From: Methanosarcina barkeri MS
GTDB lineage: Archaea; Halobacteriota; Methanosarcinia; Methanosarcinales; Methanosarcinaceae
Reading direction: 5' to 3'
Length of the DNA: 64,000 bases
Assembly (NCBI RefSeq): GCF_000970025.1
Contig: NZ_CP009528.1
Coordinates: 4,389,168-4,453,167, forward strand
The notes under the pieces were generated by a model. That model worked only from the letters and a program-made list of their open reading frames with translations, ran no database searches and had not been told where the DNA came from. The translations under genes and the position numbers were made by a program. This document shows, piece by piece, positions 1-64,000 of the stretch (positions within the stretch are counted from its first letter, which is position 1; each line of letters begins with the position of its first letter).

Positions 1-216
1 GGAAATTGCAGTTCTCTCAATTCCGTCAAGATCTTTTTTTGCCGGGAAGAGAGCTACAGTGAGCGCATAGCCCGGCAAGAAAAGTACCAGAATAATGCCC
101 AGGTACGTGCGCAGGAAACTGTCGCTAAGTACAGGTACGAGTATAAAGATGTTAGTAATAAGCACAAAACCTACAACAAGCAGCAGGTCCATGGAAAGTT
201 GTCTATTTCCGGCCAT
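1..216 (-). CDS. DUF1616 membrane protein, N-terminal part (runs off left edge)
   Basis: The reverse strand reads 72 codons from an ATG at 216 without a stop to the window edge. The product starts MAGNRQLSMDLLLVV and has two hydrophobic segments followed by LFLPGYALTVALFP and DLDGIER. The same LFLPGYAL...LFP...GxERxALS pattern occurs in the two complete DUF1616 proteins at 1905-2801 and 15272-16159, so this is a third paralog. It is probably an integral membrane protein with a membrane N-terminal half. The biochemical role of DUF1616 is unknown. The link to surface-polymer assembly is inferred only from the neighbouring glycan genes. Confidence 0.85.
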   Translation of the reverse strand, partial: MAGNRQLSMDLLLVVGFVLITNIFILVPVLSDSFLRTYLGIILVLFLPGYALTVALFPAKKDLDGIERTAIS

Positions 217-689
217 TTTACCACTAAGAGAATTATTTTATACTGTGTTCTTTTAGAATTTATATCTATGCAAGCTTTCCACCCGATTACTCAGTGAATT
301 TTAATTATAAGTTACTGTTATTATTTCAGATGATCCTTTCAGGTAGTTTGTAGGAAAACAAGGGAAAACATGCCTTTCCGTTGGAATTTAATTTTTGCTG
401 GTATTGTTCTCTATATATGAAATCTAGTTTTGAGGATAATTGTACTTCTTTCTCAGGCTCAATTTTCTGAAAAATACTTCAGTTCCCAAATTTTTTAGGC
501 TCCCCCTTATTAATAAGGTCTCTTTGTATGAAAAATTTTATCTCTTTTGAAGGATGTTTTTCTTCTTTTGAAGGAGACCTTTTCCAGCCTATGCTATTTT
601 TGCACACTTCAGGAATGTTTCAACTTTATCTTATAAACCTCTGGGCGCGCACAGAAAATTTTATGTTGTATTTTTCCCTTTCTGCAAGC
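217..689. other. AT-rich intergenic region with divergent promoters
   Basis: This non-coding stretch separates the divergent DUF1616 fragment and the epimerase gene. A TATA-like stretch (ctatatatga) near 411-420 could serve the epimerase. An open frame runs upstream from 690 to 528 in phase with the epimerase, but its residues do not look like any family member's N-terminus. I therefore treat it as non-coding. I see no repeat or RNA gene here. Confidence 0.5.
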
Positions 690-1586
690 ATGAAAGTGCT
701 GGTTACTGGAGGAGCAGGTTTCATAGGCTCCCACATAGCTGAATATTTTGCAGAAGCAGGACACACTGTCAGGATTTTGGATAATCTTGCCACGGGTTTT
801 CTCAGAAATATTCCACAGAATAAAAACATTGAGTTTATTAAGGGAGATATCTGTGACTTACCCTCAGTCGAAAAAGCGGTTTCGGGCATGGATTATGTCT
901 TTCACGAAGCTGCCCTTGTATCCGTACCTTTAAGCTGTGAAAAACCTTCTGAAGCTTTCCAGACTAACACGCTTGGAACCCTTAATGTACTGCAAGCCTG
1001 CGTTAAAGCCGAAGTCGACAAATTTGTGACAGCGTCTTCAGCTGCGATCTATGGAAATAACCCGATTTTTCCAAAAAGAGAGGAGATGTATCCTGAACCG
1101 ACTTCTCCTTATGCCATTTCTAAACTTGATGTAGAATATCTGGCAAGGATGTTTTATGAGGACCATGGACTTCGTACCACTTGCCTGCGTTATTTCAATG
1201 TCTTCGGCCCTCGCCAGGACCCAAAATCCCCATATGCAGCCGTTATTCCGATTTTTCTTGAGAGAGCGAGACTGGGAAAGGACCTTGTTATTTATGGAGA
1301 TGGACTTCAGAGTCGAGATTTTGTTCATGTTAAAGATGTAGTCAGGGCAAACGCCTCAGCTCTTGAGCATGGAGATGGTCAGGTTTTTAACGTGGCTATG
1401 GGAAAAAGCGTGACAGTTCTGGAACTTGCCGAAAATATTATTAAGTTAACTGGCTCTTCTAGCAGGATTGTACATGCCGCTTCAAGGGCAGGTGATGTTC
1501 GGGACTCAAAAGCCGATGTCTCAAAAATCTCAGACTGGTGGGAAGGAGAGATCGAGCTACAGGAGGGATTAAAAACCCTGATTTAA
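690..1586 (+). CDS. NAD-dependent epimerase/dehydratase (UDP-GlcNAc/UDP-Glc 4-epimerase-like)
   Basis: This is an extended short-chain dehydrogenase of 298 aa that probably interconverts a UDP-hexose at C4. The start at 690 places the Rossmann motif TGGAGFIGSH at residues 7-16, as in GalE/WbpP-type enzymes. An in-frame ATG at 528 would add 54 unrelated residues. Later landmarks are the SSAAIYG strand, the catalytic Tyr-x-x-x-Lys in YAISK and the RYFNVFGPRQDP segment typical of UDP-sugar epimerases. The length is slightly short for GalE (about 310-340 aa), and the C-terminus is compact. It lies at the edge of a glycan cluster, so a role in supplying a nucleotide sugar is likely. The exact substrate cannot be read from sequence. 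Confidence 0.88.
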   Translation: MKVLVTGGAGFIGSHIAEYFAEAGHTVRILDNLATGFLRNIPQNKNIEFIKGDICDLPSVEKAVSGMDYVFHEAALVSVPLSCEKPSEAFQTNTLGTLNVLQACVKAEVDKFVTASSAAIYGNNPIFPKREEMYPEPTSPYAISKLDVEYLARMFYEDHGLRTTCLRYFNVFGPRQDPKSPYAAVIPIFLERARLGKDLVIYGDGLQSRDFVHVKDVVRANASALEHGDGQVFNVAMGKSVTVLELAENIIKLTGSSSRIVHAASRAGDVRDSKADVSKISDWWEGEIELQEGLKTLI

Positions 1587-1904
1587 TAGATTGTAAGAGC
1601 GGTCTACTTTTTAAGATAAAAACGAAAGTTACGATCAGTTAAACAACAGCTTTCTCATTGACTCAAGGCATTTTCTTGCCCCGAGTAAAGATCCAAGCTG
1701 AGTTTTTCAGCATACCATATATGATTTCTATATAATTGAAGCTAAATCTTCTTGAAAAAGGTTCAATCTGGATGACTGAATTATAATATCAAATTCTTTA
1801 ACTGGAGAGCTCTTAAACTGCAGGGATGCAGCTTAAAGACTGTACTATAATCTACTAGCCTGGTAATTTAAGAGCTTTCTTAAACTGTCTTTCCTGCCTG
1901 ATAT
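1587..1904. other. Intergenic region between convergent genes
   Basis: AT-rich spacer between the epimerase and a convergent DUF1616 gene. It holds small potential hairpins (for example ctgca/tgcag around 1819-1832). I see no convincing gene, repeat or strong terminator. Confidence 0.4.
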
Positions 1905-2801
1905 TTAAGTTTTCAGTTGTTTTGGTGCACTCACATTTACCCATAGATGAAGGTCTCTATAAGGTACACTTTTCTCAGTGTCATTAAAGAGCAGGAACTG
2001 AAGCTTCAGATTCTTTCCCTCAACAGGAGGCATAATAGTAACGGGTTCTTCCCAGGTCTCATTATGGGCAAGATTGATATGCTTCACATTTTCCGGAAGG
2101 AACAGTGATTTATTATCAAGTGTTACTTCCATTGTGTAATTTACAGGCCTGTATTCATGGTTTACAACTCCAACTATTACGGTTCCACTTTGCCCGAGCG
2201 TGTAATTTGTAGTATAATTATCTGCTTTTCCTTCAGGTCCAAGAAGATAGAACTCTGTGAAATGTTCTCCTTCTTTTGGGCTCACAACCACATAAGCTAG
2301 GGTTACTATGGACAGGAGAATGGAAATTATCAGAAAACCCGTGAGAGCTCTATCTAGCCTTGACTCTGAGGTTTCCATGATCTCGGATTTGAGCGAAAGT
2401 GCTGCTGCTTTGAAAGAGATATTAAAAGCCTCACTTTCTGGGAGACTTGCTCGTCTAAGGTATGCAAGCCCACACATAATAAAGGTAAAAGCGGACAGAC
2501 TTATGAGAATTGGTAGAGTCCTGATTCCCCATGGAGTATAATTAAGACCAAGGCCTATTAATGGCACAACTGCAATACTCAGTCCGAATGAAAGAGCGAC
2601 CCGTTCGATCCCATCAAGATCAGATCTTGCAGGAAAAAGAGCTGCAATCAGAGCATACCCTGGCAGAAATAGCACAAGAGGCAATCCAAGTATATTCCGG
2701 AACATTGTTTCATTTATTCCAGGAGTGAGCACGAAGATATCTGTTAGGAGCACGAGCCCCATAATAATAAACAGATCTGAGGAAATTTTTTTTACAGTCA
2801 T
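1905..2801 (-). CDS. DUF1616 family membrane protein
   Basis: A protein of about 298 aa with four hydrophobic segments in its first 120 residues (SDLFIIMGLVLLTDIFVL, LPLVLFLPGYALIAALFP, ALSFGLSIAVVPLIGLGL, LPILISLSAFTFIMCGL). A fifth segment lies near residue 155-175, and the C-terminal half is soluble, beta-rich and presumably extracytoplasmic. It ends in LWVNV. The start at the fourth codon of the longer frame (2801) aligns with the MAGNxK start of the paralog at 16159; 2810 is possible. Three DUF1616 copies surround this glycan cluster. No catalytic motif is visible and the function is unknown. The soluble domain contains GPEGKADNYTTNYTLGQSG, nearly the same as in the paralog. Confidence 0.85.
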   Translation of the reverse strand: MTVKKISSDLFIIMGLVLLTDIFVLTPGINETMFRNILGLPLVLFLPGYALIAALFPARSDLDGIERVALSFGLSIAVVPLIGLGLNYTPWGIRTLPILISLSAFTFIMCGLAYLRRASLPESEAFNISFKAAALSLKSEIMETSESRLDRALTGFLIISILLSIVTLAYVVVSPKEGEHFTEFYLLGPEGKADNYTTNYTLGQSGTVIVGVVNHEYRPVNYTMEVTLDNKSLFLPENVKHINLAHNETWEEPVTIMPPVEGKNLKLQFLLFNDTEKSVPYRDLHLWVNVSAPKQLKT

Positions 2802-3808
2802 GCAGATCATCCAGCTTATAATAAAAAATTACACTATTTTCAGTTCAATTAAGGCGAGTAAATATTTTTCTAATCCATTTTATTCTTTCGATCTAATTTT
2901 CCAAGATTTAAAATATTCAGATTTAAAATACTCAGATTTTTTCTCCGATTTTTGTGCCCATCTTTTCCGATCCATGCGCATTCTCTGTCATTGTACTACA
3001 AAGTGCTTTCGTCTTTATTTGCATCTTCTCTTTTATTTCTTTTCCTAAACTTTTTTTCTCAACCTCTCTGGCGGATACTTTTCTAATAGGGCAACTTAAT
3101 TATTTTACATAGAATTAGAACTTACGCAGTTGACCTGAAAAATCAACAGCATCAGATATTTAACTGTCTAAACCATGAATTTAATCCACAGTCTTTGCCA
3201 TAATTAATTTTGTTCCTCAACTGTGTAAGTCCTAATAGAATATTTTTGATGCTGCTTCACTTTTTAATGGCTTTCTTTTCCTCCAGCGAAAAAAACTCTG
3301 TAATTTATTTTATCTTTTATGATGTTCTTTATTTCTTATTTCTCAATATTAAAAATTGCGGCCAGTGGTGAGCAGGAATAATATAGTTTTGAAACTTGAA
3401 ATATTTATAAATAAATTTTCAAGAAGATCAATAAGTTTGCGGGACTGAAATCTTAAAGGTCTGAGCTTCCTTACTATTGATTCTCAAGCTTATTTTTTCA
3501 TATATTTATCTATATTTTTAGACATTATCAGTTAATCTCGATTTTCAATAGTCGATATTTCAATTGTCCAATTTTATATCTGTACTGACATAGGGTCGCA
3601 GAATACTGATACCCATTACTTATTATTTTTTTAAAGTAGATCTGTCAATAAATTTATATATGTATTTTTGCAGATTTCAATTTAAAAAACTAATCTTGTT
3701 ATAATGTTTAAAAGATCTAATCTCTTCCCAGATTTAACAACTTATAGAATCTTTATAAATAAATTTATTCTAGATGTATATATAGCTATACAAAGGGGGT
3801 TATCAAGA
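2802..3808. other. 1-kb AT-rich intergenic region with MITE and promoter
   Basis: No credible gene. It contains the 119-bp MITE (listed separately) and a likely promoter for the downstream glycosyltransferase: a TATA-like aatttatatatg around 3651-3662. A frame of 107 codons at 2725-3048 on the plus strand is Phe/Ser/Ile-rich, overlaps the DUF1616 start region and looks like translated AT-rich DNA. Confidence 0.5.
3116..3234. mobile_element. 119-bp MITE with ends like the IS at 34.7 kb
   Basis: The left end at 3117 reads agAACTTACGCAGTTG and the right end at 3233 reads, on the other strand, aggACTTACACAGTTG. These 15-16 bp inverted repeats match the termini of the complete insertion sequence at 34718-35854 (AGGACTTACGCAGTT / AGGAGTTACGCAGTT). 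The 7-bp word atagaat flanks the element on both sides (3109-3115 and 3235-3241), which looks like a target duplication. The interior of about 87 bp has no coding capacity, so it would depend on the transposase of a full IS copy. Confidence 0.75.
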
Positions 3809-4774
3809 ATGAGTGATCAGCTACTTATAGAAAGTGGCATAGGGCATATAATAAATAAAAAAAATAAATGTACTGTAAGCAGAGCCTCTAAAAATGTCAC
3901 AGTTGTCCTTTCTGCCTATAATGAAGAAACGTCTATAGGAAGCATTATACTTCTCACCCGGCTCTATGCTGATAAGGTGATTGTGGTAGATGATGCCAGT
4001 TCAGATCAAACAGCAGAGATAGCAAAAAAAGCTGGGGCTGAAGTAGTTATAAACAGGACCAATAGGGGCAAAGGTGCGTCTTTAGAAACAGGATTTAAAG
4101 CTGCAGTCCATCTCGGCGCTGATATAATTGTGACAATGGACTCAAGAGGTCGCCATAACCCTGAAAACATTCCCAGGCTCATTGACCCTATAATAACAGG
4201 AGGTGCAGATGTGGTCAATGGTACTCAAGATTTAAACAGTGTGAGCAGAAACACTCCTGTTTACCGCCGCGTTGGGCAAACGATTCTGGGCAGATTCGCC
4301 AATAAAAAATCTGACAAAACTAGAGGTTCTCAGATTACTTTTCGCGCCTTTACAGCCCCTAAAAAAGATATCATCCACTTCGACATCCAGGACCTGTCAA
4401 TAGAAAGCGAGACGCTTGCAGATGCGAGCAAATCTGACCTTCGCATAAAAGAAGTCGAAGTAGATTCCCATTATAACTTTGAAGACCCGGTACAAACTCC
4501 AGTCAAGTATGTTCGTGGAATCCTGAGAACTGTAACCAGGGATATAGAGGCCAATAAGCCACTATACTTCTATGCAGTGCCAGGTTTTGCCCTTGCAACA
4601 TGCGGTTTTTGCATGGGGTTGAAATTTCTTGAAGCCTCTGCCTTTGGAATAGAAAGTCTTCATTTCCGGTATGTACTTGTAATGATTTTTCTATCTATTT
4701 CCGGAGTATATATGACAGTGAAAGGAATCGTAAGGCATTCCCTAGTAGAAGTGGCCCAAACTGAGGCTACATAA
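3809..4774 (+). CDS. GT2 glycosyltransferase of the dolichol-phosphate sugar synthase type, with degenerate DXD motif
   Basis: A 321-aa protein homologous along its whole length to the GT2 at 17080-17979. A GT-A fold (VVLSAYNEETSIGSII, VVDDASSDQT) is followed by two C-terminal membrane segments (YFYAVPGFALATCGFCMGL and VLVMIFLSISGVYMTVKG). I chose the ATG at 3809 because AAGGGGG lies 10-15 bases upstream. An in-frame ATG at 3704 would add 35 residues without family resemblance. The metal-binding motif is altered: the paralog has IIDSDGQHDP, this protein has VTMDSRGRHNP, so the second acidic residue of DXD is Arg. The later DSQSGFR segment reads GSQITFR. Family members transfer sugars from nucleotide sugars to polyprenyl phosphate. 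This copy may be inactive or may have a changed role. Confidence 0.85.
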   Translation: MSDQLLIESGIGHIINKKNKCTVSRASKNVTVVLSAYNEETSIGSIILLTRLYADKVIVVDDASSDQTAEIAKKAGAEVVINRTNRGKGASLETGFKAAVHLGADIIVTMDSRGRHNPENIPRLIDPIITGGADVVNGTQDLNSVSRNTPVYRRVGQTILGRFANKKSDKTRGSQITFRAFTAPKKDIIHFDIQDLSIESETLADASKSDLRIKEVEVDSHYNFEDPVQTPVKYVRGILRTVTRDIEANKPLYFYAVPGFALATCGFCMGLKFLEASAFGIESLHFRYVLVMIFLSISGVYMTVKGIVRHSLVEVAQTEAT

Positions 4775-4982
4775 TACGTATACACAATTACTCAAGATCA
4801 TACTATGGGAAAATCATCAAATAGAACATGTTAAAATGAAAAATAAAATACGTAAGACGCTTTAACGGTGCGAGAAATAAACAGGTCAGTTCTCTTTTAG
4901 TCCGCTTGAACAAGCTTTCTCGGGGTTTTCTTAGTTGGAGCCTGACTTTAAGTTTTCAGATATTATTGTTTGAAAGAATTCC

Positions 4983-6515
4983 TCAATTTTTGAATTCTCC
5001 AATTATCCTTTTCATCTGTGCATCGCTTTTCAAGATATACAGATAGTAAAAACAGACAATTACACCGGAAAAGATAACAAGCAATATCTGGTTTATTTCT
5101 ATAATTTTAAGGGCAATAATGATAGTTCCTGCAGGAATGAAGAGAAGAAAATTAGAAAATACTATTTTCAGGACGCTCGAAGTCTTTACTCCGGCATAGG
5201 ACATCATCTTTAGGCAAAGGTAACCGTATACCGCAATACCTGACAGTGAAAAAAGAATAAGTGCCATACGTGCATTTCCTAGCAAGCCTCCAATTGTAAG
5301 TGAGAGGAAGCGTGTTATCAGGTTGAAAAAATTATAATGAAAACCGAAGTGATATTTTTCGACTACTACGTATATAGCAGTTAATGGAGAGGAGATAAAC
5401 CATACAAAAGCCCACAGACTAAGAATCTGGGCGTAGATACCTGCTTCTGCCCAGGCTTTTCCGAAAATAATAGTAAAGACGTCCCCGCCGACAATTGTCA
5501 GGATAAGTATCGGGAACATACCTATAACCACAAGCATTCTGAACACATTCTCAACAAGAGAAGGAAGAGTGCCCTCGGTGAATGCTCTTGAGGCTCTCTG
5601 GAAGAATACCTGTGAAATCGAACCTCCAATGAAACTCATTGGCAGCTGCAGAAGGCGAAAGCCTAGTGAATAAAAACCTACAACTGCAGGTGTGAAGAAA
5701 GCCGAAAGAAGAAAAGCAGGAAGCTGCCAAGAGACTGAGTTCATGAGGGCACCCCATGTATCTACAAACGAAAACTTGCGGTACTTCTTAAACCCTTCAT
5801 AGATTTTTTTCCAGCTCAGGTTTTTAACAATTAATTTTCTATCATCTCTCCATATCTGTCCTCCAAGCACAAATGTTGCAATAGACTGACCAGTAAGGCT
5901 TCCAACTATTAACCCTCCTGCAATCTTTTCTGTAAACCCCAGACTTATCTGTGTAGCGGTACTCGAAAACGAACTGAAAACTCTTGAAAGTGAAAGCCTT
6001 TTAAAAAGTTTTGTTCTTGTATTCCAGCTATTCAGTGCAAGAAATAACCCGTTTACAAAAATAAAAGGAGGTACAAGCCAGAGATAGTCTCCTATCTGCT
6101 GAGAATTTAGAATATTAACTATTGGCTCTTTAAAGTACCATATGGCTGGAAAGGTTAAACCGGTCACTAACAGCACTGCTAGAAAACTCAGCCCCAACAG
6201 GTTTACAGCCTCTTCACTCGATTCAGGTAGCATTATGGAATATTCGTATCTCATGCAGGCAATAACGCTGATAATGCTGGTGATCGAAAGGTACAGAGCC
6301 CAAACTCCAAAATCATCAGGCCCATAGAGGCGAGTCAATACAGGAGCAGCTAAAATTGTAAGGATTTGAGCAAAGGTTGTTCCGCCTGCAAGTGTGAGCA
6401 CATCAGTAACGAAACTTTCCTTCTTACTTTTATCAGACCGTTTCTCTGCTGCATCTGCTGTTATTTCATCCATTTCCGGTACCTTAAAAGAAGTTTCCGT
6501 TATAACTGAACTCAA
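4983..6515 (-). CDS. Wzx-type polysaccharide/oligosaccharide flippase
   Basis: A 510-aa polytopic protein of the MOP/MATE-like polysaccharide transport family. After a charged cytoplasmic N-terminus (about 35 residues) comes FVTDVLTLAGGTTFAQILTILAAPVLTRLYGPDDFG, the usual first two helices with the RLYGPxDFG signature. Around 12-14 hydrophobic segments follow, ending in a Lys-rich tail. Family members move undecaprenyl- or dolichyl-linked oligosaccharides across the membrane. In a cluster rich in glycosyltransferases this is the obvious exporter for the assembled glycan. Length is normal for Wzx (430-510 aa). It is transcribed alone, away from the glycosyltransferase at 3809. Confidence 0.9.
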   Translation of the reverse strand: MSSVITETSFKVPEMDEITADAAEKRSDKSKKESFVTDVLTLAGGTTFAQILTILAAPVLTRLYGPDDFGVWALYLSITSIISVIACMRYEYSIMLPESSEEAVNLLGLSFLAVLLVTGLTFPAIWYFKEPIVNILNSQQIGDYLWLVPPFIFVNGLFLALNSWNTRTKLFKRLSLSRVFSSFSSTATQISLGFTEKIAGGLIVGSLTGQSIATFVLGGQIWRDDRKLIVKNLSWKKIYEGFKKYRKFSFVDTWGALMNSVSWQLPAFLLSAFFTPAVVGFYSLGFRLLQLPMSFIGGSISQVFFQRASRAFTEGTLPSLVENVFRMLVVIGMFPILILTIVGGDVFTIIFGKAWAEAGIYAQILSLWAFVWFISSPLTAIYVVVEKYHFGFHYNFFNLITRFLSLTIGGLLGNARMALILFSLSGIAVYGYLCLKMMSYAGVKTSSVLKIVFSNFLLFIPAGTIIIALKIIEINQILLVIFSGVIVCFYYLYILKSDAQMKRIIGEFKN

Positions 6516-7436
6516 TTTAGTCCTGTATTTTCAAGCTGTTTTTCCCTTTGAAAAGGAAATTATAGGGTATGATATTCTCAAGCTGATGCTGAATATTATA
6601 CTTTTTTCCCTCTAAGCCCCCTTATAAATAAACACCTTGAAATAAATCTGTCGGTTTCTTTAGTCTACATAACCGTTAACAATTGGAATCATATAATTTC
6701 TCCTGACTCTTCCTTTTCTCCTCCGTTGTCCTTAAAACTACTCTATCATATTTTCTATTTATGAGTTCTAATGGGATTCAAGTCATAATGAAAATTTTTA
6801 ACGCGACTTAAATATAAATTTTTGAAGGAAGTGGGTTTCAAAAAAGATAGTAACCACTTTATCTATATTAAATTCATTCAAAATTGAAAAAAGTTATTAA
6901 TCATACCTGTCTTCGGCGTCGATTAATATTATTTTGATTTGTTAAGATAATTAGTGCGAATTTGATAATGTTAATTTGAGGGTATGAATTTGATAATGTT
7001 AATTTGAGGGTATGAATTTGAGGGTATGAATTTGAGGGTATGAATTTGAGGGTATGAATTTGATAGTGTGAATTTGATAGTGTGAATTTGATAGTGTGAA
7101 TTTGATAGTGTGAATTTGATAGTGTGAATTTGATAATGTTAATTTGAGGGTATGAATTTGAGGGTATGAATTTGAGGGTATGAATTTGAGGGTATGAATT
7201 TGATAGTGTGAATTTGATAGTGTGAATTTGATAGTGTGAATTTGATAGTGTGAATTTGATAGTGTGAATTTGATAGTGTAAATTTGTTTAGTGTTAACTT
7301 GATCAGTGTTAGCTGGAGTTCTGTCAATTTATTTATTGTTAATTTTGATTAGTGTTATCTTACTTATGTAGAGAAATTAATATATCTTAGCGCCTCTGTG
7401 ATTCTCAACTGATTCCGATCCCGTACCTGGGTTTTT
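6516..7436. other. Intergenic region carrying a 14-bp satellite
   Basis: A 920-bp non-coding region between the flippase start and the deacetylase stop. Its right half is occupied by the satellite at 6959-7280. The short frames that appear here (such as one of 62 codons on the minus strand) are only translations of the repeat. Confidence 0.6.
6959..7280. repeat. 14-bp tandem repeat with a 140-bp higher-order unit
   Basis: Twenty-three 14-bp units all begin with aatttg. Three unit types occur: D (aatttgataatgtt), A (aatttgagggtatg) and B (aatttgatagtgtg). The order is D A, then D AAAA BBBBB (6987-7126), then again D AAAA BBBBB (7127-7266), then one more B variant. The two ten-unit blocks are identical 140-bp tandem copies. 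Degenerate units continue to about 7340. No open frame of biological appearance is involved. Confidence 0.95.
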
Positions 7437-8483
7437 TCAATATCGTGGTTCAATATTGGTAGACCACCAGTTATATATTTCTTCCCCACTTGCAAGCCAG
7501 GCTTTTTTGCCGGAAACATATTTGAGGAATTTTTCGTAGTATTTAAGGCCTTCTCCATCAATGGATGTATTGTTGTGCCATAGAATCGTGATTACACCAT
7601 TATACTGTTCAACTTTATCAACAAGACTCTTTGTGAGCTCCCAGGCCTTTTTAACGTCAAGTCGCATGTAACTTCTTAATAACGTCCGGTCCATAACTAT
7701 GAGAGGCAGCTCAATGATATCTATTTGTTTTCCAGTGTTTATATTATATGGCCTGAAAGGATGGCACATGCCATTTCTAAAGCCTGCACAATCCGAATAC
7801 CCAAATGTTGTGTCATACTTAAAGTTTGCTTTGCTTAACAATTCCCACGTATCCGGTACTTTAAACCTTAAATAATGATTTCTGTACCCTATAATTTCCT
7901 TACCTAATACTTTTTCAATTCTCTGCTTTTTTTCCTTTATATCTTCCAAACTGCTGTAAGACTCATGCCCTCCATGCAACCCTACTTCCCAACCACGAGT
8001 GGATATAAACTTCAATTCGGCTTCGAGATCCTCAATTTCGTAATTGAAGTCTTTCTCTCCAGGCCTCAAGGCCAGAAAATAAAAGCTGGATTTTGCATTA
8101 TATTTTGCCTCCAGCTCTATTATTTCTCTAAAGTTCCAGTAAGGGTTAAACTTTTTGCAAATTCTACAAAAAGGTGTCTTGATAGCATCTGTTAAATTTC
8201 CTTTAGCAAAGGCTTTAGCAGTTCCAATGATCATGTAGATCTTTTCCGGATATATCACATCAATATCATGAGTAAGGCAGACTGCAAATTTTTTTCCGTC
8301 TGGATACTCAGGGTGTAACCCGTTTTCTACCAGAAACCTAGAAACACTGGGATCAAAAATATTCCTCTGGCTGCTTAAATAGTACGGAAACCTATCGTAC
8401 TGGTCAGAAAAGGTCAAATTGTATTCTTCTTTTTTGCTAAATAGATCCCAGAGTTCCTCATTTTGTTTCAGTTTCTCGATCAT
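7437..8483 (-). CDS. Polysaccharide deacetylase (NodB-like) family protein
   Basis: A 348-aa protein. CLTHDIDVIYPEK near residue 90 carries the Asp-containing first motif of NodB-type deacetylases. VGLHGGHESYSS gives the His-x-x-x-His-like metal motif, YRNHYLRF the following Arg motif, and ILWHNN the terminal His motif. Family enzymes remove N- or O-acetyl groups from polysaccharides or lipid-linked sugars. The start has GGGTGAAAG just upstream. It is the last gene of the minus-strand nucleotide-sugar run and could deacetylate a residue of the glycan made with that sugar. The substrate is not deducible. Confidence 0.85.
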   Translation of the reverse strand: MIEKLKQNEELWDLFSKKEEYNLTFSDQYDRFPYYLSSQRNIFDPSVSRFLVENGLHPEYPDGKKFAVCLTHDIDVIYPEKIYMIIGTAKAFAKGNLTDAIKTPFCRICKKFNPYWNFREIIELEAKYNAKSSFYFLALRPGEKDFNYEIEDLEAELKFISTRGWEVGLHGGHESYSSLEDIKEKKQRIEKVLGKEIIGYRNHYLRFKVPDTWELLSKANFKYDTTFGYSDCAGFRNGMCHPFRPYNINTGKQIDIIELPLIVMDRTLLRSYMRLDVKKAWELTKSLVDKVEQYNGVITILWHNNTSIDGEGLKYYEKFLKYVSGKKAWLASGEEIYNWWSTNIEPRY

Positions 8484-8540
8484 CTTTCACCCTTTTTCCA
8501 GATTTTAAAGCCCGAACTATTTTTTTAAATAAATTTTAGT

Positions 8541-9968
8541 TTACATTAATAAATGTTCGTTTTTATCGCCTCTTCCTATTCCCTTATAGACAAATCCCTT
8601 ACCAATAAATTCATCCGGTTCAATTACATTTCTTCCATCTACAATAACTGGTTTTTCTTTGCCTGTAATTTTCTTTACCCAATCAGCCTTTATATCAGAG
8701 TATGCACTATGCCCTGCAAAAATAACTACAGCATCCGCGTCTTTGATAACATTTTCAAGATTATCTGAAATCTCAATTCCTGGATAGTTCACAACATAAG
8801 GGTCATGCACAGTAACTGTCGCACCTGCTTTCAGGCAGAGATCCCTGTAAGGTTCTGAAGGTGTGTTCCTCGCATCATCCGAGTCCCGGATAAAAGCCCA
8901 GCCGAGCATTGCAATCTTTGAGCCTTTCATCTCCTTTCCAATCCTTTTAAGGGCTACAACAGTCAAGTTGTACATATGAACAGGCATGAAATCGTTGACT
9001 TTTCTTGCCAGCACATAGATTGAGTCTGCGCCTTCCGGATAGTCAAGCTGCCCACTACCTATCTTAACTCCTCTTTCCAAGTGGTATGTATCTTTGGTAA
9101 GGCAGTGACCTCCAACGCCTGCTCCTGGCCAGAGTATAGCTCTTGTAATACCTTCTCCTTTTAGACTGTCTACTCCAGTCCTTACATCGTACACGTTTAT
9201 GCCCATGGCTTCACAGTAAAGGGCAAGCTGGTTAATTGCTGCAATCTGTAGGTCGCGGAAAGTATTTTCTGCAGTTTTCGTTACCTCAGCTGCAGTTGCA
9301 CTCATAGGAATTACTTTCCCCACAGTCAATACAGGAGAATAGAGCTCGATAGCCCGCCTGGTACTTGCTTCATTTATGCCGCCCACGATTCTATCATGTT
9401 CTCTAATATTCTTTAAAAGTCTGCCTACCATTACTCTTTCAGGAGCATGGGCAAGGGCAAAGTCTTCTCCGGCTTTCAGGCCTGATTCTTCCTCAAGAAT
9501 CTGTTTTGCCATACCTTCGGTTGTGCCAGGAGTAATTGTGGACTCAAGAACTACGAGCATTCCTGGTTTCAGGTATTTTCCTACATTTCTTATACCTTCA
9601 ATGAGTGCGGAAAAGTCAGGTTCCAAATCTTTAGGATTTGCAAAAGGAGTTTGGATTGCAAGCGTGACAGCATCAAGTTCTGATATCCTTGAGAACTCGG
9701 GAGTACACTCAAACTTGCCAGCTTTTACAACTTTATTAATAAGGTCTTCTAGACCGGGCTCTTCTCCTTTAAGAGGGCTTTCTCCACGGTTGAGCATACC
9801 AATCTTGTAACTTGAACTTTTTGAATTGCGCTGGAAGCCAAGGACTTTATTGAAACATGGAGCATCTGCGAAAAGAACCGCTGAAGGAATACCTACATAG
9901 CCCATTCCAATTACTCCAATTTTTTTGATCGGACCTCTTTCCTTGAAAAGTTTTTCTAATTTACTCAT
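8541..9968 (-). CDS. UDP-N-acetyl-hexosamine 6-dehydrogenase (WbpA/WecC family)
   Basis: A 475-aa nucleotide-sugar dehydrogenase that oxidises the C6 hydroxyl of a UDP-HexNAc to a uronic acid using NAD. The N-terminal Rossmann motif is IGVIGMGYVGIPSAVLF. The central helix holds TAAEVTKTAENTFRDLQIAAINQL. The catalytic Cys lies in GGHCLTKDTYHL, where the family usually has GGHC(I/L)xxDP. The C-terminal UDP-binding domain has LGWAFIRDSDDARNTPSEP. The start at 9968 is an ATG; a GTG three codons earlier is possible. With the 3-dehydrogenase, aminotransferase and acetyltransferase directly upstream, oxidation of UDP-GlcNAc (WbpA role) seems more likely than of UDP-ManNAc (WecC role). Confidence 0.9.
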   Translation of the reverse strand: MSKLEKLFKERGPIKKIGVIGMGYVGIPSAVLFADAPCFNKVLGFQRNSKSSSYKIGMLNRGESPLKGEEPGLEDLINKVVKAGKFECTPEFSRISELDAVTLAIQTPFANPKDLEPDFSALIEGIRNVGKYLKPGMLVVLESTITPGTTEGMAKQILEEESGLKAGEDFALAHAPERVMVGRLLKNIREHDRIVGGINEASTRRAIELYSPVLTVGKVIPMSATAAEVTKTAENTFRDLQIAAINQLALYCEAMGINVYDVRTGVDSLKGEGITRAILWPGAGVGGHCLTKDTYHLERGVKIGSGQLDYPEGADSIYVLARKVNDFMPVHMYNLTVVALKRIGKEMKGSKIAMLGWAFIRDSDDARNTPSEPYRDLCLKAGATVTVHDPYVVNYPGIEISDNLENVIKDADAVVIFAGHSAYSDIKADWVKKITGKEKPVIVDGRNVIEPDEFIGKGFVYKGIGRGDKNEHLLM

Positions 9969-10063
9969 GTTTATCACTTACTAAATTGTTTTTTCAAATC
10001 TTCCCAAACCATTTTCATTTTCAAAAGTTTTCGAGACTTTACTTTTTCAGAGTTTTTTCCGAC

Positions 10064-11002
10064 TTATTGTCCTACTTCAATTAATCTTTCTTCCTGATAG
10101 GATTTTATAGCTGCCATTGCTACTTCAAGGGCGTGTTTTCCGTCTTCTCCGCAGGGACTAGGTTTTGTACCCTTTTTAGCACACTCTATAAAATAGGTGA
10201 GTTCATTTTTCAGGGGTTCGCTATGTTCTACTTTGGCTTTTCTTATCCATTCGTTATCATGGAGCTGTACTGTCTGATTAATATAGTCCAAATAAGCAAC
10301 TCCCTTAACTCCTATCGCTGTTAACTGCCTTATCTTGTGCGGAGTCAGCCAGTTTGTTTCCACAACTCCTGCAAAATTATGGTCCATACGCAGGATAATT
10401 GAGGCGTGATCTTCAAATGAGTGAATATCGGCACCTGCAATTGCATAAACACTATTTATTTTCTTGCCGTAAAGATATGAGATCACATCTATATCATGGA
10501 CGCCAATATCCAGGATTACTCCCACATCTCTTATTCTTGGGTTATAGGGCCCCACTCGTTTGGTTGAAATTGAGACTATCTTTCCCAAAATGCCTGAATC
10601 TATAATCTCTTTGAGTTTTATAACTGCTGGATTAAAGCGCTCAATGTGCCCAACCATAAGGATTTTTCCCGCTTTATTTGCAGCTGCTATCATCAGGTCC
10701 GCGTTTTCAGTCGTATCTGCAATCGGCTTTTCTACAAGGACATGTACGCCTGCCTCAAGAGCATCAAGTACTACCTGCTTATGCAATTTGGTGGGCACAA
10801 CCACACTTACTGCATCAAGCCCTTCGGCTAACATTTTCTTATAATCTGTAAAGGCTTTTGTCTTGAATTGCGTAGCCATTGCTTCAACACGCTTCTGGTC
10901 TACATCCGAGATTCCGGCAAGCTCCACGTCATTCATTTCACTGTAAATCCTTACGTGGTTCTGCCCCATAGCACCTGTACCTATTACTCCTACTTTAATC
11001 AA
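10064..11002 (-). CDS. Gfo/Idh/MocA oxidoreductase, probable UDP-GlcNAc(A) 3-dehydrogenase (WbpB-like)
   Basis: About 312 aa. N-terminal Rossmann motif VGVIGTGAMGQNHVRIY, then the family motif HVLVEKPIADTTENAD with the conserved EKP lysine, and the C-terminal beta-sheet domain with GVHDIDVISYLYG. Such enzymes oxidise C3 of UDP-GlcNAc or its uronate to the 3-keto sugar. The 3' neighbour is the 6-dehydrogenase and the 5' neighbour the aminotransferase that would act on the keto product. The start is unusual: TTG at 11002 (Leu-Ile-Lys-Val) is preceded by AGGAAGTGAG, while the GTG at 11011 has the same purine run too close. I prefer TTG. Confidence 0.88.
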   Translation of the reverse strand: MIKVGVIGTGAMGQNHVRIYSEMNDVELAGISDVDQKRVEAMATQFKTKAFTDYKKMLAEGLDAVSVVVPTKLHKQVVLDALEAGVHVLVEKPIADTTENADLMIAAANKAGKILMVGHIERFNPAVIKLKEIIDSGILGKIVSISTKRVGPYNPRIRDVGVILDIGVHDIDVISYLYGKKINSVYAIAGADIHSFEDHASIILRMDHNFAGVVETNWLTPHKIRQLTAIGVKGVAYLDYINQTVQLHDNEWIRKAKVEHSEPLKNELTYFIECAKKGTKPSPCGEDGKHALEVAMAAIKSYQEERLIEVGQ

Positions 11003-11047
11003 AAGTCTCACTTCCTGGTTTTGAGAATGCAGTGACTGGAAAACTAA

Positions 11048-12130
11048 TCAATCCTTTGCATAAAATTCTTTGGTCGCTTCAATTATTTCCTGCAAATCGG
11101 TTCTGGATAATGCAGGATGTACAGGGAAAGAAATAACTTCTTCTGCTGCCTTTTCCGAGACAGGCAGGGAATCTTTGTATCCAAGTTCTCTATAGACAGG
11201 TTGCTTGTGAATAGTTATCGGATAATAGATTCCCGTTCCGATTTCCTTCTCTTTCAGGAAAGCTGCCAGTTGATCTCTCTTTTGTGCTCTAACTGTATAC
11301 TGGTGGAACACATGGGTGTCGTCGGCTCTTATCACTGGAGGTGCAATTTCTGATATGCTTTTTAACCCTGCTGAGAGAATCTCTGCATTTTTTTGCCTGG
11401 TTGCAGTAAATCCATCCAGCTTTCCAAGCTGTACAAGTCCGATTGCAGCTGCAATATCAGTCATGCGCAGGTTGAAACCCAGCATTTCATGCAGATATCG
11501 GACTTTTGAGCCATGAGCCCGAATCATTTTTGCTTTCTCTGCAATTTCCTTATCGTTTGTAGTGAGCATTCCACCTTCGCTTGTTGTCATATTTTTAGTA
11601 GGGTAAAAGCTGAATGCTCCTGTTCCGAAGCTGCCTACCTTTTTTCCAAGGCATTCTGCGCCATGAGACTGGCAGGCATCCTCAATTACAATAAGCTTAT
11701 TATCTTCTGCAATTTCCATTATGGCTTTCATGTCTGCAGGGTGCCCATATAGGTGGACAGGCAAAATAGCTCTGGTTTTTGGAGTGATTTTCTCCTGAAC
11801 TTTTTCAGGATCTATATTATATGTATCTGATTCGATATCTGCAAAAACAGGTTTTGCCCCGGTATAAAGGACGCTGTTTGCCGTTGCAATAAAACTGAAG
11901 GGACTTGTAATCACTTCATCTCCTTTTCCTATGCCATGGGCAAGAAGCGAAACGTGCAAAGCCGCAGTGCCAGAGCTCACAGCAACTCCATACTCACAAC
12001 CAGTGTATTCAGAAAAAGCAAATTCAAATTCTTCGACTTTCGGGCCCTGTGCAATCATTCCTGACCTAAGGACCTCTGTTACTGCATCAATCTCTTCCTT
12101 ACCCATCAGGGGCTTGGCAATTGGAATCAT
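11048..12130 (-). CDS. DegT/DnrJ/EryC1 family aminotransferase (WbpE-like)
   Basis: A 360-aa PLP-dependent sugar aminotransferase. Landmarks are [16 protein letters not shown] at the N-terminus, [14 protein letters not shown] (phosphate-binding region), [12 protein letters not shown] (the Asp that contacts the pyridine nitrogen) and [15 protein letters not shown], where the Lys forms the Schiff base. C-terminal [16 protein letters not shown] is typical. It would aminate the 3-keto sugar made by the adjacent dehydrogenase to a 3-amino sugar. A GAGGT sequence lies six bases before the ATG. Spacing to the next gene in the run is 45 bases, which suggests co-transcription. Confidence 0.92.
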
Positions 12131-12193
12131 TTTGGAACCTCTTTTAATAATCTTGATAAAACTAATCTTACTTAATCTTGATTTTTTATGAAT

Positions 12194-12862
12194 TTATATC
12201 CTATTTAATTTCATTAAATCTTGTGGGAGTTCTTGTATTCTGGCAGGCACTCCAATTGCAAGTTTCCAAGCAGGCACATTTTTTGTCACAAGTGCTCCCC
12301 CTGCAACCATTGCTCCTTCCCCAATTTCAACATCGGGAAGTAGGGTGGCATTTGCACCTATAGACGCACCTTTTCTCAAGAAAGGACCCTTCAATTCGTA
12401 TTTCTTTCGAATAGGATATTTATCGTTGGCCAGAACAGCACAAGGCCCAATAAATACATTATCCTCGATAATAACATTGGTTGGAATGTAGACATTTCCC
12501 TGGATGCTTACATTATTTCCTATTCTCACATGCCCATCTATAATGACATTGGTTCCAATGAGAACATTATTTCCAATTTCCGTATTTTCTCTAATCATTA
12601 CGTTATGCCCGGTTTTGAAGTTTTTTCCGGTTTTTACGTTGGAAAATATCGTTGATCCAGCCCGTATTATTGAATCCGAACCTATGGTACACCCTGGAAA
12701 ATCAAAGTTTTCAATTTCGATGTTCTGCTTCAGGATTTCCATAAGGATCCTGTGTTCAGGGTATCCTAAAATCACATTTTCCATTATTACTGTGTCTTTC
12801 CCAATTACAGAAGTTCCGTATATCTTAGAAGAATTGTGAATTTTAAATTCAGTCGAGTTCAT
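12194..12862 (-). CDS. Left-handed beta-helix N-acetyltransferase (WbpD-like)
   Basis: About 222 aa, built mostly of hexapeptide repeats (IGNNVLIGTNVIIDG, VRIGNNVSIQGNVYIP, VIEDNVFIGPCAVLAND) that form a left-handed beta helix. The GASIGANATLLPDVEIGEGAMVAGGALVTKNVP end is typical of NeuD/WbpD-type transferases. The ATG at 12862 is chosen because ACGGGGGGAAC lies directly before it; the longer frame from 12925 adds 21 basic residues outside the family pattern. It opens the minus-strand run, followed by aminotransferase, 3-dehydrogenase and 6-dehydrogenase. It probably acetylates the new 3-amino group to give the diacetamido sugar. Confidence 0.88.
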   Translation of the reverse strand: MNSTEFKIHNSSKIYGTSVIGKDTVIMENVILGYPEHRILMEILKQNIEIENFDFPGCTIGSDSIIRAGSTIFSNVKTGKNFKTGHNVMIRENTEIGNNVLIGTNVIIDGHVRIGNNVSIQGNVYIPTNVIIEDNVFIGPCAVLANDKYPIRKKYELKGPFLRKGASIGANATLLPDVEIGEGAMVAGGALVTKNVPAWKLAIGVPARIQELPQDLMKLNRI

Positions 12863-13388
12863 TGTTCCCCCCGTTCGTCTGGTTTTTCTTAGCCAGATAA
12901 ACTTTCTGTAGGAGCATAAAAACATCTACTTACTTTTTGCAGTTTTACATAGCTTTTCATTTCATAGTTTTTCATTATTATGTTCCCGATACTCGGGATA
13001 ATTCAAACTCTCAGGACAAAACCCAAGAATTAGTATTACTTTTCTAGATCCATCTCTTCGATTTTCCTAACTAGTCTTAAATTTTAGTTTAGAGGGTCCT
13101 TTAATTATTTAATGATTTGGTTTATTTTTCTACGTTTCTTTTCTATTTTTTTCAAGAATTATTCAATTTATATTTTGCGTTTATAGCTTTACAATGTAAT
13201 TTTTTAATTTTATTCTTTTGATTGCGAACTCAAATTCACAGTACTTTCGTTATTTATTAAGGTAACCTCCTACTTTTTTCCAAAATTCGAGTTTAATTCT
13301 CCTTCTCTTGATGTTTATCAATGGTATGAGGAGGATTTTTATATCTTATCGCGTATTTGTTCCTGTAATATACTAATTAACTCGAGGA
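12863..13388. other. AT-rich divergent intergenic region
   Basis: Separates the acetyltransferase start from a small plus-strand gene. A likely TATA element tttttatatctta (about 13336-13348) precedes the small gene. No gene or repeat recognised. Confidence 0.5.
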
Positions 13389-13649
13389 GTGCCGACTACG
13401 CTTACAAGTTTAATCACGTCTAACTCCGTTTCTTCAGGTGCGCTCTCAGTAACCACCGTAACACCGGGAATTCCTGAAGGCGCATCTGTGGCTGCGGCAG
13501 TTTTACTTATATTGCTTTTGCTCAGGGACTTTCTCCCTGCATCGAAACACTGGGAAAGTACGGTAAAGGTTTCTTTGAATATGGGAATTATTCCACTGAT
13601 GTTTTCCTTTGGTGCAATCATTCTCTTTAAGGTTGTCGCACTATTTTAA
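13389..13649 (+). CDS. Small two-helix membrane protein of unknown function
   Basis: An 86-aa frame that starts with GTG. The first third is rich in Ser/Thr/Val and could be exposed. Then come two hydrophobic segments, ASVAAAVLLILLLLRDFLPA and MGIIPLMFSFGAIILFKVVALF, separated by a short basic loop (SKHWESTVKVS). The hydrophobic profile and third-position base use look like a real membrane protein, better than the opposite-strand frame at 13373-13621. A TATA-like element lies about 45 bases upstream and a hairpin with a T-run follows 50-85 bases downstream, which suggests a single-gene transcript. I do not recognise the family. Confidence 0.55.
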   Translation: MPTTLTSLITSNSVSSGALSVTTVTPGIPEGASVAAAVLLILLLLRDFLPASKHWESTVKVSLNMGIIPLMFSFGAIILFKVVALF

Positions 13650-13699
13650 TGGTTTTTCAGAGGGCTGCCGTCTAAGTGTCCGCCCCTATTTCCATCTCA

Positions 13700-13735
13700 G
13701 CAGAGTTGCAGCTCTGCAGTGCACTGCCCTTTTTG
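13700..13735 (+). terminator. Hairpin plus T-run after the small membrane protein gene
   Basis: GCAGAG (13700-13705) pairs perfectly with CTCTGC (13712-13717) across a 6-base loop. A T-run, cctttttg, follows at 13728-13735. Its position behind the 86-aa gene fits a terminator. Confidence 0.5.
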
Positions 13736-14426
13736 CTACATTCTGCTTCGCTCATGAGGGCTAAATTATGAGCAAATAACAGTAATTTTGTCTAAAGAGG
13801 TAATTTCTGGCAAAATAACACTTTTTTAAGACAGACTGTTGTAATTGACTCCGTTCGGTTGAAGTGGGCAATATCAATTATACTAGTGTCATGGTAATCT
13901 ACTCATTGAGCATGATCCTTGATAGCTTCTTATCAACATATAATGATTTACAGTTATCACGTGACAATAACTAAATTTTCAAGACACTAAGGCAATTAAT
14001 GAGTTTCATTTACTTTTTTGTTCTGGCAGAATACAGTTTATACCTAAACTCTCTGGTTAATTTTAAAAAATGTAAAAAACACGAAAAGAATAGAGAACTG
14101 CTAATATTACCTACTAATAGCTACTCTACTCTGTATTTCTATTGAGTCAATCCCAAAACTAATTTTATCCTTAAATTAGTAAAATTTCAAAATTATTTTC
14201 GTGATCAGAAGATCTGTTACTTATTGTAGATATGGGATTCAGAAAAATCATTTTGAGTTTTGGGATCAGCTCATTATATAGAAACCTGAGTGAGTTTTTC
14301 CTGATTATATAATCGAGAGTAAGTCCAGAAAAGAAGTTCCCCTATATTGAAGCTTTTGCCTTTGGCTTAATTCCATTTGATCGAGCCCCTTTTTCTTTTT
14401 TGGAATACACTAGTGGACGTAAAAGT
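13736..14426. other. Gene-free AT-rich stretch
   Basis: About 690 bases between the hairpin and the stop of the CPBP protease gene. I see no gene, RNA or organised repeat. A short T-run downstream of the protease (aggaaaaactcactc read on the minus strand, near 14290) could end its transcript. Confidence 0.4.
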
Positions 14427-15269
14427 TTAAAGGAGAAGAGGAAGAATCCCGAAAAAGAATACATTCATAAATCCATGAATTAATGCAACCAACGGCAGAC
14501 TTCGGGTTCCATAAAATAAGTAGCCTATAACAGCACCTACTAAGGTTATGTAAAATATTTCGTAAATGCTTCCATATCCTGAATGCATTAACCCGAATAA
14601 AATACTTGTAATTATCAGCGCTTCCCTGCCGCCTAATACTATTTCTAACCGGGTCTGCAGGATAGAACGGAAAATCATCTCCTCTATAGGGCTCACAAGA
14701 AAGACCATAATTATGGTGAGATTTATGAGGTTAAGGATTGAAAGATCCTGAATAAGAGGATTTTTTCCGACTATGATATATTCTCCTACTCCTAATAAAA
14801 AGCCCATGAATATTGATAATGGAATATATATTCCTATTTTTTTGGAAGTTATCCCAAGCTGCGCGGGAGTAAACTCCTGACTAATGGCCGCAATGCTTAC
14901 AGGAATTGCCAGAAGACAGTATATGAAAATAAGGTTGTAAAGTTTTTCTTCATAGAAAAGAGGCATTGAAAAATCTACCAGACGCAGGATCGGCAGAAGG
15001 AGAAAACTCTGATAGGTTTTCTGAATGTCCTTGTTTTTTATATATATTATGGAAAAGGAAAGCCCAAGCAGAACTAATGCATGTATTTCCATGCCCTGGA
15101 GTCTCCTCCCCGAATATATCATCAGTTCCGCAAGGGCAATAGCTACAATCGGAATTGCTAGATAAACCCATTTATTTTCGATCACAGGTGTTTTTTCCTT
15201 CAGATTCTCAGACATATTCGTTTTTATGCCTTCCGGAGTCTCCACATTAGGACTCTCAAATGCTACCAT
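14427..15269 (-). CDS. CPBP-family intramembrane metalloprotease (CAAX/Abi type)
   Basis: A 280-aa polytopic protein with about eight hydrophobic segments. The signature motifs are EEMIFRSILQTRLE (E-E-x-x-x-R), ILFGLMHSGYG (F-x-x-x-H) and LVALIHGFMNVF (H-x-x-x-N/D), which carry the Glu and His residues of the intramembrane active site. The ATG at 15269 follows GGAGAGGAGGTG, which lies in the 3' end of the DUF1616 gene. Only two bases separate that stop from this ATG, so the two are translationally coupled. Archaeal relatives have few known substrates. Coupling with DUF1616 suggests processing of a surface or membrane protein. Confidence 0.88.
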   Translation of the reverse strand: MVAFESPNVETPEGIKTNMSENLKEKTPVIENKWVYLAIPIVAIALAELMIYSGRRLQGMEIHALVLLGLSFSIIYIKNKDIQKTYQSFLLLPILRLVDFSMPLFYEEKLYNLIFIYCLLAIPVSIAAISQEFTPAQLGITSKKIGIYIPLSIFMGFLLGVGEYIIVGKNPLIQDLSILNLINLTIIMVFLVSPIEEMIFRSILQTRLEIVLGGREALIITSILFGLMHSGYGSIYEIFYITLVGAVIGYLFYGTRSLPLVALIHGFMNVFFFGILPLLL

Positions 15270-15271
15270 CC

Positions 15272-16159
15272 TCACACCTCCTCTCCAACATTTATCCAGA
15301 GGCGCAGATCTTTGTAGGGTATATTCTTTTCAGTTTCATTGAAAAGCAGGAACTCAAGCTTCATATTCTTGCCTTCAACTGAAGGTGTAACCTCAAGAGG
15401 CTCTACCAGGGTCTTATTATTGGCAATTTTAATATGCTGCAGATTTTCCGGAAGAGGCAGCGATTGATTTTTAAGCCTTACTTCCATTGTATAGTCCATT
15501 GTTCGGTGCTCATTATTTGTAATTCCTATAAAGTAGGTCCCACTTTCTCCCTGTATGTAATCTGTTTTATAGTTGTTAGCCGTCCCATTGGGACCAAGAA
15601 TATAGAACTCCGTATATGGCTCTTTGTCCTGAGGCACAAGAATGACATAAACTCCGGTTACCATCAAAATAAGGAAAGAAAGAGCTAGAATCATCCGGAG
15701 GTTTTTCTCTGTTTTAGATTCCGGCTCTCCCATTATTCCTGATAGCAGAGTATGGGCAAGAGCTCGGAAAGGTACCTCAAATTTCCTGTCTGCAGGTAAA
15801 TAGTTTCTTCTAACGTATGCTGTTGCCAGCATGATCAGGGTAAATATGGAGACACTCGTAATGAGAGGCATCTCCTTGATTCCCCAGGAGGTATAACTGA
15901 GTGCAAACCCTATCAAAGACACAACTGAGACGCTCATTGCAACAGAAAGAGCTATCCTTTCCATCCCTTCAAGTCCGTTTTTTTCCGGAAAAAGCATGGC
16001 TATGAGAGCGTACCCTGGAAGGAAAAGTATCAGGGGTAGACCAATAGCTGTGCGAATAAGACTTCCGCTAAGTACAGGAATTAGTACAAAAATATCCATA
16101 AGAATTACAAGGCCTGCTACTAACAACAGGTCAGATGGGAACTTCTGGTTTCCGGCCAT
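15272..16159 (-). CDS. DUF1616 family membrane protein
   Basis: About 295 aa. Four hydrophobic segments in the first 120 residues (LLLVAGLVILMDIFVLIPVL, LPLILFLPGYALIAMLFP, ALSVAMSVSVVSLIGFAL, LITSVSIFTLIMLATAYV), one near residue 150, then a soluble half starting TEFYILGPNGTANNYKTDY. It is clearly paralogous to the copy at 1905-2801. The ATG at 16159 is favoured over 16171 because GAGGAG lies six bases upstream and because it matches the MAGNRQ start of the copy at 216. It is the first gene of a coupled pair with the CPBP protease. Function unknown. Confidence 0.87.
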   Translation of the reverse strand: MAGNQKFPSDLLLVAGLVILMDIFVLIPVLSGSLIRTAIGLPLILFLPGYALIAMLFPEKNGLEGMERIALSVAMSVSVVSLIGFALSYTSWGIKEMPLITSVSIFTLIMLATAYVRRNYLPADRKFEVPFRALAHTLLSGIMGEPESKTEKNLRMILALSFLILMVTGVYVILVPQDKEPYTEFYILGPNGTANNYKTDYIQGESGTYFIGITNNEHRTMDYTMEVRLKNQSLPLPENLQHIKIANNKTLVEPLEVTPSVEGKNMKLEFLLFNETEKNIPYKDLRLWINVGEEV

Positions 16160-17079
16160 ATAACTCCTCATAAAAAGTATGTTTTTTAGCTTCCCAGCCT
16201 TTTCGTTATTCGGGCTAATCTGCCAATTTCTCTGTTCCCTTATGAGGTTTTTCGGAAACCTTCCGATTTCCTCTTACCGGCTGTTTTAGTCTTCAATCAC
16301 GAAGAGTTACGCCGGAAAGGCGAAAGCTGTCCGAGCTTTAATCCCGGTTTTCTTCTAATTTAGCAGAATATATTTCCTGAATTATATTCGTTTTCAAGAA
16401 TGTTTTAACCCGATCTACTCAATTACCTAGTTGTATAAAATATCTTTCCCTTTTTCCTGAATTGTATTTAAAATACTTTTCCCTTTATTTCTATTTCCTT
16501 GAAAGAAGTTTTAGCCTTTTAACCATTCATCTTCTTAATTTTTTAAACGTATTTCCAAAGTTGAGCCTGCAGAATTTGAGTCCGCAGGGTTGTAAACGTT
16601 GACATATAACAAGGAAGTATTTGAGTTCTTATATCTGTGTAATTTTTTATTTTATTAGTAATCGATTTTAATAATTAATTGATGCCTTTTAAGCTATTAT
16701 ATCGGAGAAAAAGTGTCTAATATGAGTTTAACTATTTTTTGTAATTGGAATTACTGATTAATTATTTTTCGTGTCTAAATGCTTATATAGCTCGTATATT
16801 AAAACAGATACAGGTCTTGTATTAAATGCTGTGACTCACTTACGGAGTATTTATGTTCCTTCTTTTGGGTAAAAAGAGGAGAACAATTTCCCTAACTGAT
16901 TCTCTGTAAATGTAGCCGTAAAAGACCTTTTGAAACCCTCTAAAAATTGTGGAGCGATGACTCTGAAAAATATATTTGCAGAATTTGGAATTTTCACTGA
17001 TTTTTCTCTAATAAACCACGTAAACCACGTTATCACGGAGACTTCTCACCTTTATCTTCAAAGAGGTAGATGATTGCAT
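16160..17079. other. Divergent intergenic region with promoter
   Basis: About 920 AT-rich bases. A good TATA-like element (gcttatatagc, 16781-16791) lies in front of the glycosyltransferase at 17080, and would leave a 5' leader of some 260 bases. No gene or repeat recognised. Confidence 0.5.
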
Positions 17080-17979
17080 ATGGCCATTACGATTGCAGCC
17101 ATGCCTGCTTATAACGAAGCCCATGCCATTGCAGATGTTATCAAGGGTTGCAAAAAATACGTCGACAGAGTAGTAGTTGTAGATGACGGAAGCACCGATA
17201 ATACTGTCGATATCGCCGAATCTCTTGGCGCCTATGTAGTTCGTCACGAGACAAATAAGGGATATGGAGCAGCCCTAAAGAATTGCTTTGAAACCGCCCG
17301 TAAGCTCGATGCAAATGCTATGGTCATAATCGACTCTGATGGTCAACATGACCCCTCCGAAATTCCCAAGCTCCTTGAACCCTTGAAAAATGGGTTTGAT
17401 CTGGTAATCGGCTCAAGATTTGTCAATGGCAATGGTAAAAATGTCCCTATTTATCGTAAATTCGGGATGAAAGTTCTTGATATCGCAACCTATATTGCAG
17501 GCGGTCTGAATGTAACGGATTCACAAAGCGGCTTTCGAGCTTATGGAAAAAAAGCTATTGAAAAAATAAATTTGAATGGCACAGATATGTCTGCAGGCTC
17601 TGAAATTCTGATTCAGGCCAAAGATTATAAATTGAAGTTTACTGAAGTGGAAATCCATTGCAGATATGATCTTGAGGACTGCTCAAGTGAGAATCCTTTC
17701 ATACATGGTCCTAGAGTCCTGTTCCGCATCCTTAAAGATATGGAGTACAGACGGCCTTTGTATTATTTTTCAGTTCCTGGCCTGATTATGACGTCTACAG
17801 GCTTTCTTATGGGATTAATATTTTTACAGGATTTTCTTCAGGGAGGATCCCTGCGCTTTGGGCCTACACTCTTAATGGTTATGCTGACAGTTATAGGAGC
17901 TTTCATGGTGTTTACCGGAATAATACTACATGCCATCTCAAGAATGATATTTTTAAACGAGCATATTCGAAAACAGTAA
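17080..17979 (+). CDS. GT2 glycosyltransferase, dolichyl-phosphate sugar synthase type with C-terminal membrane helices
   Basis: About 299 aa. The GT-A motifs are intact: AMPAYNEAHAIADVI, VVVDDGSTDNT, TNKGYGAALKNCF, the metal site IIDSDGQHDP, GSRF and DSQSGFRAYGKKA. The C-terminus has two hydrophobic segments (YYFSVPGLIMTSTGFLMGL and LMVMLTVIGAFMVFTGIIL). Such proteins load a sugar onto polyprenyl phosphate at the cytoplasmic face for later transfer. I list the ATG at 17080; a TTG two codons earlier (17074) sits at better distance from GAGGT at 17063-17067 and may be the true start. It is followed 22 bases later by another glycosyltransferase. Confidence 0.92.
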   Translation: MAITIAAMPAYNEAHAIADVIKGCKKYVDRVVVVDDGSTDNTVDIAESLGAYVVRHETNKGYGAALKNCFETARKLDANAMVIIDSDGQHDPSEIPKLLEPLKNGFDLVIGSRFVNGNGKNVPIYRKFGMKVLDIATYIAGGLNVTDSQSGFRAYGKKAIEKINLNGTDMSAGSEILIQAKDYKLKFTEVEIHCRYDLEDCSSENPFIHGPRVLFRILKDMEYRRPLYYFSVPGLIMTSTGFLMGLIFLQDFLQGGSLRFGPTLLMVMLTVIGAFMVFTGIILHAISRMIFLNEHIRKQ

Positions 17980-18001
17980 TGTCAAAACGGGGCCAATTTG
18001 T

Positions 18002-19015
18002 ATGAAATACCCTTTCGTTTCAGTAGTAGTAGGTATTCGTAATGAAGAAAAATTTATTGAAGAATGTATTGAGTCACTTCTTAATCTAGATTACCAAAAA
18101 GATTCCTACGAGATTATTATCGTTGATGGCATGTCCACTGACAAAACGCGAGATATTGTACAAAAATATCCTGTCAAACTTCTTTTGAACAAAAAAAAGA
18201 ATGTTGCTGCGGCAAGAAACCTTGGTGTGGAGAATGCCAGGGGAGAGCTTGTCGCGTTTACTGACGGAGACTGTAAGGTAGATCCTCAGTGGTTGAAAAC
18301 TCTTGTCCATGAAATGCAAGCTTCTCCAGATGATGTTGTGTGTTTTGGAGGCCCTAACCTAATCTTTGACACTGATCCTGTATTTGGCAGGGTGGTGGGA
18401 TATGCTCAGGAATCTTTCTTGGGGTCTGGAGGTTCGGCTCAGTCCAAAAACTCCACAAAAAAGCATTATGTCATCTCTCTTCCGAACTGCAATGCAATGT
18501 ACAAGAAAGCTGCAATTAAGGAAGTTGGAGGTTTTGATGAGCGGTTTGTGGTGGGTCAGGACGGAGACCTGAACTACAGAATCGGTAAGAAGGGTAACAA
18601 ATTTTTGTATATCCCGAATGCACAGGTCCTGCACCATAGAAGAGGAACTCCAAAGTCCTTTTCCGTAAGGATGTTTAAGTACGGTATGTGGATGGCAGAA
18701 CTATTCAAGAAGCATGGAGAATTTGTCCGTTGGTATGCTTTTTTGCCTTCGATTGCCGTCTTGTCGGCAGTCATTTTGCTTATCGCGTCTATCAAATATT
18801 CCACTCCAGGCCTGCTTCTTCTTGCACTCGTGACCGTGTACTTTATTCTTGTCTTTATTACCTCAATCCAGGTTACCTATAAAATGAAATCAAAATACGG
18901 TCTTTTTGCCCTTTTTATTATTCCTGTGCAACACGTTGCTTATGGGCTAGGATTTTTGTACAGCTTTACAAATTCTCCTTTGATCTCAAAAGTCCGTTCC
19001 TGTTCAGATATCTAA
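18002..19015 (+). CDS. GT2 glycosyltransferase (ExoA/succinoglycan type)
   Basis: A 337-aa membrane-associated transferase. Motifs are VSVVVGIRNEEKFIEECI, IIIVDGMSTDKT, VAAARNLGVENARGELVAFTDGDCKVDP (DGD is the metal-binding triad) and NCNAMYKKAAIKEVGGFDE followed by GQDGDLNYRI, the acceptor-site ED/D-type motif. Three hydrophobic segments lie in the last 100 residues (FLPSIAVLSAVILLIAS, TPGLLLLALVTVYFILVF, YGLFALFIIPVQHVAYGLG). It lies 22 bases behind the preceding GT2 gene, so the two likely form an operon building a surface glycan. Confidence 0.92.
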   Translation: MKYPFVSVVVGIRNEEKFIEECIESLLNLDYQKDSYEIIIVDGMSTDKTRDIVQKYPVKLLLNKKKNVAAARNLGVENARGELVAFTDGDCKVDPQWLKTLVHEMQASPDDVVCFGGPNLIFDTDPVFGRVVGYAQESFLGSGGSAQSKNSTKKHYVISLPNCNAMYKKAAIKEVGGFDERFVVGQDGDLNYRIGKKGNKFLYIPNAQVLHHRRGTPKSFSVRMFKYGMWMAELFKKHGEFVRWYAFLPSIAVLSAVILLIASIKYSTPGLLLLALVTVYFILVFITSIQVTYKMKSKYGLFALFIIPVQHVAYGLGFLYSFTNSPLISKVRSCSDI

Positions 19016-19200
19016 TAATCACAAACTATGTCATTTGTTTAAAAAGAAACCGAAACACTTGAATACATGGGAAGCTTTTCAGGGCAAAATCTTCTTAATC
19101 AATAAAGCCCTGATGAACTCTCACTGATTTTCAAACACAGAAGTTTGGATGCCGGGTTTGTTAAATTTATTATATGATTGCTTAAGGTCATGGAGATAGT

Positions 19201-21189
19201 ATGTTCGGATTAAGTAAAGAAGCAGGACACGGATTAGATAATGACCGTCTAATGAGGTTAATTTCTTTTCTGTTTCCGTTAGCTATAATCTTCGCAGTAA
19301 TATTCACTTTCTTATGGATGTTTGCAACCGGAAAGTTCGGTTATGCACTTCGGGGACTATTTACAGGAATACCTGCAGTACTTTCCTGTCTTTTCATACT
19401 GTTCATTTACAAAAAAGATGTAAGTTTGCACGATATAGATATCTTTTCATCATTGAGTACAAAATCCCTTACGTACCTTTTCGGGATATTTTATATTGGG
19501 TCCCTAGTTGTACTTTTGCTGTCTCCGGGAAGCAGACCTCTGTACTATTTCCTCTTTATTTTAGGACTTTATCTGTCTGTATTCTTCCAAATTTTCTCTA
19601 AAGACGTAAACCCTTCCCTGATTCTAGCGGAATCTGTCTTAATCGCGGGTAATTTAATTTTCAGTGTGACTTTAAATTATGATTTTTATGTCGGTACCAC
19701 AGACATTCTGCCCCATATATTTATTTCGGAAGTTACCGCACTGACCGGAAAAATAATTCCGACTTCCTTAAGTGATTATGCTTATTTTCCTCTTTATCAT
19801 GTGTTTATTGCAGAAGCTTCTGAAATCTTGAAAATAAGCGTAAAGAATTCACTTTTTCTGGTAACTGCGCCTGTCTATGTAATAACCATAATTTTCCTTT
19901 ATTACCTTTTTAATTACATAACAAACAACAGGCAGATCTCACTCCTCTCATGCTTACTCTTTTCCGTAAGTTCGACCGTACTCTATTATGGTACAAATGT
20001 AATCACCCGCACAATGGCATTCATAATGTTCGTTGTATTATTGTACCTGATTTATAGTGTCAATTTCAAAAATGATAAACTATCCTTAAAAACCCTCTCA
20101 GTAATTGTTGCAGTTTTTTTAACTTTAGTTCACAATGTATCCCTTCCACAGCTCGTTCTATTACTGATAATTCTTCTTGCATCGGAATATGTGATAGGGA
20201 ATAACAACTATATCAGTAAACCCTTCTTTATACTGCTTAACGTCATTTTTGCCGCTTACTGGTTCTTCGTCGCATACGTGTTTGTACAGAGGAGCCTGGC
20301 TCCCCGTTTGCAGAGCCAATTTTTGGATTCTATAGTTCTAACTACCGGAGGTTCAGAAGTTCTTCAGGAAAGCTTGACTGATTTAGCAGGACTTCTGGAT
20401 AAATCAGTATTTTTATTTTTTGCATTGATAGGAATAGGTTTTCTCCTGAAAAATTACAAGAAAAATTATGCTGCCGTATTAGGGTTATTTGCTCTGTTAA
20501 CTCTTATATTTTATATCCCCAATCCCCTCAATACTATCTGGCAATTCAAAGTCCTCTTCAGAGTTGATCGGTTTATGCTTTTCGTCAGTCCCTTTATGGC
20601 CTTTGTAATGGGATACGGATTGTATATATTCTGGAATTATATGACTAAGTATTCGTCTAAGAAATCGAACTCTGCTCTCTTAGTGATCTTATTGTTCTCT
20701 ATTTTTGTTTTAGTCTCCTCGGTCTACAGTATTTCAGATTCGGGCTGTCTTGGTCAAGAAGCAAAACACGAGTACTTTACTTCCGAAGAGTTAAGCGGCT
20801 TTAATCATATTTTCAAGTATGTTCCTGTCAATTCCTCAACTAAGTCGGTATACACCGATTATTACGCTTCAAGGTTCTTTTATGTCCCGCTGATTCCTTC
20901 AAAATCTGCGGAATTGAATATCTCATCTTATGATAATTACAGAATCGGTAATGTAAATAAACTCCCTGAATACAAAGGTTATATAGTTCTCAGAACCGGA
21001 GAGTTTCTCAGGAGTGGACTATACTTTGGAAGTGAGGAAAGCACCTTGAAAGATACTGCTAACTATTTCTATCAGGGACTGCCCAAAAACGAGCTTGAGC
21101 TAGAAAGTACCCTCAAAGGTCTTGACAAAATATATTCAAATCCATCGACAGACATTTATATTCCACATCAGGGATTAAATAGCCCCTGA
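19201..21189 (+). CDS. Large polytopic membrane protein, possibly a GT-C type glycosyltransferase or polymerase
   Basis: A 662-aa protein with about 13 hydrophobic segments in residues 20-510 and a soluble C-terminal domain of about 150 residues (from SISDSGCLGQEAKHEYFTSEE). An ATG with GGAG six to nine bases upstream fixes the start. A first-loop motif, YVGTTDILPHIFISEVTALTG, has acidic and His residues in the place where GT-C enzymes carry theirs. This and the overall layout suggest a lipid-linked-sugar transferase or polymerase, but no diagnostic motif confirms it. It follows two GT2 genes on the same strand with a 185-base gap. Confidence 0.7.
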   Translation: MFGLSKEAGHGLDNDRLMRLISFLFPLAIIFAVIFTFLWMFATGKFGYALRGLFTGIPAVLSCLFILFIYKKDVSLHDIDIFSSLSTKSLTYLFGIFYIGSLVVLLLSPGSRPLYYFLFILGLYLSVFFQIFSKDVNPSLILAESVLIAGNLIFSVTLNYDFYVGTTDILPHIFISEVTALTGKIIPTSLSDYAYFPLYHVFIAEASEILKISVKNSLFLVTAPVYVITIIFLYYLFNYITNNRQISLLSCLLFSVSSTVLYYGTNVITRTMAFIMFVVLLYLIYSVNFKNDKLSLKTLSVIVAVFLTLVHNVSLPQLVLLLIILLASEYVIGNNNYISKPFFILLNVIFAAYWFFVAYVFVQRSLAPRLQSQFLDSIVLTTGGSEVLQESLTDLAGLLDKSVFLFFALIGIGFLLKNYKKNYAAVLGLFALLTLIFYIPNPLNTIWQFKVLFRVDRFMLFVSPFMAFVMGYGLYIFWNYMTKYSSKKSNSALLVILLFSIFVLVSSVYSISDSGCLGQEAKHEYFTSEELSGFNHIFKYVPVNSSTKSVYTDYYASRFFYVPLIPSKSAELNISSYDNYRIGNVNKLPEYKGYIVLRTGEFLRSGLYFGSEESTLKDTANYFYQGLPKNELELESTLKGLDKIYSNPSTDIYIPHQGLNSP

Positions 21190-21384
21190 AATTTATTTTT
21201 AGGAAATTTATATTTAAAGATGACTTTTTGTCCGGTACTCATTTTACTTCTAGATGAAATGATGCAGCAGGCATGTACATAAGTAAAAGCTTTTACGAGT
21301 TTATCTGCTATTCTGTGGATTTGACGGTCTGTGATTTACAGCAGGGATAAGAAATTAAAAAAGTAAGCTTAAGGGGACTCGGAC

Positions 21385-22590
21385 TTATTTCGAAGCGTTC
21401 TCTAAAAGCTCTGAGTATATATCCACAGTCTTTTTTGCATGAGCTTCCCAGGTCAGTCCTCTCTGAATTATGCTTTTACGCCCGAGCTTCCCCATGTTTT
21501 CTCTCTGGCTTTTATTCTCAAGCAGTTTATTAATTTTTCTGGATAATTCTCCAGGATTTTTTGCTGGTACTAGATACCCTGTTTCCCCATCAACCATAAG
21601 TTCAGGTATCCCACCAACATCGGTTGCTACAACCGGGACCTCACAGGCAAGGGCTTCGAGTATTACATTTGGTCTACCTTCAGAAAGAGACGGCAATACG
21701 AGGATATCCGAAGCTGAGATCCAGAGTGGGATGTCCTCATGGTTTACAGGTCCAGTGAATCTAATGTGATCTACAATTTTTAGCTCTTGTGCTCTTTTTT
21801 CCAGACCTTTTCTCAGGCCATCGTCCCTGCCTACCATAAAAAGATCGGTGTTCGTGTCCACAAAATCCCTTGCAGCTTCAATCAGGTAGTCCACACCTTT
21901 TATTTTTCTAAGGGCTCCAACAAATAGGACGATATTCTTATCTTGCGGCAAGTTTAATAGATTCCTTGCATGTGCTTTTCCTGCAGGTTTGAACTTTACG
22001 GTGTCAACACCATTTGGAACCACATGGACCTTCTCTTCGTTTATTCCCAGATTTACGATGTGGAGCTTGAGATCCTCGCTGACAGAAAGAATCCTATCTG
22101 CAAAATTCATTGCCTCTATAATCTGCTTTGATGTATAGGAACCTTCATAAGCGACTTTTCTTTCAATTGTCCCAAGTGCACTTATTACGAGAGGAACTCT
22201 CCATTTCTTCGCAAGTTTCATCATCCCATATCCATCAGGATATGAAAAGTGTGCGTGGATCAGGTCTGGCTCTGGCTTTATATTTTTGATTGCGTATTTG
22301 AAAATGAAGTGAGAGTACGAAAACCCTGTTACAGGATAAAAATATTTTTTGGGGACAGCATATATATAACGTGGATAGTGAAGGTCGTATTTTTCGGTAT
22401 GCTCAATCCGCGGCAGTTTAAAAAAGTTATGATATGGAAGTGCGGAAAAGGGAAAGACGAAGGGTTTTGGAGAGATAACAGTAACATCTACGCCCTGGTT
22501 CGCAATTGAGTCTATACTCTGTTTTATGAATGTCCCAAGTTGAGGGTAATACCTGTTAGGAAATTCCTGACATGCTTCCAGTACTTTCAT
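21385..22590 (-). CDS. GT4 family glycosyltransferase
   Basis: A 401-aa GT-B fold enzyme. N-terminal domain: EFPNRYYPQLGTFIKQSI and PDLIHAHFSYPDGYGMMKLAKKW. C-terminal nucleotide-sugar domain: VVPNGVDTVKF, VLFVGALRKIKGVDYLI, IRFTGPVNHEDIPLWISASDILVLPSLSEGRPNVILEALA (the E-x7-E motif) and VVATDVGGIPELM. Retaining enzymes of this group use UDP- or GDP-activated sugars in the cytoplasm. It faces the opposite way from its neighbours and is separated from the next gene by a divergent promoter region of 200 bases. Confidence 0.93.
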   Translation of the reverse strand: MKVLEACQEFPNRYYPQLGTFIKQSIDSIANQGVDVTVISPKPFVFPFSALPYHNFFKLPRIEHTEKYDLHYPRYIYAVPKKYFYPVTGFSYSHFIFKYAIKNIKPEPDLIHAHFSYPDGYGMMKLAKKWRVPLVISALGTIERKVAYEGSYTSKQIIEAMNFADRILSVSEDLKLHIVNLGINEEKVHVVPNGVDTVKFKPAGKAHARNLLNLPQDKNIVLFVGALRKIKGVDYLIEAARDFVDTNTDLFMVGRDDGLRKGLEKRAQELKIVDHIRFTGPVNHEDIPLWISASDILVLPSLSEGRPNVILEALACEVPVVATDVGGIPELMVDGETGYLVPAKNPGELSRKINKLLENKSQRENMGKLGRKSIIQRGLTWEAHAKKTVDIYSELLENASK

Positions 22591-22792
22591 AATCTTTTGC
22601 TCGTTTTCACTTCGGATGCATCAAAAGCAGACAGAGGAGAGAATTAATCCTATAAATACTTCTCTGCAAAATGTATTAAATTCTTGTCCATGGATTTTAT
22701 ACTAAACCCTCGTCCTTAAACTGGAAAAAATAATAAAAAAAGCTATGGGATAAACTAATTAACTACCTTTCCCATTCTGGTAACCAGCTACT

Positions 22793-23977
22793 ATGTTTAA
22801 AAAAGTAAATAATATTTTCCTGGTTTATTACGGTTCTTTCAATGCTAAATCAGGTTCGAATATCCACATTCTTGAACTTCTAAGAAATTTAAAAAAATAT
22901 ACTGATATAGTCCTGTTTGCACCCGGACAGAAGAGTGTAGACCGTACTCTTCCAGGGATAAAATGCGTGCCTGTAATAGACAATAAATATCTTGTACAGC
23001 CCTCTTACGAATTCATGCTTTCCTTTTACCTTCTTTATTCTTGTATAAGAAATCGGCCTGACGTGCTCTATCTTCGCCAGAATTCTTTTCCGTTCTTTCC
23101 CATATTTCTATGCAAAATTTTAAAAATTCCTTCAATAGTAGAAGTCAATGGGATAGTTATGGATGAGTTAAAAGTCGATCCAAATTCACAGTCTTTTGCG
23201 TATAGAGTTTTCTCTCATCTTGCACTCCGGTCTGAGAACTTTAATTACAAGCATTGCGACAGAATTGTTTCTGTCACGGATAAGCTCAGGGATGAACTCG
23301 TGAGACTATACTCTGTTCCTGAGAGTAAAATCTATGTTATTAACAATGGGGCAAATACCGATGTATTCAAGCCCCTTGGTTTAGAACAGACAAGAAAAAA
23401 ACTGCGGCTTGAAAACTCAAAAAAGTACGTATGCTTTGTAGGGAATCTTGCAGCCTGGCAAGGAGTTGAATTTCTCATCCATGCTTCTCCTTTAATTCTG
23501 GAGAAATGTCCTGATACTCATTTCCTTATTGTCGGGGACGGAGTTATGAAGGATAAATTGATGGAAATAGCTTCCAAGTTAGAGCTTTCGGATAAATTTA
23601 CTTTCACCGGAAGAATCCCCTACGAACAAGTTCCTCTCTACATTAACGCGGCCGATGTTTGCGTTGCTCCTTTCATCAATGAAAGAAACTCAAAAATAGG
23701 ACTTTCAGCGTTGAAAACTTATGAGTACCTTGCCTGTGGGAAGCCGATTGTGGCAAGTGGTATTTCAGGAGTCAAAGATTTAATTGAAGCCTCAGATGGC
23801 GGAATTTCCGTAACTCCAGAAGATCCTGAACAACTTGCTACTGCTGTAGTCAGATTACTTCTCGATGAAAATACCCGAGCTCTTATGGGAGAGAAAGGCC
23901 GAAGATATGTCGTTGAGAATCACAGCTGGGATGGAGTTGCAAGAAAGATACTGGACATATGCAACGATATCATTTAA
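22793..23977 (+). CDS. GT4 family glycosyltransferase
   Basis: A 394-aa GT-B enzyme. Motifs: YYGSFNAKSGSNIHILELLRNL (acceptor domain), VINNGANTDVFKPLG, YVCFVGNLAAWQGVEFLI, FTGRIPYEQVPLYINAADVCVAPF, GLSALKTYEYLACGKPIVAS (E-x7-E region) and ENHSWDGVARKI at the C-terminus. It has little similarity to the divergent GT4 at 21385 outside the core. A decayed copy of its last 30 codons lies at 26159-26249, behind the beta-helix gene. Confidence 0.93.
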   Translation: MFKKVNNIFLVYYGSFNAKSGSNIHILELLRNLKKYTDIVLFAPGQKSVDRTLPGIKCVPVIDNKYLVQPSYEFMLSFYLLYSCIRNRPDVLYLRQNSFPFFPIFLCKILKIPSIVEVNGIVMDELKVDPNSQSFAYRVFSHLALRSENFNYKHCDRIVSVTDKLRDELVRLYSVPESKIYVINNGANTDVFKPLGLEQTRKKLRLENSKKYVCFVGNLAAWQGVEFLIHASPLILEKCPDTHFLIVGDGVMKDKLMEIASKLELSDKFTFTGRIPYEQVPLYINAADVCVAPFINERNSKIGLSALKTYEYLACGKPIVASGISGVKDLIEASDGGISVTPEDPEQLATAVVRLLLDENTRALMGEKGRRYVVENHSWDGVARKILDICNDII

Positions 23978-24581
23978 TTAACTTTAATAACTTATAAAAA
24001 AAGTCTACAGTTTTATTCATGGCTGCATTTCATAACACAAACGCGGCTGAGAAAGTACTTATTAAATCTTACAGTATTTTCCGGCTTGAGTAGACTACCA
24101 ATCTACAATCCTTTAATTCATATAACCATTTTTTTGCAAAATTTTGTCAAAATGTGTGTAATAACTCATAAATTAATAAATTTTTTTAGTAGATACTGCC
24201 AAATTTCGTGACTGTGTATAATGTTACTACACAAATATCTATATAACAGAAATAATTATAAATTTTGTTTTGATTAATACTAAATGATTTCGATGTTAAA
24301 ACAAGGATTAGGAATCTTTTTATTGATAAGTTGTCTTATCCTTGAAGACGTTATTATATATTTACTCTTTACGCTTTCAGAAATTAATTTGGGTATATAA
24401 AGCCTCCAAATTCTTAAAGAATCTAATATTTGCAATATCTTGCCCAATATATCCGAAAATATGTATAAATTTATTCAAATTATTAGCAAATTAATATAAA
24501 TTTTTAAGAGGTGTGGATACGTCACTGCACAAATATTTAATTATCAAAAATGTTAATAAATTTCATTCTGATCACCTTCAG
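23978..24581. other. AT-rich intergenic region with signal-peptide remnant
   Basis: Contains the decayed N-terminal copy of the downstream beta-helix gene (listed separately) and a TATA-like tatgtataaattt (about 24460-24472) that may drive that gene. No other gene. Confidence 0.5.
24284..24360 (+). pseudogene. Remnant of a duplicated signal-peptide region of the beta-helix protein
   Basis: From the ATG at 24284 the frame reads MISMLKQGLGIFLLISCLIL, against MISMLKRELGILLLVGCLIL at 24582 in the complete gene. Similarity ends about 25 codons in, where the frame drifts into EDVII and AT-rich sequence. The nucleotide match is also clear, so this is a partial duplication that has decayed. Confidence 0.8.
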
Positions 24582-26078
24582 ATGATATCAATGTTAAAAC
24601 GAGAATTGGGAATCCTTTTATTGGTAGGTTGCCTTATTCTTGCAAGCGTTCCTACCGCTTTATGCCGAAGTCCTGCACCAACTGTTTATGTTGCAGGGGA
24701 CGGCAGTGGAGATTTTAACTGCGATGGAAAAGATGATCATGTACAGATAAATCAGGCTCTTAAGTTTGTGGCCGATAACTCGGGATATACCACTGTCCAC
24801 CTTAAAGGTCCTTTTACGTATGTTATTAACGATACTCTCCTCATCGGCAGCAATACTATTCTTGAAGGGGATTCAAATGCTGTTCTCAAACTTGCTAATA
24901 ATGCAGGCTGGGTTGTAATGAAACCCTTGATCAAGCAGATGAGCAATTCCGGGAATAATAATATTGTAATAAGAGGATTTGAAGTTAATGTGAACCATGA
25001 CGGTAACCCTTATCTCGCAGATGGTAAAACCTTGCTTGCTAAGGGCAAAGGATACTATAATGTGATGTACTTCACTGACTGCAAGAACGTAACTGTATGC
25101 AATATGTATATGCACGATGGTCATGGAGATGGGCTGAGGATAAAATATGGTGAGAACATCAAGTTTTACAACAATACGATCTATAAGCTCGGGCACGACG
25201 GTCTGTATGCGATTCAGTGTCAGAATGTAGAGGCCTGGGGTAATACAATAACCTGCAGGACTAATAGTGGTCTTAGAATCTGGAACTCGAACCATGTAAA
25301 ATTCCATGATAATTTAATCGATTCTTTCTATCACTGGAGCGCAGGTGGCCCGGGCATTCAGATCGAAAAGTCTACAGGTACTATGGATGATATTGATATC
25401 TACAATAATAGAGTCAATAACACCTATGGTCCTGGAATCTGGCTTTTCAACTATGATACCTCTACTACCAAGGACGAGGGAAAAAATGTCCACATTTATC
25501 ATAATGTCTTCTACAGCACAGGCACTAATCCTAGCATTACATGGGTTGGGGGTATCTTGGGAAGTGGATTCCATGATACACTTATAGAAAATAATGTCTT
25601 TGACAGTGCATATAATGTTGCCATTGTCAGCATGAGTCCCGATGGTTTTTTCTCAGATTATACGTCAAAATACACAACAATTGTCCGCAACAATATAATT
25701 GTAAATACCCAGAAGCGTACAAAAAGCCCAAGCGAAACAGGATACGGAATTGCCAATTACCTCCCCGAAACACATTCCTTTGAGATTGCATATAATTGCC
25801 TTTACAACAACGCAGCGGGTAACTATAAAAACTGCATCTCGAAAGCCGATATCCACATAAGACCATTATTTGTAGACCAGGAAAACCATGATTACCACCT
25901 TCAATCAAGAGGTGGAACTTGGAACGGGAAAACCTGGGTTAAATACAAAGTGAGTTCTCCATGTATCGATTCCGGATATCCATCCTCTGACTATTCCAAT
26001 GAACCTGAGGATAATGGAAACAGGATCAACATCGGAAGGTATGGGAACACAATCTATGCATCGAAATCAAAGCACTGA
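24582..26078 (+). CDS. Secreted right-handed beta-helix (NosD/pectate-lyase-like) protein
   Basis: About 498 aa. The ATG at 24582 gives MISMLKRELGILLLVGCLILASVPTALC, a signal peptide ending in a possible lipobox-like Cys. The GTG at 24513 would put 23 polar residues before it. The mature part begins TVYVAGDGSGDFNCDGKDDHVQINQAL, the usual entry of Asp-rich beta-helix folds. It continues through repeats of the pattern xxNxxIxxNxIxx (NVTVCNMYMHDGHGDGLRI, NIKFYNNTIYKLGHDGLYAI, VKFHDNLIDSFYH), typical of PbH1 coils. Relatives bind or cleave polysaccharides at the cell surface. A glycan-modifying role fits its position after GT genes, but no catalytic triad is certain. Confidence 0.85.
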   Translation: MISMLKRELGILLLVGCLILASVPTALCRSPAPTVYVAGDGSGDFNCDGKDDHVQINQALKFVADNSGYTTVHLKGPFTYVINDTLLIGSNTILEGDSNAVLKLANNAGWVVMKPLIKQMSNSGNNNIVIRGFEVNVNHDGNPYLADGKTLLAKGKGYYNVMYFTDCKNVTVCNMYMHDGHGDGLRIKYGENIKFYNNTIYKLGHDGLYAIQCQNVEAWGNTITCRTNSGLRIWNSNHVKFHDNLIDSFYHWSAGGPGIQIEKSTGTMDDIDIYNNRVNNTYGPGIWLFNYDTSTTKDEGKNVHIYHNVFYSTGTNPSITWVGGILGSGFHDTLIENNVFDSAYNVAIVSMSPDGFFSDYTSKYTTIVRNNIIVNTQKRTKSPSETGYGIANYLPETHSFEIAYNCLYNNAAGNYKNCISKADIHIRPLFVDQENHDYHLQSRGGTWNGKTWVKYKVSSPCIDSGYPSSDYSNEPEDNGNRINIGRYGNTIYASKSKH

Positions 26079-26158
26079 TGCATCGGTATATTTATCGTTT
26101 CTATTATCACAAGTCCAGGTAGAGGTTTCGTTAATAAATTAGCATTGGAAGTGCCTTA

Positions 26159-26249
26159 GCCGTTATGGAAAAATTAGATACATCGTTGAGAATCATAGCC
26201 GGGAGGGAATCAAAAAAGATTATGTATAAATTTAACGATATCATTTGAT
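26159..26249 (+). pseudogene. Decayed 3' end of a GT4 glycosyltransferase gene
   Basis: The stretch cgttgagaatcatagccggg and the final aacgatatcattt match the last codons of the intact GT4 gene (23911-23977: ENHSWDG...NDII). Here the frame reads ENHSREGIKKD and is then interrupted by stops. It is a leftover of an ancient duplication. Confidence 0.75.
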
Positions 26250-26488
26250 AGTGTTCTTTAATGATAGTGGTACATATTGTCTCAGTGGCACATATTGTCT
26301 CAAAACGACATTCAATTCTATAATTGGGATAATTTATTGGTGATAAGGGTAAAAACCTGCATATATTTTGGATGATTTCCGTCTGAATTAAATCAAAAAT
26401 GCCCCTCCCAATTATAGAAATTGTTAGAGTTTTGAGACCCACTGCAAATTTATATAAAGCTATTTTTAACTTCCGTTTTTGTCCAGAA

Positions 26489-26554
26489 TCTTGTATCCTC
26501 TTCATATTGAATGGAAACCTCTCAATTTTCACTCAATATGAAGAGGATACAAGA
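26489..26554. repeat. Perfect 22-bp inverted repeat with 22-base spacer
   Basis: Bases 26489-26510 are exactly complementary to 26533-26554. Both arms, read outward, begin with ATGAAGAGGATACAAGA, so each could encode MKRIQ. Transcribed, this would form a very stable hairpin. It may be an IS or gene-duplication scar, or a cruciform site. It is not followed by a T-run on either strand. Confidence 0.9.
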
Positions 26555-26702
26555 ATTTGAATCATTTGAAAAATTCGTTTTACAACAAGAGACCCCATGG
26601 AACTTTGAAACTTGAACAATTAGAATCACCACAAGATGCATTCTGGAGTAGATTACCAATTGAGGCAAAATTCAGAATTGGAATAAGATTACTTGGGTTG
26701 TG
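26538..26702 (+). pseudogene. Degenerate reading frame of unknown origin
   Basis: From the ATG in the right arm of the inverted repeat the frame reads MKRIQEFESFEKFVLQQETP and stops soon after. A second frame continues with LEQLESPQDAFWSRLPIEAK and stops at 26702. The composition looks like former protein-coding sequence with a frameshift. I do not recognise the family; a transposase remnant is possible. Confidence 0.4.
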
Positions 26703-27156
26703 AGAAAATGGACAAAAGCAAAAAAGTTTCAAAGCGAAATAATTTCAAGATAAAACACATTAGATAATTATAGTATTCATTTATATAGCTAAAATTAAAT
26801 AATTAGCTTAGGGTTCCAGTAATCATGTACTCATTATCAGCATATGTTCAATTCATATTACCTTAATCCAGTTCATATCAGTAGACTTATTCAGTCAATT
26901 AGACTTATTCAGTCAATATTAGTATCTCTATTCAATGAAACCAGTAAGACATTCCGGGCCTTTTCTCAGAAATGCCAATTTATTTGAAAGCAGGATACTA
27001 TGGACTGACCCATTTATAGATCATTTCATAGATCATTTCATAGATCGTTTCCAAGATGAAATTTTTGCCCCACAAACAAGGGAAAATATTCAGGCTCAGA
27101 TTGTCAGTTAATAAAGAATTGCATGCCAAATATTTAATAGGGGATTTTAACCAGCC

Positions 27157-28155
27157 ATGAAGCAGAAAAATCCAGAAAAAGCTCCTGAAGTTGCAGAAGA
27201 AAATTCAAAAAGGACTCTTAAAGACCCTTACGGGCGGAAGGTTACAGGACTCAGGATATCAATAACTGATAGGTGTAACCTTTCGTGCATATACTGCCAT
27301 AACGAAGGTGCAGATTGCTGTACCTGCGGCCCGGTAGGACATGAAATGAAACCAGAATTAATCTGCGGGATTATAAGGGAAGCTGCAAAATTCGGGGTCA
27401 ATAAAATAAAATTTTCAGGAGGAGAACCGCTTTTTCGAAAGGATTTCGAAGAAATCCTTGCCTGCCTTCCTCCGTTAAAAGAAGTTTCTGCGACCACTAA
27501 CGGCATTCTGCTTGAAAAACGAGCAAGAGCCCTTAAAGCTGCGGGCCTGGACAGGATAAATGTAAGCCTGGATTCTCTCGTCCCTGAAAAATACGAAAGG
27601 ATTACGGGAGCGCCACCTGGCTCACTTGAGAAGGTTATCAGAGGTATTAACAGCGCAGTTGAAGCTGGGCTGACCCCTGTGAAGCTGAATATGGTACTCC
27701 TTAAAGGCATAAACGATGACGAGATTAATTCTATGATGGAGTTTGTCCGGCCTTATAAAGGAATGGTTATCCTGCAACTAATAGAGCTTATGGACATTGA
27801 CCCCAGGCTTTCAAAGTACATGATTGACTCGAAAGCTCTCGAAAAGAAGCTGACTGAGAAAGCAAGTGAAATCAGGATACGACACCTGCACCACCGAAGA
27901 AAATACATTATCGATGGGGTAGAGGTTGAATTCGTTCGTCCCATGGACAACTCGGAGTTTTGCGCCTACTGCAGCAGGCTGAGGGTCACAGCAGATGGGA
28001 AGTTCAAGCCCTGTCTACTGGTAAATGACAACCTTGTGGATGTTAGGGAAGCAAAAAGTCCTGAAGAGATCGAAAAGCTGCTTAAGCTTGCAGTAAGCCG
28101 AAGGAAACCATATTGCATGCCTGTCAATATTCTTGAACAAGGGGAAAAGGCTTAA
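27157..28155 (+). CDS. moaA: GTP 3',8-cyclase MoaA (radical SAM, molybdopterin biosynthesis)
   Basis: A 332-aa radical SAM enzyme. It converts GTP to 3',8-cyclo-7,8-dihydro-GTP, the first step of the pterin cofactor used by formylmethanofuran dehydrogenase in methanogens. ISITDRCNLSCIYCHNEG carries the CxxxCxxC cluster near residue 40. FSGGEPLFRKDF follows, and the C-terminal second cluster is in FCAYCSRLRVTADGKFKPCLL. An archaeal insertion, GADCCTCGPVGHEMK, just after the first cluster holds three additional cysteines. No strong ribosome site precedes the ATG. A 54-aa gene follows 48 bases later. Confidence 0.93.
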   Translation: MKQKNPEKAPEVAEENSKRTLKDPYGRKVTGLRISITDRCNLSCIYCHNEGADCCTCGPVGHEMKPELICGIIREAAKFGVNKIKFSGGEPLFRKDFEEILACLPPLKEVSATTNGILLEKRARALKAAGLDRINVSLDSLVPEKYERITGAPPGSLEKVIRGINSAVEAGLTPVKLNMVLLKGINDDEINSMMEFVRPYKGMVILQLIELMDIDPRLSKYMIDSKALEKKLTEKASEIRIRHLHHRRKYIIDGVEVEFVRPMDNSEFCAYCSRLRVTADGKFKPCLLVNDNLVDVREAKSPEEIEKLLKLAVSRRKPYCMPVNILEQGEKA

Positions 28156-28203
28156 AGAGAAAAAAGCAGATTTAGAGATAAATATAACAACGAGGAGAAA
28201 AAA

Positions 28204-28368
28204 ATGAAGGTTGAACTTTTAGTAGATGAGACAAAAATCCCGATGAATGAGTTTGTCCAGAAAATCGTAGTAAACGTTATTAAAGCAATGGTAGAAACGT
28301 TGCATAATATAGATAACGAATGGAAGGAAATATCCATTCATATCGAAAGAGATGAACTGAAAGAATAA
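28204..28368 (+). CDS. Small conserved-looking protein downstream of moaA
   Basis: A 54-aa protein starting MKVELLVDETKIPMNEFVQK and ending ERDELKE. It has a clear ribosome site, GAGGAG, eight bases before the ATG, and good codon use. It is acidic with alternating hydrophobic residues, probably alpha/beta, and has no membrane segment or Cys. The tight spacing behind moaA suggests co-transcription and perhaps a cofactor-related role. I do not know a named family. Confidence 0.75.
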   Translation: MKVELLVDETKIPMNEFVQKIVVNVIKAMVETLHNIDNEWKEISIHIERDELKE

Positions 28369-28580
28369 AAAGGGCTTTTTTGGATAAAAGAGAGTCAATA
28401 TCTCTCCAAAACCAAAATTTCCTCTTTTCGTTTTTCGTTTTATGAAAATTTTGAATCATTACATATCTTTTCTTCTGCCGTTTTGTAATTCAGATTGATT
28501 TTTGGAACTCTCAGCCGTTTGAGGTTCCAGATAATTTTCCAAATAGGAGTAATTTGAAATCCAGAGTTATCTGGAGATAT

Positions 28581-29384
28581 TTAGAGATATTTTTCGATTT
28601 CTGAGAACTCTATCCTGGCAGTTGAATCCAGAGAAATCGGGGTTATTGAAACATGTCCTTTCTGCATAATGGCGTGCACATCAGTTCCTTCTTCTTCCTC
28701 CCGGATAAGGTCGCCTGCAATCCAGTAATAGGGTCTGCCCCTTGGGTCACGTCTTTCTTCGACACCCGTTTTAAAGATTTTTCTTGCAAGACGGGTTATC
28801 TCTATAGGGGTATCTTCTTCAGCGTGATAGGGGATATTTATGTTAAGAAGATCCACATTTTTCGGCATACCATACTTCAGGACGTTTCGAGCCACTTTGT
28901 TTACTACCTTAATTCCAGCCTCGAAACGCTCTCTATGGTAGTTCCTGGGATCATCGAATTTCTGGCCTTCATCAAGCACCTGCATGGAGGCAGCAATTGC
29001 AGGCACTCCGTAGCTTGCAGCTTCAAGGGCTCCTCCTATTGTCCCTGAGGTAGTGATAGTATCCGTGCTTATATTCTCTCCGATGTTAAAGCCAGAAAGC
29101 ACTAAGTCAGGCATCTCCTTAAGGATCGTGAAGATGCCCAGAATTACAGCGTCCGTAGGGGTTCCTCCCACAGAGTACGCAGGTGTACCTCCAGCATTTG
29201 TTTTCGTGATCCGTAGAGGCTCAAAGATAGAAATAGAACGTCCGACTCCGCTCTGCTGGACAGCAGGAGCCGAAATTGTAACTTCTCCGAGGTCCGAAAC
29301 GCTGTCAAAAGCAGCTTTCAAACCTGTGGAATATACGCCATCATCATTGGTAACAAGAATTTTTGGAGCCATGAGTTTTCCCAT
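28581..29384 (-). CDS. surE: 5'/3'-nucleotidase SurE
   Basis: A 267-aa metal-dependent nucleoside-monophosphate phosphatase. The N-terminal KILVTNDDGVYSTGL carries the tandem Asp metal ligands, VQQSGVGRSIS the conserved Ser, and VLSGFNIGENISTDTITTSGTIGGALEA the Asn and T-S-G-T motif. Length matches the family (250-270 aa). An alternative start at the fifth codon (29372, MAPKILV) fits the family better if the first four residues are not used. It is convergent with moaA and its companion. Confidence 0.93.
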   Translation of the reverse strand: MGKLMAPKILVTNDDGVYSTGLKAAFDSVSDLGEVTISAPAVQQSGVGRSISIFEPLRITKTNAGGTPAYSVGGTPTDAVILGIFTILKEMPDLVLSGFNIGENISTDTITTSGTIGGALEAASYGVPAIAASMQVLDEGQKFDDPRNYHRERFEAGIKVVNKVARNVLKYGMPKNVDLLNINIPYHAEEDTPIEITRLARKIFKTGVEERRDPRGRPYYWIAGDLIREEEEGTDVHAIMQKGHVSITPISLDSTARIEFSEIEKYL

Positions 29385-29727
29385 AAGTTGCCGGATAATT
29401 TAAAATTAATGGAAAAAATGCATGACTTGAAAGTACATGACTTGAAAATATACTATTTCAAGGATATCTCAAGGATATCTCAAGGATAATTTTAGGAAAA
29501 AATATTGTGGCAAAATAAAGAAAATACCACAAAAAAAGTTAATTTAGGGACTGCACTCTGGTATTTGCCAAGTCCCGTTTTTTGAATGAGAAGAATTTCT
29601 TTTAAAGTCTGTTCTGGAGAGGGAATTGTTAGTTTTCTAGTCTTCGTTACTCTTCAAACCAAATTATTATTGGTTCAGAGGCAGTGTTATTATTCCAGAG
29701 ACGATAGTTTAAAGGGTTCCTTATGAC

Positions 29728-29820
29728 CTGATAGCAATTCTTTGATCTGATAGCAATTCTTTGATCTGATAGCAATTCTTTGATCTGATAGCAATTCTTT
29801 GATCTGATAGCAATTTTTTA
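29728..29820. repeat. 19-bp tandem repeat, about five copies
   Basis: The unit ctgatagcaattctttgat repeats without change at 29728, 29747, 29766 and 29785. A fifth, diverging copy runs from 29804 to about 29820. It lies in non-coding DNA upstream of the candidate structured RNA. Confidence 0.95.
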
Positions 29821-29929
29821 ACCCGATAACATCTGAAACCGGTGAGGTATCAAATAAAGGCACTGAATAAGTCATCAGGTGTTTGATGTAGCTAGAAGAT
29901 TTAGATGATTAGTACCAATCCTCCTTCTT

Positions 29930-30150
29930 TCAGGATATGTAGGATGCAACTAAGAAACAAAGCATAACAGTCCACCTGAAAAGTGCTGCGCTTTTGCGAT
30001 CTGGGGCTTCAGGTCTGCGGTTTCTTTGTTGTGTTGCACGAATCCCGATCCGTATTAGTCAATGGCAATCTTCCTCCTAATTTTAGCTAATCACTGCCAC
30101 CTCCCTACCGGGTTCTCCCCAATTTTGACCCGGGAACAGTTTTTCTTATC
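29930..30150 (+). ncRNA. Candidate structured RNA
   Basis: Nested complementary segments occur in order. TGCAAC (29945-29950) pairs with GTTGCA (30033-30038), AACAAAG (29956-29962) with CTTTGTT, and ACCTGAA (29974-29980) with TTCAGGT, around an inner AAGTGC/GCGCTT hairpin. Next comes a TGGCA/TGCCA stem near 30063-30098, then CCGGGT/ACCCGG near 30108-30133 followed by cagtttttc, a terminator-like end. GC content is higher than in the surroundings. No protein frame explains it. It matches no RNA family I can name. Strand is inferred from the T-run. Confidence 0.4.
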
Positions 30151-31048
30151 CGAAAGGAATTAGCCTACCTGTGCAGCTGAGTTAAGGTATCAAACTCCGA
30201 ACACAGTTTTTATGGTGTACACATAGAGGTGGTGAACACCTATGGCAAACATCATCACTCGTACGACCAGAAACTCCAGATTATGGAGCCAGTGAGTCGT
30301 CTCTATAAGCTTTTCCGAATGTAAAATTCTTTTTTCTTTTCCGGATCTTATGATTTCTTTTAAACTCTTTGATAGCATTTTGTTAAAACCCCACTCATAA
30401 TGTATTCTATCTGATATTGTCTCAAAGCATTCCCTGTTTAGAAAGTGCTCTGTGTATGTACTTTAAAAATCCAATCTCAAACAGGCACTTTATGTTCGAA
30501 AGTATCCTGCATAGTATACACTATCCGACGCAATCTCAAACAGGCATCTTCATATCGAAAATGCATTATTTACCCCACCGACTCTAGCTTTAGAAGTTTG
30601 TGATATTAAAAGTTGTTGACCCTGTATGAAATAATAGTATATGACCACATAAATAATATTCAGAAGCCCTGATTAACATTTTAGTTAATGGACATGAGAT
30701 AAAACCTGAGCATTGATGACGAGAAGAATTAAATCATAAATTTAAAGCGGGTTATATAAGCCAAAAATCGAGAAAATAAGGCAATAAAAAGTGTTCCGAA
30801 GTTAATTTCCTGTGCCCTGCAAAACAAGATAGAGCGAAAAAACCCTATCAAACGAAAGAAGATTGGGCCACCGCTTTCAGAATCAAAAATCAAAAATCGG
30901 GTAGCAATAATAGTCGTCTCAAGCCTGTTTTGTCCCGCGCCTAGCGCGGCTGGAACACGAAAACCCATAAGTGAGAAAAGCGAAAAAAGAATTCAAGGGC
31001 ATCGTTTAGAGCTGAAGCGAGTTTCAGTCAGTTTTTACAACTTTATTT

Positions 31049-31171
31049 TTATTTTTCTGCCGACCGGCCTCGAAAATCTCGAGCTATTACTGAACAAGGA
31101 TCTTCCGTGATTACCTTTAAAGTTTTGAGTGCTTTTTCAGTGGTTTCGATTCTGAGCTTTAGTGTTTCCAC
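31049..31171 (-). pseudogene. Truncated HEPN toxin (HepT-like), N-terminal 40 residues
   Basis: A GTG at 31171 overlaps the last 13 bases of the MNT gene and opens a 40-residue frame (VETLKLRIETTEKALKTLKV, then ITEDPCSVIARDF...). This resembles the first helix of HEPN proteins partnered with MNT nucleotidyltransferases. HEPN toxins are usually about 110-140 aa and carry an R-x4-6-H motif near the C-terminus. Here a stop follows at 31051 and no continuation is visible in other frames, so the toxic part is missing. An MNT without its toxin would be a solitary antitoxin. Confidence 0.55.
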
Positions 31172-31470
31172 ACAATCCCTTTTCTTAGCGCTTTTTCTAT
31201 AAAAACTTTCGAAACCCTGGAAAAGTCCACAATATCAACTGTATAGGGAATATTAAGGTTCTCAATTCTTTCTTTTAAGAAAATCAAATTTCTCCAGTCA
31301 AAATATTTCCCTGGAAGGATTCCAATGTCTATGTCCGATACTCGACTAAAATCCCCCCTTGCCCTAGAACCGAAGAGTATGACAGTAACATTTTCTTCTT
31401 TTAAAGTTTCAAAAACCAGGGATTTCAGATCCTGAATGCTTTTTTGATAGATAGGAGAAAGGCTGCTCAT
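31159..31470 (-). CDS. MNT-type minimal nucleotidyltransferase (antitoxin of a HEPN-MNT module)
   Basis: A 103-aa protein. VTVILFGSRARGDFSRVSDIDIGIL holds the GSxAR(G) and D-x-D motifs of the DNA polymerase beta-like superfamily. Such proteins AMPylate a Tyr near the HEPN active site and so neutralise the partner RNase. Length is normal for MntA. The overlapping partner gene is truncated (31049-31171), so the module is probably inactive as a toxin-antitoxin pair. About 100 bases separate it from the HicA-like gene upstream. Confidence 0.88.
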   Translation of the reverse strand: MSSLSPIYQKSIQDLKSLVFETLKEENVTVILFGSRARGDFSRVSDIDIGILPGKYFDWRNLIFLKERIENLNIPYTVDIVDFSRVSKVFIEKALRKGIVWKH

Positions 31471-31573
31471 CTACTATTCATTTAAGGGTTTTCAATACTT
31501 GAATGTAATGTTAACAACTGTGGAAAAATTAGAAAAAAAATACTGAAAATGACAAGAGAGGACTAAAAAAGAA

Positions 31574-31852
31574 TTAGATATTTCCGTTTTTGGAATAGAT
31601 CTCATTTAATTCCTCTTTAGACAAAGGACATCGAATCAGGTCATCAAACTGTTGATGTGATAACTTAAGTTGATTTCTCATTTTACTTAACAGCTTGTCA
31701 CCGTATTCATCTTTCCCGTGGCTTATAAAAGTATGAATTCCCGTTTTGGTTCCATCGACATAATATGTGTACAATTTGTGATGAGTATTTTGAAGCTGAA
31801 ATCCCTTTTTAGATAAAGAAGACTCAATGTCTTTTACTTTATATTTAGACAT
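31574..31852 (-). CDS. HicA-like small protein
   Basis: About 92 aa. The pattern KGFQLQNTHHKLYTYYVDGT, then HTFISHGKDEYGDKLLSKMRNQLKLSHQQFDDLI resembles HicA mRNA interferases: a helix, three strands with a His after a turn (HHKLY), then the LLxxMxxQLxLSxxxF helix. The tail CPLSKEELNEIYSKN is extra. The ATG at 31852 overlaps the end of the upstream 347-aa gene by eight bases (ATGTCTAA), so translation is coupled. Classical HicA is followed by a small HicB; no HicB is present here and the partner is large and upstream. Confidence 0.65.
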   Translation of the reverse strand: MSKYKVKDIESSLSKKGFQLQNTHHKLYTYYVDGTKTGIHTFISHGKDEYGDKLLSKMRNQLKLSHQQFDDLIRCPLSKEELNEIYSKNGNI

Positions 31853-32888
31853 TTTGAGCACCTACAATTGAAATCAACATCTCCCTCAGATCTTTACCGC
31901 TGGGTGCCAACTCCTCCTCATCAACAAGTACATATTCTTGCCACAGCACGTTAAGCTGTCCTTTGAGTTCCTCGATCAAAAGCTTCATTTTTGGTTGAAC
32001 AGCAAGCAGTCCCAAGTCATCGTTTGAAGCTATATAATAATCATCCTCAAATTCAATGTCAATTGGAACTTCTTCCTTCAATTTCACTTCAATCTCATCT
32101 CTTTTAATTGAGGTTAGATAGTATTGTGGATTTCTTTCAATAGATGCTTCACTGTCAATACTTAAAACGAACTTACCTTTAAAAGGCTTCATTACACCAC
32201 GTATGGTAACAATGTTTCCAATAATATCTTTGATATCTTCTTCGATGTCCGCAGTGAAATTACAGTCAATTGGCCCTTCTGGAGTGTCGATTTGAATTCT
32301 TCTGTTTTTGTCGACCCTTAGTTCATACACCCTTCCAAAAACTTTCTTTTCATATTCCTCAACAGGCTTGTGTAGTAGGGATTGTATTACTTCTTTTTGT
32401 TCTGGATTTAGTTTTTCTTCAACTTTCCCTGAAAAACCGAAAGTTAGACTTCTTTTAGACTGCGGGTCAGGCCACATTAAATAGAACTCTTTCAAAACTT
32501 TGTTTAACCTATGAGGGTCTTTAATTATTTCGCCCAATTCTTCTTTTGAAACATCTTTGTGGGAAAGAGCTTCAATTAACTCATTTGTTGCACAAATTGC
32601 CCTCTCACCTAATGTTCCCAACTCTGTTATACCAACTTGAGAGTCGCCTATTTGCATTTCGGCGTGAACACTACCCATCTCTATATTCGTTACAAAAAGG
32701 GTACATGAATCTTTGATAACCTGCGGAAAATCCCCTGTCGGACGGCTTGTATTTCCATAAAAATAGTCGCCCAGATGGAAAATAATGTTTTGGATGTGTT
32801 GTATAGCGCCAACCATTTCGATTGCAGGTATTTTTTCTTCTCCGTTGATTGAAAATGATAATTTCCGTTCCTCGAAAACCTTGACCAT
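31845..32888 (-). CDS. Unrecognised 347-aa protein coupled to a HicA-like gene
   Basis: A soluble acidic protein without signal peptide or membrane segment. The start has GAGGTAGG before the ATG. The N-terminal half (to about residue 160) is mixed alpha/beta with a helix-rich part (KDVSKEELGEIIKDPHRLNK). The C-terminal half holds beta-rich sequence: YELRVDKNRRIQIDTPEGPI, GNIVTIRGVMKPFKGKFVLS, RNPQYYLTSI, EVPIDIEFEDDYYIASND, which could be OB- or SH3-like strands. It ends in a long acidic helix (MKLLIEELKGQLNVLWQEYV). I do not recognise it. The eight-base overlap with the HicA-like gene suggests an antitoxin or effector partner. Confidence 0.7.
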   Translation of the reverse strand: MVKVFEERKLSFSINGEEKIPAIEMVGAIQHIQNIIFHLGDYFYGNTSRPTGDFPQVIKDSCTLFVTNIEMGSVHAEMQIGDSQVGITELGTLGERAICATNELIEALSHKDVSKEELGEIIKDPHRLNKVLKEFYLMWPDPQSKRSLTFGFSGKVEEKLNPEQKEVIQSLLHKPVEEYEKKVFGRVYELRVDKNRRIQIDTPEGPIDCNFTADIEEDIKDIIGNIVTIRGVMKPFKGKFVLSIDSEASIERNPQYYLTSIKRDEIEVKLKEEVPIDIEFEDDYYIASNDDLGLLAVQPKMKLLIEELKGQLNVLWQEYVLVDEEELAPSGKDLREMLISIVGAQNV

Positions 32889-33311
32889 GCAACCTACCTC
32901 ATAATCCTGAATTTTAAAGGCATATATTAGTTTTTTGATATAAGGGCTTTATGTAAAAATCAAGTGTGGAAGTGGCGACTTATTAATAAATCCTTTATGA
33001 AAAAAAGGTAGTCTTTCAAGAGTTTCGAGAAAATTTCTACGCTGTAATTGAGGAGGAAGGTTCAGAGAAGACTTCGTAAAAGAAGGTTAGAGATATGTCT
33101 TTTATAAGCCATCACCCAAATAATATTTTACTGAAAAATATTTAGACTATCTCATCAAGCTCAATCACTATAGGAGTCAGAGTAGTGTACCAAATTTTCT
33201 GTAAATTCAAAGTCAAATTTTTTGCGTACTGTCCATAATTCAGTTCTTTAATGTTGGATTCTCCAACTGTCAACTTGTTAAGATTTATAGTTTTATAGAA
33301 AAGTTAGCACA
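32889..33311. other. AT-rich intergenic region
   Basis: No gene or organised repeat seen between the 347-aa gene and the next minus-strand gene. It probably holds the promoter of the 347-aa/HicA-like operon (TATA-like taatatatgcc on the minus strand near 32918-32928). Confidence 0.4.
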
Positions 33312-33776
33312 TTACCTTTTATTTTCCTTTGTTGATGCACTCTCATAAAAAAGATTATTTACATATTTGTCAATTTGTGAGTTCTTGGAATTATAATATA
33401 CTCCATCAATATTAACAGTTTCATTATCTACAATAATAATTCTTGATATCCGAGAATCTTCATTAAAAAAATCTATTGAGTACAGATATCCATTGAGATC
33501 TTCCTGTTCAACTTTTTTTGTAAACGAGTAATCTGAGATACAATTTATCAGATTATTTATTAGGCTTTTATTTTCTACTTCAATTGAGTCTCCATTTAGT
33601 CCGTTTTTGATAGATATTCTAGTGATATTCTCATAGCTAACATTTGTTACTTTGTGACCTGTATCTTTTTCATGTAAACTTGGAAAAAATAACGTGAAAA
33701 ATAATAAACCTACTATAGTAAAACACGAAATTAACACAATTTTCGTCATCTGTTTAGCCAAATTTTGCACCCTCAA
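33312..33776 (-). CDS. Membrane-anchored hypothetical protein
   Basis: A 154-aa protein with one N-terminal hydrophobic segment (IVLISCFTIVGLLFFTLFF), then a polar domain of about 120 residues rich in Asn, Ser and Ile: ITRISIKNGLNGDSIEVENK, LYSIDFFNEDSRISRIIIVD. It looks like an exported or membrane-tethered beta-rich domain. An alternative start lies nine codons in. It has the same direction as the split papain-like protease gene upstream, about 100 bases away. I do not recognise the family. Confidence 0.65.
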   Translation of the reverse strand: MRVQNLAKQMTKIVLISCFTIVGLLFFTLFFPSLHEKDTGHKVTNVSYENITRISIKNGLNGDSIEVENKSLINNLINCISDYSFTKKVEQEDLNGYLYSIDFFNEDSRISRIIIVDNETVNIDGVYYNSKNSQIDKYVNNLFYESASTKENKR

Positions 33777-33872
33777 TTGTCTATATCTATTTAGCCAGAT
33801 CTTATATCCTTAAATGTCAATTAAAACAAAAAATAAAAAAAGATGTTTTGGTGCACACTTTAGAATTTTTTA

Positions 33873-34717
33873 TTACTCAATGTATACCATATCATCAATG
33901 TAATTATCCACAAGCACATTGACGTTATTATCGCCCCATCCATTATTGACTATAATATAATATTGTGGATTAACATATGGAACTGTGAGTACATAGTATC
34001 CGTGTGCTATTATCCAGTGCTCCCCAAATGTTGGATGATTATCCGTGTCAACAATTATAGGTTTATTTGAATTGATGAGAGACTGAATCTTACTGTAACT
34101 AAAAGAAGAACTGGACTTTGCGCTGTAATCATCATCGAGATTCCGATCTACCAAATAATCGTCCAATCCATTTGTAACGGTTAAAGTACTCGTTCCTTGA
34201 TTTGGTATATACCCATTAGTTATGAGATCTAATAGATCATCTTGGTTTTCGTAGTTCGAATCAACAAAATCGTCATCATGGTAATCATCAAAATATATGA
34301 GAGTTATACCAGCTGCAATTGGACCACAATAAACGGAACTATCTTCCCAAGTCCTTAATGAATGACTCAAACTTCCGCCTGTAGACGATAGTGTCTGTAT
34401 CTTCTGTGCTGATGTAGCTGATTCTTGCAGTTCCAAGATTTTTTTAGATTTATTCACTTTTTCCTTTTTGTAAATGTACTTGGTTTTGATTTCCCTGTTT
34501 TTTAGTTCTTCTGCTTCAACATAAGCAAGAGGACCATTGTAGTAGTAACTTTTATTCCCGACGATAAACGGACTTTTGTTTGTCATTGAAAATTCAGGCA
34601 CAGACAAATCATTCACATTAATAATGATATATCCTTCATTGCTTATCGAAAAAGCAACAGCTTCAATGTCATTATCTAAATTTTTTAAAGGTGTTGAGGA
34701 AGTCAAGTTTATAGAAT
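33873..34717 (-). pseudogene. C-terminal part of secreted papain-like protease gene, cut off by an IS
   Basis: This is the 3' part of a gene whose 5' part is at 35855-36039. Joined across one copy of the 7-bp target duplication the two give 1023 bases, exactly 341 codons with stop, and the frame fits (GYS-INLTSSTP). Catalytic elements lie here: SSVYCGPIAAGITLIYF (nucleophile Cys), GEHWIIAHGYYVLTVPY (His) and IIVNNGWGDNN (Asn region), as in C10/C39-type cysteine peptidases. Before them is a propeptide-like AVAFSISNEGYIIINV. Without its signal peptide this fragment would stay inside the cell if made at all. Confidence 0.88.
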
Positions 34718-35854
34718 AGGAGTTACGCAGTTGGCTCCTAGCATATTGTTTTTTCCAAACTTTCAAATATTTGAATTAATTTAACGTGTATTGGGGATTC
34801 CTTAAGTATTCTGTCACTGCCACTCTTCTAATTTTCATAGCACTTTCAAACCAGGATATTCCACTTTTGATTCTTTGTAATTCCAGTCTAAGAAAAGCTC
34901 TTAATGAGAACATTATATGTGCTCTTTGTGATTCTTCCTTTCTTGCCTGACATTTTTCGACACCACAGAACTGTTTTATTCCCCTATGATATTCCTCAAT
35001 TTTCCATGACTTCTTTGCCAAATCTTCACGTTTTGCTTCATCCATCTCTTGCACATCTGTAACCCAGTGTTGCGTGTCTCCATTTTTTGAAACTATCCTA
35101 AACACCTTTACAAATCCATATGCTTTGAGGTGAACCACACGTCCTTTTGGAGGAATATCTACTGTTTCAAGTGGCACATTTCCCTTGTTGTCAGGATTTA
35201 CCAAACGATTATTTTTCAATCTTGTAAGGAAATGCCACTCTTTCTGTCTAATGGCTTTAAGGTTTTTCACACTTGCATACCATGTATCAAATAAAACGAA
35301 TTTGGGATTAAAACCACGTTCTTCGGCCTTGTCAAGCATATCACGGAAATGGTCATTCTTTGTTTTGTCGTCTACATCGATGTTATAAATTCGAAAATCG
35401 ATAGGTATAACGGTTGTACCGTCAGTCCAAACTAAGGTAACCAGGCCTATTCCCTTTACAGTACGATGATGTTTTCCACTCCACATACGACGAACAAAAG
35501 CAATTTCTTCTGCGTATGGTTTATCTAATGTTGAATCATCAACAATTAGGTATCCTCCCTTAAGCTTGACATAACTTTTTACTTCCTCCCATAGTGCTTC
35601 CGTGTCTGGAGGTTGCCTTTGAAGGCAACGAGTAAAAGCATCATGAGAAGGAGCATTAGCTATGTCTGGATAACATCTAGCAGCTTCAGTACAGCTAAAA
35701 ACGTTAGAAGCCGCAATGAGAAAATTAATGTAGTCAATGTCGGTACACTTAGGTGGATTTATGTCCATAACTCCGTACGTTTTTAGAGAAACACTAAGCC
35801 ATAAGTATATTTATAAAGATATCAAGTTTTCGGCATTTTAACTGCGTAAGTCCT
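34718..35854. mobile_element. Complete insertion sequence, IS4/IS701-like, 1137 bp
   Basis: Terminal inverted repeats AGGAGTTACGCAGTT (left) and AGGACTTACGCAGTT (right, read inward) bound one transposase gene. The 7-bp target duplication atagaat is present at 34711-34717 and 35855-35861. The element sits inside a protease gene and its exact removal with one duplication copy restores that frame. The MITE at 3116-3234 has the same kind of ends. Confidence 0.95.
34776..35768 (-). CDS. IS4/IS701-like DDE transposase
   Basis: A 330-aa transposase that appears intact. First catalytic Asp in GGYLIVDDSTLDKPYAEEI (near residue 77), second in FVLFDTWYASVKNLKAI, and the Glu in WKIEEYHRGIKQFCGVEKCQ, the YxxGxK-type motif of IS4 relatives. 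HHRTVKGIGLVTLVWTDGTT is a family signature. It fills nearly all of the element, leaving about 57 bases at its 3' end and 86 at its 5' end. It may also mobilise the MITE at 3.1 kb. Confidence 0.92.
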   Translation of the reverse strand: MDINPPKCTDIDYINFLIAASNVFSCTEAARCYPDIANAPSHDAFTRCLQRQPPDTEALWEEVKSYVKLKGGYLIVDDSTLDKPYAEEIAFVRRMWSGKHHRTVKGIGLVTLVWTDGTTVIPIDFRIYNIDVDDKTKNDHFRDMLDKAEERGFNPKFVLFDTWYASVKNLKAIRQKEWHFLTRLKNNRLVNPDNKGNVPLETVDIPPKGRVVHLKAYGFVKVFRIVSKNGDTQHWVTDVQEMDEAKREDLAKKSWKIEEYHRGIKQFCGVEKCQARKEESQRAHIMFSLRAFLRLELQRIKSGISWFESAMKIRRVAVTEYLRNPQYTLN

Positions 35855-36039
35855 ATAGAATAACCCATTCTTTCCAAGAATAGTTCACCATATTCTTTTT
35901 CTATACTGAAATTATCACATTCATCATTTATTCCCATATTTTCATTTGTTTGAGCACTTGCAGCAGGTACAAATACTATGCTCAGCAGCAACATTGCCGC
36001 GAAGACTGTTCTGTCTAATATTTTTATACTTATTTTCAA
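35855..36039 (-). pseudogene. N-terminal part of secreted papain-like protease gene (5' fragment)
   Basis: From a TTG start at 36039, with AGAGGTGA ideally placed upstream, the frame reads MKISIKILDR, then the hydrophobic core TVFAAMLLLSIVFVPAASAQ (signal peptide, cleavage probably after ASA), then 31 residues of propeptide ending ERMGYS at the IS. The reading frame continues in the 33873-34717 fragment once the IS is removed. In its present state translation would run about 20 codons into the element and stop. Confidence 0.85.
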
Positions 36040-37500
36040 TTATTTCACCTCTTTATCCCAGAGCAAGATTACACAAACTTTAAACACTATCAAAGCTTAA
36101 TCATAATCTTGTATCCATGCACGTATTGTGGAGTTCAGATGACCGAAACTAACATTTGAACTTTAGATATTATTTTAGGATTAAAGTTTATAAGTTTTCT
36201 GTCCAAATAGTCAAACTAACTGTTTTTGATGTTCTTTTCAAGTACTCAATTATTCCTTGATGTTCAATTGTTGAAGACTATGATCAAAAAATTTATAGAA
36301 TCATAGTTGCGGCTAGTGTTTTTTGAATAGGGAAATTTAGAATGAATGGAATAAGATACATCTACTGTTTTTGAATATAATTTTCAGGGAAGAGAACCAA
36401 CTTTCAATATCGTGACAGTGTAGGATCAGGAGAAAGAATCAACCTATTTGCAATAAATAAATAGTGAATTCAATAGACACTCAATAGACTCATTAGTATA
36501 GCAAACTCTTAAAGGAAAGAAATCGAGCGCTTCGCGCTCAATTAAGAGGTAGATTCTAAAATATATAAAAAAGTATAAAATCGGTTAGTAGAAACTACAC
36601 ACGAGTTCACTTTAGGATTTTTCAATACTGAAATTTTTATAATAGATTATCGGAAATGGACTCTGGTCCAAAATCCAGTGATTTTTTGCATTTTTTGATT
36701 GAAAATCTGAATTAGCAAGAAAAATCTGGTTTTCACTAAAATCAATATTCGATATCTAAAGACGTCAATCCCTAAGTTGTATCACAAGAATTGTGACCAA
36801 TTACAAAATATAGTGATTTTGAATTTTACATTCATCACTAGATTTTGATACTGAGTCTCGGAAATGTAATAATTGATGAAAGAAGAATATTTTTTAAAAT
36901 ATTAAAGGAAGATAATAAATTAGTATGAGTAGTCATTCGGAACTACAGCAAATCGAAACTATTGAAAACTCAACAAGATTTTTATCTATTGGAGTATAAC
37001 TGTTGAGAATAAAAGAAGTAAATTATTATTAAAGTTATTTATTTGAGTATCACTCATAGCATGATTATAGATAGCTGAACTAATATTCTCCCCTTATGCA
37101 TGAGCCATTTCACCAATTGAATATTCAGATTTTTTATACCTTTTCAACGATCGATGTTTTGCGAAGAGCACATATACATCCACTGTTACCCCAACATCTT
37201 CAAATCTAACTGCGGGCTATTTCTCATAGACATTAAATCGTTTGTATAAAATTAAAATACTAAATATATTAGTGCGGCCATAAAAACAGATCGTTTTTGA
37301 AATTTATCTATAAGCTGACTATAATTCCTTAAACTTGAGAAATATTATAAGTTTAGTTCATTAATAACTCAAAATCCACTCACTTTCTAGAGCAGTGCAA
37401 ATTTAATATAATGATACCTTTATCCATCTAGTATTTCCTCCTATAGATCAAAATTACAATTATCTGATATCCCCCAATCAATTTCACGAGGATTTATAAT
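36040..37500. other. 1.46-kb AT-rich intergenic region
   Basis: No gene seen on either strand. One compact hairpin, gagcg-cttcg-cgctc, lies at about 36529-36543. The promoter of the glycyl-tRNA synthetase gene must lie near the right end; aaatatattag at 37263-37273 is a possible TATA box. The rest shows no repeat. Confidence 0.45.
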
Positions 37501-39324
37501 ATGGACAAGTACGAGAAGGTATTCGAGCTGGCTAAACGCCGGGGGTTCTTGTGGAACTCCTTTGAGCTGTATGGCGGAAGCCGCGGATTTTATGATTACG
37601 GGCCTCTTGGGAGCACACTGAAGAGGCGAATCGAGCAGACCTGGAGAGAATTTTACGTTATCCAGGAAGGGTTTATGGAGATCGAATGCCCGACAATCGG
37701 GATCGAGGAAGTCTTTATCGCGTCCGGGCACGTTGGAGGTTTTTCGGACCCACTGTGCGAGTGCATGAACTGTAAAGAAGCATTCCGGGCCGATCATCTT
37801 GTACAAAACGTAATGGAAGCCGCAGGGACCCTGAGTGCAGAAGAACTCACTAAGGTTATAAAGGAAAACGATATCCGATGCCCGGAGTGCGGTGGAAAAT
37901 TCGGCGACGCCTATGAATTCAACCTGATGTTCAAAACTACAATTGGGCCCGGCACTGGAAGGCAGGGATATCTCAGACCGGAGACAGCACAGGGTATGTT
38001 TGTCGATTTCCAGAGGCTGTCCCGTTTTTACAGGGACAAGCTGCCTTTTGGAGCCGTGCAGATCGGGAAATCTTACAGAAATGAAATCGCACCCAGGCAA
38101 GGTGTAATCCGTCTCAGGGAATTCACACAGGCCGAGTGCGAGATTTTCGTTGACCCGCGCAACAAGAAGCACCCCAACTTCGAGCGCTTTGCAGACAGAG
38201 AACTTGTACTATATTCCCAGAAAGCACAGGAGAAAGGCGAACCCTTCAGGATGACTGTCCGGGAAGCTGTGAAGACCGGAGTTATTGCACACGAAGTCCT
38301 GGGCTACAACATTGCACTAACCAACGAATTCCTGACAAAGGTTGGGATTGATCCTTCAAAACTCAGGTTCAGACAGCACCTGAAAGACGAAATGGCGCAT
38401 TATGCAATCGACTGCTGGGATGCCGAGATTGAGACCGACCGGTTCGGCTGGGTCGAGATCGTGGGAATTGCTGACAGGACAGATTACGACCTTAAAGCTC
38501 ATGCAAAGGTCAGCAAGACCGAGCTTTATGTGTATGTCGAATACGACGAGCCAAAAATGGTTACTCGCTTTGTTGTAAAGCCGAACATGGGCAAGCTCGG
38601 GCCTCTCTTTAAGGGCAAAGCAAAAGCCGTCGCAGATGCCTTAAAACAGCTTTCCGAAGAAGAACTATCAAAGGATGAGATCAAAGTTACCGTGGACGGG
38701 GAAGAGTTTACAGTCGGTTCGGATGCAGTGGACTTTGCGGAAGAAACCGTTAAAGTCAGTGGAGAAAACGTCATCCCTCACGTAATCGAGCCCTCTTATG
38801 GGATCGACAGGATCTTCTACGGCGTTATGGAGCATGCCTATGACGAAGAGAACGTGGCTCAGAAGGTTGCCGAATCCGGGCTTAAAGGCACAGAAGAAAC
38901 TGAAAAGGAATCTGAAGCCGGAAAGAGCGAAGGTGAAACTGAGGGAGAAGAGGAAGCCCGTCTCGTCATGCACTTTTCAAGCGCAGTTGCCCCGGTACAG
39001 GTTGCAGTCCTCCCACTCCTGACCCGTAAAGAGCTTGCAGACCCTGCAAAGGATATCATTGTAAAACTCAGGGAAAAGGCCCTGCTTGTCAATTATGATG
39101 ATTCCGGAACCATCGGGCGCCGCTACAGGAGAAACGACGAAATCGGAACTCCTTACTGTGTTACTGTAGATTACGATACCCTCAAAGACGGGACTGTAAC
39201 TATAAGGGACAGAGATTCCATGCGTCAGATCCGAGCTCCGGTAAAAGGTATCGAAAACGTGCTCTACGAACTTATTTACAGAGGCAGAACTTTCGAATCC
39301 GCAGGCAAGCCCTTTAACTTCTAA
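37501..39324 (+). CDS. glyS: Glycyl-tRNA synthetase (archaeal/eukaryotic alpha2 type)
   Basis: A 607-aa class II synthetase that charges tRNA-Gly. It starts MDKYEKVFELAKRRGFLWNS and holds YGGSRGFYDYGPLGS, a Cys-rich insertion with CECMNCKEAF and CPECGGKF (possible zinc site, residues 85-145), RPETAQGMFVDF (class II motif 2 region, with the glycine-recognition GTGRQGYLRPETAQ) and SYGIDRIFYGVMEHAY (motif 3). The C-terminal anticodon-binding domain starts at VAVLPLLTRKEL. Between motif 3 and the anticodon domain is a Glu/Lys-rich insertion of about 40 residues. Length is typical for archaea. Confidence 0.96.
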   Translation: MDKYEKVFELAKRRGFLWNSFELYGGSRGFYDYGPLGSTLKRRIEQTWREFYVIQEGFMEIECPTIGIEEVFIASGHVGGFSDPLCECMNCKEAFRADHLVQNVMEAAGTLSAEELTKVIKENDIRCPECGGKFGDAYEFNLMFKTTIGPGTGRQGYLRPETAQGMFVDFQRLSRFYRDKLPFGAVQIGKSYRNEIAPRQGVIRLREFTQAECEIFVDPRNKKHPNFERFADRELVLYSQKAQEKGEPFRMTVREAVKTGVIAHEVLGYNIALTNEFLTKVGIDPSKLRFRQHLKDEMAHYAIDCWDAEIETDRFGWVEIVGIADRTDYDLKAHAKVSKTELYVYVEYDEPKMVTRFVVKPNMGKLGPLFKGKAKAVADALKQLSEEELSKDEIKVTVDGEEFTVGSDAVDFAEETVKVSGENVIPHVIEPSYGIDRIFYGVMEHAYDEENVAQKVAESGLKGTEETEKESEAGKSEGETEGEEEARLVMHFSSAVAPVQVAVLPLLTRKELADPAKDIIVKLREKALLVNYDDSGTIGRRYRRNDEIGTPYCVTVDYDTLKDGTVTIRDRDSMRQIRAPVKGIENVLYELIYRGRTFESAGKPFNF

Positions 39325-39400
39325 AATTAAAAAACTGGCAGTTCCTGAGCTGTGGGCTAAAAAGCCTGCAGCAAAGTTTTTAGTTTTTTATGTTCATTAA
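39325..39400 (+). terminator. T-rich termination region after glyS
   Basis: Directly after the stop codon lie gtttttagttttttatg and other T-runs (about 39376-39392), preceded by a weak ctgca/tgcag-type stem. Archaeal transcription often ends at such T-tracts. It is followed by aaaattgaatt repeats (39400-39455). Confidence 0.45.
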
Positions 39401-39567
39401 AAATTAAATTAAAAAATTGAATTAAAAAATTGAATTAAAAAATTGAATTAAAAATCTGAAACAAATAGCCCTTCGGATAAATTAATCTGAGATAAATTAA
39501 TCAGACCTGAAATAAATTTAACCACATTTAGAATAAATTAATCTGAAAGAAACGATCCTGAAATAGA

Positions 39568-42279
39568 ATGAACGAGAATCTTTTTCCTGAAAAACCTGGG
39601 TTCATGAAGCACCCGCTGATAAAACCCGATACTGTTGAGCAGAGGCTCTATCAATTGAATCTTGCGGGAAAAGCCCTCGAAGGCTCAAGCCTTGTTGTGC
39701 TTCCTACTGGGCTTGGAAAAACCATTATAGCTCTTTTTGTAATTGTTTCCAGGCTTCAGCGTTTCGGGGGAAAAGCCCTGATTCTTTCCCCAACAAAACC
39801 GCTTGTTGAGCAACATGCGGCTTTTTTCAAAAAAGTAATGGCTCTTCCTGAAGATGAGATTCTCACTTTTACAGGCAGCATTGCGCCTGCAGAACGTGAA
39901 AAACTCTGGGCTCAGGGGAAATTGATAATATCCACCCCTCAGGTGATTGAAAACGACCTTCTTACAAAAAGAATCAGCCTTGAGGATGTAACTCACATAA
40001 CCTTTGACGAAGCCCACAGAGCAGTCGGAAATTACGCTTATACCTTTATTGCGGAAAAATACTTCGAAAGCGCAAAAAACCCTCATGTGCTCGGAATTAC
40101 TGCAAGCCCTGGAAGTTCGGATGAGAAAATCTCTGAAGTATGTCAGGCTTTACACATTGAAAATGTCTCCGTGAAAACTGAAAAAGACAGAGATGTCCGT
40201 CCTTATGTGCAGGAAAAAAAGATAGAATGGTTTCAGGTCCAGCTTCCTTCCGAAATGGCCGAAATCCGGGGCTATCTGGAAAAAATTTTTGATGACCGGC
40301 TTGTAACCGTAAGAGATTTGGGTTTTTCAGTAGGCAATGGGAAATATGTCTCTAAAAAAGACCTCTTGCTTCTCCAGAAGAAACTGCAGGGTGAAATCCG
40401 GATAGGAGGCGACCCTGCGGTTTTTACTGCAATGTCTGTGCTTGCTGAAATGGTGAAAGTGAACCATGCTGTGGAAATGATTGAAACTCAGGGACTTGAG
40501 CCTCTCAGAAAATACCTGGAGAAACTTGATGCTGAAGCCTCTTCAAGCAGTGCAAGCAAGGCTTCAAAAAGACTGATGGACGATCTCTACATGAGAAAAG
40601 CCCTTTATAAATTAAAGGAATGCGAGGTCGAACATCCTAAACTAGAGCTTACGCGGAAACTCGTATCCAAACAGCTAAAAGGAAGTTCTGATTCCAGAGT
40701 AATTGTTTTTACGAATTATAGGGACACAGCAGAGATAGTGGTAAATGCCCTCTCAGAAAGTCCAGAAATTTCCCCTATCCGTTTTGTAGGGCAGGCCTCG
40801 CGCCGTAAGGACAAAGGACTTACGCAAAAACAACAGGTGGAAGTTCTCGATAAGTTTAGAGCAGGAGAATACAACGTACTTGTAGCTACATCAGTTGCTG
40901 AAGAAGGACTTGATATCCCTTCCACAGACCTGGTATTATTCTACGAACCCATTCCTTCGGAAATCCGGAGCATCCAGCGTAAAGGCAGGACAGGCAGGCA
41001 GCATAAAGGCAGAGTCATTATACTTGTGACAAAAGGTACACGCGACGAAGCCTATTACTGGAGCAGTAAGAACAAGGAAAAAAGGATGCTAAAAAGCATG
41101 CACGGGCTTGAAGCTCTTCTGGAACCCAAAGATTTAAAGCAGGATTCGAAACTTTCAGACTTTGAATCCAAAGCTTTTATTCCGGATTATACGCAAAGTA
41201 AAGCTGAAAATGAGATTGAAATAAATAGCAGTAATCTGACTGTAAATCTTAGTGGTTTTGTAAACAACAGGGACAAAGATGTAGATACTACCGTTTTTGC
41301 AGATAACAAGGACACGGCTGTAGATAACAGTAGTTTTACAAACATCGGAGGCAGGGCTGCAGATGTTAGAGATTTAACTGTAGACAGCGAAGATTTAACT
41401 GTAGACAGCAGGGATATGGCTGCTGGCTCAAAGTGTAACAGGGCTAATGAAGAAATAAATGAAGATAACTGTGGAGTCGGAAAAGAACAAAAGAATGAAG
41501 AAAAAAGCAGGGAAGAAAATCTAAAAGAAAGGCAAAAAACCTTTGTTTATTTTGAAACTCTTTCTGGAAAGAAACCTGAATCCCCATCCGAAACTGCTGC
41601 AGAAGTATCCAAAATAGAAATCAACCCCGAATCTCTGAAAATAGTAGTGGACTTCAGGGAAGCAAAAAGTGGGGTTGCAAATGTTCTTGATAAGCTTGGA
41701 GTAGAAATTATATTTACCACGCTTGAAATTGGTGATTACGTTGTAAGCGACCGCCTTGCTGTGGAGAGAAAGCGCACGGATGACTTTGTAAGCTCTCTTG
41801 TTGATGGAAAACGTAATCTTTTTGCGCAATTATCTAATCTTACAAGAGTATATCAAAAACCTGTTCTTATCATTGAAGGAACAGAACTTTTCACTTCCAG
41901 GCAAATCAACCCTAATGCTATTTACGGCTCCTTGATATCCATTGCTGTTGATTTTGGAGTGTCACTGCTATATTCAAGAGATGAAGAAGAAACTGCTGCA
42001 ATTTTAAAAATGCTTGCAAAGCGTGAGCAGATGGGAAATAAAAGAGAAGTCAATCCCCACGGGAAAAAATCAACAAGTACCCTTCCTGAGCAGCAGGAAT
42101 ACCTGGTATCCGCGATCGCAGACATCGGGCCGAAAGCTGCAAGAAACCTTCTTTTGCACTTTGGCTCAGTAGAGGCTATTATGAAAGCTGATGCCAAAGA
42201 ACTCAAGAAAGTAAACTTGATAGGACCAAAAAGAGCAACAAAAATTAGAGAACTCATTGAGGCTCCCTATAAAGGATAA
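39568..42279 (+). CDS. hef: Hef-type helicase/nuclease (FANCM/XPF-like)
   Basis: A 903-aa fusion that acts on stalled replication forks. Helicase part: LPTGLGKTIIAL (Walker A, about residues 46-57), STPQVIENDL, ITFDEAHRAVG (DEAH), VIVFTNYRDTAE, ATSVAEEGLDIPSTDLV and IQRKGRTGRQHKGRV (motif VI, about 470). Nuclease part from about residue 690: VVDFREAKSGVANVL, LEIGDYVVSDRLAVERKRTDDF, the full D...GD...ERKxxxD motif of XPF. Helix-hairpin-helix pair at the C-terminus: AIADIGPKAARNLLLHFGS and VNLIGPKRATKIREL. The two halves are joined by a low-complexity acidic linker of about 140 residues with repeats such as DLTVDS. All catalytic residues appear intact. Confidence 0.95.
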   Translation: MNENLFPEKPGFMKHPLIKPDTVEQRLYQLNLAGKALEGSSLVVLPTGLGKTIIALFVIVSRLQRFGGKALILSPTKPLVEQHAAFFKKVMALPEDEILTFTGSIAPAEREKLWAQGKLIISTPQVIENDLLTKRISLEDVTHITFDEAHRAVGNYAYTFIAEKYFESAKNPHVLGITASPGSSDEKISEVCQALHIENVSVKTEKDRDVRPYVQEKKIEWFQVQLPSEMAEIRGYLEKIFDDRLVTVRDLGFSVGNGKYVSKKDLLLLQKKLQGEIRIGGDPAVFTAMSVLAEMVKVNHAVEMIETQGLEPLRKYLEKLDAEASSSSASKASKRLMDDLYMRKALYKLKECEVEHPKLELTRKLVSKQLKGSSDSRVIVFTNYRDTAEIVVNALSESPEISPIRFVGQASRRKDKGLTQKQQVEVLDKFRAGEYNVLVATSVAEEGLDIPSTDLVLFYEPIPSEIRSIQRKGRTGRQHKGRVIILVTKGTRDEAYYWSSKNKEKRMLKSMHGLEALLEPKDLKQDSKLSDFESKAFIPDYTQSKAENEIEINSSNLTVNLSGFVNNRDKDVDTTVFADNKDTAVDNSSFTNIGGRAADVRDLTVDSEDLTVDSRDMAAGSKCNRANEEINEDNCGVGKEQKNEEKSREENLKERQKTFVYFETLSGKKPESPSETAAEVSKIEINPESLKIVVDFREAKSGVANVLDKLGVEIIFTTLEIGDYVVSDRLAVERKRTDDFVSSLVDGKRNLFAQLSNLTRVYQKPVLIIEGTELFTSRQINPNAIYGSLISIAVDFGVSLLYSRDEEETAAILKMLAKREQMGNKREVNPHGKKSTSTLPEQQEYLVSAIADIGPKAARNLLLHFGSVEAIMKADAKELKKVNLIGPKRATKIRELIEAPYKG

Positions 42280-42354
42280 ATGACAGAAAAAGTAACGAAA
42301 AAAGTAACGAAAAAAGTAACGAAAAAAATATTCTCTTTCTTTTTACTCTTACCT

Positions 42355-43032
42355 TTATAACTGCCTCAGGCGCTCTATAAGCCCAAGCCCTTTTCCAATT
42401 AATTCAAAATCTTCGGCAATCCTACGCAGGTCTGTTTCATCCTGAAGGCAATCTGCAATATTGACCATCTTTCTAAAGAGAAGGTCTTCCAGTACCTTCC
42501 GGTCTCTATGGACTCCTGCTACCTTTGATACTGCCGCGGGTTTTTCTGCTCTTTCTGAGGGTGCAGCCTGGATTACAGGAGCTACAGGACCTCTAGGAAT
42601 TGTAGAAGCTCTAGAGATTGTAGAAGCTTTAGGAACTGCAGGTGCTTTCCTTCCTGCTTCTTCTTTTTCAGAAGGTAATACGGGAATTTCCTCTTTTATT
42701 GGCTCGATAGCTTTTTCCTCTTCTTCGTCAGTTTCCGAGGTTCTCGGCCCGAACCTTGATTTTTGCCTGTGCGCCTGAACTCTCTTCTTAGTCTCAAGAG
42801 AAGACTTGTTTTTTTCTGTAGACTGTCTGGGTTCAGGAGCCGGGACTTCTGTGACTGCTGGTTCCGGAGCTTCTTTTTCTTCCTGGACATCACATATAGG
42901 ACAGATTACTCTACCCTGATAACGGAACTTTGGGGCCCCGCAGACATTACAATGCTCAGCAAGCATTGTGCCCCCTAGTTCAAGGAAACGTGCTATTCGC
43001 TTTACTTTTTTATCTTTTTCAGAATCCATAGA
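42355..43032 (-). CDS. Zinc-ribbon protein of the Sjogren/scleroderma autoantigen 1 (p27-like) family
   Basis: About 225 aa. The N-terminus MDSEKDKKVKRIARFLELGG is followed by TMLAEHCNVCGAPKFRYQGR and VICPICD, a CxxC...CxxC zinc ribbon that defines the family. A long Glu/Pro/Ala/Lys-rich disordered region (about residues 60-175) leads to a C-terminal helical segment (RKVLEDLLFRKMVNIADCLQDETDL). The ATG at 43032 follows GGAAGG; the ATG at 43077 would add 15 basic residues. The cellular role is not established. It converges on hef. Confidence 0.82.
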   Translation of the reverse strand, partial: SMDSEKDKKVKRIARFLELGGTMLAEHCNVCGAPKFRYQGRVICPICDVQEEKEAPEPAVTEVPAPEPRQSTEKNKSSLETKKRVQAHRQKSRFGPRTSETDEEEEKAIEPIKEEIPVLPSEKEEAGRKAPAVPKASTISRASTIPRGPVAPVIQAAPSERAEKPAAVSKVAGVHRDRKVLEDLLFRKMVNIADCLQDETDLRRIAEDFELIGKGLGLIERLRQL

Positions 43033-43316
43033 TCTGGCCTTCCTTTGTTCACGGCTTCTTATGCATTTGCTTCTCACTTATTTTATAAAATTTTTCCTGT
43101 AGCTCACTGTATATGAAGCTAATTTATCCTGTGTAAATAAGAAAAAGGAAATAAATACAGAATCACAATGGGTAGACTCTGATATGGGGAACCTTTAAAA
43201 TCACCGATAATATTTTATATAACAAGCCTATCTTAGACTAATCTATACTATACCATACTATATTAGCTATATTAGCTCTAATTTTTATATAATAATTAAC
43301 TGCGAAGGTGATTAGA

Positions 43317-43589
43317 ATGTCATCAAATGATTCAGCAGATGTTATAAAACAATGTCTTCAAGTCCTAGAAAGTATAACCAGTGACTCTTCAGTTCCTAGA
43401 AATATCAGGCGTTCCGTAAATGAAATTATGGACATACTGAACAACGAATCCGAACCTCTCTTTCTTAGAGCGGCATCAAGCATTTCCATTCTCGAAGATA
43501 TAAGCAATGATCCTAACCTTCCTCTGCACACAAGAACTTTGATATGGAACCTCTCAAGCCAGCTCGAGACCATTCCTGTAGATGAGTAA
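43317..43589 (+). CDS. UPF0147 family protein
   Basis: A 90-aa all-helical archaeal protein: [61 protein letters not shown] and [15 protein letters not shown]. This pattern of helix with Asp-Pro or Val-Pro turns is characteristic of UPF0147. The ATG at 43317 is chosen because GAAGGTGAT lies just upstream and uses the GTG at 43308 as part of the ribosome site. A TATA-like tttttatataat is at 43281-43292. Function unknown; conserved in many archaea. Confidence 0.9.
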
Positions 43590-44376
43590 TCCTGTAGATG
43601 ACATAAACACAATTCATACAGACATAGATTCTAAAATATAAAAATAGAATTTGCGTGGGAGCAAATGCTGGGAACAGACAAGCTCCAAGAAAAACATCTC
43701 TCGAGATGATCCTGCTAAAAATCCCGAACTCTAACTAATTCTAAAAAAAGAACTAAAAGGTAACAACCTTACTATTCTATTAGCTACCTCAAGCTGATTT
43801 TGGAATTGTCTTCTGGAAGTTAGAGGATATCGACAAGGAAAAAGCCCTTTTCCTTCTTTTTTATATCTTTTCCTGAAAACTGGATTAGAACTCTGGACCT
43901 TAAAATCGGATTATAAGTTGACTCAAGAACGTAAGAGGACTGAATAGAAAAGAATGTAAGAGGGCCGAATCCAAAAAGATGTAAAAAGATGAAATGGAAA
44001 AATGTAAGAGAATTAAATAGAAAAAATTGAGAAATATAGAATGGAAAAATAATAGAATAAAAATAGAAATTTAAGGAATTTCAAACTTAGATATAACTCA
44101 TACTATATAAAGTGAAGATTTTAAAGTGAAGATTTTAAAGTGAAGATTTTAAAGTGAAGATTTTAAAGTGAAAATTTAAGGAATTCTGAACTCAGTATAT
44201 ACAGGGAAAAAATTTATACATAGACGTGAGATATTTGAAAAGAATTTCTTAGATGAGATTTTAGAATTCTGGAAAAACTATAGAAAACGTATAATAACTA
44301 TTTTAGTTTTAAGCTGAAAATTAGTTTTAGGCAGAAAAACTAATCGTGTAAAAGGCTAAAAAACATAAAAGGGGGT
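43590..44376. other. Intergenic region with short tandem repeats
   Basis: About 790 bases without a gene. It contains loosely repeated gtaagag...gaat segments (43930-44050) and a clean 14-bp tandem repeat at 44111-44180. Confidence 0.5.
44111..44180. repeat. 14-bp tandem repeat, four exact copies plus one variant
   Basis: Unit agtgaagattttaa at 44111, 44125, 44139 and 44153, then a diverged fifth copy agtgaaaatttaag. Non-coding, about 200 bases upstream of the translin-family gene. Confidence 0.92.
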
Positions 44377-45009
44377 ATGAAAATCTTGCTTGAAGAAATC
44401 TCGGCCCGAATAAGAGAAAATTTTGAGGCTAAGGATAGTATAAGGGAAGAGGGATTGAAGATTTCACGGGAAGTTGTCAGGGAATGCAGGACAGCATCAT
44501 TTGCTCTGCACGGCCAGGACTTTGAAAAAGCAGATAAAAGTATCAAAACCGCAAGACATGCGCTTGAGAAACTTGAAGTTCTTTTCGAAGGGCACGCTGA
44601 CATTTATTATGCAGGCTTTGTAGAACATGCCCAGCAGGAGTATTCGGAGGTTTCAGTCCTCAGCAGCCTGCTAAAAGAAGAAGGAAAACTTCCCTCCCCC
44701 GAAGAGTTAAGAGTAGAATATGCAGCTTACCTTAATGGGCTTGGGGACGTTGTCGGAGAGCTTAGGAGGCACGTTCTTGACCTTATAAGGAAAGAGTCCT
44801 TTGAGAAAGCCGAAGTGTTTTTAGATATTATGGAAAATATCCATGCAGTGCTTATGGACTTTGACTACCCTGATGCCATAACAGGAGGACTGAGGCGAAA
44901 AACCGATGTATCCCGCTCCTTAATAGAAAAAACGCGCGGTGATGTTGTTAACGCAATTGGTCAGAAAAAGCTTGAGGCTGCAATGCGAAATATGGAATCA
45001 AAACTTTAG
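44377..45009 (+). CDS. Translin family nucleic-acid-binding protein
   Basis: A 210-aa all-helical protein. EGLKISREVVRECRTASFALHGQDFEKADKSI is typical of the translin N-terminal helices. YAGFVEHAQQEYSEVSVL and GDVVGELRRHVLDLIRKESFEKAEVFLDIMENIHAVLM match the helices that form the translin barrel and carry acidic residues used by the TRAX-like nuclease subunit. Archaeal homologs form octameric shells that bind RNA. The ATG follows AAAAGGGGG too closely (one base); a TTG four codons later (44389) has better spacing and may be the start. Confidence 0.88.
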   Translation: MKILLEEISARIRENFEAKDSIREEGLKISREVVRECRTASFALHGQDFEKADKSIKTARHALEKLEVLFEGHADIYYAGFVEHAQQEYSEVSVLSSLLKEEGKLPSPEELRVEYAAYLNGLGDVVGELRRHVLDLIRKESFEKAEVFLDIMENIHAVLMDFDYPDAITGGLRRKTDVSRSLIEKTRGDVVNAIGQKKLEAAMRNMESKL

Positions 45010-45515
45010 ATAGCCTTAGATAAAAGAATGCTTAAATATCGAGAAAATCAGCACTTTTGAACCGCAAAAGTTAAAGTTGGTCGTAAAACGCAATCTACTA
45101 ATATACAGCTTCCACTAATACAGACTCCACTAATCCACTAATAATACAGATTCCACTAATCCACTAATAATACAGATTCCACTAATCCACTAATAATACA
45201 GATTCCACTAATATACAGCTCACTCGATAACTATTAAACCGCTGATTAGTTTAACAATTACTAGCCTTCCGGCAGTTTAACTATTTAAACCTTGGAATAT
45301 AGAATTTCCAAGTTAACTAACGTAGGATTAAAATTAGCAGAATTAGAATTAATGTTGACAGTTTATAATTATACACGATATTCTTAATATTAAACTTGGC
45401 AATTTATATACTAATTAGCAGGTTTAGAATTGAACTTTACAGATTATAAACGTATTTGACAGACTTATAATTCCAATAATCTAGAATTCCAATAATCTAT
45501 TCAAGAGGATTATGC
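45010..45515. other. Intergenic region with 26-bp repeats upstream of sepS
   Basis: AT-rich, without a gene. The repeat (listed separately) is followed by a loosely repetitive series of aattagcag/gaattaga words to about 45500. The ribosome site AGAGGA for sepS is at 45501-45506. Confidence 0.5.
45128..45210. repeat. 26-bp tandem repeat, about three copies
   Basis: Unit tccactaatccactaataa plus tacagat; copies start near 45127, 45153 and 45179, followed by a partial copy. The unit itself contains an internal duplication of ccactaat. Confidence 0.88.
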
Positions 45516-47135
45516 ATGAAATTTGATCCGGAAAAAATAAAGAGGGACGCTAAAGAGAACTTCGACCTTACCTGGAATGAGGGCAAAAAACTTGTCAAGA
45601 CACCTACTCTGAACGAACGTTATCCCAGAACCACTTTGAAATATGGAAAAGCTCATCCCGTTTACGATACAATCCAGAAACTTAGAGAAGCATATTTAAG
45701 AATGGGCTTTGAAGAAATGATGAACCCTCTGATAGTGGATGATAAAGAGGTACACAAACAGTTCGGAAGCGAAGCTCTTGCAGTCCTAGACCGCTGTTTT
45801 TATCTTGCAGGCCTGCCAAGACCGAACGTTGGAATTTCCGATGAGCGCACCGCAGAGGTAAAAGAGATTCTCGGGGACATAGGCGACGATGGAGTAGAAA
45901 AGATAAGACAGGTTCTCCATTCGTATAAAAAAGGAAAAATAGAAGGAGACGACCTTGTACCCGAGATTTCAACAGTACTTGGAGTTTCGGATGCACTTGT
46001 TGCAGATATGATCGAAAAGGTTTTCCCGGAATTTAAAGAGCTTGTACCCCAGGCAAGCACGAAGACTCTCCGCAGCCACATGACCAGCGGCTGGTTTATT
46101 TCTCTCAGTGCCCTCCTTGAAAGACAAGAGCCACCCTTCCACTTCTTCTCCGTAGACCGCTGTTTTAGACGAGAACAGCAAGAGGATGCCTCAAGACTCA
46201 TGACCTATTATTCGGCTTCCTGCGTAATTATGGATGAAGATGTGACTGTTGACCATGGAAAAGCAGTTTCAGAAGGGCTCCTTTCCCAGTTTGGATTTGA
46301 AAAATTCCTTTTCAGGCCCGATGAGAAACGCAGCAAATACTATATTCCTGACACGCAGACCGAGGTGTTTGCCTTCCATCCAAAACTTGTGGGCTCTAAC
46401 TCAAAGTACTCTGACGGCTGGATCGAGATTGCAACTTTCGGAATTTATTCCCCAACAGCGCTTGCCCAATATGATATCCCGTATCCTGTAATGAATCTCG
46501 GGCTTGGAGTGGAAAGGCTAGCAATGATTCTTCATGATGCCCCCGATATCCGCTCTCTTACCTATCCACAGATTCCACAGTATACTGAGTGGGAAATGTC
46601 AGATGGTGAACTTGCAAAACAGGTTTTCGTAGATAAGGTACCCGAAACTCCTGAAGGACTTGCGATTGCAGCTTCCATTGTTTCCCAGTGCGAACTGCAT
46701 GGAGAAGAACCAAGCCCCTGTGAATTCCCTGCCTGGGAAGGAGAAGTTTGCGGGAGAAAAGTAAAAGTTTCCGTAATCGAGCCCGAAGAAAACACAAAGC
46801 TTTGCGGACCTGCAGCTTTTAATGAAGTTGTAGCATATCAGGGAGAAATAATGGGAATTCCAAATACCAAGAAATGGCAGAAAGCTTTTGAAAACCATTC
46901 TGCAAGGGCAGGAATTCGCTTTATAGAAGCATTTGCAGCCCAGGCCGCCAGAGAAATTGAAGAAGCTGCTATGTCAGGAGCAACTGAGCATATAGCCAGG
47001 ATAAGAATCGCCAAAGTTCCCTCGGAAGTTAACCTGAGAATAGGCTCTATTGCTCAGCGTTATATCACAGGCAAAAAGAAAAAAATAGATATGAGAGGCC
47101 CGGTTTTCACATCTGTAAAAGCTGAATTCGTGTGA
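45516..47135 (+). CDS. sepS: O-phosphoserine--tRNA(Cys) ligase SepRS
   Basis: A 539-aa class II synthetase, relative of the PheRS alpha chain. It charges tRNA-Cys with phosphoserine, later converted to cysteine by SepCysS. The N-terminus MKFDPEKIKRDAKENFDLTW is diagnostic. The catalytic core has KAHPVYDTIQKLREAYLRMGF with NPLIVDD (motif 1 region), LRSHMTSGWF, FFSVDRCFRREQQEDASRLM (motif 2, with Arg contacts) and MNLGLGVERLAMIL (motif 3). The C-terminal part includes an anticodon-binding region. AGAGGA lies nine bases before the ATG. It overlaps the DUF169 frame at its 3' end. Confidence 0.96.
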   Translation: MKFDPEKIKRDAKENFDLTWNEGKKLVKTPTLNERYPRTTLKYGKAHPVYDTIQKLREAYLRMGFEEMMNPLIVDDKEVHKQFGSEALAVLDRCFYLAGLPRPNVGISDERTAEVKEILGDIGDDGVEKIRQVLHSYKKGKIEGDDLVPEISTVLGVSDALVADMIEKVFPEFKELVPQASTKTLRSHMTSGWFISLSALLERQEPPFHFFSVDRCFRREQQEDASRLMTYYSASCVIMDEDVTVDHGKAVSEGLLSQFGFEKFLFRPDEKRSKYYIPDTQTEVFAFHPKLVGSNSKYSDGWIEIATFGIYSPTALAQYDIPYPVMNLGLGVERLAMILHDAPDIRSLTYPQIPQYTEWEMSDGELAKQVFVDKVPETPEGLAIAASIVSQCELHGEEPSPCEFPAWEGEVCGRKVKVSVIEPEENTKLCGPAAFNEVVAYQGEIMGIPNTKKWQKAFENHSARAGIRFIEAFAAQAAREIEEAAMSGATEHIARIRIAKVPSEVNLRIGSIAQRYITGKKKKIDMRGPVFTSVKAEFV

Positions 47136-47179
47136 AAGCCAGAAAAGCGCGAAGGCCAGAAAAAACAGGAGCAAATTAC

Positions 47180-47923
47180 ATGCACACCGACCAAAGCCCT
47201 TTTTCAAAATATCCGGAGCTCAGCCAGCTAATGGAGACCGGCGAGCCTGTATGTGTAACCTTCGAAACAGAGCACGAAATTGGGCGCAAAGTCGGAAGTA
47301 AAGTAGGGCACGAAGCTGAAAAAAGTATTGAGAGAAAAAACAAGGAGATAGTAGCTGGCACAGGAGACGAAAAGTTTCCTGAAAAATCCAATTTTCTTTT
47401 TTGCGAACTTGTGCAAAAAGCCCGTCTGGGAGAAGCGTTCCTTATTTCAGGGCAGAACTGCTCTCCTGGGGATTATGTGCTGGGCTTTTCTGAAAAGAGC
47501 CCTGCAGCATACTACCTGAGTTCAGGAAGATATAAAGACTCACAGGCTGCGGAAAATGCAGCCTTATCACTCCCGAGATTGAAAAAAAAGTTTTGTTTTG
47601 TGAGAATCGAGCCCTTATCTCTGAATAAAGGTTGTTTTGATGTGTTGATTCTTTTCCTGAAACCTGAAAAAGCTATGCGCATTGTTCAGGCAAGTGCCTA
47701 CCCTGAAGGAAAAAGGGCAGTAATGGATACAATGGGTGCAGCTTCCATCTGTGGAGACTGTACAGTGTTTGCATACAGGGAAGGTATGGGCCTATCTTTC
47801 GGGTGCAAGGGATCAAGAAAACACAGTGGATATGCAGATTTTGAAGTTCCTCTTGGGCTTTCTTTTGAAAAAGCATCTGAAATAGAAGAAATTCTCTCAA
47901 AACTTCCGGAAACGAGGGAGTAA
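47180..47923 (+). CDS. DUF169 family protein
   Basis: About 247 aa. The ATG at 47180 has AGGAG nine bases upstream; a longer frame from GTG at 47132 would overlap sepS by four bases. Family features: FCELVQKARLGEAFLISGQNCSPGD, YYLSSGRYKDSQAAENAAL, DVLILFLKPEKAMRIVQ, MGAASICGDCTVFAYREGMG and SFGCKGSRKHSGYADFEVPLGL. The conserved Cys residues in SICGDC and GCKGSR suggest a redox or metal site. An insertion around residues 30-65 (EHEIGRKVGSKVGHEAEKSI) is specific to this copy. DUF169 function is unknown. The position just behind sepS suggests co-expression. Confidence 0.85.
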   Translation: MHTDQSPFSKYPELSQLMETGEPVCVTFETEHEIGRKVGSKVGHEAEKSIERKNKEIVAGTGDEKFPEKSNFLFCELVQKARLGEAFLISGQNCSPGDYVLGFSEKSPAAYYLSSGRYKDSQAAENAALSLPRLKKKFCFVRIEPLSLNKGCFDVLILFLKPEKAMRIVQASAYPEGKRAVMDTMGAASICGDCTVFAYREGMGLSFGCKGSRKHSGYADFEVPLGLSFEKASEIEEILSKLPETRE

Positions 47924-48592
47924 AAAGTTAATTAAAGAATTCTCTGGTTTCCAAGAGCAAATAAAGAATTATTGAAACTATATGTGCTTCTATACCTGCT
48001 AGTCTTCCAGAAATCAGGAAGAAAATCTCACTTTGGAATTAGTAAGAAAATCTTATTCTGGAATTAGTAAGAAAATCTTATTCTGGAATTAGTAAGAAAA
48101 ACCCATTCTGGAATTAGTAAGAAAATCTCATTCTGAAATTAGTAAGAAAATCTCATTCTGGAATTAGTAAGTAACCCATTCTTTTAACTCATTTTTAAAC
48201 TCAATTTTTTTAAAAATATGCAACCGAAAGCGGCATTTTTTGTTGAAAAACTTATATCCCACTTTCCGCAGATGTCTGATAAATTTTACTATTTTTCCCG
48301 ATATCGTTTTTCCTAGTATCTTTATATCTTATTTTAAATTGTGTTTCTCCGTTTACTTATTCATTTAAACATTATATATTCAGTAAAGGTTTTCCTTCTT
48401 GTTTTTTGGTAGCAACAATTGAGATCCCAGACAATCTCAATACTAAATTTTGGAAATCACTCCAAAAACGATAGCAAGAAAATTATTCATTTTAAGAGGA
48501 CATCTGCGGAAAGACAGCTATATGAAACGTATATTCGACAGGTCAACATCAATTACAGTAAAATATCTTTTCCAGATCGGGTGGAGATAAGT
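47924..48592. other. Intergenic region with 25-bp repeats
   Basis: About 670 bases between sepS-DUF169 and the convergent beta-lactamase-like pseudogene. The repeat is at 48034-48172. A plus-strand frame of 82 codons (48419-48667) runs into the pseudogene and has no family resemblance. Confidence 0.5.
48034..48172. repeat. 25-bp tandem repeat, about six copies
   Basis: Unit ggaattagtaagaaaatct followed by tattct or cattct. Copies start near 48036, 48061, 48086, 48111, 48136 (gaaattag variant at one position) and 48160. Small variations (tta/cca/tca) separate the copies. Non-coding. Confidence 0.9.
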
Positions 48593-49623
48593 TTAGTCCA
48601 GTGTAGCCGGGATAATACATTCTTTAATCAATTTCCACCTATCAAGAGGATTAATAATGAATTCTGATGCAATTGCTATGACCAGGTCTTTTTCTGGAAT
48701 ACAACAAATAACATTACCACCGTCTCCCAGTGCTAAATATGCAAAAACCCCGTCCTCTTCGCGTAACCACCACAAATAACCGTATTTATTGAGGTTCATA
48801 GCTGTTGATTCGTCAATCCATGTCCCGGAAATAATCTGATTATTGTCCCAAATTCCATGGTTAAGATATAGAAAACCGAAACGTGCCATGTCACGGGGAG
48901 TCAGCTTAAGTCCCCATCCTCCCGTAGAGTTACCGTTTGGGTCTTTAACCCATCCTTTCACATTTTTCCCGAATAAATCCTCAAACCCAAACGCTTTCAT
49001 TTCATGATCCGGGATTTCTTTCATGCCAATGGGTTTAAATAAGCGTTCATTGGCAAACTCACGGGCACTTTTTCCTGTGCTACGAGTAATGATAGTTAAA
49101 GCAGGTGCGCCCCTGCAGTGGAATACTTAAAAGTTCCAATACTTCCCTTTTGGCCCAGCATATCCAGAATATACTTTACCCAGTCAGGCTGCATACACAT
49201 CCTGTCCAGCGGTTCGTGCCAGTCCTCAAATAGATAAGGGGCCGTCATAGTGAGAAGATGGCGTATGGTAATTTCTCGTTTCTGTAAATCAGCAGAATCG
49301 GGAGCGTACTCAGGGAAAAAATCCAGCACCTTCTGGTCTACATTTTCAATATATCTTGCATCTATGGCAATACCAATAAGAGCAGATATTATGCTTTTCG
49401 TTACAGATGCCACATGGTGTGTATCATCCGGGCCATAACCATTAAAGTATCTTTCATAAACGATATATCCATTTTTCACAACAACAATACCATTTATATT
49501 GCTGTACTCGGATTTTATCATAGGTTCAAGCTCTGAAAGCTTTTCTGAATCCATTCTCAAGGTTCCCGAGTCTACAGCTTTCCATTTTGTAGTTGGCCAG
49601 TAGTTTCTTTGCATTATAGACAC
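48593..49623 (-). pseudogene. Frameshifted beta-lactamase/serine hydrolase family gene
   Basis: The 5' frame (49623 to 49096) contains HHVASVTKSIISALIGIAI, the S-x-x-K catalytic motif, and RHLLTMTAPYLFEDWHEP. It ends in FKYSTAGAHLL, where the Y-x-N motif of class C relatives is Y-S-T. The 3' part continues one frame over with LTIITRSTGKSAREFANERL and then MKEIPDHEMKAFGFEDL to a normal end. The shift falls in a T-run at about 49095. Total length is 1031 bases, one short of 344 codons, which fits a single-base deletion. Relatives hydrolyse esters or amides and are often secreted, but no signal peptide is seen here. Confidence 0.85.
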
Positions 49624-50625
49624 TTCCCCAAAGACATAATATAGTGCTTTTGTTCTTAACTCTCATTTAAGCTTTTTAATACATTTATATCACTAATAAA
49701 GAGATTAATAGCTCCATATGTCGAAAATATAGCCAAATAATAGTAATTTAGTATATAAAACTCCTTAAAAAGGTTTAAATTCTTTATATTTCACGTTTTT
49801 TTGGTTAATCTTCTTATTAAACCAATTAAGATCAGGATCTATACCCGTACATTTGACTGGGAATATGAAATCAAAAACACCTAATACCTCCAAAAATAGT
49901 TTTTATTTAGAATTTTTGTTCAATGTGATAACCAGAGACTTCACAAGTGCTCACCAAAAAAAGAAGTACAATACTCCTAGATAAATTTTACGATTTTAAA
50001 TTGGATTAAATAGAGTTTTAAATTAAAATTATACGTATTTTTTGAAAAAAGGATATAATACATAATATTTTTTGGAATAAAGTATTAATTTATTTTTAAT
50101 TTCAAATTAGAATTTAAGTTTCTGAAACGTTTTTTTATTTTGTTTAGCTAGAGTTGAGAAAAATTACAGTTTTTTATAGCCTTTTCAGTTTGTAGAATAC
50201 TCATAGATCGAGAGAGACTGGAAGGATTAGAATTTGGTTTTAGACCTTCAAGATTATAGAGATCTTCCCAACGATCTTTGACTCTCTTGAAGAGGACATA
50301 CTCATTAACATAATCAATTGACATAGCATAGAGTTCTTCACAATGTTCCGGGAAATTACCCACAAGAAGAGGGTTTTGAGCTCTGCCATCATATTAGAAA
50401 ATAAAAATGGTATAATTCACTTTTCACCAAATGTCATTATGTACCCAAATTACTTTAATATGTTTCAAAAACGCTATCAAGATAAAATATTTATTTTCAA
50501 AAAAATACTGCGAAATGTTGGATCCAGAGCTGCCAGTGGGATGAGTTTATATAGAAGTACAAACATGTAAAATGCAATTTTAATTGCAGAGCTATTTCAA
50601 ACTCATACTAATGGAGGATTAAATC
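49624..50625. other. 1-kb intergenic region with thermosome promoter
   Basis: AT-rich. A minus-strand frame of 71 codons at 50148-50363 (MGNFPEHCEELYAMSIDYVN...) has moderately protein-like composition but no ribosome site or relatives I know; I treat it as uncertain. The thermosome promoter is listed separately. Confidence 0.45.
50543..50625 (+). promoter_or_regulatory. Probable promoter and ribosome site of the thermosome gene
   Basis: A TATA-like box gtttatatagaa lies at 50545-50556, about 70-80 bases before the ATG. GGAGG at 50612-50616 precedes the start at 50626. Thermosome genes are heat-induced in archaea, but no operator can be read here with certainty. Confidence 0.6.
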
Positions 50626-52284
50626 ATGGCAGGACAGCCAATATTTATTTTAAAAGAAGGAAGTAAGCGAACCAGAGGCAGGGATGCCCAGAATAATAAT
50701 ATCATGGCTGCAAAGGCAGTAGCAGAAGCAGTCAGAACAACCCTTGGTCCCAAGGGCATGGACAAAATGCTTGTGGACTCCATGGGCGATGTGGTTATTA
50801 CAAACGACGGGGCAACCATCCTCAAAGAAATGGACATCGAACATCCCGCAGCAAAGATGGTAGTAGAAGTAGCCAAGACCCAGGATGAGGAAGTCGGAGA
50901 CGGCACTACCAGTGCAGCTGTAGTCGCAGGCCAGCTCTTAAGTAAAGCTGAGGATTTAATCGAGCAGGAAATTCACCCGACAATTATCGCAGCAGGGTAC
51001 AGGCTTGCAGCCGAAAAAGCCGTAGAAGTCCTGGACTCCCTTGCAATGACAGTAGAACTGTCCAACCGTGACCTGCTGGTCAGCATTGCTGAAACTGCAA
51101 TGACTGGAAAAGGTGCAGAGTCCTCCAAAAAACTCCTCTCAGAGATCGCCGTAGATGCTGTAACAAGCGTTGTAGACTCAAACGGAAAGAATACTGTTGA
51201 CAAAGACAACATCAATGTTGTTAAGAAAGTCGGCGGTAAGGTAGAGGATTCCGAGCTTATCCGTGGTATGATCATTGATAAGGAAAGAATCCACCCCAAC
51301 ATGCCTGAAAAAGTTAAGGACGCAAAAATCATTCTTCTCAACAGCGCAATCGAACTGAAGGACACCGAAGTAGATGCGGAAATCTCCATAACCTCCCCTG
51401 ACCAGCTCCAGTCCTTCCTTGATCAGGAAGAGCAGATGCTCAAGAAGATCGTCCAGAAGGTTATCAGCAGCGGAGCAAATGTTGTCTTCTGCCAGAAGGG
51501 AATTGAAGAACTTGCCCAGCACTACCTTGCAAAAGCAGGTATCTTTGCTGTCCGTAGAGTTAAGAAGAGCGACATGGAAAAACTCGCAAGAGCAACAGGC
51601 GGCAAACTCATCACAAACATGGATGAAATCACTCCTGAAGACCTCGGATATGCAGCACTCGTTGAAGAGAAAAAGGTTGGCGGAGACAGCATGACTTTTG
51701 TCACAGGCTGCGACAACCCGAAAGCTGTAACAATCCTGCTGCGCGGCGGTACAGAGCATGTTGTTGACAGTATTGACAGTGCTCTTGAAGATGCCCTGCG
51801 TGTGGTCGGAGTTGCAATCGAAGATGAGAAGCTCGTTGCAGGCGGCGGTTCCCCTGAAGTTGAGGTTGCACTCAGACTCCAGGAATACGCAGCAACCCTC
51901 GAAGGTAGAGAACAACTTGCAGTTAAAGCCTATGCTGAAGCTCTTGAGATTATTCCAAGAACTCTTGCAGAAAACGCAGGCCTAGATCCAATCGACATGC
52001 TCATGGAGCTGCGTTCACAGCACGAAAAAGGTGTAAAGACCGCAGGACTCAATGTTTACGAAGGCAAAGTCGTTGACATGTGGAAAAACTTCGTAGTTGA
52101 GCCTCTCAGAGTCAAGACCCAGGTTATCAATGCAGCTACTGAGTCTGCAGTTATGATTCTCAGGATCGACGACGTCATAGCTTCTACCCGTGCAGCAGGC
52201 CCTGAAGAAGGCGGAATGCCTCCAGGAGCAATGGGCGGAATGCCAGGCGGAATGCCAGGCGGAATGCCTCCAGGAATGATGTAA
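50626..52284 (+). CDS. ths: Thermosome subunit (group II chaperonin)
   Basis: A 552-aa chaperonin subunit. [31 protein letters not shown] (nucleotide binding), [16 protein letters not shown] (the catalytic Asp region GDGTT), [17 protein letters not shown] and [15 protein letters not shown] are all canonical. The C-terminus carries repeated GGMP units ([19 protein letters not shown]), which line the cavity. It would assemble into an eight-fold double ring and fold proteins with ATP. Which of several Methanosarcina paralogs it is cannot be said from this window. A hairpin terminator follows. Confidence 0.96.
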
Positions 52285-52320
52285 TCCGGAAAGGTAACAA
52301 AATCATTTTGGGACAAACAG

Positions 52321-52356
52321 GGAAAGGCACGGTTTTCAAGCCATGCCTTCCTTTTA
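52321..52356 (+). terminator. Hairpin terminator after the thermosome gene
   Basis: GGAAAGGCACGG (52321-52332) pairs with CCATGCCTTCC (52341-52351), with one bulge and one mismatch, followed by ttttag. Placed 37 bases after the stop codon. Confidence 0.6.
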
Positions 52357-52538
52357 GCCCTTAAAAATTGAAGTCTGAAAAACTCTCTTCCGGCCTCTCA
52401 CCGGAAATTGATGTGAATCTCCAAGTAACTCTCCTTTTTTCAGGCTTTTTTCAGGCTTTAGAAGGTTATTTGGGTTGTTTTCAGGTTTTTCAATTTTGAA
52501 ACGTATAGCTCCTTATCTGGCTTTACAGGACTTTTTAC

Positions 52539-53660
52539 TTACTTCTTTTCAAGGCAATTAAGAACATCTTCAGCTCTGAATTTTGTATTTATAATTCTCG
52601 TCCTGCCTCTCTGGCCCTTGCCGGTAAAGTCCGCATCTATGTAGTTAAGTACCTGGAGCTTGTTGACAATTCCATAAAAACGAGTATATCCAAGCTGAGT
52701 TAATTCGTGGAAGGATTTGTAAAGTTCACCTGCATGGACTTCTCCTTTTTTTGCTATTAGCTCAAGCAGGTGTTTTTCAGGATCTGAAAGGAGGCTTATA
52801 CCCCTGCACAAATGAAGCAGTTTGGACGCTTCGTAAGTTTTTTCCACATCTTCAGAAGAGATTGTGCGGCTTCCCCTGCGTTCGGCATTAAAACCGGAAC
52901 GTTTTAGAAGGTCAATTCCAACTCTGAGGTCCCCTGTCCTTTCTACATACGATACTACGAGTTCAAGTAATTCATCAGAAATCACTTTAGGATAAAAGCC
53001 GTATTTTACCCGGTCTTTGAGAATATCAAGAATTTCGACATTTTCGTATCTCGGGAAAGGAATGTCTTCAGGCAGGAATACCGAATTCACCCTGGAATCC
53101 AGGCAATAGAGGTCCGAAGCATCATTTACGATTCCAATTATCCCTATCTTTGTTCCGGGGTACTGCTCATGTGCCCTTAAAAGCGAGTACATCACCTCAT
53201 TGGCATGCCCTTCATAGCAGAGATAATTGAGGTCATCCAGAGCAACAAGCAGAACTTTCTCCGAAGAAACTAGAAAATTAACTACGGCTTCAAAGATTTT
53301 CCTGAAAGCAACTCCTGAGTTGGGAGGAGAGATTCCAAAAAGCTTCCTGTAAATCCTGGACATTACTGCAAAACGTGTGGAATCAATCTGACAGTTAACT
53401 TTGACAGTAACGACACCGGTTGCATGAGCTTCAACTTCCCCGAATACCTTCATAACTGCACTGGTCTTTCCTGTTCCGGGAGGACCTACAAGCAAACAAT
53501 TCAAAGGCCGCATACCGCGCAGGGCTGGCTTGAGCGCAAATCTGAGCCCATTTAATTGTGACTCCCTGTGAGGGAAATATTCAGGGAGATAGTCAGGCTC
53601 AAGCACAGACGGGTCCTTAAATAGGGTCTCATCCCAGAATAGTATGTCTTTACCTGTCAA
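52539..53660 (-). CDS. cdc6: ORC1-type DNA replication protein (Orc1/Cdc6 family)
   Basis: A 373-aa AAA+ initiator. LLVGPPGTGKTSAVMKV is Walker A, VLLVALDDLNYLC Walker B, and RFPRYENVEILDILKDRV-type sequence (FPRYENVEIL) marks sensor/box VII. VERTGDLRVGIDLLKRSG is sensor 2 (the family has GDxRxAxDLL). The C-terminal winged helix includes GEVHAGELYKSFHELTQLGYTRFYGIVNKLQ. Such proteins bind replication origins. The protein is short of the 400-aa average, and its upstream region shows no origin-box repeats that I can recognise, so it may be the non-origin-linked paralog. Confidence 0.93.
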   Translation of the reverse strand: MTGKDILFWDETLFKDPSVLEPDYLPEYFPHRESQLNGLRFALKPALRGMRPLNCLLVGPPGTGKTSAVMKVFGEVEAHATGVVTVKVNCQIDSTRFAVMSRIYRKLFGISPPNSGVAFRKIFEAVVNFLVSSEKVLLVALDDLNYLCYEGHANEVMYSLLRAHEQYPGTKIGIIGIVNDASDLYCLDSRVNSVFLPEDIPFPRYENVEILDILKDRVKYGFYPKVISDELLELVVSYVERTGDLRVGIDLLKRSGFNAERRGSRTISSEDVEKTYEASKLLHLCRGISLLSDPEKHLLELIAKKGEVHAGELYKSFHELTQLGYTRFYGIVNKLQVLNYIDADFTGKGQRGRTRIINTKFRAEDVLNCLEKK

Positions 53661-54165
53661 GAGAAGTTACTCCATAGGTTGTTAATCGGTTATTATCAAT
53701 AATATTGAAAGTCGGGCTGTAAAAGTATTTCTGGCTGGAGCCGAGCTTAATGGGTTACAGGGGTAGAAATAAGGTGATTCCGCATTTCTAATCGAATAAT
53801 CTCTACTGATTTTGAATTTAATGGTCTCTATGCATCAACCTATAACATTCGGGTCAGATATTACATGAATGGACTTCAATTAATAAGAGAGTTTTAGATT
53901 TATCATTAGTAAATTAAATTCCCAGAGAGCTAGATTTTTATAAATATTTCAGCCATTTTTTCTAAATTTTTAGTAGATATGCTTTACTGCATTTAGCTTT
54001 TTTGAATTTTCACTCAATTCCTTCCATTACAAAACAAGAGTCAGTAGTACAATCCAGGCATATAGAGTATGCAAAAGACCGCTTCACAAACTGTTTTATT
54101 TAGTGAATTAAGCCATTGATGCTCCTCTATTAATTAGTTGATATTTAAAAAGACCTGTAGTTTAG
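53661..54165. other. AT-rich region upstream of cdc6
   Basis: About 500 bases. I looked for origin-recognition-box-like inverted GC-rich repeats and saw none. No gene. Confidence 0.4.
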
Positions 54166-54316
54166 GGCTCTATAGAAATTCTGTTGCTGGAGGAATCTCA
54201 AACACCTGTGATTCAAGACGTGAGTTGGATCTCAATTATTGAATCTGATCTGTTTTTGTCTACTTAAATTCAATCCAATCTGTTTCTGTCTATTTTATTA
54301 GGATTTCTACAGAGCC

Positions 54317-55070
54317 AAAATACAGTTGTTTTCTATACTTTCCCCCAACTTTCTTTCTTTTTCTTTTCTTTTCTTTTCTTTTCTTTTCTTTTCTTTTCTT
54401 TTCTTTTCTTTTCTTTTCTTTTCTTTTCTTTTCTTTAAAGGTATAATTGAGTCTGCTTTTATTTCTTCTCTAATTAGAGTATGAATTTTTTCGGAATCAT
54501 ACCCTTTATCCATCACATAACATTGTGATTTTCTTGTCCTATTTGATTGTCTTATTAAAGCATTTGCATGTTTATTTCATGATCTGTTTTTTGACTAATT
54601 TTCCATTCTAATATTACCTTTTTTAGTGTCTAATGACATTGAAGTTTTCAGAAAACTTTTTTGAAGCTTTCCTGTTCTGCGTGAATAATAATAACTTGCG
54701 TAAGAACTTGTAAATACGTTGCATCGGTTGCTGTAATAGAGACATTTTCTCCATGTGAATAAAAAAGCTTTAGAATCCTTGACAAAATGAGGTTAAACAG
54801 AGAAGAAGGAATTCTTGACACAAACTTTTGAAGGGTAGTGAAATGTGGAATCTTATCAAGATTAAGTTTTTCTTTTATATCTTTCATAAGGTCGATAAGT
54901 TCTACAAAATCACGATAGTCTGTGCTTATATATTCTTTCAATAAAACCAGAACAAGAAGCTGATGTTGAGTATAAACATGCTTGGAATATTTGCAGGAAT
55001 AAAGATTCAGTCTCGAAGATTGGACAATTTCAAGGCTGATATCAACAAATTCGATGTATTATTCGATTTC
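54317..55070 (-). pseudogene. Broken IS5-like transposase (N-terminal and middle parts)
   Basis: From about 55070 the minus strand reads EFVDISLEIVQSSRLNLYSC, KYSKHVYTQHQLLVLVLLKE, YISTDYRDFVELIDLMKDIK and ISITATDATYLQ, the usual N-terminal and first-Asp regions. After a frameshift it reads SYYYSRRTGKLQKSFLKTSM, then stops. Then CYVMDKGYDSEKIHTLIREE, with the second Asp, leads into IIPLKKRKEKK, where a pentanucleotide expansion replaces the normal continuation. No complete frame remains, so this copy cannot make a transposase. Confidence 0.8.
54357..54436. repeat. Pentanucleotide microsatellite (TTTTC)n, about 15-16 copies
   Basis: Uninterrupted ttttc repeats lie inside the degenerate transposase, at the place where the protein has its Lys/Arg-rich KRKRK segment. 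On the minus strand they encode KRKEKKRKEKK and so on. The tract is the purest simple repeat in the window. Confidence 0.95.
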
Positions 55071-55179
55071 AATATTGGAAGATTCCTTCGTTTTTATGAG
55101 ATGAATTAAAAGTAAAATATAACATTACAACTATAAAAATATGGTGTCAAACCTCAATTTAGGGGATTTCTACAGAGCC

Positions 55180-55388
55180 TGTATTCTGGTCTTTGACAAA
55201 ATTAAATACAATCAAAGAAATATATCAGAGACAACATTCTCTGTAGTGAAAAGAAAGCTTAGGGAAACAATTAGGTCAAGGAAGTTCAGGAATCAAGTAA
55301 AGGAAATTAAATTTAAATTGATAGTGTACAACATAAACAAAAAAGTGATAGAAATAATTTGCATAAAATTAAGGATTTCTACAAAGCC
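55180..55388 (+). pseudogene. C-terminal fragment of an IS5-like transposase with its right end
   Basis: The plus strand reads VFDKIKYNQRNISETTFSVV, KRKLRETIRSRKFRNQVKEI and KFKLIVYNINKKVIEIICIK, then an end-like ggatttctacaaagcc. This corresponds to the C-terminal third of IS5-like transposases, with the catalytic Glu in SETTFSVVKRK. It is opposite in orientation to the remnant at 54317-55070, so it comes from a second copy or an inversion. Confidence 0.75.
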
Positions 55389-55534
55389 GAAAAATTGTGT
55401 AGCCTTTACAAGGCTACCTGAATAGTTACACAAATTTGAAGTTGAAGTAAAATAGTGAGTCACCTGTATACGATATATACAATTGGAATAAAGAAATTAA
55501 AAAAGCGAAATAATTTTGGGATAAAATAAAGTAC

Positions 55535-56038
55535 TCACTCTACAATTATCGTTACATTATTGGAATTTATCTTACCAATCCAATAGGGTTTTCTAATATC
55601 TTCATTTGGAGAAGTAGTATCGTATATGGCATTAAGGGTATATTCTCCCTTTGTCAAATTCCAACATGTTGAATCAAATGTACAATTTAGAGATTCTCCT
55701 GGGTCCAATTCAACAAGATCTTTGTTTGTAAGTGGCACTCTTGAGATAGCTCCACATTCATAAGGTACTATAGAGCCATCCACTTTGGTGAAAAATATAT
55801 CATAACTCACTTGTTCATACATCCTCCAGACATTGATTGTATTCTCTCCAATGTTTGTTAATGTTAAATGAATCTGGAATACCTTATCTTCCTGTATCCG
55901 AGTTTTTTCCGGTATCATAGTGAGGTTTAATTTTCCTGGTTGTGAGTGTCCCAATAGGTCATATTTAAGGGGAGTCATGAATAATGCAAATAGAAGTGAA
56001 ATTACTATTACAATAAATATTAGATGCTTTCCTTTCAT
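55535..56038 (-). CDS. Secreted or membrane-anchored Ig-like protein of unknown function
   Basis: A 167-aa protein. Residues 1-25 (MKGKHLIFIVIVISLLFALF) are a signal anchor. The remainder is a single beta-sandwich-like domain: LNLTMIPEKTRIQEDKVFQI, HLTLTNIGENTINVWRMYEQ, VELDPGESLNCTFDSTCWNL, KGEYTLNAIYDT. It has two Cys close together that could form a disulfide outside the cell. The N-E-N-T-I-N layout is reminiscent of protease-inhibitor-like or CARDB-like domains. It lies 118 bases behind the metalloprotease gene on the same strand but beyond a terminator-like hairpin. Confidence 0.7.
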   Translation of the reverse strand: MKGKHLIFIVIVISLLFALFMTPLKYDLLGHSQPGKLNLTMIPEKTRIQEDKVFQIHLTLTNIGENTINVWRMYEQVSYDIFFTKVDGSIVPYECGAISRVPLTNKDLVELDPGESLNCTFDSTCWNLTKGEYTLNAIYDTTSPNEDIRKPYWIGKINSNNVTIIVE

Positions 56039-56118
56039 ATCCTTACTTCCCTCGATTTTTACTTCAGTGGGGTATATATTAGTAGATAGGATCTATCAAA
56101 TTTGGAGTTAAAAATGAA

Positions 56119-56139
56119 CTTGCCTGTAAGGCAGGCAAG
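56119..56139 (-). terminator. Perfect 8-bp hairpin between two secreted-protein genes
   Basis: CTTGCCTG (56119-56126) is complementary to CAGGCAAG (56132-56139) with a 5-base loop. It lies 17 bases behind the stop of the metalloprotease gene (minus strand) and ahead of the Ig-like gene. On the minus strand it is followed by ttcattttt, consistent with a terminator. Confidence 0.6.
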
Positions 56140-56155
56140 TGTGCTAGCTCTATAT

Positions 56156-57514
56156 TTACTGGAAATTAGCTATAGTAGACTTTGTTTCACTGATCCTTCT
56201 TGCATTGTCATGTGTGGCGTCACCATGATTAGTATCAGAAGAAAACTCTAGCTGCATACCACCTATTGAACCTATCCCTTTGTAAGGAGTATACATAATA
56301 GAATACCTGGTAAATCCTAGGTATGACCAACTGTAAGCTTTTGCATATGCATGGGACGAATCTTGGCGATCTGCACCAAAATTGTGACCAAGTTCATGTG
56401 AAACTACACTACATCTGTCGTCAAACGTTCCATCATATGTTGTCCCTGGCTCATCCACCATTTGAGCTACTCCGTACGCTGCGTTTGACAAGCCTGAGTA
56501 CACGTATGATCTTCCTATAGCACTGTCTGAAAAACATTTGCCACTGAAAAGAAAAGCAAGATCACAATTTGCGGAGTCCCTTAAGGCTGAATTTTCTGAG
56601 CGAAATTCACCTAACAGAAGGTCTGATCTGGTGCTGCTTAAATCGGAGTCGTAGTAGTAGTAGTCTGCATCGAAATTTACACCTATATCTGAAACTCCGT
56701 ATGCACTGTTTACATCAGCCATCATGTTATAGATTTCAGTACCTGGACTGGCAAACTCATTTTTAAACTCAGTATCATATGCCGACAGAAGGGTCACAGT
56801 TGTAGTTGATAAGATACTTGACGGCGATTGAGTCTTAAAAGTTTCAGATTTAGAATATACATCCACAGTATTATTGGATTCGTAAGCTACATCATCTGAT
56901 GCAGGTGGCACGCCAGATATAACTTTATCTGTGTTTCGATACACAACGTGGAGTACTTTTTTTTCACCGTTTTCTTCCATCCATCCGGCTTGGGATATTA
57001 TATATTTTACATCTTTGACTTCGATCCATCCGAGAACTGCATCATCTGAAACTGTAAAACGAACTTTGCTTTCTGGAATCCCAACAACTGATCCGTAATA
57101 ATTATATACCTCGGGCATATCAATTTCGTATATTCCAGTCTCATTTTTAATTATTTCCTTATCTCCTTTGCTAACCCATATACCAGGTTCTAACTGTAAT
57201 TCAAAATTTTGTCCAATTAACTGGATAGTCATTTTACCTAAGTCTGCATCTTTCTTAAAAAGTTCTGGATTCATTAACAGTAGATCATATTTTGTAATTG
57301 TGTTTGGTACATTCAACCTATACACTCCAGATTTTCCAAGTTCGTCTAAACTTATTTCTTCGTAATATTGATTAAAGAGTACGTCTATAGATTCATTCCC
57401 AACATATTGTACTGAATCCATTTTAAGATCTGAACTTGCGGTAGCCAAACCCGTAAAAAAACATAGGGTTGCTAGCATTACAAGGGCAACTTTTTTATGA
57501 TTCTTTATCTCCAT
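56156..57514 (-). CDS. Secreted zinc metalloprotease (reprolysin/M12-like) with altered third ligand
   Basis: A 452-aa exported protein. The signal peptide is KKVALVMLATLCFFTGLATA. A propeptide of about 200 residues follows (GSVVGIPESKVRFTVSDDAV, VLGWIEVKDVKYIISQAG). The catalytic domain has VVSHELGHNFGADRQDSSHA, that is HExxHxxG followed at the usual third-ligand place by Arg where relatives have His or Asp, and YSIMYTPYKG, the Met-turn. One transition (CAC to CGC) explains the Arg. The neighbouring Asp residues could still bind zinc. Whether the enzyme is active is therefore open. ISRITV-like tail ends in STIANFQ. Confidence 0.85.
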   Translation of the reverse strand: MEIKNHKKVALVMLATLCFFTGLATASSDLKMDSVQYVGNESIDVLFNQYYEEISLDELGKSGVYRLNVPNTITKYDLLLMNPELFKKDADLGKMTIQLIGQNFELQLEPGIWVSKGDKEIIKNETGIYEIDMPEVYNYYGSVVGIPESKVRFTVSDDAVLGWIEVKDVKYIISQAGWMEENGEKKVLHVVYRNTDKVISGVPPASDDVAYESNNTVDVYSKSETFKTQSPSSILSTTTVTLLSAYDTEFKNEFASPGTEIYNMMADVNSAYGVSDIGVNFDADYYYYDSDLSSTRSDLLLGEFRSENSALRDSANCDLAFLFSGKCFSDSAIGRSYVYSGLSNAAYGVAQMVDEPGTTYDGTFDDRCSVVSHELGHNFGADRQDSSHAYAKAYSWSYLGFTRYSIMYTPYKGIGSIGGMQLEFSSDTNHGDATHDNARRISETKSTIANFQ

Positions 57515-57890
57515 TTCATCTTATCTTCTTTGTTTTAACTAAAGGCAAGACTCAGCAAACTTTATATTATTGTAAAGTTGACTCTTGCCTTCGGGTATGC
57601 AGGGTTCGGTACATATCTCAAGCTTTACTAAATCCTGTAAAACATTCTCACTTTCTTAATAAGTGACTATAGATTAAATATTTTTATATCCAAAGTCTCT
57701 AACAATTGCAAGTTAAGGGCTATTTACAGGCCTGAAATTAATTGTTAAAAGTCAGTTAAAGAGCCAAAACAGAATTGAACATAGATTATTTATAGAGCAA
57801 TTTGTCGAAAATTGCTTAAACATGCTTTTTAGTATTTTACTACTATCTCAGCTTGTTAATTATGGAGGCTGCGGATATGGGAAAAATTGA
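57515..57890. other. Intergenic region with imperfect inverted repeat
   Basis: Bases 57543-57590 form an imperfect stem (ggcaaga...aacttta against taaagtt...tcttgcc). It lies directly upstream of the metalloprotease gene and could be a 5' leader structure. The rest is AT-rich without a gene. Confidence 0.5.
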
Positions 57891-57897
57891 GATTTGG

Positions 57898-58625
57898 TAG
57901 TTAACTATAGTTATATATTATGAGAACCTATATTTCTATATGAACTGCCCAAGGTGTAATAGTTCCACTCACAAAAAGAATGGTATAGTTTGTGGACGTC
58001 AACGCTACAAATGCCATGATTGTGGATATAACTATACCGTAGAGGTAAAATCAACTGCTAGCTCCCCTTCTGTTAAGAGACAGGCTTTGCAACTCTATCT
58101 TGAAGGGTTAGGATTTCGCTCAATAGGAAGATTTTTAGGAGTAAGTCATGTTTCTGTCCAAAAATGGATAAAGAAATTTGGTCAGGAGTTGGAGGACCTA
58201 AAAAGCGAAAATGAGATATCTATTGTTGAAATGGATGAGATGCACACTTACATCGGTAACAAAAAAAAAATTGCTGGATCTGGATTGCTGTTGATAGAGT
58301 TGGGAAAAAATTCATCAACTGCGCTTTTGGCAACAGAGGAACGAAAACTGGACAACGAATATGGGAAAAATTAAAGCAGAAAGAGATTGGAGAAGTGATG
58401 ACAGATCACTGGAGAGCATATGCAGAGTTTCTTCCAGAAAATATTCATACTCAATCCAAAGCCGAAACGTATACATTTGAAGGGTATAACGGCATATTGA
58501 GGCACTTTCTGGCAAGGTTGAGACGAAAGACAAAATGTTATACGAAGAGTATTGAAATGCTAAAGTACCCTGTTCTTCTATTGATGAAACATAGAAATAA
58601 AGAGATAGCTATAATTAGTTAACAA
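57898..58625. mobile_element. IS1-family insertion sequence, about 0.7 kb
   Basis: The transposase frame is bounded on the left by gttaactatagttata (from about 57900) and on the right by a related inverted stretch (ctataattagttaac, ending about 58624), which are probably the inverted repeats. No clear target duplication could be assigned. On the right it abuts a truncated transposase gene, so it probably inserted into or next to an older element. Confidence 0.7.
57940..58622 (+). CDS. IS1-family transposase, two frames joined by a -1 shift at A10
   Basis: Frame 0 (57940-58374) starts with a zinc-ribbon, MNCPRCNSSTHKKNGIVCGR and YKCHDCGYNYTV, then a helix-turn-helix (GLGFRSIGRFLGVSHVSVQK) and VEMDEMHTYIGNKKK. 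At the run of ten A at 58261-58270 the -1 frame takes over with NCWIWIAVDRVGKKFINCAF, GQRIWEKLKQKEIGEVMTDH and WRAYAEFLPENIH to the normal end at 58622. Total is 683 bases, 684 with the repeated base, so one -1 slip restores 227 codons. IS1 itself uses -1 frameshifting on an A-run. This may be programmed or a simple mutation. Confidence 0.8.
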
Positions 58626-59018
58626 TGCCGACATTCCTCTAATAGCCATTTTCAAGGCTAACTTGATAATGAATTCATCCTTACGAAGATTTTTAAAGAA
58701 AGTATCTGTTCGATCATTGAACACTCTGCCACGAATGCGGCAAATATATTTGCGAACTCTCTTGTTCTTGATTTGATATGTGCCGTTGCCTATGATATTT
58801 CCTTTCCAGAGATACGATAAATTTACAATCTTGATTAGGACAGGAGATATCGTGAATTTTGGTTTTGGTCCTTGTTTTCCCATTAAAACATAAATGTCAA
58901 CGGCTTTTGTTCTTACAAATTTGAGGAGATTTGTAGAAGGCCAAGGAGAATTTGAGATGAAGTGGCTTAAAGACTGATTGTTGGAACACTTACAACAGTA
59001 GATTGTCATTTTACTCAT
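58626..59018 (-). pseudogene. Truncated transposase of another IS family
   Basis: The minus strand from 59018 reads MSKMTIYCCKCSNNQSLSHF and later WKGNIIGNGTYQIKNKRVRK, YICRIRGRVFNDRTDTFF and KNLRKDEFIIKLALKMAIRG. This resembles the zinc-ribbon and helix-turn-helix N-terminus of IS transposases (CxxC..., KxxRF.C..C.k.F.dRT.T). Several Cys of the second ribbon are lost (YICRIRG). It breaks off where the IS1 element begins (about 58625), and no continuation was found to the left of that element. Confidence 0.65.
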
Positions 59019-59595
59019 ATCTTCCGTTTTGGCAGAAGAATCAAACCATTAAGGTAATCAATACAAACTGAAATGGCAGAACGAGTTTTTTAAGATAGGA
59101 TTCAAGATATCTATCTGAAATGTATTTTTTTTACAGAAATATTATTTGACTTGATGAAATCAGCTGTTATTTGTTTCATGAAACTAAATTTATAAAGGAA
59201 AAATTATACATCACGGTTGACGTGAAAAGGAAATGTGACAAAGTCAAGTTACATTAGAACTATATATAATATTAACTAAATAAAAATGGAGCACTAACTC
59301 CATAGAAATGCTGAAATTTATTGGAATTTATAGTACTTCAACCAATATAACTGTTACCTTAAACGTACATCTGTATATTCAATATAACCATGTAATCACG
59401 GTAATTCCGCATTCTGGAAAACGCTGACTTGATAATTTACAACCATGAAAACATAGAAGAAAACTGCACTCGAATTTGTAAACCAGCCCTTTTATCACAT
59501 AAGTATCTTTATTTATAAATTACTCCGCTTGAGCGAACAAAGTGAGCGAAACGGACCCGTCCTCCCGAGACGGGACTTGGGTGGGAGAAAAAAGT
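59019..59595. other. Intergenic region with a leader hairpin
   Basis: Mostly AT-rich. A TATA-like tttataaatta lies at about 59512-59522. Then a GC-rich leader with CCCGTC-ctcccga-GACGGG (59556-59574) lies just upstream of the ribosome site GGGAG of the CYTH-CHAD gene. The hairpin is a possible translation-control element. Confidence 0.55.
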
Positions 59596-62340
59596 ATGGA
59601 AATAGAATCAAAATTTCTGGTAATGGAAGAAACGGATTTTCAGGCCCTTGAAAGCCTTTCAAAGCTTGCTTCATACTCTCTTTCGGAAGCGAAAATCCAG
59701 TTAAATGAGGATATTTTCTTTGATACTGAGAACCGGTCTATTATGGCTTCGGGCTATTACCTGCGGGTCAGGAAATCATCTGGGGAAAACGGGAGCTGGG
59801 TAACCATTAAAAGCCTGGGAGGTTTTGAAGGTGGAACTCACAGGCGAGAAGAGTATGTAAGTTTCCTGCCTGAAGGAACTTCAGTACTCGCATGTCCTGA
59901 TTCCCGTATTAGAGACCTGATTTTTGAATTTACGGCAGGACTTGACCTTTTTCCGCTGCTGTCCCTCAAACAGAAAAGGGTAATTCGCCAGGTAAAAATG
60001 GGAAAAAGGATTATAGCTGAGACTTACCTTGACCGGGTGAACCTGAAAAGTAAAGGCAGGGAAAAGCACTATAATGAATTTGAAGTTGAGCTTAAAAGTG
60101 AAGGAAGCTCGGAAGAGCTTGAAACTATCCGGCTTTTCCTGCTCAAGCATTACAACCTGGCAGAAAGCACTTTTTCTAAGTTCGAAAGAGCTTTTCTTTT
60201 CATGGAGAACCTTCCTGAAAAAACCTTCCTTAACCTGAGAGAAAGAGTTTTTTGCGCACAGCTTGCAGACCAGAAAAACATGTATGGGAAGCAGGCTCAG
60301 ATTTTGATGGAACTTGATAAAGAAAAGAGCTGTGAAGAGCTCAGCCTGCTTCTGAAAGTTCCTCAAACCAAAATAAGAGCCCTGCGCTCAGAGTTTAAAG
60401 AAAAGAGACTTTCTATTTTTCCTTTTACAACCTATAAAGAAAAAGATCCTGAATTCCATCTTCAGGCTGGAAAAAATTGTATTTCAAAAAAGGAAAAGAA
60501 AGCGTCAGAATTTAAACAATGGAATCCGGAAAGCCTGCTTGAGTATTACGGAGCAAATAAAAACCGGGCAGAAAAAGGTAGGGAATATGCTCTTACACTT
60601 TTTGATGGACTGTCTGTATGCCACAGACTGGGACAGGAAGAGAGAAAACTCCTGGGACTTGCAGCCTTCCTGAAGGATAACGGAAACTCCATTTTTCCTG
60701 GCGAGAGCGCACGTATGAGCAGAGAAATTCTTCTGACACATCCTGTAAAAGGACTCAAGCTTCACGAAATTTTAATGCTCTCCTTGATCATTGAACTTCA
60801 GGATCTTTTTGTAAGCCATTACGTAAGCGAAAAAAACTTAATCTCAAACTTGAAAGGATTCCACACAGGACTGCCTCCCGGTCTACAGAACAAAGCCCTG
60901 ATGCTTGCAGCCATTGTGTCAATTTCAGACCTTTTCGCATCCCTCAAAATTCAGCCAGGAAAGATAAGGTCGCTTGAAAACGTTCTGGAGATAGAAATAA
61001 TAGGGGATGTAACTGAAAAAACTGCAAAAAAGTTTGAGGCACAAAGTAAACTCTGGAAATATCTATACGGAAGCAAACTCCTGTTTTCTCAGGCTGCTGA
61101 AGACGAAAAAGTTCTAATTGAAAAAGAATCCGAAATAAAAGAATCCGAAATAAAAGAATCTGAAATAAAAGAAATAGAAACAAAGAAACAGGCCGGAGAG
61201 GAAAAAAAACCAGAAAAAAAACAGGAAAGGAAGGAAAAAAGACTAGAAAAAAAACAGGCTGAAGAAGAAAAAAAACCAGAAAAGAAACAAGCTTCAAGGG
61301 AGAAAAAACCAGAAAAAAAGAAGTGCAGACCGGATGAAAAAGTAACTGTCAAACCGACTGACTCTATGGCGCAGCTTGCCTGCAAGATATTTTCCTATCA
61401 ATTTTCCTGTATGCTCTCTCATGAAGAAGGAACTATAAAAGGGGAGGACATCGAAGAATTGCACGATATGCGGGTCGCAGTCCGCAGAATGAGAGCTGCA
61501 GCAAAGATTTTTGAGGCTTATCTTGATTCCGAACAGCTTGAGCCGCACCTCAAAGGGCTCAGGAGAACGCTTGGTTCACTTGGGGATGTTAGGGACCTAG
61601 ACGTTTTCCGCGAAAAAGCCGAAAAGTACCTGAAAACCCTGCCTCCAGAACATGAACATGATCTGGACCCGCTTGTTGCAGTGCTTACGGAAGAGCGAGA
61701 AAAAGCCAGGAAAAACATGCTTGATTATCTGGACAGTGAAAAATACCGGACTTTCAAAAGAGACTTTTCAGACGTACTTGCCTCTCCAGAAACCCTGATC
61801 CTTCCTGCAACTAACAAAAAACATGATGCATTGCCCCATAGGGTAAGAGAAGTGCTTCCTTCAATCCTCTATGCACGTTTAGCAGATATCAGGGCTTACT
61901 CCGAATGGGTAGAAGGCCCTTATATTTCTGTAGAACGCCTGCACAGGCTCAGGATTGCAGCCAAAGGAATGCGTTATACCCTAGAATTTTTTGAGAGCGT
62001 GCTTGGAGAAGACGCAAAAAACCTAATCAAGGAACTCAAAACTTTCCAGGACCATCTAGGAGATCTCCATGATACAGTAGTTGCACTTGACCTGCTGGGT
62101 TCTTACCTGAGAACCGGAGAATGGGGTTCTGTCGAGAGCGAAAAAGCTTCAGGGAAAAAGAAATTTTCCGAAGGTGTAGAAGGAAGTGCAGAAGGAAATG
62201 CAGAAGGAATCGAATCCTATCTTGAATACAGAGAAGAAGAACTTCAGACTCTGCTCAATTCCTTTCCCGATGCTTGGGGAAAGATATGCAATGGAAATTT
62301 CAGGGAAAGGATTGAAAATGCAGTTAAAAACCTGTACTAA
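59596..62340 (+). CDS. CYTH - HD-like - CHAD fusion protein (polyphosphate-related)
   Basis: About 914 aa. The CYTH domain (1-190) starts with MEIESKFLVMEE (ExExK signature) and has YLRVRKSS, VTIKSLGG and FEVELKSEG, as in triphosphate tunnel enzymes. Residues about 310-470 (GREYALTLFDGLSVCHRLGQ, LKLHEILMLSLIIELQDLF) resemble the HD-like C-terminal region of Ppx/GppA with its metal His and Asp largely lost. A Lys/Glu-rich linker (about 504-578) repeats ESEIK and KKPEKK units. The CHAD domain (590-905) has EELHDMRVAVRRMRAAAKIF and LHRLRIAAKGMRYTLEFFE, the conserved His/Arg helices that bind polyphosphate. ATG 59596 is preferred over 59542. Its convergent neighbour is an exopolyphosphatase. Confidence 0.9.
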   Translation: MEIESKFLVMEETDFQALESLSKLASYSLSEAKIQLNEDIFFDTENRSIMASGYYLRVRKSSGENGSWVTIKSLGGFEGGTHRREEYVSFLPEGTSVLACPDSRIRDLIFEFTAGLDLFPLLSLKQKRVIRQVKMGKRIIAETYLDRVNLKSKGREKHYNEFEVELKSEGSSEELETIRLFLLKHYNLAESTFSKFERAFLFMENLPEKTFLNLRERVFCAQLADQKNMYGKQAQILMELDKEKSCEELSLLLKVPQTKIRALRSEFKEKRLSIFPFTTYKEKDPEFHLQAGKNCISKKEKKASEFKQWNPESLLEYYGANKNRAEKGREYALTLFDGLSVCHRLGQEERKLLGLAAFLKDNGNSIFPGESARMSREILLTHPVKGLKLHEILMLSLIIELQDLFVSHYVSEKNLISNLKGFHTGLPPGLQNKALMLAAIVSISDLFASLKIQPGKIRSLENVLEIEIIGDVTEKTAKKFEAQSKLWKYLYGSKLLFSQAAEDEKVLIEKESEIKESEIKESEIKEIETKKQAGEEKKPEKKQERKEKRLEKKQAEEEKKPEKKQASREKKPEKKKCRPDEKVTVKPTDSMAQLACKIFSYQFSCMLSHEEGTIKGEDIEELHDMRVAVRRMRAAAKIFEAYLDSEQLEPHLKGLRRTLGSLGDVRDLDVFREKAEKYLKTLPPEHEHDLDPLVAVLTEEREKARKNMLDYLDSEKYRTFKRDFSDVLASPETLILPATNKKHDALPHRVREVLPSILYARLADIRAYSEWVEGPYISVERLHRLRIAAKGMRYTLEFFESVLGEDAKNLIKELKTFQDHLGDLHDTVVALDLLGSYLRTGEWGSVESEKASGKKKFSEGVEGSAEGNAEGIESYLEYREEELQTLLNSFPDAWGKICNGNFRERIENAVKNLY

Positions 62341-62410
62341 CGTAGTGAAAAATCTGCGTTAGTATAATAACCTTTAGTATAATAACCTGTACTAATGCAG
62401 AAGTGTTAAC

Positions 62411-64000
62411 TTAACTTTTTGAGGATATTTCAACCTCTGGAAGTTCCTCAAGATCAGCGTCTCCTTCTAAGACTAAGGGAACCCCAGCATCCTGCTTTAT
62501 AAGGACTTTAGACTGAAGATTGTATCCGAATATTTTCTTGAAATATTTTTTCTGTTTCTCTACCTCCCAGATTTCGAGCTGGCACTCCTGTTGAGCGTGC
62601 ATTTCAAGCACCAGGCTGTCGGTAGAAGCTATGTAAAACCGGACGTGGGAAATAACTCCATTGTGAGAACGATCCAGCCCTTCGGCAATGCGGAGCAGGG
62701 CACTGAGAACTTTTATACTTTTTACTGTGTCTTTATTAAGCCCGACAAGATTGGGATGTTTCTTTTTAGGCGTATTTTTCCTGTGGAAATAGGCAAGATT
62801 CGCTATGATTTCGATTTCTTCAGGCTGGAAACCCGGAAGATTGCTCTCCCTTATCAGGTGATAGGCATGGACCTGATGGGTATCGTATGATAGGAATGTC
62901 CCTATGTCATGCAGGATGGAACCGTATTCAAGAAGTTCCCTTTCCCCTTCCCTGAACTTATAAATTCCAAGCGCCTGAATACTGTCAAAGAGTTCAAGGG
63001 CAAGTCTGGTAACGATATGAGCATGCTCTTCATCGAAATTGCAGGTAAGCCCAAGCTGCATGATGCTGCGCTTTCTTACAGACATCTGAGTAATCATGTA
63101 GGAGAATTCACTCTTTGAGATATAGTCTACAAGCAGCCCCTCTCGAAGCCCGCGTTTACTTATTCTGATTTCGGAAAGCCCCATCTCTTCCATAAATGTC
63201 TCAATAATTGCAGCCCCTGCGATAATAATATCTGCTCTTTGCACATTGATTCCCGGGAATTTACGCCGCTCTTCGAGAGGTATGGAGCACATTGCCCTGA
63301 CTATTTTCTTCAGGTCTTCATACTCCAGTTTCTCAAAACTCTCACGGGATGTTTTGTGCAAGTAAACAAAAGCGATCCTGGCAAGGTTTTCAATTGTTCC
63401 CGAACTTCCAATCGAACAGCTTATATCGTACTCGGAAAGGTCTTTTATTATATCTGTAATCTTGCGCCGAATATAAGCCTTAATCTGCTCATACTGTTCC
63501 TCGGAAACAGGCCCGGTTTCGTCCTGCAAAAACATATTTGTCAGCCTGACAGCTCCAAGGTTAAAGGAATAAAGATAATAACACCGGGTCTGGTCCCCTA
63601 CCGATACTTCGGTGCTCCCACCTCCGATATCTATGAACAGAGCTTTTGAGTTCCCAAGCCGAAGCCCGCTTGAAACCCCAAGGTAAATGAGGCGAGCTTC
63701 TTCAGTTCCGGAAATTGTACAGACTTCCAGATTTGCTTCCTTTTTCAACATTTCGAGAAGCTGAACCTTATTGCTTGCGTCTCGCGTTGCTGAGGTAGCC
63801 ACAGCTATGACCTCTTCTGCCCTGTAGGCCCTGGCAAGTTCCATGAACTTTTTACAGACAACAACTGCGCGTTCTATCGCCTTAGGCTGCAGAATTCTGT
63901 CTATGAATTCCCCATCCCCGAGCCTGACCGTTTCCTTCTGCTTGGTCAGGGGCAGGTAAGACCCATTGGGATTGATCCGGACCAGAAGAAGCCGGATCGA
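62411..64000 (-). CDS. ppx: Exopolyphosphatase Ppx/GppA family (5' end beyond right edge)
   Basis: The frame is open from the right edge to a stop at 62411, at least 529 codons. It begins inside SIRLLLVRINPNGSYLPLT, the first phosphate-binding strand, so only a few residues are missing. Further motifs: VIAVATSATRDASN, VCTISGTEEARLIYLG, ALFIDIGGGSTEVSV (the second phosphate loop), SIGSSGTIENLARI. The C-terminal HD-like region is LLEYGSILHDIGTFLSYDTH and HAYHLIRE, with intact H and HD. It releases phosphate from polyphosphate or pppGpp. It ends 70 bases from the convergent CYTH-CHAD gene; both act on polyphosphate-type ligands. Confidence 0.94.
   Translation of the reverse strand, partial: SIRLLLVRINPNGSYLPLTKQKETVRLGDGEFIDRILQPKAIERAVVVCKKFMELARAYRAEEVIAVATSATRDASNKVQLLEMLKKEANLEVCTISGTEEARLIYLGVSSGLRLGNSKALFIDIGGGSTEVSVGDQTRCYYLYSFNLGAVRLTNMFLQDETGPVSEEQYEQIKAYIRRKITDIIKDLSEYDISCSIGSSGTIENLARIAFVYLHKTSRESFEKLEYEDLKKIVRAMCSIPLEERRKFPGINVQRADIIIAGAAIIETFMEEMGLSEIRISKRGLREGLLVDYISKSEFSYMITQMSVRKRSIMQLGLTCNFDEEHAHIVTRLALELFDSIQALGIYKFREGERELLEYGSILHDIGTFLSYDTHQVHAYHLIRESNLPGFQPEEIEIIANLAYFHRKNTPKKKHPNLVGLNKDTVKSIKVLSALLRIAEGLDRSHNGVISHVRFYIASTDSLVLEMHAQQECQLEIWEVEKQKKYFKKIFGYNLQSKVLIKQDAGVPLVLEGDADLEELPEVEISSKS

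What the first reader, a model, noticed from the sequence alone, without database searches (positions are those of the whole stretch)
31574..32888. HicA-like protein coupled to a large unknown partner: possible new toxin-antitoxin or defence pair
The HicA-like ATG lies inside the end of a 347-aa gene with no recognisable domain (eight-base overlap). Classical HicA is paired with a small HicB. Here the partner is large, upstream and beta-rich in its C-terminal half. The neighbours are an MNT/HEPN remnant and IS elements, as in conflict islands. This is the best candidate in the window for an undescribed two-gene system.
Basis: inference. Interest (0 to 1): 0.75.

Follow-up and report, generated by a model that had tools for sequence, protein, structure and literature searches.

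The report
Class 8 hicBA toxin-antitoxin gene pair
Two overlapping genes in a methane-making archaeon (Methanosarcina) encode a probable RNA-cutting toxin of the HicA family and a large antitoxin whose tail is a diverged HicB domain; this arrangement was catalogued in 2024 as 'Class 8 hicBA', so the pair is a real but not new kind of system.

Summary
A 347-aa gene (31845-32888, minus) overlaps a 92-aa HicA-like gene (31574-31852, minus) by 8 bp. All 22 testable relatives of the large protein in the same archaeal order have the small gene directly behind them. The small protein has the HicA fold: its best PDB match is the T. thermophilus HicA 1WHZ (Z 9.4), followed by solved HicAB complexes; the likely catalytic His is kept in 54 of 55 relatives. 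The C-terminal ~95 aa of the large protein match canonical HicB by profile comparison (72.7% against at most 0.7% for decoys). Both genes are under strong purifying selection.

The 'undescribed system' claim fails. Gerdes 2024 (PMC10865869) describes Class 8 hicBA, with the same gene order, HicB size, three-domain HicB and ~95-aa HicA with two extra helices.

What this work adds: the same HicA subfamily also pairs with HicB tails carrying other N-terminal modules (ribbon-helix-helix or unidentified). Intact pairs also sit, unannotated, on a cyanobacterial plasmid and in the archaeal virus MFTV1. In Methanosarcina the pair lies in a variable slot between surE and glyS. Toxicity, neutralisation and any antiviral role are untested.

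The parts
31845..32888 (-). hicB-type antitoxin gene, 347 aa, three regions (Gerdes Class 8 type)
32358..32888 (-). N-terminal region of the antitoxin (residues 1-177), no known family; under purifying selection
   Evidence: no Pfam/NCBIfam/PADLOC family; dN/dS 0.08-0.14
32133..32357 (-). middle region (residues 178-252), beta-rich, possibly OB-like
   Evidence: weak profile match to AspRS OB domain, 7.1% against <=0.3% decoys; LysRS not matched; Gerdes reports a lysyl-tRNA-synthetase-like fold for Class 8
31848..32132 (-). C-terminal HicB-like domain (residues 253-347), the part shared by nearly all partners of this HicA subfamily
   Evidence: hhalign to canonical HicB 72.7%, E 3.2e-5, decoys <=0.7%; the only part shared with short partners
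31574..31852 (-). [quoted passage not shown]
31778..31780 (-). codon of His25, probable catalytic histidine of HicA
   Evidence: His in 54 of 55 homologues; equivalence to B. pseudomallei His24 is inferred from the motif
31845..31852 (-). 8-bp overlap ATGTCTAA of the two genes (translational coupling inferred)
   Evidence: the same -8 overlap in several homologues and in MFTV1
31859..31863 (-). AGGTG Shine-Dalgarno-like motif for hicA inside the end of hicB
   Evidence: read from sequence; function inferred
32920..32929 (-). TATA-box-like TAATATATGC, conserved upstream of hicB in four Methanosarcina
   Evidence: alignment; promoter role inferred

Best explanation
The pair is a type II toxin-antitoxin module of the HicBA kind, Class 8 in Gerdes' scheme. 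The 92-aa HicA-type protein is most likely an RNase of dsRBD-like fold that stops growth by cutting mRNA through His25. The 347-aa protein made just before it binds and masks HicA with its C-terminal HicB domain. Overlapping genes keep synthesis coupled, antitoxin first. The N-terminal and OB-like regions sit where other HicB partners of this HicA subfamily carry a DNA-binding module (RHH; Phd in a related pair), so they probably do a regulatory job: binding nucleic acid (own promoter or RNA) and oligomerising the complex. Shown here: gene order, obligate co-occurrence, HicA fold, HicB-like C-terminus, purifying selection, exchange of N-terminal modules. Inferred: RNase activity, toxicity, neutralisation, regulation. 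The locus probably serves defence or self-maintenance, since the pair also occurs on a plasmid and in a virus.
For: HicA: AlphaFold model pLDDT 82, helix-strand-strand-strand-helix plus two helices. Best solved structures: 1whz Z 9.4, 6g26 6.3, 5yrz 5.7, 4p78 5.3, the last three being HicAB complexes. Profile match to canonical HicA 96.5% against at most 0.4% for decoys. His25 in 54 of 55. HicB: the C-domain matches canonical HicB at 72.7%, while the N and middle regions and decoys give at most 1.8%; the PHD_like antitoxin family PF12910 matches the C-domain of a homologous long partner in G149. Coupling: 22 of 22 testable and 58 of 60 HicA-like loci with a partner. Modularity: partners are N-OB-C (34) or C with other N-termini (24), some with RHH; at least two, most parsimoniously five, changes on the HicA tree. 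Selection: dN/dS 0.06-0.09 for hicB and 0.05-0.09 for hicA among Methanosarcina. Same architecture as Gerdes Class 8. Mobile copies: plasmid NZ_AP014827.1 and MFTV1.
Against: No activity data exist for this or any Class 8 pair that I could find. The single-sequence Pfam HicA score is below the curated cut-off. The AlphaFold model of the large protein is poor (mean pLDDT 52, C-terminus mostly below 50), so the HicB assignment rests on sequence profiles. The OB assignment is weak. No palindromic operator is visible upstream, so autoregulation is conjecture. PADLOC finds no known defence system. Gerdes' Class 8 sequences could not be compared directly because the supplement was out of reach.
Confidence: 0.88

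Rival explanations
1. The large protein is more than an antitoxin: its N-terminal and OB-like regions sense an infection or stress signal (RNA, nucleotide or viral protein) and release HicA, making the pair a dedicated abortive-infection system rather than a plain toxin-antitoxin module.
For: The N and middle regions are large and under purifying selection. The pair sits in a variable slot that in other species holds mntA-hepT, a pentapeptide/ion-channel gene or other ORFs. Gerdes argues HicA loci are often in defence islands. A virus carries the pair.
Against: No defence profile match and no infection data. Exchange with DNA-binding RHH modules fits operon regulation equally well. The immediate neighbourhood in the window is not a dense defence island.
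Confidence: 0.25
2. The N-terminal and OB-like regions are only the DNA-binding, dimerising half of the antitoxin, used to repress the hicBA promoter, as RHH, HTH or Phd domains do in other HicB proteins.
For: In the same HicA subfamily this position holds VapB/DUF7557-type RHH domains, and a Phd-like domain in the PF12910 partner of a related HicA. The modules exchange on the tree.
Against: About 250 residues is large for a repressor module. There is no recognisable DNA-binding domain and no palindrome upstream.
Confidence: 0.4
3. An undescribed two-gene system unrelated to HicBA, with a chance HicA-like small protein.
For: Single-sequence searches find no family for the large protein.
Against: HicB-like C-terminus, HicA fold, and agreement with published Class 8 in every respect that could be settled.
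Confidence: 0.04
4. A decaying remnant of a toxin-antitoxin locus with no present function.
For: The locus is absent from most Methanosarcina, and some relatives have a truncated hicA beside an intact hicB (G037, L010).
Against: Both genes are intact in the window and evolve with dN/dS of 0.03-0.14.
Confidence: 0.05

Closest known systems
Class 8 hicBA modules (Gerdes 2024, mBio, PMC10865869)
   Same: hicB before hicA; genes closely linked or overlapping; HicB 331-356 aa with three domains ending in a HicB fold; HicA about 95 aa with two extra C-terminal helices; no recognisable DNA-binding domain.
   Different: No difference found. Members here are from Methanosarcina and its relatives; direct comparison with Gerdes' listed sequences was not possible.
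Canonical HicAB (B. pseudomallei 6g26, S. pneumoniae 5yrz, HicA3B3 4p78)
   Same: HicA fold and likely catalytic His; HicB-like domain in the partner.
   Different: Order reversed; partner several times larger, with the HicB domain at the C-terminus and no HTH or RHH; HicA longer and below the Pfam cut-off.
Class 5 hicBA with N-terminal Phd/YefM module (Pfam PF12910 PHD_like)
   Same: hicB first, HicB-like domain C-terminal, HicA behind (L144).
   Different: N-terminal module is Phd-like instead of the N and OB-like regions; the HicA there is shorter.
MNT-HEPN (mntA-hepT) type VII toxin-antitoxin
   Same: An MNT-type gene lies next door, and an intact mntA-hepT lies in the same slot in G015.
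   Different: Separate gene; no HepT found in the window.

Membership tests
Class 8 hicBA (Gerdes 2024) | hicB upstream of hicA, closely linked or overlapping | tested here: met
   8-bp overlap, hicB first; in most relatives gaps of -11 to +17 nt
Class 8 hicBA (Gerdes 2024) | HicB of 331-356 aa | tested here: met
   347 aa
Class 8 hicBA (Gerdes 2024) | HicA about 95 aa, alpha-beta-beta-beta-alpha plus two small C-terminal helices | tested here: met
   92 aa; AlphaFold model H6-15 E18-22 E26-32 E35-43 H52-61 H66-74 H79-89
Class 8 hicBA (Gerdes 2024) | C-terminal domain of the large protein is HicB-like | tested here: met
   By sequence profile: 72.7% to canonical HicB, decoys <=0.7%; structure model too poor to confirm the fold
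Class 8 hicBA (Gerdes 2024) | Middle domain resembling lysyl-tRNA synthetase (OB-like) | tested here: inconclusive
   7.1% to AspRS OB, 0.4% to LysRS OB; Pfam OB model hits 1 of 22 members at E 0.18
Class 8 hicBA (Gerdes 2024) | No recognisable DNA-binding domain | tested here: met
   No Pfam or NCBIfam DNA-binding hit for the window protein
Class 8 hicBA (Gerdes 2024) | Direct sequence homology to Gerdes' listed Class 8 proteins | not testable with these tools
HicA toxin family | dsRBD-like HicA fold and sequence homology to HicA | tested here: met
   1whz Z 9.4 and HicAB complexes next; profile 96.5%. The single-sequence Pfam score of 18.5 is below the curated detection cut-off of 27
HicA toxin family | Conserved catalytic histidine | tested here: met
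   His25 in 54 of 55; equivalence to His24 of B. pseudomallei inferred from the motif
HicA toxin family | RNase activity and growth arrest | not testable with these tools
   needs expression assays
Type II toxin-antitoxin | Antitoxin protein binds and neutralises the toxin | not testable with these tools
   only co-occurrence and modularity support it
MNT-HEPN system | Adjacent MNT and HEPN genes | tested here: not met
   MNT intact at 31159-31470; no relative of the G015 HepT in the window

The most novel reading that the evidence does not exclude
The N-terminal plus OB-like part of the large HicB is an infection or nucleic-acid sensor that has replaced the usual DNA-binding module, so that Class 8 hicBA is a sensor-gated RNase defence exchanged between archaea, cyanobacterial plasmids and archaeal viruses.
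Probability: 0.15. Interest if true: 0.65.

Novelty: new member of a known kind. Interest (0 to 1): 0.35.

Why it matters
Class 8 hicBA has been catalogued, but I found no experiment on it. The Methanosarcina pair lies in a genus with laboratory strains and a known virus, and the module exchange seen here gives a direct way to ask what the ~250-residue extension does. Finding intact pairs in a virus and on a plasmid supports the view that these modules move with mobile elements and may take part in conflicts between them.

Tried and rejected
An undescribed system: rejected after profile, fold and literature checks. MNT/HEPN conflict island: the MNT is solitary and no HepT is found. Structure of the large protein: the AlphaFold model is poor, and its PDB comparison gave only Z 5 or less to unrelated folds, so it was not used. 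PDB sequence profiles for the large protein and for short partners gave nothing meaningful. Sequence profile of HicA against PDB: only chance hits, MecI on top. Viral contigs of IMG/VR searched with the window proteins or their alignment: no relative; an MFTV1-like contig is found only with the MFTV1 protein. Plasmid search with the window HicB: none; with a distant homologue: one cyanobacterial plasmid. OB fold by profile: suggestive only. Palindromic operator upstream: none in the window's gene. Remnants of hicBA in Methanosarcina that lack it: none in the surE-glyS interval of four genomes.

Full report
OBSERVATION. The two genes are as described. On the minus strand a 347-aa ORF (31845-32888) overlaps by 8 bp (ATGTCTAA) a 92-aa ORF (31574-31852 from ATG; a GTG nine bases further upstream is also possible). 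The small protein scores 18.5 bits, E 0.0023, with Pfam HicA_toxin, under the curated cut-off of 27; the large one has no match in Pfam, and nothing significant in NCBIfam, PADLOC or PHROGs. The genome is a Methanosarcina: relatives of the same genus carry the pair at 93-97% identity, one of them the M. spelaei contig NZ_LMVP01000551.

COUPLING. The large protein has homologues in 21 of 100 related genomes. In all 22 homologous loci where downstream sequence exists, the HicA-like gene follows directly; the two exceptions, L017 and L023, end at contig ends. In the other direction, an alignment of the HicA-like family finds it in 40 of 295 genomes of the phylum and 49 of 186 of the order, counts that include some weak, partial matches. 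Of 60 non-redundant HicA-like loci 58 have an upstream partner; the other two are a contig edge and the second half of a frame-broken gene. Of the 58 partners, 55 match the C-terminal profile of the window's large protein.

THE SMALL PROTEIN IS A HicA. Its AlphaFold model (pLDDT 82) is helix-three strands-helix plus two extra C-terminal helices. The best solved structure is 1whz, the T. thermophilus HicA, at Z 9.4, rmsd 1.6 over 67 residues; the next three are HicAB complexes, 6g26, 5yrz and 4p78, at Z 6.3, 5.7 and 5.3. Profile comparison with canonical archaeal HicA gives 96.5%, decoys at most 0.4%. K16-G17-F18, T41 and S44 are invariant in 55 homologues and H25 is kept in 54. H25 is most likely the counterpart of His24 of B. 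pseudomallei HicA, whose mutation abolishes toxicity (PMC3969222); this equivalence is inferred from the motif, with two residues fewer between the GF/GW motif and the His.

THE LARGE PROTEIN ENDS IN A HicB-LIKE DOMAIN. The last ~95 residues match canonical HicB by profile comparison at 72.7%, E 3.2e-5 for one comparison. Eight column-shuffled decoys and the reversed alignment give at most 0.7%, and the N and middle regions of the same protein at most 1.8%. In the homologous long partner of G149 the same region matches Pfam PHD_like (PF12910) at E 4e-4. The one full PF12910 member found (L144) has a Phd-like N-terminus and a HicA-like gene right behind it, as in Gerdes' Class 5. The AlphaFold model of the large protein is too poor to add evidence.

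MODULES. Within this one HicA subfamily the C-terminal domain is constant while the N-terminal part varies. In 34 loci it is the N plus middle regions seen here (partners of about 270-390 aa, most near 350); in 24 it is something else (72-224 aa, a few of them fragments). Several short partners begin with a ribbon-helix-helix of the VapB/DUF7557 type; three members match DUF7557 or VAPB_antitox at E 9.6e-8 to 0.0045. On a tree of the HicA proteins the partner type changes at least twice on well-supported branches and five times by parsimony, though it is clustered overall (94 columns, so many forks are unresolved). The constant C-terminal domain is therefore the likely toxin-binding part and the N-terminal part an exchangeable regulatory or sensing module. 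The middle region may be OB-like, but my test was inconclusive: 7.1% to AspRS OB against at most 0.3% for its decoys, no match to LysRS.

SELECTION AND CONTEXT. Between Methanosarcina orthologues dN/dS is 0.06-0.09 for hicB as a whole, 0.03-0.14 for its parts, and 0.05-0.09 for hicA. The pair lies between surE and glyS (gene names assigned from the translations, by my own knowledge). In G015 it fills that interval beside a solitary MNT gene and an intact mntA-hepT pair; in G026, G027 and G004 the interval holds the MNT gene and a pentapeptide-repeat/ion-channel-like ORF (Pfam-checked for G026), and in G013 other ORFs, with no hicBA remnant. It is thus a variable slot in the genus. In the window a Peptidase_C39-like gene and a DDE transposase lie between hicBA and glyS. 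No relative of the G015 HepT is present in the window.

OTHER REPLICONS. A cyanobacterial plasmid (Geminocystis, NZ_AP014827.1) carries a partner of about 356-358 aa, running across the record start, and a 95-aa HicA, and all three partner regions match the profiles. Methanocaldococcus fervens tailed virus 1 carries QNO11507.1 (328 aa) and QNO11506.1 (104 aa), annotated only as hypothetical proteins, overlapping by 8 bp as in the window; again all regions match.

COMPARISON WITH WHAT IS KNOWN. Gerdes 2024 (PMC10865869) lists fourteen genetic contexts of HicA. Class 8 is hicBA with HicB of 331-356 aa in three domains (1-171 unknown, 175-253 resembling lysyl-tRNA synthetase, 255-342 HicB fold) and HicA of about 95 aa with two extra C-terminal helices, without a recognisable DNA-binding domain. 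The window pair agrees in every respect that could be settled here; the middle domain stayed inconclusive. It is a new member of a known class for which I found no experiment. N-terminal RHH on HicB is not among the fourteen contexts as listed, where RHH is C-terminal and the N-terminal module is Phd/YefM.

MECHANISM. Most likely HicA is an mRNA-cutting toxin held inactive by the C-terminal HicB domain of the co-translated partner, and the N-terminal and OB-like regions regulate the operon or gate release. The first half rests on fold, profile, conservation and co-occurrence; nothing biochemical is shown. For the second half, operon regulation (0.4) is favoured over signal sensing (0.25) because DNA-binding RHH modules take the same place, but no palindromic operator is visible.

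Noticed in passing
L177:1507-2800 (MT711370.1, Methanocaldococcus fervens tailed virus 1): An archaeal tailed virus encodes a complete Class 8-type hicBA pair (QNO11507.1 and QNO11506.1, 'hypothetical protein') with an 8-bp gene overlap as in the window.
   Followed up: partly
L038 (NZ_AP014827.1, positions 1-763 and 9814-10375): A 10-kb cyanobacterial plasmid carries the same three-region HicB and HicA pair across the record's start point; neither is annotated as toxin-antitoxin.
   Followed up: partly
L051:1079-1498(+), L054:1011-1484(+), L055:1767-2231(-), L057:1770-2189(-); L061:981-1487(+), L065:1023-1490(+), L067:1775-2242(-): In other genomes of the phylum the same HicA subfamily pairs with a short HicB carrying an N-terminal ribbon-helix-helix (VapB/DUF7557-like; less certain in L061, L065, L067), an arrangement not among Gerdes' fourteen contexts as listed.
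   Followed up: partly
window 28581-39324 (surE to glyS): The surE-glyS interval is a variable slot in Methanosarcina holding hicBA, mntA-hepT, pentapeptide-repeat/ion-channel genes or other ORFs in different species.
   Followed up: partly
window 31159-31470 (-): A solitary MNT-type nucleotidyltransferase with intact GS...DxD motif, conserved at 74-86% identity in eight other Methanosarcina genomes; no HepT follows it in the window.
   Followed up: partly
window 33873-35768 (-): A Peptidase_C39-like gene and a DDE transposase inserted between hicBA and glyS; absent from that place in G015, where the hicBA homology ends about 100 bp from the glyS homology.
   Followed up: no
L010 (G037), about 2513-2734(+): hicA is truncated while the large hicB stays intact, the decay order expected of a toxin-antitoxin pair.
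   Followed up: no
L144:1269-2010(-) (G160): A PF12910 (PHD_like) antitoxin with a HicA-like gene directly behind it, linking that Pfam family to Class 5 hicBA.
   Followed up: no
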